Shown: positions 1 to 32,961 of the stretch, one piece after another
Layout: each line of letters starts with the position of its first letter
Position numbering within the stretch: the stretch's first letter is position 1
From: Ignavibacteria bacterium RIFOXYB12_FULL_35_14
Lineage (GTDB): Bacteria > Bacteroidota > Ignavibacteria > Ignavibacteriales > Ignavibacteriaceae
DNA: 32,961 nucleotides
Assembly: GCA_001803045.1 (NCBI GenBank)
Contig: MHAR01000039.1
Location: 1-32,961, forward strand
Direction: 5' to 3'
The notes under the pieces: model-generated
The model's input: only the letters and a program-made list of their open reading frames with translations
Told to the model about the DNA's origin: nothing
Database searches by the model: none
Position numbers and translations under genes: made by a program

Positions 1-93
1 TGTTATGACGTTTCTTGTTATCATTTTTACCCACTTACTTCCACGATGAGCCTAAGTTTTAATGGTTATCAATTGTCTTGCTTTAAAAGAGGA

Positions 94-180
94 AAACTGT
101 CGGGCTTTGAGGGCAAAAGTCCGACAGTTTGAGTGTCATCTTGTGGAGGGTGCTATGCTTAAAACTATTATCTATTTCTC
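94..180 (+). repeat. Hairpin + SD + MLKT module, copy 1
   Basis: A 10-bp perfect inverted repeat (AAACTGTCGG at 94-103, CCGACAGTTT at 121-130) is followed by GTGTCATC, a GGAGGG Shine-Dalgarno-like stretch and the start ATGCTTAAAACT at 155. The same order of elements recurs at 395-480. The shared parts are GTGTCATC, GGAGGG, and TGCTATGCTTAAAACT; the hairpin stems differ in sequence but not in position. No function is recognised. It could be a small repeat family or the leader of a lost gene. Confidence 0.5.
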
Positions 181-256
181 GGTAATATTACTCAAGCAAC
201 GTGCCATTCGAATAATCATTGATTACTTCTCAAATTCAAAACATTTAATTCAATAA
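155..256 (+). CDS. Possible 33-aa micro-ORF (MLKT start)
   Basis: This short frame starts MLKTIIYFSV and follows a GGAGGG sequence at a plausible distance, directly after the copy 1 hairpin. The product would be hydrophobic at its N-terminus and basic later. No family is recognised. The only support is the ribosome-binding-like sequence and the repeat of the same start (MLKT) at 462. It may be non-coding. Confidence 0.2.
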   Translation: MLKTIIYFSVILLKQRAIRIIIDYFSNSKHLIQ

Positions 257-394
257 ATGGGGAAATCGTAATTCTTACGTTGAAAAAGACAGTTTTACAA
301 GTAATTATATCTTGATGAAAGTAAAAATTCGTCTTTGTGAATAAAGGGGATTTTAGGATTTAATTTTTGTAGCTTTTAGTTGAAATGGGAAGGA

Positions 395-480
395 TACCGA
401 CTGACATAATTTGTTAAGTATGTCAGTCGGTACTGTTGTGTCATCATAAAGGAGGGATGCTATGCTTAAAACTGTAAGAA
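395..480 (+). repeat. Hairpin + SD + MLKT module, copy 2
   Basis: A perfect 14-bp inverted repeat (395-408 and 419-432, core CCGACTGACAT, 10-nt loop) is followed by GTGTCATC, GGAGGG and TGCTATGCTTAAAACT, as in copy 1. The long perfect stem would form a stable hairpin in RNA about 30 nt before the ATG at 462. Apart from these modules, nothing else is recognised in 1-604, the upstream side of nadA. Confidence 0.55.
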
Positions 481-524
481 TCGTTGGTACAATCAAAATG
501 CCATCAAAAATTGCTTGTTTTTAA
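462..524 (+). CDS. Possible 20-aa micro-ORF (MLKT start)
   Basis: This very short frame begins MLKTVRIVG after GGAGGG in copy 2 of the repeated module and ends at 522-524. It shares its first four codons with the micro-ORF at 155. It could be a leader peptide, a remnant of a longer gene, or no gene. It ends 80 nt before nadA, so a leader role for nadA is possible but unsupported. Confidence 0.2.
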   Translation: MLKTVRIVGTIKMPSKIACF

Positions 525-604
525 TCAGTTTACACAGTTATATTTATCTCAAGTTCAGAATAATTATACTTCTGAAAGATTTTGAGACATATTTAAGAGG
601 ATAA

Positions 605-1555
605 ATGATTAGCACTTTAAATACTGAAGTTGAAATTGATTACCGTGATGAGATTCTTAAACTAAAAAAAGGATCAAATGCAGTGATCTTAGCTCATTAT
701 TACCAGGAATCCGAAATTCAGGACTTAGCTGATTTTGTTGGGGATAGCCTGGAATTAGCTCGCAGAGCAAAATCAACAAATGCAGATATAATAGTATTCG
801 CAGGCGTTCATTTTATGGCAGAGACAGCAAAGATTCTCAGCCCGCATAAACCCGTTTTATTACCTGACTTAGAAGCTGGGTGTTCATTAGCGGATAGTTG
901 TCCCGCACCATTATTCAAAGCATTCAGGGAGAAGCATCCGGATCATGTTGCCATTACATACATTAACTGTACTGCGGCTGTTAAGGCATTAAGCGATATT
1001 ATTTGCACATCAAGCAATGCCGAAAAAATAATTAACCAGATTCCGAAAGATCAACCGATACTTTTTGCTCCGGATAGAAATTTGGGAAAATACTTGATAA
1101 AGAAAACCGGAAGAGATATGCTTCTATGGGATGGAACTTGTATCGTTCACGAAACATTCAGCGAACGAAAAATAATAGATCTTCAGACTGAATATCCAGA
1201 TGCAAAACTAATTGCTCATCCCGAATGTGAAGATGCTTTGCTGAATCGTGCCGATTACATTGGCTCGACAAGCAAGCTGCTTCAGTTTACCAAGGAAGAT
1301 TCAAGCTTAAGCTACATTGTTGCAACTGAGGTTGGAATAATTCACCAGATGAAGAAAGCATCGCCGCATAAAAATTTTATACCTGCTCCGCCCGAAAAGA
1401 ATAATTGTAATTGCAACGAATGCCCTTATATGAAATTGAATACACTTGAGAAGCTTTATCTTTGCATGAAGAATGGTAAACCTGAAATAACGATGGATAA
1501 AGAGATACTTCTAAAAGCTTTAAAACCGATAGAACGAATGCTTGAGATGAGCTAA
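605..1555 (+). CDS. nadA: Quinolinate synthase NadA
   Basis: NadA condenses iminoaspartate with dihydroxyacetone phosphate to give quinolinate in de novo NAD synthesis, in the cytoplasm, using a [4Fe-4S] cluster. The 316-aa protein has the family's usual length. The N-terminal AVILAHYYQ motif (about 26-34), [12 protein letters not shown] (C93), DGTCIVHE (C179) and the C-terminal CNCNECPYM cluster (C268, C270, C273) are visible; one cysteine from each region is expected to bind the cluster. An AAGAGG sequence lies just before the ATG. No nadB or nadC is in the window, so the gene stands alone. Its 3' end overlaps the convergent kinase gene by 4 nt. Confidence 0.96.
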
Positions 1556-2760
1556 GATTTTTTAAGAATTATTTTTATTGTTGTCCCTTCTCCGATCACA
1601 GAATTTTTAACGAAAATTTTTCCTTTATGATAGACTTCAATTATTCGCTTAGAAAGACTTAGCCCTAAACCCCATCCTCTTCGTTTTGTGCTGTAACCCG
1701 GCCGGAAAATATCTTTCCTTCTCTTTAGATCAATTCCTTTTCCGTTATCTGCAACATCAATTTCTATTTCTTTTCGCGCCTCCTTAACGGTTATCTCAAT
1801 TTTTCCCTGCTTATGGTCAATTGCATCAAGAGCATTTTTGATGAGGTTCTCAATTACCCATTCAAATAACTCTGAATTTAACTCTGCATTTGCTTGTTTA
1901 TCACCCTGCAGAATGATCTCAACGCTTTTACCTAATTGAGGAAGCCTGCGTGCAAAATATTCTTTGACTTTATAGATCTCATCATAAACCGAAAGTTTTT
2001 TTAATTCGGGAACTGCTCCGATTTTTGAAAAACGGTAGGTGATCTTATTCAATTTTTCTACGTCATCTGTAATTTCGTTAGTAATGTCCAACACTCTGTC
2101 TTTGTCGTGATAATGCATTTTCAGCATTTCAATCCATCCCATCAAGCTTGAAATTGGCGTTCCAAATTGATGTGCTGTTTCTTTAGCCATCCCGACCCAT
2201 ATGTTGCTTTGCTCACTTTTTTTAATATTGCTGAATCCGATATATCCTAAAATTATAAAGAGAGCTGCTATTAAGATTTGAAGGTAAGGATAATATTGCA
2301 ATCGCTCTATCAGGTCTGAATCACCATAATGAATTTTTTGAAGAATAATACTATCAGCATATGCTACGAGAATTGGATTATGCTGTTCATCCATTTCTTT
2401 TATTTTCTTCTCAAAAAAATCTCTCAATTGTGTTTGAGATAGAGTAGTATCATACCTTACATTTCGTATTTCACTTCGGTTAACAAGATTTAGGGCATCA
2501 TTCGCATCGGTAATGACAAGAGGAAAATCTATAGGTCTGATAATGTTTTCAAAAAGGAAAGTCAAATCAGCACCAGAATCTGTAGTGTTGGCAATATATT
2601 CTATACCCCTCGCATACAGCTCAACAATTTGCTTTTCTTTTTCCTGAAGCTTTTGCACCAAATTTTGAGTGTAGAATAACGTGCCTGCAGCTATAAGAAT
2701 AGCAACTATCAATAAAAAGATTTTGAAGTTTACCGAAGCAGGTCCGCCGGACATTTTCAT
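1552..2760 (-). CDS. Membrane sensor histidine kinase, orphan
   Basis: This is a 402-aa transmembrane sensor kinase. One TM segment lies at about 12-30 and another at about 159-176, with a roughly 125-aa extracytoplasmic sensor between them that resembles no family I can name. The H-box reads [17 protein letters not shown] with the phospho-acceptor H197, followed by the N-box ([10 protein letters not shown], about 304-313), DNGKGI (338-343) and GWGLGLSLS (362-370). The [10 protein letters not shown] type of H-box is of the HisKA-like class common in Bacteroidota relatives. No response regulator is adjacent, so its partner must be elsewhere. It lies 93 bp downstream of purA on the same strand and overlaps nadA tail to tail. 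Confidence 0.9.
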
Positions 2761-2853
2761 AGAGATAAATCCAATTACTTAAGAATTAACTTAAACAGGG
2801 GTAAAGCTATTCGAATTAAACCAAAATTCGTGTGCAATTTTTCGGTATTATTT

Positions 2854-4209
<1,356 letters not shown>

Positions 4210-4223
4210 TTATTTAAGATTTT

Positions 4224-4565
4224 TTACTTTGCAAAACTTGCTACTGCTTCGTCTATGGTTTTATAAGTCTCGAATATTGTTATAAGCTTTGTAATTATTA
4301 ACAGGCTTTCAATTTTATCTGTAACGCGAGATAACCTGAATGTTCCCTCGGATTTTTTTACGGTAGTTAAAGCACCAATGAGCATTCCAAGTCCGGAACT
4401 GTTCATAAATTTTACATCGTGCAAATCAACAACAATATTTTTTTTGCCCTCATCAATCAGCTTATGCAGCATATCATTAAATTCTTTAGTCTCCTCACCG
4501 CCCATTACATTTCCTTTAAGTTCAATTAGAACAGCATTATAACGTTCACTAATTTTTGTTTTCAT
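4224..4565 (-). CDS. STAS-domain anti-sigma factor antagonist
   Basis: This is a 113-aa single STAS domain of the SpoIIAA/RsbV type. In partner switching such a protein, when unphosphorylated, binds an RsbW-like kinase and frees that kinase's other target. The conserved FMNSSGLGMLIG segment holds the likely phospho-acceptor serine (S56 or S57). An AAGGAG Shine-Dalgarno sequence precedes the ATG. No kinase gene is adjacent. An RsbW-like kinase and SpoIIE phosphatases are encoded from about 7.2 to 14.7 kb and may be its partners, though this is inference. Confidence 0.9.
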   Translation of the reverse strand: MKTKISERYNAVLIELKGNVMGGEETKEFNDMLHKLIDEGKKNIVVDLHDVKFMNSSGLGMLIGALTTVKKSEGTFRLSRVTDKIESLLIITKLITIFETYKTIDEAVASFAK

Positions 4566-4802
4566 GAATAACTCCTTAATATTTCATTGAAATTTAATTA
4601 GATGGATTTTCTAAAGCAAGTAAGAATCTTTAAATATCACAGCGATTAACAAAAATTATATTTATTTAATCCTGAAAGCCAATCTTCTGTCCAACATATG
4701 ATTTTGATTTCAAAAACTATCACTTTCAATTGTTTAATTATAAACTGAGTTCATTTCTTTTTACTTTTACGGAACCAATCAGCAATTATTTCGTCTAAAA
4801 AC

Positions 4803-5399
4803 ATGAAATTCAACAAGAAAAAAGTAAACTTGCAAAATCCACAGATTTTATCTTTAGATGATGATTTCTCTCTTATAAAAAGATTTATTGAAGGAGATGA
4901 AACCACATTTAGACTGCTTGTTCAACGTCATAAAGACAAGGTTCGTAATCTAACTTACTTAACTCTTGGCGGTGATGATTTAGTTGACGACATTGCTCAG
5001 GATGTGTTTCTAACCGTTTATAAAAATCTGAACAAGTTTCGTTTCGAGTCTCAATTTTCAACCTGGCTGTATAGAATTACCGTCAACAAGTGCAAAGATC
5101 ATCTAAGGAAAAAACGAATAAGAAATATTTTTACAAGTATAAAGGAAGATGAACAAGAGCCGGTTTATCATTCTTCGCATGAAACTAAAGATACAGCAGA
5201 AATAGTTAGAAAGGCTGTTAAAGAACTACCTGATAAGCTGAGAATTCCTCTAATGCTTAAAGACTTAGAAGGGTTTAGTTATCAGGAAATTGCAAAAACT
5301 GTGAGTTGCGAAATTGGTACTGTTAAATCCCGAATTTTTAGGGCACGGGAAGGATTAAGAAATATCCTAAAGCCATATGAAAAGGAGCTGATGTTATGA
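4803..5399 (+). CDS. ECF (sigma-70 family) RNA polymerase sigma factor
   Basis: The 198-aa protein has a sigma region 2 at about 21-105 (DDLVDDIAQDVFLTVYKNL, FSTWLYRITVNKCKDHLRKK) and a sigma region 4 helix-turn-helix at about 133-187 (ELPDKLRIPLMLKDLEGFSY, EIGTVKSRIFRAREGLR). There is no region 1.1 or 3, as usual for ECF factors. Its stop overlaps the ATG of the following membrane anti-sigma-like gene (ATGA), a pattern typical of sigma/anti-sigma pairs. No strong Shine-Dalgarno precedes the ATG; the upstream sequence is AT-rich. It is divergent from the STAS gene. Confidence 0.95.
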   Translation: MKFNKKKVNLQNPQILSLDDDFSLIKRFIEGDETTFRLLVQRHKDKVRNLTYLTLGGDDLVDDIAQDVFLTVYKNLNKFRFESQFSTWLYRITVNKCKDHLRKKRIRNIFTSIKEDEQEPVYHSSHETKDTAEIVRKAVKELPDKLRIPLMLKDLEGFSYQEIAKTVSCEIGTVKSRIFRAREGLRNILKPYEKELML

Positions 5400-6961
5400 A
5401 TAAATTTTACAAAGAATATGAAATGCTCTCTGCCTATATTGATGGGGAGCTTACTAAAGAAGAAGTTAAATATATAGAAGATAAATTAGCAGTATCAAAA
5501 GATCTTCAGCAAAAACTTACCGAACTTAGGCGAGTTAAGGAATTATCACAATCTTCATTTCAAAAAGTTATCGAATCCCCATATTTTGAGACTAAGCTGA
5601 TTGCCAGTTTAAATTCGGAGAGTTCTTCGGAATATAAAATAAAGAAATGGATTCCTGTACTCGGAATTTCTTTAACAACAATCGTTCTAATGCTATTCTT
5701 GAGATCTAATCCCAAATTTTTTGATACGATTATTGAAGAGCAAAAAACAAAATTAGCCGGGCTTTATACTGAGAATTTAAAACCGCTTTTTATTACAGCC
5801 GGTTTGACCAACGAAGATATTTTTGACTTTGCGTTATACCGAAAACTTCCGCTTGATAAAGAACGCGGTCAGTATCTGATGATTGGTTCTAACGAAGATG
5901 GTTCTAATTATTTTGAAATTAAAACTGCTTCAATAGTTAAGAAAGGAAATGACTTTGAAAAGTTTATTGCAGCATTAGACCTTAACGAAAAACAAAAACT
6001 TCAAATCGATTCTATTCTCGAATCATATGCCAATGATATGCAAGGACAAATCCTTGTAAACGAGAATAACACAGTTGCAATAAGTCCTAAGCTTTGGAAT
6101 TATAACAAAGCAATCTTTGCTGATGTAATGGCATTTGCAAAAGATGCAAACGGTGTGCAATTCGTAAAAATAGCACCAGCCGGATTTCGTGACATCAATA
6201 GACCTCAGCTTGTAGAAATTGCTGAAGTTGTGAAAGCTGCAAGTGACAGCGATTATATTTTCATGACACCCGATACAATTTTTATTGAAACGTTCAGATT
6301 TGACAAGGAAAAATTCGATGATGAAATGAGAAGGATGCAGGTTGAAATGAAAAAGAATTTAAAAGAAGCCGAAAATCAATTACGTCAGCAGAATTTCATT
6401 CTTAACATCGATAAAAATATTGTTAAGCTGAGAACTAAAGGCGGTAAGGAAAATAAATTAGAAGTCTTCATTGATACCAACATTTGCCGGGTTCAAATCC
6501 CTGACATGCACTTTGATTGGTCGGAAATTTCGTTACCGAATTTCGACGATCTCGAAACTCAGATTGCAGCGGCGACTAAGAATTTGCAATCCTTTACAAT
6601 TAAAATTCCGAAAGAAGGGCACAGCAGGCAGAAATTTGAGTTCAGAGTTGACGTTAGAGATTCAGCTCAAAAATTTAATTTTGATATTGATATACCCAAT
6701 TTCAAAACTCCGATTCTCCCTGATACATTTATGAATGACTCGACATTTAGTGAACTCTATAACTTAAAAGCTGACTCTATTTCAAATTTGTTTAGGCAGC
6801 TCATGGATGATTCAATGATTTTTTATCAGAAAGACTTTCAGATTGAAATGAGGGAATTCCAAAAGGAAATGAAAAAATTGAGAGAGGAATTGCTCCGGCT
6901 TCAAAAGGATTTGAAAAAGGAACCTACCAAAGTAAAAGAAGTAGAATCATTAGAAATCTAA
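5396..6961 (+). CDS. Membrane anti-sigma-like protein with large extracytoplasmic region
   Basis: This 521-aa protein overlaps the ECF sigma gene by 4 nt. The N-terminus (YEMLSAYIDGELTKEEVKYI, about 8-27) looks like the anti-sigma N-terminal helix bundle of the zf-HC2 kind, but the zinc-binding HxxxCxxC cysteines are absent. One TM segment lies at about 84-103. The remaining 420 or so residues should be outside the cytoplasm. They include two highly charged helical stretches (about 312-335 and 475-515) that could be coiled coils. The outer domain resembles nothing I recognise. It probably holds the sigma factor at the membrane and senses the envelope. Confidence 0.75.
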   Translation: MNKFYKEYEMLSAYIDGELTKEEVKYIEDKLAVSKDLQQKLTELRRVKELSQSSFQKVIESPYFETKLIASLNSESSSEYKIKKWIPVLGISLTTIVLMLFLRSNPKFFDTIIEEQKTKLAGLYTENLKPLFITAGLTNEDIFDFALYRKLPLDKERGQYLMIGSNEDGSNYFEIKTASIVKKGNDFEKFIAALDLNEKQKLQIDSILESYANDMQGQILVNENNTVAISPKLWNYNKAIFADVMAFAKDANGVQFVKIAPAGFRDINRPQLVEIAEVVKAASDSDYIFMTPDTIFIETFRFDKEKFDDEMRRMQVEMKKNLKEAENQLRQQNFILNIDKNIVKLRTKGGKENKLEVFIDTNICRVQIPDMHFDWSEISLPNFDDLETQIAAATKNLQSFTIKIPKEGHSRQKFEFRVDVRDSAQKFNFDIDIPNFKTPILPDTFMNDSTFSELYNLKADSISNLFRQLMDDSMIFYQKDFQIEMREFQKEMKKLREELLRLQKDLKKEPTKVKEVESLEI

Positions 6962-6973
6962 CCAAATTTTAAT

Positions 6974-7033
6974 CTTTGTGTCTCTGCGTCTTAGCGGTAA
7001 AAAATATCACCGCAAAGACGCTAAGTCGCAAAG
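6974..7033. repeat. Imperfect palindromic repeat (CTTTGCGTCTTTGCGG type)
   Basis: The 25-nt arms at 6974-6998 and 7009-7033 are imperfect reverse complements separated by 10 nt. The words CTCTGCGTCTTAGCGG and CCGCAAAGACGCTAAG are the core. It lies 13 nt past the stop of the anti-sigma gene. It may also act as a transcription stop for the sigma operon, but there is no T-run. Palindromes of this GCGTCTTTGCGG style are, to my knowledge, scattered in many environmental bacterial genomes. Confidence 0.6.
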
Positions 7034-7065
7034 GTAACAGCAGCCCGCATAAAACCACTCCATAG

Positions 7066-7149
7066 TAATCAAGCAAGAATTGCTTATTTTTGCACTCATC
7101 AGCAAAATAAGCCGTCTATTGAACCTTTCTTTAAAGGTAAGCTTGATTA
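7066..7149. other. Nested inverted repeats, possible three-way RNA junction
   Basis: Outer arms TAATCAAGC (7066-7074) and GCTTGATTA (7141-7149) pair perfectly. They enclose two hairpins: GCTTATTTTTGC/GCAAAATAAGC (7082-7093/7102-7112, one bulge) and ACCTTT/AAAGGT (7123-7128/7133-7138). The layout would fold as a three-way junction 62 nt before the SpoIIE gene at 7212. It could be a leader element, a small RNA or a fold-back repeat. Confidence 0.35.
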
Positions 7150-7211
7150 TTCTATTTTCAAAACGGAAATAGATAGTGTAGATTAAAATTCAATATAAAT
7201 TTATCAAATAT

Positions 7212-9338
7212 ATGATTCGTCACATTTCTGCTGAAAATTTATTGCGAAACCTCAAAGTGCAACTGCTGCTTGTATTCGCGGCGGTGTTGTTCATTTTGAA
7301 ATTATTCTTCTCACCGGTTGAATCATTCGGCCTCATCCTACTCAACGAAGCATTAGTAATTTCGGCGGTAGCTTTCCTTCTTTTTTCTATAAACGATTTT
7401 ATAAGCAGCGGTAAATTTAATTTACTGTCACTTGTTATGAATCTTGGCATATTAAATGCGATCATGTTCTTTTTCATAACCTTTTCGGACTCAATTCTCA
7501 ATTTGTTTTATAGCAATCTCGGCGACAAAATTAAAAATCCCGATTTAATTTACACGATAATATCCTTTTTCTATGTTTCAATTTTTGTCAGCTCGCTCTG
7601 TTACATTTTTTTAACATTCAAACAATTTTACTTTACCGGGCACAAATACGAGCGCAGCATTTATTTCAACACTATGACAATATTCTTTCTGTTATCGGTA
7701 TCTACTGCCTTTTTAGATAAATTTCCCGAATTATCATACATCAACCATACTTTTTTAATAATCTCGATAATATTAATCGGAATCAATTCGATTAGAATTT
7801 CTTGGATTGCCTTTTTATCGAAGAAGGAAAAATTGCTCCTGCTAATTTTATCTGTTGTGATCTTGACTTTGTTTATACTGAATCTTATAAAAAGCGGTGA
7901 CGATACTACACACTATAAAATATTAAATGGCTTTTCACCCGCTCTCAATAATTTTTTACAATTGATGATGATTTATGGGATAGGATATTTCAGCATATTA
8001 TTCTTTACAACATTGTTTCATATTCCTACAGCAGAAGCTTACGATCGCAAAGCAAAGGAAGTTTCTTCTCTTCAATATTTCAGCCGTTTAATTACACAGG
8101 TATTAGACTTTAATGATTTAGCAGAAACAATCACTGATATTGCTATTAAGGTTTGTAATGCAGATGCCAGTTGGATTTCATTGAAGCAAGATGGTGAGAG
8201 CAGGATAGTTGCAAATAAAAATATAGGTTTTGTTGATGCTGATTCCATTACAAAATATATTTTGAATGAATCCAAACCATCACTTGAGAAATTGGAAAAG
8301 ACTATTTACCAGTTAAGTCCGCTTCATGATATTCCACAATTATCAGAAAAATATTCAAGCTTAACTGTCTCCATTCTCCGAGTTCACTCGGAAATTAAAG
8401 GGTACCTATTTGCTGCAAAAAAAGGCGATTCGATATTTGATGATGAAGATAAGGATGCTCTTAATACATTCACCGATTATGCATCTGTTGCAATTGAAAA
8501 TGCAAAGCTGCTTGAAGAATCGATTGAGAAACAAAGGCTTGAAAAGGAATTGGATGTTGCCCGCGAAATTCAAAAAAAAATATTACCGAGCAAAAATCCC
8601 GAATATGACGGCTTAGACATATCTTCTACATTTATTCCTGCTTTTGAAGTTGGCGGCGATTACTACGATTTCTTTGAGATAACAGAAAACAAACTCGGTT
8701 TTGTAATTGCAGATGTATCGGGCAAAGGTATCAGTGCAGCGTTTATAATGGCTGAAGTAAAAGGAATTTTTGAATCACTTTCCCAAACTTCGCTGTCGCC
8801 CAAAGAAATTCTTATCAATGCTAACCAAATATTAAGAAGAACTTTAGACAGAAAAAGTTTTGTAAGCGCGGCGTATGGTCTGCTCGACCTTAATGAACAA
8901 AAACTATTTTTAGCTCGTGCCGGTCATTGTCCAATTCTGCTTCTTCGTGATGGTGTTACGCAAGATATAAGACCATCGGGTTTAGGATTAGGTTTGAACT
9001 ATACAGCATATTTTGCTTCAACTCTCGAAGAAATCAAGTTGGATCTTAAAGAGAATGATGTTTTAGTTTTATTTACTGATGGTATAACTGAGGCGAAAAA
9101 TTCCGAGAAGGAAGATTTCGGAGAAATGAATTTTGAAAAAATATTAATTGAAAATAGTCATCTAAGCGCAGAAGAAATATCAAATGAAGTTATAAAAGGA
9201 GTAACATTATTTTCTCAGAACACAACACAGCATGATGATATTACTTTAGTTATTTTTAAGTTTAAACAAAAGTTTAATTTATTTGGAGAAAAAGAATGGC
9301 AGAATTCAGTACTTCAATCAAAGACCAGGGTAATATAA
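7212..9338 (+). CDS. Membrane GAF-SpoIIE (PP2C) phosphatase
   Basis: This 708-aa protein has about seven or eight TM segments in residues 15-270, a GAF-like domain at about 290-435, a short coiled linker, and a SpoIIE/PP2C-type serine phosphatase domain at about 455-690. Metal-binding signatures GGDYYD (481-486), ADVSGKG (500-506), FTDGITEA and HDDITLVIF are intact. Such RsbU/SpoIIE enzymes dephosphorylate STAS antagonists. The next gene encodes a STAS protein and starts 43 nt inside this one, so their translation is probably coupled. The start lacks a clear Shine-Dalgarno sequence. The signal sensed is unknown. Confidence 0.9.
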   Translation: MIRHISAENLLRNLKVQLLLVFAAVLFILKLFFSPVESFGLILLNEALVISAVAFLLFSINDFISSGKFNLLSLVMNLGILNAIMFFFITFSDSILNLFYSNLGDKIKNPDLIYTIISFFYVSIFVSSLCYIFLTFKQFYFTGHKYERSIYFNTMTIFFLLSVSTAFLDKFPELSYINHTFLIISIILIGINSIRISWIAFLSKKEKLLLLILSVVILTLFILNLIKSGDDTTHYKILNGFSPALNNFLQLMMIYGIGYFSILFFTTLFHIPTAEAYDRKAKEVSSLQYFSRLITQVLDFNDLAETITDIAIKVCNADASWISLKQDGESRIVANKNIGFVDADSITKYILNESKPSLEKLEKTIYQLSPLHDIPQLSEKYSSLTVSILRVHSEIKGYLFAAKKGDSIFDDEDKDALNTFTDYASVAIENAKLLEESIEKQRLEKELDVAREIQKKILPSKNPEYDGLDISSTFIPAFEVGGDYYDFFEITENKLGFVIADVSGKGISAAFIMAEVKGIFESLSQTSLSPKEILINANQILRRTLDRKSFVSAAYGLLDLNEQKLFLARAGHCPILLLRDGVTQDIRPSGLGLGLNYTAYFASTLEEIKLDLKENDVLVLFTDGITEAKNSEKEDFGEMNFEKILIENSHLSAEEISNEVIKGVTLFSQNTTQHDDITLVIFKFKQKFNLFGEKEWQNSVLQSKTRVI

Positions 9339-9649
9339 ACATAGTATATCTCAAGGGATTTTTGGATGCTCACACAGCACCCTCGCTTGAGAACACCTTT
9401 TCCGGTTTGGTTGATAAGGGCAGATATCAAATTGTTGTAAACTTTAAAGACCTTGCATACATAAGCAGCGCGGGTTTAGGAGTATTCATGGCTTTTATTG
9501 AAAAGATCAGAGAAAACAATGGCGATATCAAGCTCTCAAGCATGAGCGATAAAGTTTTTAACATTTTCGATTTGCTCGGCTTTCCGCTTCTTTACGAAAT
9601 ATTTAAGACAGAAGAAGAGGCGGTTAAAAAATTTAATGAGATAAAATAA
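9296..9649 (+). CDS. STAS-domain anti-sigma factor antagonist
   Basis: This 117-aa RsbV/SpoIIAA-like protein has the STAS core, with the phospho-acceptor segment YISSAGLGVFMAF (S57 or S58). Its ATG lies 43 nt inside the 3' end of the phosphatase gene and has a GGAGAAAAAG ribosome-binding sequence, so the start is well supported. It sits between a phosphatase that would activate it and an RsbW-like kinase that would phosphorylate it. This is the expected middle component of a partner-switching module. Confidence 0.93.
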   Translation: MAEFSTSIKDQGNINIVYLKGFLDAHTAPSLENTFSGLVDKGRYQIVVNFKDLAYISSAGLGVFMAFIEKIRENNGDIKLSSMSDKVFNIFDLLGFPLLYEIFKTEEEAVKKFNEIK

Positions 9650-9650
9650 A

Positions 9651-10097
9651 TTGAGAACAAGTAAAACCAAATCGAAGCAAAAACAGCTTCTTATTAAAAG
9701 CAGAACCGAAAACTTAACTACTGTAAGGGAATTCGTAAGCTTGGCTGTTGAAGAGGTTAATATTCCTCAAGACATTGCAGGCGATATTGTGCTGGCCGTT
9801 GATGAAGCTTGTACAAATATCATCAAGCATGCGTACAAATTTTTCCCGGATGGTGATATTACTATTCAATTAAAATATTCTGAAAAAAACATTAAAGTAA
9901 AAATCACCGATCACGGTGCATCTTTTTCTCCCGAATCTGTTCCGACTCCAGATCTGAAAAAATATTTTGAAGAAAAACGCGTTGGCGGACTTGGAATGTA
10001 TCTGATGAAATCGCTGATGGATGAGGTACATTATAAATCTGTTCCCGGTAAATACAACCAGGTTCTACTAACCAAGAAGTTAAATTCAACCAATTAA
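9651..10097 (+). CDS. RsbW-like anti-sigma serine kinase (GHKL ATPase)
   Basis: This 148-aa HATPase_c domain protein is of the RsbW/SpoIIAB type. The N-box DEACTNIIKHAY (51-62, with E52 and N56), the G1 box ITDHGASF (85-92) and the G2 box GGLGMYLMK (112-120) are visible. The start is TTG at 9651, one base after the preceding stop; no suitable ATG exists upstream in frame. Such kinases bind either a sigma factor or an unphosphorylated STAS protein. Which sigma factor it controls cannot be seen; the nearby ECF factor already has its own anti-sigma-like partner. Confidence 0.9.
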   Translation: MRTSKTKSKQKQLLIKSRTENLTTVREFVSLAVEEVNIPQDIAGDIVLAVDEACTNIIKHAYKFFPDGDITIQLKYSEKNIKVKITDHGASFSPESVPTPDLKKYFEEKRVGGLGMYLMKSLMDEVHYKSVPGKYNQVLLTKKLNSTN

Positions 10098-10098
10098 C

Positions 10099-11775
10099 AT
10101 GAATGATTCTGAAAATCTTAAAGCAAGAAGAAATTTAAAGGCTCTTGTTGAGCTAAGCAGAGTTATAAATTCAAGTCTCGATCTAGAATTCATTTTAAAT
10201 AATCTTTTACTTACTTGTCTCGGAAAATTTCTTACCACAAGAGGATTTATTGCACTTAATTTAAATGGCTCACTTCAACCTAGAGCTAAAAAGGGAATAA
10301 CCGATGAACAATTTCAAAATTTTCCGGTAATAAAAAACAAAACCGAATTGCAGAGTGAACAATTCAAAGAATATTTAACTTCCATTAATATCTTGGCATT
10401 TGATGAAATATGTTCCTTCCAGGAATGTCTCGGAATAATTGCCTTAGGAGAAAAATTAAACAAGGCTCCATATTCGGATGATGATCTAGAATTTTTGCAT
10501 ACAATCACAAACATTGCTGCAACAGCCATTCAAAACTCGCTTATGCTGAGTGAACTAAAGAAAACCAATCGAATTCTTGATTCAAGAATTAGCCGTCTTA
10601 ATTCCCTTTTTGAATTGAGTAAAGAATTCGGTTTGTTTTCAGAATCTACGAAGGTAGCTAGACTTTTAGTTTATTCTGTCATTGGGCAGTTTCTCGTACA
10701 AAAATTTGCGGTTGTATCATTCGAAGGTAAGAACTTAAAGATTTTAGAATCCAAGTTCCCACAAGATGAATTATTAAATGCTCTCAAAAATTGTAACACT
10801 AAACTCATAACTAGTTCGATTTCTAAAAAAGAAATTGAAGCGGATTATACTGATTTGCAAAAATTTGGTATTGAGCTTATTGTACCCATGCAGCTTCAAG
10901 GCGAAACAAAAGGATTAATACTTTTGGGAAAACGAGCAAGCGAATCTGAATATTCAGAAGCTGATATCGAGTACATATATTCAGTTGGAAGCTTAGCAAT
11001 TGTGTCGATTGAGAATCAAAGATTATTTAAAGAAGCATTAGAAAAACAAAAGCTTGAAGAAGATTTAGAAATTGCTCATGATATTCAGAAGAATCTTCTT
11101 CCGCATAAAATCCCTCAGTTTACCAATTTTAATGTAGTTGCCAACACTGTATTCTCAAAGCAAGTTGGCGGTGATTATTACGATGTTATCACGTTAGATA
11201 ATAATAATTTCTGTATTGCCATTGCAGATGTATCCGGTAAAGGCGTTTCTGCCGCATTAATGATGGCTAATCTGCAGGCATTCTTAAAAACGATTTGCAA
11301 ACAGGGCATGCAAATTGACGAAGCTACCGGTTTGATCAACGATCTGATCACAGAAAATACAACTGAGGGAAAATTCATAACATTTTTCTGGGCAATAATT
11401 GAAAATGACAGCAAGCAAATGCTTTATGTTAATGCAGGACATAATCATCCATTATTGATCAGGAAAGGGAAAATTAAAAAATTAGATAAAGGCGGAATTA
11501 TTCTTGGTGTAATGAACACTATGATTCCTTACATCTCCGAACGGCTGCAGCTTGAAACGGATGATGTAATGATTTTGTTCACTGATGGTGTCTCTGAGGC
11601 AATGAATCAAAAAGGAGAAGAATTTACAGATGAAAGATTGGAAAAATTAAGTTTAAGTTTGGTTGAAAAGCCAGCAAAAGATATTTCCGATACAATTCAG
11701 AAGGAAGTAAGTAAATTCGCTTACGGTACAGTTCAATCGGATGATATTACGTTGATGGTTATAAAAGTTAAGTGA
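10099..11775 (+). CDS. Soluble GAF-GAF-SpoIIE (PP2C) phosphatase
   Basis: This 558-aa protein has no TM segment. It has a GAF-like domain at about 12-150, a second at about 165-310, a helical linker (EALEKQKLEEDLEIAHDIQ) and a SpoIIE/PP2C phosphatase domain at about 330-556. GGDYYD (357-362), ADVSGKGVSAA, LFTDGVSEAM and SDDITLMVIK are intact. The ATG follows the kinase stop by one base, so it is the last gene of the 7212-11775 operon. It gives the module a second, cytoplasmic input alongside the membrane phosphatase. GAF ligands cannot be predicted from sequence. Confidence 0.9.
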   Translation: MNDSENLKARRNLKALVELSRVINSSLDLEFILNNLLLTCLGKFLTTRGFIALNLNGSLQPRAKKGITDEQFQNFPVIKNKTELQSEQFKEYLTSINILAFDEICSFQECLGIIALGEKLNKAPYSDDDLEFLHTITNIAATAIQNSLMLSELKKTNRILDSRISRLNSLFELSKEFGLFSESTKVARLLVYSVIGQFLVQKFAVVSFEGKNLKILESKFPQDELLNALKNCNTKLITSSISKKEIEADYTDLQKFGIELIVPMQLQGETKGLILLGKRASESEYSEADIEYIYSVGSLAIVSIENQRLFKEALEKQKLEEDLEIAHDIQKNLLPHKIPQFTNFNVVANTVFSKQVGGDYYDVITLDNNNFCIAIADVSGKGVSAALMMANLQAFLKTICKQGMQIDEATGLINDLITENTTEGKFITFFWAIIENDSKQMLYVNAGHNHPLLIRKGKIKKLDKGGIILGVMNTMIPYISERLQLETDDVMILFTDGVSEAMNQKGEEFTDERLEKLSLSLVEKPAKDISDTIQKEVSKFAYGTVQSDDITLMVIKVK

Positions 11776-11888
11776 AAATTTTTTGTATGATTATATCTAA
11801 GATTTAGCCCGAATAAATTCTAGGGAGTGATCGGATACCGGATGCAAGAAACCTTACCAATCTTAATTCTAGATATTGCTGTACAATC

Positions 11889-12078
11889 AATAAGCTAATA
11901 AGGTCAAACTATCACATATTCGATTGTTACTAAGGTTAGGAAAAATTAGGATAAGGTCTAGCATTAGACCCAATGACATCAATAATGGTACAGAAATAAA
12001 AATGAAAGAGGAATTATATAAAATGAAAACCTTAGTAACGGTGACAGGCAACCAATTTATCAACCTTATTAGCTTATT
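11889..12078. repeat. Nested palindromic element A (190 bp)
   Basis: Outer arms AATAAGCTAATAAGGT (11889-11904) and ACCTTATTAGCTTATT (12063-12078) are perfect 16-bp reverse complements. Inner arms GTTACTAAGGTT (11926-11937) and AACCTTAGTAAC (12028-12039) are perfect 12-bp reverse complements. A third hairpin, GGTCTA/TAGACC, lies at 11955-11970. A 26-codon frame with an upstream GAGG lies at 12002-12082 and may be chance. The element fills most of the 351-nt gap 11776-12126 between two phosphatase genes. Related sequence lies at 28804-28918. No transposase is present. Confidence 0.65.
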
Positions 12079-12126
12079 ATAAATCAATAAATTGTATGAT
12101 AAAAACTTAGACGAGAAATTTAAACC

Positions 12127-14667
12127 ATGCAAAGCATAAAAAATTTTCTTGAAAAAAATCAGAAAGGGATAGTTATTATCTCGTTCATCCTGTTGTTTTG
12201 TATTGGACTTGTAAATTTTGCGTTCATTTTCATAATAAACGCAACTTCCAACGATGAGTGTCTATGGATACCAGAAAAGGCAGGTAAAGACAGTGTAATC
12301 ATAGTATTTGATAAGGTTAAAGTAGATGGTGTTGCGTGGAAGGCAGGAATCCGGGATGGGGATCAGCTTATTACCATAAAGAATATCAATATCCATGATA
12401 TTTTTAAAGCACAAAGAATTCTCAATGAATTTAAGAAAGGTCAATTAGCGGATTATACAATTAAAAAAGGCGATAAACTTCTTAACACAAAAGTTGAGAT
12501 CAAGAAACTAATCAAAATGGATCAATTCGCTTTTATGCTGATGGCTCAAATTTGGTTAATTATCGGATTCATCGTCTTAATGGCTCGTCCCAATGGTTAT
12601 ATTCAAAGATTATTTTATAAGATCAGTGCGGCTTTCATTGTTTTATTTACCTCAGTCTATTTCTTAGGATTAGGAACCGATGTCTCTCGAATTTATTTTT
12701 ATATGCTGGATTATATTTGGACCATCGGAGGATTTTATGCATCATTTCTAATTCTCCGATTCTTTTGGAGTTTTCCGCAGTCATTTAAGTTTGCTGAAAA
12801 AAAATGGGTGAAAAAATTATTACAAATCGCTCCGATTGTTTTGATCATTGCTTCATACATTGTGCGTCATATTTTTGTGTATCCTTATGAAGGTTTTAAT
12901 AATGTTGCTCTCGGAATAATTATTGTAAATAATATTTTGATATTTACTGCGCTTGTAACGGGATTAGTTTCCCTGTATATCAACTATTTCCGAATCAAAG
13001 ACAAAGCTCAGCGTAAACCAATTTATATTATTCTTTTTGCTTACACCTTAGGAGTTGCAAGTTTACTTTATACAAGCTTTATTGCCCCAGCAATTTCTGA
13101 TACTATCTTTAATTCTCCAGAATATTATACTCCGATTATTGTTATTGCCTTTCTACCAATTGCTTTTGGTTATTCAATTTTTAGATATCAATTGATGGAT
13201 GTTAGCATTGTCATAAAGAATGCAATAATTTACGGGGCAGCTACATTAACAATTGCAGCAGCTTACTTTTTGGTAATTTATCTCTTAGGGCAGGGAATAA
13301 GTCAGGCGATTGGAACTCAATATCAAGGAATTATAGCAGGTATTGTATTCATAATATTTGCTTTGGTTTTTCAATCAACTAAAGACAAATTCCAAAATTT
13401 TTTAACAGCAAAATTTTATCCCGAACAGTTTGCGTATCAAAAAGTACTTGTAAAATTCAGCACCGATATCTCCAGCGTGGTTGGGCTTGAAAATATTCTC
13501 GACAAAACATATGAGACATTCACCAATGCTCTTAAGATTAATAACTTCGGCATTATGGTTAGAGGAAACAATAATGGTGATTTGGTTTTAGTGAGAAGCA
13601 AAGGAATCAAGAATAAAGAAATTACTATCAGCCAATCGAATGTAAGCGAATTTATTGAGCAGAAAAAATCGTTATCAAAATTACCCTCCATCGAACGGGA
13701 AGAGTTTGTGAGTGTATGTAAAGAAAAAAGTGTTAGCTTGGTTGAAAATGATATCTATACAATAATTCCAATGATTGTAAAATCAAAAGTTGTTGGAGTA
13801 TTGCTTTTCGGATTAAAACATTCCGGTGCACAATTTTCTTATGAAGATTTAGAACTTTTAAATGCAGTAGCAAACCAAGCAGCAATATCAGTTGAGAATG
13901 CACGTCTATATGAAACCGAGAAACAAAAACTTTCTATTGAAAGAGATCTTGATCTTGCAAGAAAAATTCAGCAAGGATTATTGCCAGGCTGTATACCTAA
14001 AGTAAATAAGTTAGACATTTGCGGACAAATGATTCCTGCTATGCAAGTTGGCGGCGATTATTATGATCTTATAAAAATTTCCGACACAAAAATATTTGTA
14101 GTTGTTGGTGATGTTTCGGGTAAAGGACTTTCTGCTTCTTTGTACATGGCTAAGCTGCAGACAATGATACAGCTTGCATGCACTATTGACAAAACACCCA
14201 AACAAATTTTAGTTGATATAAATAAAAGACTTTATGAATCGCTCGAGCGAAGCTGGTTTGTTACAATGACTCTTGCGCTATTTGACAGCAGCACCAACAC
14301 TGTGAAGTTTTGCCGTGCCGGTCATATGCCTTTGATTACTGCAAATAATGGAGCCATCAATTCCTATAAATCTAAGGGAATTGGAATTGGATTGGAAAGC
14401 GGAATTATTTTTGAAAGCAGCTTAGTCGAAGAAGAAGTCAGCTTTAGTCATGGACAAATCTTTGCATTCTTTTCGGATGGAATAACCGAAGCAATGAATG
14501 AATCGAATGATCTTTTTGGTGAAGAAAAACTTTCTGAACTCCTGAAAAACAAATCCGTAAAAAGTTCTAATGAGTTGATGGATGAAATTTGGGAATCTAT
14601 AACTCAGTTCAGAGGACAAGCCGAACAAAGCGATGACATGACGATGGTGTTAGTAAAGGTAGTATAA
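12127..14667 (+). CDS. PDZ-membrane-GAF-SpoIIE (PP2C) phosphatase
   Basis: This 846-aa protein has a first TM at about 13-38 and then a PDZ-like domain at about 50-125 (DGVAWKAGIRDGDQLITI), which should lie outside the cytoplasm. It continues with about eight TM segments (about 132-430), a GAF-like domain at about 440-600, and a SpoIIE/PP2C phosphatase at about 610-845. GGDYYD (about 642-647), GDVSGKG, FSDGITEA and QSDDMTMVL are intact. A PDZ outside the membrane coupled to a phosphatase inside suggests sensing of envelope peptides or misfolded protein, which is inference. Element A separates it from the upstream operon, so it is probably transcribed on its own. Confidence 0.9.
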   Translation: MQSIKNFLEKNQKGIVIISFILLFCIGLVNFAFIFIINATSNDECLWIPEKAGKDSVIIVFDKVKVDGVAWKAGIRDGDQLITIKNINIHDIFKAQRILNEFKKGQLADYTIKKGDKLLNTKVEIKKLIKMDQFAFMLMAQIWLIIGFIVLMARPNGYIQRLFYKISAAFIVLFTSVYFLGLGTDVSRIYFYMLDYIWTIGGFYASFLILRFFWSFPQSFKFAEKKWVKKLLQIAPIVLIIASYIVRHIFVYPYEGFNNVALGIIIVNNILIFTALVTGLVSLYINYFRIKDKAQRKPIYIILFAYTLGVASLLYTSFIAPAISDTIFNSPEYYTPIIVIAFLPIAFGYSIFRYQLMDVSIVIKNAIIYGAATLTIAAAYFLVIYLLGQGISQAIGTQYQGIIAGIVFIIFALVFQSTKDKFQNFLTAKFYPEQFAYQKVLVKFSTDISSVVGLENILDKTYETFTNALKINNFGIMVRGNNNGDLVLVRSKGIKNKEITISQSNVSEFIEQKKSLSKLPSIEREEFVSVCKEKSVSLVENDIYTIIPMIVKSKVVGVLLFGLKHSGAQFSYEDLELLNAVANQAAISVENARLYETEKQKLSIERDLDLARKIQQGLLPGCIPKVNKLDICGQMIPAMQVGGDYYDLIKISDTKIFVVVGDVSGKGLSASLYMAKLQTMIQLACTIDKTPKQILVDINKRLYESLERSWFVTMTLALFDSSTNTVKFCRAGHMPLITANNGAINSYKSKGIGIGLESGIIFESSLVEEEVSFSHGQIFAFFSDGITEAMNESNDLFGEEKLSELLKNKSVKSSNELMDEIWESITQFRGQAEQSDDMTMVLVKVV

Positions 14668-14704
14668 CCTAAATCCTAACCAGTATTCTAAAATTCTCCA
14701 CTTC

Positions 14705-14769
14705 AAGTGCTAAACTAAAAAGAATTTGCTATTTTTAGTAAAGTTCCTTTTCAATATTTCTTAGCACTT
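14705..14769. promoter_or_regulatory. Inverted repeat abutting hsdM start
   Basis: AAGTGCTAA (14705-14713) and TTAGCACTT (14761-14769) are perfect 9-bp reverse complements; the right arm ends at the base before the hsdM ATG. An inner AT-rich pair, ACTAAAAA/TTTTTAGT (14714-14721/14732-14739), is nested inside. It could be an operator for the R-M operon or an RNA stem that hides the start codon. No Shine-Dalgarno sequence is visible there. Confidence 0.4.
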
Positions 14770-16329
14770 ATGACTAACAACAACTCTAAATCACTAGAAT
14801 CCTGGATTTGGGATGCTGCGTGCGCCATTAGAGGAGCACAAGACGCACCCAAGTACAAAGACTTCATACTACCACTAATCTTTGTTAAACGCCTCTGTGA
14901 TGTATTCGATGATGAAGTCAGTCGAGTTGTCGAGAATGTTGGCTCAAAAGAAAAAGCCCTAAAGCTAATTGCCAAAGACCGTAAGCTCACACGTTTCTAC
15001 ATACCACTTCGACCTGAAAATCTGGACGAATCCACCTGGTCGGTTATCCGAAAATTATCTTCAAAAATAGGTGAACAGCTTACCGATTTTATGCGCTCGA
15101 TAGCTCGTGAGAATTCGAGATTGCAAGGAATTATTGACCGAATAGATTTTAACGCCACTACACACGGACAGCGAGATATTGAAGATGATAGACTAAGCAA
15201 TCTTATTGAGGAGATAAGTAAAAAAAGATTAGGTCTTAACGATGTTGAACCGGATATAATCGGAAGAAGCTATGAATATCTAATCCGTAAATTCGCTGAA
15301 GGCGGTGGACAGAGTGCCGGAGAGTTTTATACTCCAATGGAAGTTGGTTTAATTATGGCACGAATACTTGACCCTGAACCCGGAATGGAAATGTACGATC
15401 CCTGTACCGGCTCTGCTGGATTGCTAATTAAACTTCAGATTGCACTTCAAGAGAAGATGAACTTACGCGCAAAAACTAAATATGCACCGTTGAAGCTCTA
15501 CGGACAAGAGTATTTAGCGAACACGTGGGCAATGGCTAACATGAATATGGTTATTCACGATATGGAAGGTATTATCGAAATTGGCGATACAATGAACAAT
15601 CCCAAATTTCGGGAAGGAAATAAACTCAAAAAGTTTGATCGTGTTGCTGCTAATCCGATGTGGAACCAAAGCTTATTTAACCAAAAGACTTATGAAAACG
15701 ACGAACTAGAAAGATTTCCTGCTGGCTATCCGCCAAACGGAACCGCCGATTGGGGATGGGTGCAGCATATTCTCGCTTCTTTGAATGATTCCGCCAGAGG
15801 CGGAGGAAGGGCAGCCATTGTTTTAGATACTGGAGCAGTCTCACGAGGATCGGGGAACCAAAGCACAAATAAAGAAAAAGAAATCCGTAAGTGGTTTGTT
15901 GAAAACGATTTTATTGAAGGTGTTCTTTATTTACCAGAGAATCTTTTTTACAATACTTCTGCACCTGGTATAGTTCTATTCCTCAATAGAAATAAACCAT
16001 CCGGTAAGAAAGATAAAATTTTACTCATTAATGCTTCCAAAGATTTTATTAAAGGACAGCCCAAAAACTATATACAGGAAGAAAACCAAAAAAAAATTGT
16101 CGATACTTTCCTTAATTGGCAAGAGATTGAAAAGTTTAGCAAGATAATAGCCAAAGATGAAGTTGTAAAAAATGATTATAACTTATCTCCGACCCGATAC
16201 ATTCACACAGCCGATGAAGAAGTTTACAGACCAATTGGAGAAATTTTAGAAGAACTTAAAGAACTCGAACAAGAATCAAAAGACATTGATGGAGAATTGA
16301 AAATTATTTTTCAGAAATTAGGTTATTAA
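14770..16329 (+). CDS. hsdM: Type I restriction-modification methyltransferase subunit HsdM
   Basis: This 519-aa protein has the HsdM N-terminal helical domain (about 8-150) and an N6-adenine methyltransferase domain. AdoMet motif I is DPCTGSAG (210-217). The catalytic motif IV is ANPMWNQ (NPMW at 295-298) in place of the more common NPPF/NPPY. GEFYTP before motif I is typical of HsdM. It forms the modification core with HsdS and, with HsdR, the restriction complex. It is the first gene of the operon, followed after 29 nt by the PIN-like gene. The neighbouring genes hsdS and hsdR confirm the assignment. Confidence 0.95.
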   Translation: MTNNNSKSLESWIWDAACAIRGAQDAPKYKDFILPLIFVKRLCDVFDDEVSRVVENVGSKEKALKLIAKDRKLTRFYIPLRPENLDESTWSVIRKLSSKIGEQLTDFMRSIARENSRLQGIIDRIDFNATTHGQRDIEDDRLSNLIEEISKKRLGLNDVEPDIIGRSYEYLIRKFAEGGGQSAGEFYTPMEVGLIMARILDPEPGMEMYDPCTGSAGLLIKLQIALQEKMNLRAKTKYAPLKLYGQEYLANTWAMANMNMVIHDMEGIIEIGDTMNNPKFREGNKLKKFDRVAANPMWNQSLFNQKTYENDELERFPAGYPPNGTADWGWVQHILASLNDSARGGGRAAIVLDTGAVSRGSGNQSTNKEKEIRKWFVENDFIEGVLYLPENLFYNTSAPGIVLFLNRNKPSGKKDKILLINASKDFIKGQPKNYIQEENQKKIVDTFLNWQEIEKFSKIIAKDEVVKNDYNLSPTRYIHTADEEVYRPIGEILEELKELEQESKDIDGELKIIFQKLGY

Positions 16330-16358
16330 AAATCATTATTAACGAATAAAATTCAAAT

Positions 16359-18452
16359 ATGAAAAACATCTCCAATAAAACAGTTACGTACAGTTTGTTG
16401 GCTCATATTAATGACCATAGTTATGGCATAAAAGATCTTTCAGACATTTTTATTCCATTAGTTAAAAGAACTCTAGCAAAAATGGGTGAGAATGGTTTTA
16501 TTCAAGGTGAACACATTAAGGAGATTAAAACTAATGTTGATGAAATGTGTCATTTGGATATTCCTTTTCCCTTACTGGATAAAATATTATATAAAATTTC
16601 GACTGATATTAGGAATAATCAAGGAACTCAATTTTCTATATATAATGACAAATCATTTCAGATAAATAACTATATCTTTATAGATTACGAAGAAGAAATA
16701 ATAAAAACAGAATCTGAAATTGAGAAAATAGAATATTTATTTAACTCTTATCTCGAACTAAAAGGAGTAAAAGCTAGTCCAGACAATTCACTTTTTGAAT
16801 TTATTGATAAAAATAGAATTCAATTATTTGATTATTTCGTGAAAAAGAAACTTAGTGAGTCCGAAAAAGATTTTTATTTACAAGCAGAATTTTTATCAAA
16901 AATCAAATCTGATCCCATTTTATATAAAACACTCTGTAGAATATACCTTGGTTCAATAATTTCAAGCTTTTTAGCATTTGAGCCAGAAGAGTTAACTGAT
17001 AAAAGCGATAAAGAATTCGTTCTAGACACAAACTTTATTATTAGTTTGCTAGATTTAAATTCTAATGAGGCTACACATACATGTGGGAAAATTGTTGAAA
17101 TCTGTAAAAGGTTAAATTATAGAGTTACTGTACTTGATTATACTATTGAAGAATCTAAAAACTTAATCGATAGAACAGCTGATAGTATTGAGACCGCATT
17201 TCTATCCAAAAAACTAGATCCCGAAAGCATCTTTAACGCCTGCGACAGAAGAAATTTATCTAAGACAGATTTACAAAGAATATCAGCCATTTTAGAAGAT
17301 ACTTTAAAGAATGAATTTTCTATAAACATTCTTTATGATACTTCAAAATTCAGAAACATGGCTAAGTATAGCAAAGAATATGAAGTGTACAAAAATGTGA
17401 GGTCAACAAATTGGAGTGCGCTACACGATGCTACAGCAGTTAAATACATACAATCAAAAAGGGGTAAAGTGTGTAAAGATTTTTTTACTGCCAATTGTTT
17501 TTTTGTTACAAATACTAGTAGAGATTTTAAGCCTTTAATAGAAAATGAAAACATATCAGAATTAATAAGGGCCGAGGATTTAGTTAATATATTATGGTTA
17601 ACCAATCCTAATGTTAAGCTTAATCTCAATAATGATGAGCTAACACAAATGGGCTTAAGCAAACTTATTTCATCTTCTTTGAATAGTAAACTGCCAAGCT
17701 CAAAAATCATAAAAGAACTTGAAGAAAACATTCGAAAATATGCTCAACACAAAATAACTGACAAAGACATAATTCGAGTTGGAAATAGAATTGCCGATAA
17801 GACTCTAACTAATCTTGAACAATTAAATAAGATAGCAGATAAAGATCCTGATAAGTTTATTGAAAAATTAAATGAGGAGGCCCGAAAAGAAGAGAAAAAG
17901 GAAAAAGAGTTTTTTAATAAGTTAAATAAAATGTTAAAAGATATTGCAATTAAATCTGACGAACGCTCAAAACTGACTAAGGAATTGTTACAGAAAGAGT
18001 TTAACGATGCTAGGACTTCTTTAGAAATGAAAACGAGTGAAAAAATCACAGCCCTAACTAAAGATAAAAATGAGGAAATAAATAATTTAAAAATTCAGAG
18101 ATTCTCTGAACTGAATGCCATTAAAAAGTCTTATGATTCGTATGTATCTAAAAAATCCTTGATTTATTTAGGACTAATCACACTCCCTCCACTTTTGATA
18201 ATGTTATCTTTTATCATCTTTATTGATTTTCCTAAAATTGAATGGATTATTGTTGGATGTTACGTAGTCTATAATATAATAACCTATTTTTATTTTGTGA
18301 TAACGAGAAAACAATGGTCTCTTCTGGAATTTTATAATACACTTTTAGATAAAAACAAAAATAAAATATATAGTAAATTTAGTTTTGACCTAGAAGAATA
18401 TCATAAATTGGAAAAAGAAATCTCCGCTAAGGATGAAACTCAAACAAACTGA
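16359..18452 (+). CDS. PIN-like nuclease-domain protein with coiled coil and two C-terminal TMs
   Basis: This 697-aa protein sits between hsdM and hsdS and overlaps hsdS by 20 nt. Residues 1-215 resemble nothing I know. Residues about 218-395 look like a PIN domain: FVLDTNFIISLLD (D223), YTIEES (E264 or E265), LHDATAVKYIQ (D357) and FFVTNTSRDF (N385/D389) are placed like the acidic residues of PIN RNases. A charged helical stretch at about 480-600 is likely a coiled coil. Two TM segments lie at about 601-622 and 627-649, with a charged C-terminal tail. I infer a membrane-anchored nuclease linked to the R-M system. The PIN call rests on motif spacing only. Confidence 0.6.
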   Translation: MKNISNKTVTYSLLAHINDHSYGIKDLSDIFIPLVKRTLAKMGENGFIQGEHIKEIKTNVDEMCHLDIPFPLLDKILYKISTDIRNNQGTQFSIYNDKSFQINNYIFIDYEEEIIKTESEIEKIEYLFNSYLELKGVKASPDNSLFEFIDKNRIQLFDYFVKKKLSESEKDFYLQAEFLSKIKSDPILYKTLCRIYLGSIISSFLAFEPEELTDKSDKEFVLDTNFIISLLDLNSNEATHTCGKIVEICKRLNYRVTVLDYTIEESKNLIDRTADSIETAFLSKKLDPESIFNACDRRNLSKTDLQRISAILEDTLKNEFSINILYDTSKFRNMAKYSKEYEVYKNVRSTNWSALHDATAVKYIQSKRGKVCKDFFTANCFFVTNTSRDFKPLIENENISELIRAEDLVNILWLTNPNVKLNLNNDELTQMGLSKLISSSLNSKLPSSKIIKELEENIRKYAQHKITDKDIIRVGNRIADKTLTNLEQLNKIADKDPDKFIEKLNEEARKEEKKEKEFFNKLNKMLKDIAIKSDERSKLTKELLQKEFNDARTSLEMKTSEKITALTKDKNEEINNLKIQRFSELNAIKKSYDSYVSKKSLIYLGLITLPPLLIMLSFIIFIDFPKIEWIIVGCYVVYNIITYFYFVITRKQWSLLEFYNTLLDKNKNKIYSKFSFDLEEYHKLEKEISAKDETQTN

Positions 18453-19785
18453 TATAGGTTTAATTCCTGATGATTGGGAAGTTATAAGATTTGGAGATAT
18501 TGCCGAGTTCAAAAACGGTATAAATTTTAGTAGCGATCAAAAAGGGGAAATCGGAATTCTTACTATCGATGTTCTAAATATGTATGGTGCTGGATATGCT
18601 GTTAAATTTGATAAATTATATAGAGTTGACAAAAAAATTGATAATAGTTATCTGCTTAATCAAGGTGATTTGTTATTTGTTCGTTCTTCATTAAAATTGG
18701 AAGGTGTAGGGTGGGCGGCTCTATTTCCTGGTAATAATGAACCCGCTACTTTTTGTGGATTTATTATTAGAGCAAGAATAGCAGAATCTGCCTTTAATAA
18801 AATATTCCTAACTTATCTTTTTAGGGTTGGTTCTATTCGTTCAAAGCTTATCTCTAGTTCTGCAAAACTTGGCATTACAAATATTAATCAAGGTAACCTT
18901 GGTAATATTCAAATACCAAAGCCCCCTCTCCTAGAGCAAAAAAAAATTGCCTACATACTTTCTAAAATTCAACAAGCAATTCAGACACAAGAACAGATAA
19001 TAAAAACTACTCAAGAACTTAAAAAAGCTTTAATGCAAAAACTCTTTACCGAGGGCTTGAACGGCGAGCCACAAAAGCAAACAGAGATTGGTCTAATCCC
19101 GGAAAGTTGGGAAGTTGTACAATTAGGTAGATATGCTAGAATATTAAATGGTTATGCATTCAAGAGTACAGCTTATGTCAAAAAAGGAATACCATTAATA
19201 CGGATCAGCAATGTATCGTTTGGATTTTTGATTGATAAGGATACAAAATATTTACCCAATTCGTATTTAACTAAGTACAATGATTATTCATTAAGGGAAG
19301 GCGATTTGATTTTATCCCTAACACGACCAATCACTTCTGGAGGGATGAAATATTGTTTCATTGAAAAAAAACATTTACCTACCTTAATGAACCAGCGTGT
19401 AGGAAGGTTCAAAATTATTGACAACAAACTTTCCAAAGAGTTTCTTTATCATCTCGTTTTTTCTAAATACTTTATTGGTGAATTACAAAAATTATTTGGC
19501 AGTTCATCTCAACAACCCAATGTAAGTCCAACTCAGTTAGAATCTTTTCTTGTCCCAATTCCAAGCAATCCTGAGCAAGTCGAAATTGCAAATTCATTGA
19601 CTAAACTCACCCTGAAGTACAGAAGTGCTGAGGATTCAATAATACTTCTAAAGGATCTTTTTAATAGTGCCTTGAATAAACTAATGACTGGTCAAATCCG
19701 TGTCAAAGATATGGAGTTTGAAATAGAAGAAAGCTTGGAAAAAGTCCCCTTCACGGAGGAACAAAACGGAGCTATCCCTTCTTGA
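18433..19785 (+). CDS. hsdS: Type I R-M specificity subunit HsdS
   Basis: This 450-aa protein has two target-recognition domains. Each begins with a matching segment (TDIGLIPDDWEVIRFGDI near residue 5; TEIGLIPESWEVVQLG near 217). Conserved helices follow each (EQKKIAYILSKIQQAIQTQE, and the C-terminal NSALNKLMTGQIRVKD). It sets the DNA sequence recognised by HsdM and HsdR. Its last six codons (NGAIPS) and stop lie inside the repeat at 19763-19808, so insertion of the DUF559 unit has given it a new C-terminus. The recognition helices are complete, so it is probably functional. A remnant of another hsdS 3' end lies at 20474-20536. Confidence 0.94.
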   Translation: MKLKQTDIGLIPDDWEVIRFGDIAEFKNGINFSSDQKGEIGILTIDVLNMYGAGYAVKFDKLYRVDKKIDNSYLLNQGDLLFVRSSLKLEGVGWAALFPGNNEPATFCGFIIRARIAESAFNKIFLTYLFRVGSIRSKLISSSAKLGITNINQGNLGNIQIPKPPLLEQKKIAYILSKIQQAIQTQEQIIKTTQELKKALMQKLFTEGLNGEPQKQTEIGLIPESWEVVQLGRYARILNGYAFKSTAYVKKGIPLIRISNVSFGFLIDKDTKYLPNSYLTKYNDYSLREGDLILSLTRPITSGGMKYCFIEKKHLPTLMNQRVGRFKIIDNKLSKEFLYHLVFSKYFIGELQKLFGSSSQQPNVSPTQLESFLVPIPSNPEQVEIANSLTKLTLKYRSAEDSIILLKDLFNSALNKLMTGQIRVKDMEFEIEESLEKVPFTEEQNGAIPS

Positions 19786-19808
19786 GAAGGGACGAAGGGA
19801 TGTGTAAA
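19763..19808 (+). repeat. DUF559-unit repeat, left copy
   Basis: This 46-nt sequence recurs at 20274-20319 with one mismatch. It contains the hairpin CCCTTCT-TG-AGAAGGG and ends in GATGTGTAAA. Its part at 19774-19805 is also the inverted partner of 20206-20235. It contains the hsdS stop codon and ends just before the DUF559 start. Confidence 0.8.
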
Positions 19809-19812
19809 AAAG

Positions 19813-20193
19813 ATGAGAAGGAAAATAATCCCATACAACCCAAAACTAAAAGAAAAAGCAAGAGAGTTACGTAACAACAGCACCTTCACAGAGGTTATGG
19901 TATGGAATTACTTAAAGAATAAACAAATAAAAGGATATGATTTTCATCGTCAAAAACCACTTTACAATTATATTGTTGATTTCTTTTATAATGAGCTAAT
20001 GCTCGCAATTGAAATTGATGGAGAAAGTCATTATGGAAACGAAAAACATGATATTCGCAGGCAGAAAAGACTGGAGAATCTTGGTATAAGTTTTTTACGG
20101 TTCGATGATATGGAAGTAAGGCATCAACTGGATAAAGTCATTAAAAGAATTGAAGATTGGATTGATGATTTTGAAAAGAAAAGTAGTCGTTAA
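19813..20193 (+). CDS. DUF559 (Vsr-like, PD-(D/E)xK) endonuclease-fold protein
   Basis: This 126-aa protein belongs to the DUF559 family, which shares the fold of very-short-patch repair and PD-(D/E)xK nucleases. NNSTFTEVMVWNYLKNKQI near the N-terminus, YNYIVDFFYNELMLAIEIDG (catalytic-type D and ExD) and a C-terminal LGISFLRFDDMEV are typical. The function of such proteins is unsettled. Here it is bounded by inverted copies of a GC-rich repeat (19774-19805 and 20206-20235) and sits at the hsdS 3' end, so it looks like an inserted unit and not an original R-M gene. A weak AAAAAAG precedes the ATG. Confidence 0.85.
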   Translation: MRRKIIPYNPKLKEKARELRNNSTFTEVMVWNYLKNKQIKGYDFHRQKPLYNYIVDFFYNELMLAIEIDGESHYGNEKHDIRRQKRLENLGISFLRFDDMEVRHQLDKVIKRIEDWIDDFEKKSSR

Positions 20194-20205
20194 TTTGTGT
20201 TTTGG

Positions 20206-20235
20206 ACACACCCCTCGCCCCTCTCAAGAGGGGAC
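20206..20235 (-). repeat. DUF559-unit repeat, inverted right copy
   Basis: The reverse complement contains CCCCTCT-TG-AGAGGGG followed by CGAGGGGTGTGT. This matches the left copy at 19774-19805 with a few substitutions and small gaps. It lies 13 nt past the DUF559 stop, so the gene lies inside a pair of inverted repeats about 25-30 bp long. It may also act as a terminator. Confidence 0.7.
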
Positions 20236-20273
20236 AGTACGCTCTTTTATTTACATTATGCTCTTATATTTTT

Positions 20274-20319
20274 AAAACGGAGCTATCCCTTCTTGAGAAG
20301 GGACGAAGCGATGTGTAAA
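20274..20319 (+). repeat. DUF559-unit repeat, third copy (direct)
   Basis: This is identical to 19763-19808 except one base (C for G near the 3' end), in the same orientation. No DUF559 gene follows, so it may be the left end of a second unit that has been lost, or a product of duplication at insertion. Confidence 0.8.
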
Positions 20320-20324
20320 TTATT

Positions 20325-20384
20325 GTGGCTCAGATATTAGCCATAATTTAATTCGTGGCTCATATTTAGTTGATTTTGAGCCAC
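20325..20384. promoter_or_regulatory. Triple GTGGCTCA sites (putative operator)
   Basis: GTGGCTCA occurs at 20325-20332 and 20355-20362, and inverted (TGAGCCAC) at 20377-20384. The second and third form a hairpin or palindrome. They lie 38 nt upstream of the relic hsdR start at 20422, as expected of an operator or promoter of the lost system. The binding protein is unknown; the small winged-helix-like protein at 20537 is one candidate. Confidence 0.4.
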
Positions 20385-20421
20385 AAAACCTTAACTTAAT
20401 TAGCAGAATATTTTATAGAAA

Positions 20422-20496
20422 ATGTCCGCATCATTTACAAAACATTCAACAGTTCAAAAAACAATTTTAGAATATGACCGGTCAAAGCTACGTTAA
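20422..20496 (+). pseudogene. Remnant of an hsdR 5' end
   Basis: The frame reads MSASFTKHSTVQKTILEY and then runs into unrelated sequence and a stop. It matches the start of the intact hsdR at 20971 (MPQSFTEHKTVQQRILDYA) in length, spacing and most residues. The match ends at about 20476, where the sequence switches to an hsdS-type 3' end in another frame. It is therefore a leftover of a second type I restriction gene. Confidence 0.75.
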
Positions 20497-20536
20497 AGAT
20501 ATTGAATTTGAATTAAATGAAGAGAAGGTGAATTAA
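20474..20536 (+). pseudogene. Remnant of an hsdS 3' end
   Basis: The frame MTGQSYVKDIEFELNEEKVN ends at 20534-20536. It matches the C-terminal part of the intact HsdS (MTGQIRVKDMEFEIEE). The preceding codon in frame is separated from a stop by one codon, so only the tail remains. It overlaps the hsdR remnant at ATGAC, which suggests joining through short shared sequence. The next gene starts on the very next base, so this tail may survive because it helps translate that gene. Confidence 0.75.
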
Positions 20537-20764
20537 ATGTCTGTCTCAATACGACAATTCGAGCAATGGCTTCAATCAAAAGAGAAGAAGACTTTAATAA
20601 CAAAGCATATCGAAAATCATGATAAAGGAACCATTCAAGAATTTGAGCAAATCTTTCCTAATCTTACACGGGATCAGATTTATAATCTTCTAAGAGATTT
20701 AAAAAAAGCTGGGAGAATAATATTTAAGGAAAGTAAAAGATGGGGTTACTGGTCGTTAAAATAA
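20537..20764 (+). CDS. Small winged-helix-like protein of the R-M locus
   Basis: This 75-aa protein starts directly after the stop of the hsdS remnant, with an AGAGAAGGTG ribosome-binding sequence. Residues about 18-75 (LITKHIENHDKGTIQEFEQI, LTRDQIYNLLRDLKKAGRI, WGYWSLK) look like a winged helix-turn-helix with a wing ending in YWSLK. It may bind DNA and regulate the operon, for instance at the palindromes in 20767-20902, or be an accessory to the R-M complex. I recognise no named family. Confidence 0.55.
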   Translation: MSVSIRQFEQWLQSKEKKTLITKHIENHDKGTIQEFEQIFPNLTRDQIYNLLRDLKKAGRIIFKESKRWGYWSLK

Positions 20765-20766
20765 AT

Positions 20767-20815
20767 CCTCTACGTTAAAATAAAATTTTATTAACGTATA
20801 GAAATAACGTAGAGG
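20767..20815. repeat. TACGTTA palindrome, copy 1
   Basis: CCTCTACGTTA (20767-20777) and TAACGTAGAGG (20805-20815) are perfect 11-bp reverse complements. Between them lies another TTAACGTA followed by the spacer AGAAA. It begins two nt past the stop of the winged-helix-like gene and may be an operator upstream of hsdR or a terminator-like hairpin. Confidence 0.55.
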
Positions 20816-20849
20816 AAAGAAATTCCACGAATTAGTCAAAAAATAAAAG

Positions 20850-20902
20850 AATTCTTTACGTTATTATAAAATCAAATAACGCAGAAATAACGCAGAAGAA
20901 TT
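20850..20902. repeat. TACGTTA palindrome, copy 2
   Basis: This is a diverged copy of 20767-20815 in the same orientation: TTCTTTACGTTATT at the left, then AATAACGCAG twice with spacing AGAAATAACG, ending CAGAAGAATT. The arms 20850-20865 and 20886-20902 are nearly complementary. It lies 68 nt before the hsdR start. The two copies fill most of the 206-nt gap. Confidence 0.5.
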
Positions 20903-20970
20903 AAAAAATGTTGAAAAAATTATTGGAATCACAATATTTATTACGCCATTAAAAAAAATTTGACACGAAA

Positions 20971-23916
20971 ATGCCACAAAGCTTCACCGAACATAAAACA
21001 GTCCAGCAAAGAATTTTAGATTATGCTCAAGAAATTGGCCTGCCTGGCGGCAAGGTAAACTGGCAGTTTATATCTCAATCCAGAGCAGAAGAACTTCGCC
21101 ACTTCGATATTTCAGCTTCATTACCGCAAGAAAGAATTAAAAGCTCGTCACTTTTTTTTAAGGATATTCTAACTCAAAAACTCACTGAGTTTAATCCGAA
21201 ACTAATAAACCCATCAGATATAATTTCTCAATTATCCTTACTTCGTTTTGACATTCAAGGCAATAAAGATTTTCTTGATTATTTGAGAGGTGATAAGAAC
21301 TACTTTAACACTGATGATAATCGAGAATATAATTTAAAGCTCATAGATTTTGAAAAACCCTCTAATAACATCTTTCAAATCACTGAAGAATACTATCACC
21401 ACAACGGACGTTACGGCAATCGTGAAGATGTAGTTTTTCTGGTTAATGGTATTCCATTGGTAGTTATCGAATGTAAAAATGCCACCAAAGATGAAGCTAT
21501 AGCAATCGGAATAGATCAGATAAGACGTTACCACAACGAAACACCGGAAATGCTCATACCACAGCAAATATTTTCAGTTACCGAAGCATTAGGTTTTTCT
21601 TATGGTGTAACATGGAATCTTAATCGCAAAAATCTTTTTAATTGGAGAGAGCACGAGATCGGTAATCTAGAATTGAAAATCAAAACATTCTTTAATCCCA
21701 ATGGGATATTACGGTACATAAAAAATTATATAATATTTGCAGAACAGAATGAAGAACTGAATAAGTACATACTTCGTCAGCATCAAGTTAAAGCAGTCGA
21801 AAAAGTAATTAGAAGAAGCATTGATGAAACTAAATCCCGTGGATTGATTTGGCATACACAAGGTTCCGGCAAGACATATACGATGATTAAAGCTGCTGAA
21901 ATTCTTTTTAAGCTTAAAGAAACAGATAAACCCACAATCATTTTACTTATTGACCGAAATGAGCTTGAAGATCAGATGATCAGAAATCTTACCTCATTAG
22001 GATTGAAGAACATCAAACATGCTGATCGAATTGTTAAACTGCGTGATCTTCTTAAGGAAGATTATCGTGGAATCATTATAAGCATGATTCACAAGTTTAA
22101 CGATATGCCTGAGAAGGTGAATCTTGGAAAGAATATTTATGTACTTGTTGATGAAGCACACCGCACAACATCCGGTGATCTTGGTAATTATCTAATGGCT
22201 GCTATTCCAAATGCAGCCTACATTGGTTTCACCGGAACACCGATTGATAAAACAGCTTATGGCAGAGGTACATTTAAGACTTTCGGAATTGATGATCCCA
22301 AGGGTTATCTCGATAAATACTCAATTTCAGATTCAATTGAAGATGGAACAACTGTACCGCTTTATTATTCACTTGCCCCAAATGATTTATTAGTTCCTGA
22401 AGAAACGCTTGAAAAAGAGTTTCTAGGTCTTGCTGAAGCTGAAGGCATTAGCGATATAGATGAACTGAATAAAATCCTCGAAAGAGCAGTTGTAACAAAA
22501 AACTTCCTTAAAGGTAAAAGGAGAGTAAAGAAAATTGCCAAGTTTATTTCAGAGCATTATAGAACCTACGTTGAAAATCTTGGTTATAAAGCTTTTGTTG
22601 TAGCTGTAGATCGTGAGGCATGTGCATTATACAAAAAAGCTTTGGATGAAAATTTACCTGCAGAATATTCTGAAGTTGTTTACACTGGGAACTATAACGA
22701 TTCAGAGGAACTGAAAAAGCATCACATCACGAAAGAAGATGAAAAGAGAATAAGAAAAAGTTTTTGCAAACCCGATCAATTCCCGAAGATTTTAATAGTG
22801 ACAGAAAAGCTCCTTACCGGTTTTGATGCACCAATTCTTTATGCAATGTATCTCGATAAACCTATGAGAGATCATACATTGTTGCAAGCAATCGCAAGAG
22901 TTAATCGTCCATACGAAACTGAGGGCGGTAAGCAGAAACCTTTCGGCTTTGTTCTGGATTTTATCGGAATCTTTGACAAGCTTGAAAAAGCTTTAGCTTT
23001 TGATTCAGATGATGTAAAGAGTGTTATCCGGGATATAGCTTTGTTAAAAACTCTTTTTCAGAATAAAATGGAAAAAGATACATTAAGATACGTCTCGTTA
23101 ATTAAAGGCACCTATGATGATAAGGATGTAGATATTCTAGTAAACCACTTTAAAGATAAATCTAAGAGAAAAGAGTTTTTCAAGTTCTACAAAGAATTAG
23201 AAATGCTTTATGAGATAATATCCCCCGATGCATTTATTAGACCGTACATAGATAATTATAAAACATTAACTCAAATCTATTATGTAGTTCGAAATGCTTT
23301 TGCAGATAGAGTCTATGTTGATAAAGAATTTCAGCGTAAGACGGCTGAACTTGTAAAGGAAAATGTTGATATAAAAATTCTAGGAACCGGAACTGAATTA
23401 GTTGGGCTTGATAAAGAAACAATTGATGCAATTAAAGCAAATAAAATTCCTGAGAATGTAAAAGTTATAAATCTTATTAAGAGCATCGAGAAAATTGCAG
23501 AGAAGGAAAGCGATGATCTTACTTTGATATCACTAAAGGATAAAGCTCATCAGATACAAGAAGATTATGAAGATAGAATAATTTCTACGGAAGAAGCGCT
23601 TGATAAGTTAAAAGGAATCTTAGACGGTATAAGTGAGAAAGAAGAAAAGCAGAAGCAAAAAGGTTTAGATGATTTAGAGTATTTTCTATCTGAGAAACTA
23701 ACCGAAGTTGGAATAAAAAACTCAGATGAAACAGCAAAGAAATTCAAAACCGCTTTCAATGAATATCCTAACTGGAATAAAAGTGAGGCATCTGCAAGAG
23801 AATTAAGGTTGAAACTATACGGAATTCTTTTGGACGAAATAGATGATATAGATAAGGCAAATGCCTTGATAGATCACTTGTTTAACCTGTTTATTAAAGC
23901 AAATGAAAAGCAGTAA
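20971..23916 (+). CDS. hsdR: Type I restriction endonuclease subunit HsdR
   Basis: This 981-aa protein has the HsdR nuclease domain at about 100-240: REDVVFLVNG with D153, and VVIECKN with E167 and K169 of the PD-(D/E)xK site. The superfamily 2 translocase motor follows, with Walker A HTQGSGKT (295-302), VDEAHR (393-398), FTGTPI and the motif VI-like QAIARVNRPY. A helical C-terminus binds the methylase core. It translocates and cuts unmodified DNA. The length is typical and all catalytic motifs are intact. Its 3' end overlaps the YgjP-like gene by 14 nt. It is separated from hsdS by the DUF559 unit and scar sequences. Confidence 0.96.
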   Translation: MPQSFTEHKTVQQRILDYAQEIGLPGGKVNWQFISQSRAEELRHFDISASLPQERIKSSSLFFKDILTQKLTEFNPKLINPSDIISQLSLLRFDIQGNKDFLDYLRGDKNYFNTDDNREYNLKLIDFEKPSNNIFQITEEYYHHNGRYGNREDVVFLVNGIPLVVIECKNATKDEAIAIGIDQIRRYHNETPEMLIPQQIFSVTEALGFSYGVTWNLNRKNLFNWREHEIGNLELKIKTFFNPNGILRYIKNYIIFAEQNEELNKYILRQHQVKAVEKVIRRSIDETKSRGLIWHTQGSGKTYTMIKAAEILFKLKETDKPTIILLIDRNELEDQMIRNLTSLGLKNIKHADRIVKLRDLLKEDYRGIIISMIHKFNDMPEKVNLGKNIYVLVDEAHRTTSGDLGNYLMAAIPNAAYIGFTGTPIDKTAYGRGTFKTFGIDDPKGYLDKYSISDSIEDGTTVPLYYSLAPNDLLVPEETLEKEFLGLAEAEGISDIDELNKILERAVVTKNFLKGKRRVKKIAKFISEHYRTYVENLGYKAFVVAVDREACALYKKALDENLPAEYSEVVYTGNYNDSEELKKHHITKEDEKRIRKSFCKPDQFPKILIVTEKLLTGFDAPILYAMYLDKPMRDHTLLQAIARVNRPYETEGGKQKPFGFVLDFIGIFDKLEKALAFDSDDVKSVIRDIALLKTLFQNKMEKDTLRYVSLIKGTYDDKDVDILVNHFKDKSKRKEFFKFYKELEMLYEIISPDAFIRPYIDNYKTLTQIYYVVRNAFADRVYVDKEFQRKTAELVKENVDIKILGTGTELVGLDKETIDAIKANKIPENVKVINLIKSIEKIAEKESDDLTLISLKDKAHQIQEDYEDRIISTEEALDKLKGILDGISEKEEKQKQKGLDDLEYFLSEKLTEVGIKNSDETAKKFKTAFNEYPNWNKSEASARELRLKLYGILLDEIDDIDKANALIDHLFNLFIKANEKQ

Positions 23917-24229
23917 AAAGCAGCGAAATATATTGCTACAAAAAGCCGATTTTAAGAAAAGGGTAGTCAAGTATGCCAAGCAGATAGATATCCCTTTGAA
24001 AAGCATCTCTGTGCGGCCTATGAGCCGTAAATGGGCTTCCTGCTCAACTGCTGGTAACCTAAACTTTAATTCTGAGCTTCTAAAAATGCCTAAAAAACTA
24101 GGTGATTACGTTATAGTTCACGAGCTTCTACATTTCCATGTCTCCAACCATGGCAAGCTCTGGAAAAGCCTCATGCGAGCATATTTAGGAGATTATGAGA
24201 AGTTGGAGAAGAGGTTATCAAAATACTAA
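23903..24229 (+). CDS. Short YgjP-like (DUF45) zinc metallopeptidase
   Basis: This 108-aa protein has HELLHFHVSNHGKLW, with HExxH at 73-77 and a third possible ligand H83. RKWASCSTAGNLNFN upstream is typical of the YgjP/DUF45 family (SprT-like metallopeptidases). Usual members are about 230 aa, so this is a short form lacking the N-terminal half. It overlaps hsdR by 14 nt and must be made with it. DUF45 genes next to hsdR are a recurrent pairing; the role is not known and could be turnover of the restriction subunit. Confidence 0.85.
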   Translation: MKSSKKQRNILLQKADFKKRVVKYAKQIDIPLKSISVRPMSRKWASCSTAGNLNFNSELLKMPKKLGDYVIVHELLHFHVSNHGKLWKSLMRAYLGDYEKLEKRLSKY

Positions 24230-24298
24230 ACTTATTTTATTTCCGATATTGAACATATCCAATCGATAGGAATTTCATTCACTTCGCTTTGACTTGTC

Positions 24299-24345
24299 GG
24301 TTCCAAATTACTGCCAATCACTTTTATTGGCAGTAAAAATGAACC
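24299..24345. promoter_or_regulatory. AbiEi-type palindromic operator, distal copy
   Basis: The half-sites GGTTCCAAATTACTGCCAAT (24299-24318) and its near reverse complement (24326-24345) are separated by 7 nt. The same 47-nt layout recurs next to the abiEi start at 24508. AbiEi proteins are known to bind paired inverted repeats upstream of their own operon and repress it. The region 24230-24563 has no gene and is filled by this operator, a middle palindrome and the second operator. Confidence 0.7.
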
Positions 24346-24346
24346 A

Positions 24347-24395
24347 TGAATCAATTTCAAGGTAAATTCAACCTAGTTACCTTGAAAACGATTCA
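24347..24395. repeat. Imperfect palindrome between the AbiE operators
   Basis: TGAATC (24347-24352) and TCAAGGTAA (24357-24365) pair with TTACCTTGA (24377-24385) and GATTCA (24390-24395). A further small palindrome, TTCAATT/AATTGAA, lies at 24414-24429. These could form an RNA hairpin or be another binding site; there is no T-run. Confidence 0.5.
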
Positions 24396-24507
24396 GTGTC
24401 CTCCCACCTTGCTTCAATTGGAATTGAAACCTCACTATTTCTAATAATTATGGATCGAATCTTAGGCGGATTACACGAATCTGTCTAAAAACTTATCCCA
24501 ATTATTT

Positions 24508-24554
24508 GGTTCTAAATTTCTGCCAATGTATATTATTGGCAGTAAAATTGAACC
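24508..24554. promoter_or_regulatory. AbiEi-type palindromic operator, proximal copy
   Basis: GGTTCTAAATTTCTGCCAAT (24508-24527), a 7-nt spacer, then ATTGGCAGTAAAATTGAACC (24535-24554). It ends 9 nt before the abiEi ATG, so bound protein would block the promoter or ribosome-binding region. All four half-sites of the two operators share GGTTC and CTGCCAAT. Confidence 0.75.
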
Positions 24555-24563
24555 ATATGTAAA

Positions 24564-25163
24564 ATGGAAGAGATAGTAGAATATATTGCAAACAACGGCG
24601 GTTTTGCCTCAATGAAAGAGCTTAAGGAAGCTAACTTCCATACTCGCGAAATCACACTTCTTGTTAAGGAAAAAACCATTGAAAAAATAAAACCGGGTTT
24701 TTATCGCCTTTCGGATTATGGATACTTCAAAGATGTAAATCTTAGTCTTATCACTGTTTGCCGGGCAGACCCACAAGCAGTAATATGTCTTATCTCTGCT
24801 CTCGATTATTATGAAATGACCGATTTTAATCCTTCGGAAATTTATTATGCGATTCCTCACTCACAGAAAAAAAAGAGTATCAGCTACCCGCCGGTAAAAA
24901 CGTTTTTCTTTCGTGAAAGATTTTATAAGCCTGGAATTGATATCGTCCATACAAAATATGGTGAGCTGAAAATATATAACAAGGAAAAGACCATTTGCGA
25001 TATGTTCAGATACCGCAATAAGCTCGGTGAGGATCTTACTATGCAAGCGCTTAAAAATTACCTTAAACAAAAAAAGAAAAGCATAGCCACACTTATCAAG
25101 TATGCAGAAATTTGCCAGGTGAAGACGGTTATAATGCCTATTCTTAAGGGACTCGTTGCTTAA
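24564..25163 (+). CDS. abiEi: AbiEi antitoxin (type IV TA)
   Basis: This 199-aa protein has the N-terminal winged helix of the AbiEi family (MEEIVEYIANNGGFASMKEL, LLVKEKTIEKIKPGFYRLS, about 1-52). It continues with the AbiEi body (ICLISALDYYEMTDFNPSEI, YAIPHSQK, ERFYKPGIDIVHT, YNKEKTICDMFRYRNKLGED). It should neutralise the AbiEii toxin and repress its own operon through the palindromes upstream. Its stop overlaps the abiEii ATG (TAATG). The ATG has only a weak ribosome-binding sequence, and the proximal operator lies directly upstream. Confidence 0.93.
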   Translation: MEEIVEYIANNGGFASMKELKEANFHTREITLLVKEKTIEKIKPGFYRLSDYGYFKDVNLSLITVCRADPQAVICLISALDYYEMTDFNPSEIYYAIPHSQKKKSISYPPVKTFFFRERFYKPGIDIVHTKYGELKIYNKEKTICDMFRYRNKLGEDLTMQALKNYLKQKKKSIATLIKYAEICQVKTVIMPILKGLVA

Positions 25164-26062
25164 TGAAAAAAGAGATTAAAAATATTGCTGCTTCTGTAAG
25201 AGCAAGGTTGATAAACATTGCCAATGAAAGTAAGAGAGATTATAATGCAATTCTGGGGCTCTATTTTCAAGAACGTTTTCTTTATCGTCTTTCTATTTCT
25301 AGTTATCAACCGAGACTTATTCTTAAAGGGGCATTGCTTCTGATGATGAGTGATATTTCAAAGTTTCGTCCCACAAAGGATATTGATTTGCTTAGCAAAG
25401 CAGCTTTTAATGAAATGAACGAATGCAAAGAAGTGATAAAAGAAATTGTGTCAATTGATTTTAACGATGGTGTTGAGTTTATTGTTGATAAGATTTCTGT
25501 TGAAAAAATTCAAGAAAAAGAAAATAATTTTGGTTTGAGAGTTCATCTGCCATATAAAATGGACACCATTAAAGGTTATCTCTCAGTAGATATTGGTTTT
25601 GGTGACAAAATTATTGAGGGACCCCACGAAATTGATTTCCCAATCCTACTCAATTTTCCCGCTCCTCGAATCATGGTTTATTCTTTGGAATCTGCTGTAG
25701 CAGAAAAGTTTGAGGCAATCGTGAATCTAAATTTTACTACTAGCAGAATGAAAGACTTTTATGATCTTCTCTTTATTGCGGAACGGACAAGTTTTAGAAT
25801 GAATTCTCTGAAAGACGCTATTCTGGCAACTTTTAATAATAGAGGTACGAGTATTGAAGATCGCCAAACAATTTATGATACATCATTCAAGCAAAATTCG
25901 CAGAAGCAAATTCAATGGTCATCTTTTCTCAAACTAAACAAACTAACTGTAGAAACTGATTTTGCAATGGTTGTAGATAAAATCAATACATTCATCGAAC
26001 CAATTTTTAATAACCAAACGAAAAACAATTGGGATAACAATTCATGGAAATGGAATTACTAG
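25163..26062 (+). CDS. abiEii: AbiEii nucleotidyltransferase toxin
   Basis: This 299-aa protein is of the AbiEii/DUF1814 nucleotidyltransferase family, toxins that stop growth during phage infection. LILKGALLLMMSD and RPTKDIDLLSK (DxD-type metal site) are near the N-terminus, followed by VDIGFGD and AVAEKFEAIVNL (catalytic-type E and K) and MKDFYDLL. LKGALLL replaces the GGT of some relatives but keeps the GG/GA-type turn. The first codon overlaps the abiEi stop, so the two are translationally coupled. It lies directly downstream of the R-M operon, as part of a defence island. Confidence 0.92.
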   Translation: MKKEIKNIAASVRARLINIANESKRDYNAILGLYFQERFLYRLSISSYQPRLILKGALLLMMSDISKFRPTKDIDLLSKAAFNEMNECKEVIKEIVSIDFNDGVEFIVDKISVEKIQEKENNFGLRVHLPYKMDTIKGYLSVDIGFGDKIIEGPHEIDFPILLNFPAPRIMVYSLESAVAEKFEAIVNLNFTTSRMKDFYDLLFIAERTSFRMNSLKDAILATFNNRGTSIEDRQTIYDTSFKQNSQKQIQWSSFLKLNKLTVETDFAMVVDKINTFIEPIFNNQTKNNWDNNSWKWNY

Positions 26063-26103
26063 CTGCTAATAGATTAATATTTAATTCTTAATAAAATTCA
26101 AAA

Positions 26104-27262
26104 ATGACAATTATGTATTTCAGTAGAGCGCTCATCAGTATTATTTTCATAATACTTATTAATTGTAATTTATTCGCACAGGAATTTTCTTTTGCTGCGA
26201 TGTCGGATAGTCGTGGAAGTGTTAATGGAGTTAATGAGTCTGTGCTGACTAAATTAGTAAATCACCTAGTTACAAACCAACAGGAAGCCAAGTTTTTATT
26301 TTTCATTGGTGATATGGTTGACGGAAATGTACATGATGCTGATATCACAATATCTCAACTGCAATTCTGGAAAGAAACAATGTCTCCGATTTACAACAAT
26401 CCGGATATGATTTGGCCTTATATATGGCCTATAGTTGGCAATCATGAAGTACGAAGGAGAGAAGATGAAGACAATTTCCGCAGATTATTCCAGGATGTTT
26501 TTATGAATGGACCTGATGATGAAGTTGGATTAACCTATTCATTTGATTATAACAATGTTCATTTCGCTGTGGTGAATACTAATCGATGGTACTATGGCGA
26601 TTTAATTGATACAACGGATGATCGAAGAGATTGGCATTATTTAAAATATATTGATTGGCTTGAAAAAGATTTATCTGCGGCACACCAAAGAAATGTGAAT
26701 CACATATTTGTTCTTGGTCATGAAATGCCTTTTCCTATCGGCGGACACTTGAGAGATGGGTTACCAAATTTAGGTCTTAAGTTAACTCTTCCATTGGATT
26801 CAACAAGATTGTGATATTTAAACCAGAGAAATAAGTTTTGGGAGTTGTTAAGTGAATATAAAGTTGCAGCATATATTTGCGGGCATGAACATAGTTATGG
26901 CAGACAATCGGTTGATGGAGTTTATCAGGTAGTTGCAGGAAGTTCCGGCGCTCCGTTATATTATTTCAATCCAAAGTATGGTGATAATCCTGAACAAAAA
27001 CTGCCCCGGACAGGAAATGACTTATAATGAAGCACTTCCTTATTATCAAGTGTTAAATTATAAACACGGCATTGGAGATGATTGCCAGGCGTCGGAAGAT
27101 TTTTTAGGTTTACGGGCATTTCATTATGTAATCTTTAATGTAAGTGATGATGAAATTGAAGTGAAAACATACGGCGGTTTTCCGAAAGAGGGCAGCTCGA
27201 CTGAATTGGGAAGTGAAATAAATTTGATTGATGAATTTGTAATAAATAAATCGCCATTTTAA
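26104..27262 (+). pseudogene. Secreted metallophosphoesterase, broken
   Basis: A signal peptide (about 1-26, ending NLFAQ) is followed by the calcineurin-like phosphoesterase motifs: AAMSDSRGS, FFIGDMVDG, PIVGNHEVR, VLGHEMPF and, after the break, ICGHEHSYG. An in-frame TGA at 26812-26814 interrupts the gene; the same frame continues directly (YLNQRNKFWELLSEYK). A second break, a +1 shift near the A5 run (26996-27000) or C4 run (27004-27007), moves the rest (EMTYNEALPYYQVLNYK) into another frame up to 27262. The whole would be a protein of about 385 aa. With two breaks it is probably dead, unless both are assembly errors. manA follows 10 nt later. Confidence 0.85.
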
Positions 27263-27272
27263 AAAGAGATCC

Positions 27273-28475
27273 ATGCTTAAATCACAACCATATAAACTAA
27301 AAAACACGATTCAGAATTATAAATGGGGAACCATGGGGAAGAATGCCTTCATACCAAAGCTGCTGAATATCAAAGCTGACAAGGATAAACCTTATGCTGA
27401 GCTTTGGATGGGTGCGCATCCAAAAGCTCCTTCGCAAATTTTGATCGATGGTAAAGAACATGATTTGAATGAAATTATTCGACAGTATCCAGGAGAAATG
27501 CTTGGCAGCAAAGTTTCAAAAAGATTCTCAGGCACACTGCCATTTCTTTTCAAAGTACTATCTGCTAATGAAGCACTCTCGATTCAAGTTCATCCAAGCA
27601 AAAGACAAGCAAAGGCATTGCATAAAAAAGATCCAATAAATTATTCCGACCCAAACCAGAAGCTTGAGATTGCAATTGCACTGGATTCCCTTACAGCTCT
27701 CATCGGGTTTAAGCCGCTCAAGCAAATAACAAAAATGCTGAAAGATTATCCGGAAATCCGGGATTTTATCGGAGCAAATGTTAGGTCAATTTCGGTAAAG
27801 AGAAACAACTTTAAAGAGATGTTTACTCGATTGGTTAAGAAATCACTTTCTGATCCCGGGGAACTAAATATGGTCATTCAAAATCTTAGCAATAGAATCA
27901 GCAAGAAGAAAACTAAAACTGAAGTAGAAAAATATTTCATTGCTCTTCATAAAAAATATGATAACGACATTGGTTTGCTTATTCTTTTCTTTCTAAATCT
28001 TGCTCACTTAAAAAGGGGAGAGGCAATTTTTACAAAACCTGGAATTCCGCATGCATATCTTAAAGGTAATATACTTGAGTGCATGTCGAATTCAGATAAT
28101 GTAATTCGTGCGGGTTTGACTCCAAAGTACAAGGATATGAAAAATTTGTTGAAAGTGCTGACTTTTGAATTGGGTTCACCAAAAGTTTCCAAAGGATTTA
28201 GAAAAGGAAACTCGGTAGTTTATAAAACCGATGCAAAGGAATTTGTAATCCAGATATTTAATTCAAGTAATAAGGCTCTGAACTTTGAGAATCAAACCGG
28301 TCCAAGGATTTTACTTATTCTTAATGGTGCTGTTAAAATTTCTTTTAATGGTGAAGGTGAATTGAAGTCTGAGAAGTTCATAAAAGGAAATTCTGTTTTT
28401 CTTCCGTCGATTCTCTCAAAATTTAAAATAACTACCGAAAAATCTTGGAGCTTTGTTTTAGTATCGGTGCCGTAG
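27273..28475 (+). CDS. manA: Mannose-6-phosphate isomerase, class I (ManA)
   Basis: ManA interconverts mannose-6-phosphate and fructose-6-phosphate in the cytoplasm, feeding GDP-mannose synthesis or mannose use. The 400-aa protein has the class I layout: YAELWMGAHPKAPS near 40-54, LSIQVHPSKRQA and YSDPNQKLEIAIAL (zinc ligands Q, H and E), then FTKPGIPHAYLKGNILECMS and SDNVIRAGLTPKYKD. The C-terminal cupin half is also seen. AAAAGAGA lies just before the ATG. It may have been transcribed with the broken phosphoesterase upstream. Confidence 0.95.
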   Translation: MLKSQPYKLKNTIQNYKWGTMGKNAFIPKLLNIKADKDKPYAELWMGAHPKAPSQILIDGKEHDLNEIIRQYPGEMLGSKVSKRFSGTLPFLFKVLSANEALSIQVHPSKRQAKALHKKDPINYSDPNQKLEIAIALDSLTALIGFKPLKQITKMLKDYPEIRDFIGANVRSISVKRNNFKEMFTRLVKKSLSDPGELNMVIQNLSNRISKKKTKTEVEKYFIALHKKYDNDIGLLILFFLNLAHLKRGEAIFTKPGIPHAYLKGNILECMSNSDNVIRAGLTPKYKDMKNLLKVLTFELGSPKVSKGFRKGNSVVYKTDAKEFVIQIFNSSNKALNFENQTGPRILLILNGAVKISFNGEGELKSEKFIKGNSVFLPSILSKFKITTEKSWSFVLVSVP

Positions 28476-28497
28476 TTAATCATTATAAGTTTTAAAA

Positions 28498-28522
28498 AAA
28501 TGCCGGATCAAGTCCGGCATTT
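28498..28522. terminator. Hairpin terminator after manA, bidirectional type
   Basis: AAATGCCGGA (28498-28507) and TCCGGCATTT (28513-28522) form a 10-bp stem with a 5-nt loop, 22 nt past the manA stop. The T-run is weak on the plus strand (TTT) but long on the minus strand (seven T after the stem), so it should stop minus-strand transcription better. Confidence 0.75.
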
Positions 28523-28731
28523 CGTAAAGTACCATCAATTCTTTCAGCATTTAGGATTATTCCAGAGAATGTTTCACGATTTGCTTTAGTCACTGTTCCT
28601 TTATAGAAAGATTAAACCCTATTGCATATTTACAGGAAGTTTAATAGTCATTTACGACTTTATTAATATCTGTAGAAATTTATTTTTTACTCGTTTAGCT
28701 TAGTAAGTCGCCTTGCGCATATGTGAAAAAT

Positions 28732-28783
28732 ACAAACCCAGTTCCTAACGCATAGCCCTATAAATCAAAGGAACTGGGTTTGT
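28732..28783. repeat. Perfect 15-bp inverted repeat
   Basis: ACAAACCCAGTTCCT (28732-28746) and AGGAACTGGGTTTGT (28769-28783) are perfect reverse complements with a 22-nt loop. The minus-strand side is followed by a T-rich tract. It sits alone in the gene-free stretch 28476-29018. It may be a hairpin of a small RNA or a terminator. Confidence 0.6.
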
Positions 28784-28803
28784 TTGCGAATTTTCATCAT
28801 TAT

Positions 28804-28918
28804 CTTGCGTAACGTGAGTTAGTCACACACATTACGTTCAGGAGTTTTGACCTTATCAGCTTGTAAGAAATAAAGTGATAAGGTTTGTGCACTTTGTATC
28901 ACTTTTGTTACTAAGGTT
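28804..28918. repeat. Palindromic element B, related to element A
   Basis: CCTTATCA (28851-28858) and TGATAAGG (28876-28883) are inverted. ACCTTATCAGCTTGTAAG (28850-28867) resembles the right end of element A (ACCTTATTAGCTTATTAT). TATCAC plus GTTACTAAGGTT (28907-28918) matches element A at 11926-11937 exactly over 12 nt, and CTTGCGTAACGTGA (28804-28817) resembles CTTAGTAACGGTGA at 12031. The pieces are in the order right-end then left-end, so it may be the joined remains of two copies. Confidence 0.45.
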
Positions 28919-28970
28919 GTTTCTAGTAATGCAACTAATCGCACCGACAGGAACATTTATTTAAAATAAA

Positions 28971-28997
28971 AAAGCCGGCAGATAAACCACCGGCTTT
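28971..28997 (-). terminator. Rho-independent terminator of the secDF operon
   Basis: On the minus strand an 8-bp GC-rich stem (AAAGCCGG / CCGGCTTT) with an 11-nt loop is followed by a T-run (TTTTTTATTTT). It lies 22 nt past the secF stop. The elements between this and 28476 have no coding assignment. Confidence 0.8.
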
Positions 28998-29018
28998 GCG
29001 CTTTAATTAAAGAATAAT

Positions 29019-30158
29019 CTAAAACTCAATTTTCTTATTAGTCTTGGTAGCGTAATCATAAACTAAAACGCTCGCAATAAAGATTGATGAATAAGTACCA
29101 ATTACGATTCCGAAAAACAATGTGAAAGCAAAAGCTCTTAAAACCTCACCACCGAAGATAAGAATAACGAGTATCGATAGTAATGTTGCACCACCAGTCA
29201 AGACTGTTCTGCTCATGGTTTTATTCAAGCTCATATTCATTAGCTGGTAAAGAGGCATTACCTTATGAATCTTCATATTTTCACGAACTCTATCGAAGAC
29301 AACAACAGTATCATTAATTGAATAACCGATAAGAGTTAGAAATGCTGCTACTATAGCCAAATCAATTTCCAAATTCAGTCCAGGAATTAGTCCGTAAAGA
29401 ATCGAATAAAGTCCGAGAGTAATAAGTACATCGTGGAAAAGTGCGAGAACGGCTGTAAATGCAAATATAAATTTAAATCTAAATGCTAGGTAAAGTAGTA
29501 TTACAATAAGTGATAGGAAGATAGCAATCACAGCATCTTGTTTTAATTCTTTTCCGACTTTTGGACCAATCTGATCTTCCTTTAGAACCTGGAAAGGATT
29601 ATCTTTCATTTTTTCGCGGATATTTTCTTTAATCCACTGAGCAATACCAATTGAAACAATTACTTCAGTGTTTGTGGGTTCTTCAGAAACTTTGTTGGCT
29701 TGGAAACCAGCTTCAATCAATTTATCCAAAATTATTTTTGTAGTATCCGGATTGGGAAAAGAATAGGTGATAGACTTGCTTGTTGAATCCACAATACTTC
29801 GCTTAAGCCCTGGCAGCACATTTTCAATCTGATTGTCAATATTCCGAATGGCTTTCGAATAAATATCCGGCGGGATGTTTTGTAATTCGGTGTTTATCAA
29901 AATTTGATTATCACCACCATAAGTTTTTAACTCAACATTTCCCAACCCAATATTTTGAATCTGATTTCTCACTGTACCAATGTTTACAGGTTTTTCAAAT
30001 TGTAAAACGATTTCTGACCCGCCGTTAAAGTCGGTCCCGAATTCCAATCCACGAAATATTATATTTATAAGTCCTAATAAGAATATAGATCCAGAGATTA
30101 TGTAAAAAATCTTTCTTTTACCTATGAAATCAACGTTTAAGTTTTGAAATATTCTCAT
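29019..30158 (-). CDS. secF: Protein translocase subunit SecF
   Basis: SecF works with SecD at the inner membrane to drive the late steps of Sec-dependent export using the proton gradient. The 379-aa protein has TM1 at about 17-35, then the conserved GLEFGTDFNGGSEIVLQF (about 37-54), an extracytoplasmic P4-like domain, and five TM segments from about 205 onward with LIGYSINDTVVVFDRVREN. An AAGGAG sequence lies 11 nt before the ATG. It is 28 nt downstream of secD and ends at the terminator at 28971-28997. Confidence 0.96.
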   Translation of the reverse strand: MRIFQNLNVDFIGKRKIFYIISGSIFLLGLINIIFRGLEFGTDFNGGSEIVLQFEKPVNIGTVRNQIQNIGLGNVELKTYGGDNQILINTELQNIPPDIYSKAIRNIDNQIENVLPGLKRSIVDSTSKSITYSFPNPDTTKIILDKLIEAGFQANKVSEEPTNTEVIVSIGIAQWIKENIREKMKDNPFQVLKEDQIGPKVGKELKQDAVIAIFLSLIVILLYLAFRFKFIFAFTAVLALFHDVLITLGLYSILYGLIPGLNLEIDLAIVAAFLTLIGYSINDTVVVFDRVRENMKIHKVMPLYQLMNMSLNKTMSRTVLTGGATLLSILVILIFGGEVLRAFAFTLFFGIVIGTYSSIFIASVLVYDYATKTNKKIEF

Positions 30159-30186
30159 CTATTTAATGTCTCCTTAAATCCTTTTA

Positions 30187-32121
30187 TTAACCAAGTGAAA
30201 TTTTTAATCCTTTAGCAACCATGAAATCTAAAATTAACCTGCAGATAACTAATGCACTAAATAAGCTGGTTATAATTCCTATCATCAATGTTAAAGCAAA
30301 ACCTTGAACGGGACCGGTACCAAACTGATAGAGAATTAATCCAGTAAAAAATGTTGTGATGTTTGAATCAATAATTGCTGCTAAAGCTTTAGAGAATCCA
30401 CTATCAACCGAAGCTTTTATGGTTTTTCCAGTTCCTAGTTCCTCTCTCATTCTTTCAAATATTAGAACGTTTGCATCAACTGCCATTCCTATTGTAAGAA
30501 TTATTCCTGCGATACCGGGAAGAGTAAGAGTTGCTCCAAAACCGGCTAAAACACCTAATGTGAAAAGAATAGTAAAAATTAATGTAAGTGCAGCAACTGA
30601 ACCTGATTTTTGATAGTATAAAATCATGAACAGACCAACAACAAAGTAGCCAATTATTGCTGAGGTCAATCCGCTTTTAACAGAATCCTGCCCAAGAGAT
30701 GGACCAACTGTTCTTTCTTCAATAATATCAACAGGTGCAGGAAGAGCACCGGCTTTTAATACGATCTCAAGCAGCTTAGCTTCTTCCATGTCTGCCATTC
30801 CTTCAATTTGAGATCTGCCGCCGGGAATTTTGCCGCGGACAACAGGAGCTGAGAAAGCAACTCCATCCAACATAATTGCAATTCTTTTACCTACATTAGC
30901 TCCGGTTATTCTAGCCCAATCGGTAGCACCTTCGCTGTTCATTTCCATGCTGACAATCGGCGAGGAAGTATTCGGATCAATATTTGCCTGTGCATCTGTT
31001 ATTACTCCTCCTGTTAATTCGGGATTCTTGTTCACCAGGTACATCATATAAATATTTTCACCTTTATCAACGCCAACCGGTTTTGCTGAATATACAAACT
31101 CGACATTGTTCGGCATTACTTTTTGAACATCTTCGCGGTTAAGATACTGTGTCAATAAACTTTTCTGATTCTCACGAACATAAGCGTCTGCAGATTGACC
31201 TTGCGGATCCAACATCGCAATAGCAAAGAAAGGATGTTCTTTTTTAAATTCTTCTTCAGATAATTGTTTTTGCTCACTCGTATCAGCAGCAATTAACGAT
31301 GTATCTTTGGCTTCAATTTTTACCGTTGCTGTGGTATCGGTTTTAGTAGTATCCTCAAGATTTTTTCCGGCGAGCACATTATCAATTTTTTGCATTAGAG
31401 AAACTGCGAATTCCGGATCTTTTAGAATTCTGAACTCAAGCAGCGCAGTGCCTTGCAAAAGATTTTTCGCCTCTTCTTCTTTAGCTACACCTGGAAGTTC
31501 TACGATTATTCTTCGGCTGCCCTGTCTTTGAATGGAGGGTTCCGATACTCCATATTGGTCAACACGATTTCTAATAATTTCTATAGCACGGCTAACCGCA
31601 TCTTCTGAATCTTCTTTTAACCTACTAAGAATTTCATCATCATCTTCACGAATTGTTCCGAAGTAACGGCTTAGTCTAATTTGGCGCTGTTCAAATTTTC
31701 TACCTACTATGTCTACTACCGATTCATTAGATAAAGCCACTTCTTTTTCTGCTTCTGTTAATACTTTTTTGAAAACATCATCAGGATTTTTAGCTAATTT
31801 TTCCATAAGTTTTACAGTGTTAACTTCTAAAACGACACGCATTCCACCTTGCAAATCCAAACCGAGTTTAATTCTTTTTTGTCTGGTTTCGGCAATGGAT
31901 GGATCTGATACTCGGATGCTGTCCTCAAAAGCAATAAGCTTTTTCTGAAGATCTTGCTTTGTGATCTCAGGGTGAGTTCGTTTTATCTCTTCTTGTTTCT
32001 TAGTAACGGTTTCTGTGATACTTTTCGTGTTGCTGTAATCTTTGTAGGTTGGCCAAAGGAGATAAACAGCTAATACAAGTGCTGCAAGAATGATAATGAT
32101 TTTAAATCTAAATTCTTTCAT
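30187..32121 (-). CDS. secD: Protein translocase subunit SecD
   Basis: SecD pairs with SecF in the membrane. The 644-aa protein has an N-terminal TM (about 6-23), the signature IKLGLDLQGGMRVVLEV (about 84-100), P1 domain motifs (RAIEIIRNRVDQYGVSEPSI, RIIVELPG), the GKRIAIMLDGVAFSAP segment, and five C-terminal TMs with LTIGMAVDANVLIFERMREE. An unusual threonine/aspartate-rich insert (about 255-285, with many KxDT) lies in the periplasmic region, as in many FCB-group SecD proteins. No promoter is assigned; 32122-32333 holds no gene. Confidence 0.96.
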   Translation of the reverse strand: MKEFRFKIIIILAALVLAVYLLWPTYKDYSNTKSITETVTKKQEEIKRTHPEITKQDLQKKLIAFEDSIRVSDPSIAETRQKRIKLGLDLQGGMRVVLEVNTVKLMEKLAKNPDDVFKKVLTEAEKEVALSNESVVDIVGRKFEQRQIRLSRYFGTIREDDDEILSRLKEDSEDAVSRAIEIIRNRVDQYGVSEPSIQRQGSRRIIVELPGVAKEEEAKNLLQGTALLEFRILKDPEFAVSLMQKIDNVLAGKNLEDTTKTDTTATVKIEAKDTSLIAADTSEQKQLSEEEFKKEHPFFAIAMLDPQGQSADAYVRENQKSLLTQYLNREDVQKVMPNNVEFVYSAKPVGVDKGENIYMMYLVNKNPELTGGVITDAQANIDPNTSSPIVSMEMNSEGATDWARITGANVGKRIAIMLDGVAFSAPVVRGKIPGGRSQIEGMADMEEAKLLEIVLKAGALPAPVDIIEERTVGPSLGQDSVKSGLTSAIIGYFVVGLFMILYYQKSGSVAALTLIFTILFTLGVLAGFGATLTLPGIAGIILTIGMAVDANVLIFERMREELGTGKTIKASVDSGFSKALAAIIDSNITTFFTGLILYQFGTGPVQGFALTLMIGIITSLFSALVICRLILDFMVAKGLKISLG

Positions 32122-32333
32122 AGTTTACGTCTTGGTTAGATTGATTTTTCAAAAATAAGGTCAACAAAATTATCAGTATGGGGCTTGAAAGTCAATTAAA
32201 TCGGTTAAAAATAAAATTTTTAAAATCTATTCCTTTTTAATAATCCTAATTTTTTTAAATTAAGATAGAGAGCTAATACAGTTCCTTCATGTTGTTTAAA
32301 TCGTTCGTGAGGAATTGGGTTAGTAAATCATAA

Positions 32334-32961
32334 TTAAAGGATTTCTATGATTTTCTTTATTAGACTCTCAAATTTATGCTGAACGAGATTGGCTGTTTCA
32401 GTAACTTCAGCATGCGACAGTTTTTTATCGGTCAAACCTGCAGCATAATTTGTTATGCAGGAAATTGAAGCGGTTTCCATTCCTAAATATCCCGCATATA
32501 TTGCTTCATGAACTGTAGACATTCCAACTGCATCTCCCCCAAATATTGATATATATCTAATTTCAGCCGGAGTTTCATAGCTTGGACCTTTTGTGTACCA
32601 GTAAACACCCTCTTTCAGTTCTATCTTTTCTTCCATTGCGGCTTCCTTAATTTTTTTATTAAGATTAGCTGATGGCATCGAATAAAAATTTTTCTTTCCG
32701 TCTTCTGAAGCTAATCCTATTAAGGAGGTTAATTCTTTTTTAAGAGATATTCCATTAAATGAGGTTGTTAGCATCAAGTCGCCGGGTTTGTAGTTTGGAT
32801 TGATTCCTCCCGCAGCATTTGTAAGAATAATTTTAGGGCAGCTAAGTTTAGAGGATATGAAGACAGGTAATATGCATTGTTGAATTGAATAACCTTCGTA
32901 AAGATGAATTCTTCCTTGAAAAAGCAGTATTTTTTTTCCAGCATACGCCGCAAAATGAATT
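32334..32961 (-). CDS. Purine nucleoside phosphorylase, 5' end outside window
   Basis: The frame continues beyond the right edge of the window. It reads IHFAAYAGKKILLFQGRIHL and then YEGYSIQQCILPVF, IILTNAAGGINPNYKPGDLM, YTKGPSYETPAEIRYIS, AVGMSTVHEAIYAGYLG and ISCITNYAAGL. These are the hallmarks of trimeric (PunA/DeoD-like class I) purine nucleoside phosphorylase, which splits purine nucleosides with phosphate. The visible part is about 209 residues of an expected 270 or so. The stop is at 32334-32336. No terminator is clear downstream. Confidence is limited only by the missing start. Confidence 0.93.
   Translation of the reverse strand, partial: IHFAAYAGKKILLFQGRIHLYEGYSIQQCILPVFISSKLSCPKIILTNAAGGINPNYKPGDLMLTTSFNGISLKKELTSLIGLASEDGKKNFYSMPSANLNKKIKEAAMEEKIELKEGVYWYTKGPSYETPAEIRYISIFGGDAVGMSTVHEAIYAGYLGMETASISCITNYAAGLTDKKLSHAEVTETANLVQHKFESLIKKIIEIL

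Follow-up and report, generated by a model that had tools for sequence, protein, structure and literature searches.

We lean toward reading the gene that lies between hsdM and hsdS in a type I restriction-modification (R-M) operon of an Ignavibacteria bacterium, here called X, as encoding a PIN-like endoribonuclease effector that acts autonomously from a membrane tether, is most likely anti-phage, and is carried as interchangeable cargo in the hsdM-hsdS slot. This reading builds on computed features: a PIN-like fold in a homologue, a conserved D/E/D set of residues, a hydrophobic C terminus, the cargo position, and a spread of relatives over plasmids and phyla.

X is an ATG-initiated open reading frame (ORF) at 16359-18452 on the forward strand, without an internal stop. 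As the preliminary description had it, and as the ORF and Pfam calls bear out, this 697-amino-acid (aa) gene lies between hsdM and hsdS and overlaps hsdS by exactly 20 nt; 29 nt separate it from hsdM. The operon order is hsdM, X, hsdS, DUF559, hsdR, YgjP. The features of the operon and of the X protein, in coordinates of the window (the whole 32,961-nucleotide stretch of DNA that was analyzed), are as follows.

14770-16329, forward strand: hsdM (Pfam N6_Mtase, 4.1e-91; HsdM_N, 3.4e-22).
16359-18452, forward strand: X, a PIN-like protein with a charged helix and C-terminal hydrophobic segments (ORF, hydropathy, homologues).
16359-16973, forward strand: N-terminal domain of X, about residues 1-205, helical in a low-confidence model; a putative sensor.
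16974-17600, forward strand: PIN-like domain of X, about residues 206-414 (profile, homologue model, conserved residues).
17847-18149, forward strand: charged helical (coiled-coil-like) stretch of X, residues 497-597 (composition, low-confidence model).
18168-18302, forward strand: hydrophobic segments of X, residues 604-648 (Kyte-Doolittle, 19-residue window).
18433-19785, forward strand: hsdS (Methylase_S, 4e-30), starting 20 nt inside X.
19813-20193, forward strand: DUF559 endonuclease-like cargo in the hsdS-hsdR gap (Pfam).
20971-23916, forward strand: hsdR (domain searches).
23903-24229, forward strand: YgjP-like metallopeptidase (Pfam), found after hsdR in 7/7 cousin operons compared.

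The GC content of X is 28.0%, versus 38.8% for hsdM, 34.1% for hsdR, and 34.1% for the window. A promoter and terminator scan revealed no forward terminator between hsdM and hsdR; predicted promoters were at the level of shuffled sequence (37 versus 37.6), and the 10 terminator-like sites (4.7 expected) were all on the minus strand. Two ORFs on the opposite strand inside X, at 17333-17731 (132 aa) and 17744-18049 (101 aa), probably arise by chance in AT-rich DNA. Upstream of hsdM, the block at 7212-14667 contains genes for SpoIIE-type phosphatases carrying GAF and PDZ parts, for a STAS protein (9296-9649), and for a HATPase (9651-10097), and looks like a partner-switching stress-signaling module.

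Comparison with cousin operons showed that X is cargo in a swap slot. Eleven genomes of the window's family have a close hsdM, and seven of these were compared; the other four are the window's own genome, G396 (where the contig ends), and G415 and G424 (36%). Two hsdM copies at 36 to 37% in G441 also lay outside the comparison. HsdM identity to the window was 96% in one cousin (G452), 82 to 83% in four, and 66 to 67% in two. X was absent from all seven operons, including the one with the 96%-identical HsdM, which has an empty junction: there the hsdM stop and the hsdS start line up with those that flank X in the window. Counting ORFs of at least 80 aa, the hsdM-hsdS gap was empty in two cousins and held other genes in five, and the hsdS-hsdR gap was filled in six. 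Since X is missing from the cousins, other genes sit in the same gap, the closest cousin has an uninterrupted junction, and the GC content of X is low, we regard X as cargo.

The other occupants of these gaps are varied. We scanned 10 of the 15 ORFs of at least 80 aa in the seven cousins and found Schlafen-AlbA, DUF6978, DUF1828/1829 (two), DUF3800, a UG13b reverse transcriptase, a YhcG nuclease, ORF6N (two), and one protein without a known family. Eight of the 10, taken over both gaps, strongly matched PADLOC models for defense or candidate defense systems. Cargo differs between most of the seven genomes (L058-L064), and we conclude that the hsdM-hsdS and hsdS-hsdR gaps are both swap slots. 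A BLAST match of 71 residues between X and an ORF6N cargo protein sits near the charged stretch and was rejected. The DUF559 gene recurs (L061; L008:14163-14618), is 81% identical in the hsdS-hsdR gap of G232, and accompanies an X homologue in the operon of G247. In the window the YgjP-like gene shares 14 nt with hsdR, and in each of the seven cousins (L058-L064) it either follows hsdR or overlaps it; it is a conserved gene at the tail of this operon.

The suggestion that X is not a standard R-M part is thus upheld by its absence from every cousin operon compared; the further suggestion that it has a fixed place inside such an operon finds no support, the gap being a variable cargo slot and most relatives showing no type I or type III gene in the flank examined (see below). 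It is extremely improbable that X is a genuine, conserved accessory subunit of the type I enzyme encoded here. Its position and its overlap with hsdS fit such a role, and nothing else does; X is missing from the seven cousins, and among 80 genomes of the window's family only its own has X (three before two coil-only matches were dropped). The accessory-subunit reading is largely refuted.

X is more than a chance ORF: BLAST and profile searches found homologues that span most of its length. It matches a G247 protein over residues 145-570 (E = 9e-9), is colinear with a Paenibacillus protein over residues 142-641 (E = 0.002), and shares 35 to 41% identity with the two pieces of a frame-broken copy in G017; these matches tie X firmly to the other members. 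The G017 copy (L007:8714-10712) is split into two frames at an A run and could be a pseudogene, an assembly error, or a case of phase variation. Homologues occur in the same phylum as the window; relatives of the family protein P0002 lie on plasmids of Enterococcus, Klebsiella, Pantoea, Sporosarcina, Arthrobacter, and Hymenobacter; and further members were found in Paenibacillus oryzisoli, in a Chloroflexi MAG, and on two virus contigs. The family is sparse, with 11 of 318 genomes in one order (center G017 included; 15 before coil-only matches were dropped). The 27 aligned members are 634 to 709 aa long, with the strongest hydrophobic stretch starting at 84 to 94% of the length, and identity to X across 12 family proteins is 14 to 26%.

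We dropped eight matches before counting (G180, G369, G389, G458, G957, G945, G972, and G126) because none extended beyond the helical part, the membrane part, or some short stretch; three of them had stops. Six Enterococcus plasmids were treated as one locus, a Listeria plasmid match covering 32% of the query was kept outside the counts, and L106 was retained although it is a weak member (profile E = 6.8e-7). The resulting 29 loci include the broken L007 and L042, which is cut by a contig end; both are outside the 27-protein alignment. A single-protein scan of genome contigs found no relative, nor did four scans of viral sequences, and tblastn found no relative of X in plasmids and none of P0004 in phages.

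Three of the loci have neighbors worth recording. A virus-contig homologue adjoins a phage terminase small subunit gene (L040:9962-12790), another homologue lies beside a TraQ-type conjugation gene and near ArdA (L031:6984-10676), and on the Sporosarcina plasmid (L023:8932-16751) the copy is about 1.2 kb from genes annotated as nucleotidyltransferase, ThiF, Mov34, and SAVED, which look like a CBASS system.

Database families gave X no name. No Pfam family scored above its cut-off, none of the matches was to PIN, and no HsdM, HsdS, or HsdR domain was detected; Pfam likewise gave no ATPase family at E ≤ 1. No PADLOC or NCBIfam family matched at E ≤ 0.1, and the PHROGs matches were all at E ≥ 0.038. 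For the family proteins P0002 to P0007, no Pfam family was above cut-off, and matches in PADLOC and PHROGs were weak; X was the sole family member used as a query in the NCBIfam search.

We consider that X very probably has a PIN-like fold, as had been proposed, and base this on structure comparison with VIA-align, profile comparison, and motifs taken together. In the family protein P0006, Pfam PF13470 (PIN_3) matched the D223 motif with an E value of 5.9e-4 and a score of 21.1, under the cut-off of 27, and no single stretch passed alone. When family residues 205-290 were compared by hhalign with 12 PIN_3-type proteins, the probability was 85 (E = 6.2e-6), a score matched by none of 60 column shuffles, with D223 in register with the PIN aspartate and E265 with a conserved glutamate column. 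The 12 proteins were taken from relatives; two are below the PIN_3 cut-off, and one lacks the first 21 positions. The N- and C-terminal regions of the family gave nothing against the same proteins, and the half containing D357 (residues 340-395), taken alone, gave a probability of 0.5 and aligned out of register.

An AF2 model of full-length X from four sequences reached a pLDDT of 42.8, with only a strand-helix-helix-strand-helix order visible around D223 and E265, and at that pLDDT it was discarded as evidence for the fold. Residues 195-470 of the Paenibacillus homologue L043 (four sequences) modeled better: the best of five models, with a pLDDT of 70.3 and a pTM of 0.70, has the PIN order of strands and helices, and two of the five were poor (44.5 and 41.1). 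In the VIA-align list for this model, rows 1 to 22 are PIN or PIN-like, by title or, for some, by what is known of those proteins, and the first other protein is at row 23 (Z = 6.7). The best match was HARP RNase P (Z = 8.8, rmsd 3.8, 131 aligned), and other PIN-type matches were VapC toxins, PRORP, FitB, Nmd4, and an exosome subunit. A Z score near 8 can reflect a common arrangement; we accepted it because the list is consistent and the sequence evidence is independent. Foldseek with the same model gave no match at E ≤ 0.001; its first row was an arginyl-tRNA synthetase (E = 0.13), and HARP RNase P (E = 0.23 and 0.36) was among its highest-placed PIN-type rows. When PDB chains were searched by sequence, with X and with the family profile, no PIN protein appeared up to E = 10. 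SPF27, the best PDB profile row (E = 0.0017, over the stretch from D357 to VTxN), was taken as a chance match.

VapC toxins rank high among the structures that match the PIN region of the homologue, and relatives occur on plasmids; both observations would fit X being a VapC-like toxin of a toxin-antitoxin pair that stabilizes an operon or a plasmid. We regard this as very improbable. With ORFs of at least 80 aa listed, the 29 nt on the hsdM side and the overlap with hsdS leave no room for a same-strand antitoxin gene, and X, at 697 aa with other parts, is far longer than VapC-type chains of 131 to 145 aa.

The preliminary description had picked out D223, E264, E265, D357, N385, and D389 as PIN-like acidic or polar residues. 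Three of these stood: position 223 is D in 26 of the 27 aligned members and E in one, E265 is conserved in 26, and D357 in 21. The other three are not conserved (E264 in 9 of 27, N385 in 6, and D389 in 4). A fourth and more conserved position is instead column 386, in an F-V-T-x-N strand that follows D357; it is N in 17 members, T in 4 (X has T), S in 3, D in 2, and A in 1, so that N or D occupies it in 19/27. R368 is invariant (27/27), and W413 is present in 26 with one gap, both within the PIN-like domain.

All six members of one clade (L030, L031, L032, L103, L104, and L105) lack D357 while keeping D or E at 223 and E265; the clade may be inactive or may use another metal ligand. This clade with its other conserved positions kept, the variability of the fourth position (N, D, T, S, or A), and the housekeeping or unfamiliar genes near eight copies would be expected if X were PIN-like without being a nuclease, serving a structural, RNA-binding, or membrane-scaffold role or some other housekeeping or mobile-element function. 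We think this unlikely: D223 and E265 persist in 26 of 27 members despite identities to X as low as those given above, and D357 is present in all 21 members outside the one clade. X is, in our view, likely to be an active nuclease. Of the two targets proposed in the preliminary description, where X could serve as a second arm that cuts RNA or DNA once restriction fails, RNA is the more probable one for a PIN domain.

The remaining parts of X were also largely as first described. In residues 497-597, 45 of 101 are K, R, D, or E, and the low-confidence AF2 model makes the stretch a single long helix, in line with the charged helical stretch proposed. Hydropathy exceeds the threshold at 604-622, 616-634, and 630-648, a region that we read as the two C-terminal segments claimed and that, judged from sequence, may form a two-helix hairpin in the membrane that leaves the PIN domain on the cytosolic side. 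At least two such hydrophobic segments were found in 12 of 16 family proteins tested, and a single one in four. The N-terminal domain has conserved positions (P33 in 20 of 27 members, P69 in 26, G198 in 26), and a short stretch of it weakly recalls winged helices (4trb, E = 0.022; AbiEi in P0002, E = 0.021; both subthreshold); its putative role is that of a sensor. Two matches to the mostly helical part from residue 442 onward were set aside, a subthreshold Pfam match to MCU, the mitochondrial calcium uniporter (E = 0.0075), and a PDB match to ribosome recycling factor (E = 0.16).

We then asked how the family is placed relative to R-M genes. Of 29 loci, three are in type I operons, two adjoin type III genes, one is 4 kb from type III genes, and 23 have no type I or III gene in the flank examined, which for 5 of the 28 loci other than the window is shorter than 2 kb on one side. 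Because the R-M profiles were built from five to eight type I and two type III sequences, with five adjoining loci contributing, and can miss divergent R-M genes and types II and IV, the linkage count is a lower bound. Besides the window, the type I cases are G247 (hsdR-DUF559-hsdM-hsdS-X, X following hsdS by 7 nt) and P. oryzisoli (hsdR-hsdM-hsdS-X, by 131 nt). The type III cases are G185 (mod-YhcG-X-res), a Hymenobacter plasmid, where X is on the opposite strand, and G849, at 4 kb. Eighteen other genomes that carry X contain 38 HsdM_N domains between them; one X there lies within 10 kb of an HsdM_N, which chance might well produce (P = 0.18), and a direct adjacency is mildly unusual (P = 0.043, assuming four slots per operon and 1.1 kb per gene). 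In a tree drawn without printed support values, the members linked to R-M genes are distributed over three separate clades, and the linkage has thus probably arisen more than once. Around eight Bacteroidota copies (seven without R-M genes in the flank, plus G849), ten proteins were scanned; they were housekeeping or unfamiliar, and none belonged to a defense family; the case for a defense role therefore rests on the R-M, plasmid, and phage examples.

This distribution also weighs on the idea that X guards the R-M system as PrrC does, with HsdM and HsdS silencing X until a phage anti-restriction factor frees it to cut RNA. The codirectional, tightly packed position with its overlap of hsdS, the two further homologues in type I operons (G247 and P. 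oryzisoli), and the PrrC precedent, as given in the accessible text of PMC3874165 and PMC2610378, all speak for a guardian. We consider it distinctly unlikely, given that most loci lack R-M genes, that the place of X varies (hsdM-X-hsdS or hsdR-hsdM-hsdS-X), that the linked members are spread over separate clades, that cousin R-M operons do without X, and that proximity to HsdM_N has the P values given above. By analogy, X could even found a new class of membrane-anchored guardians, a PIN RNase silenced by HsdM and HsdS and freed once the restriction complex meets incoming phage DNA or an anti-restriction protein, so that a membrane-bound nuclease unrelated to PrrC would have come to a similar role; this is quite improbable.

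For X as an autonomous effector, we infer catalysis, an RNA substrate, membrane insertion, oligomerization, a trigger, and a defense role as follows. The N-terminal domain would sense an infection cue, the long charged helix would multimerize X on the inner membrane, and the C-terminal hydrophobic hairpin would anchor it there. The PIN-like domain, through D223, E265, and D357, would then cut RNA and halt the cell, and the outcome would be growth arrest or abortive infection. That so many relatives lie apart from R-M genes suggests that X does not need restriction; it would be useful alone and sometimes captured by R-M operons, gaining coexpression.

Payne et al. 2024 is said to be a survey of defenses embedded in type I R-M operons. 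That preprint lies outside the literature on embedded and PIN-type defense considered here, in the accessible text of which we recognized no description of a PIN plus membrane-hairpin family; the novelty of the X family is accordingly provisional. With the PIN superfamily (VapC, FitB, HARP RNase P, PRORP, and SMG6/Nmd4), it shares the homologue's central fold, the D/E/D residues, and the FVTxN strand near the fourth position. It differs in its long N-terminal domain, charged helix, and hydrophobic C terminus, and no PIN match of the family reaches the Pfam cut-off. The spacing between the second and third acidic residues differs as well: counted by eye, the PIN_3 protein L066 has 48 residues where X has 92 between E265 and D357.

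The comparisons that follow reflect the accessible portions of the papers cited. Like PrrC and RloC, X is a candidate RNase gene inside an hsd operon, and most of its relatives are outside such operons, as with RloC, for which 8 of 72 genes were in type I or III loci (PMC2610378). Unlike them, X is PIN-like rather than bearing the PrrC nuclease domain, no ATPase domain was found in it, and it has a predicted membrane anchor. PrrC is silenced by EcoprrI and freed by T4 Stp (PMC3874165, PMC2610378), and a review calls PrrC and PARIS R-M guardians (PMC12707154); by analogy, the PrrC precedent suggests how a gene such as X can become a guardian. TgvAB (PMC11411939) and DarTG2 with RptR (PMC12255303) resemble X in being independent defense modules lodged between hsd genes, although their protein families differ from X. 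PIN RNases linked to BREX, reported to be backup effectors (PMC12839542), are likewise encoded beside a DNA-modification defense; BREX is not a type I R-M system, and the likeness to X is by description only. DefensePredictor DS-3 and DS-5 (PMC13092281) are anti-phage systems with PIN domains, DS-3 being a single protein without an antitoxin; by description only, the PIN domain of DS-3 is split between the N and C termini and DS-5 consists of two proteins, whereas the PIN-like domain of X is central and its C terminus is hydrophobic. The same paper (PMC13092281) cites Payne et al. 2024 among works validating a PIN domain or HipA kinase.

These results add to the candidate defense effectors a widely scattered and, it seems, so far unnamed family of large proteins that are PIN-like and have hydrophobic C termini. 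They also show that two gaps of one type I operon lineage are swap slots, much of whose cargo is of a defense type: reverse transcriptase, YhcG nuclease, ORF6N, DUF1828/1829, DUF559, and X. Should X be an active RNase, it would represent a membrane-bound effector whose relatives lie within R-M operons as well as apart from them, among other places on Enterococcus faecium and Klebsiella plasmids, and whether it acts as a guardian or travels as a passenger would become a directly testable question.
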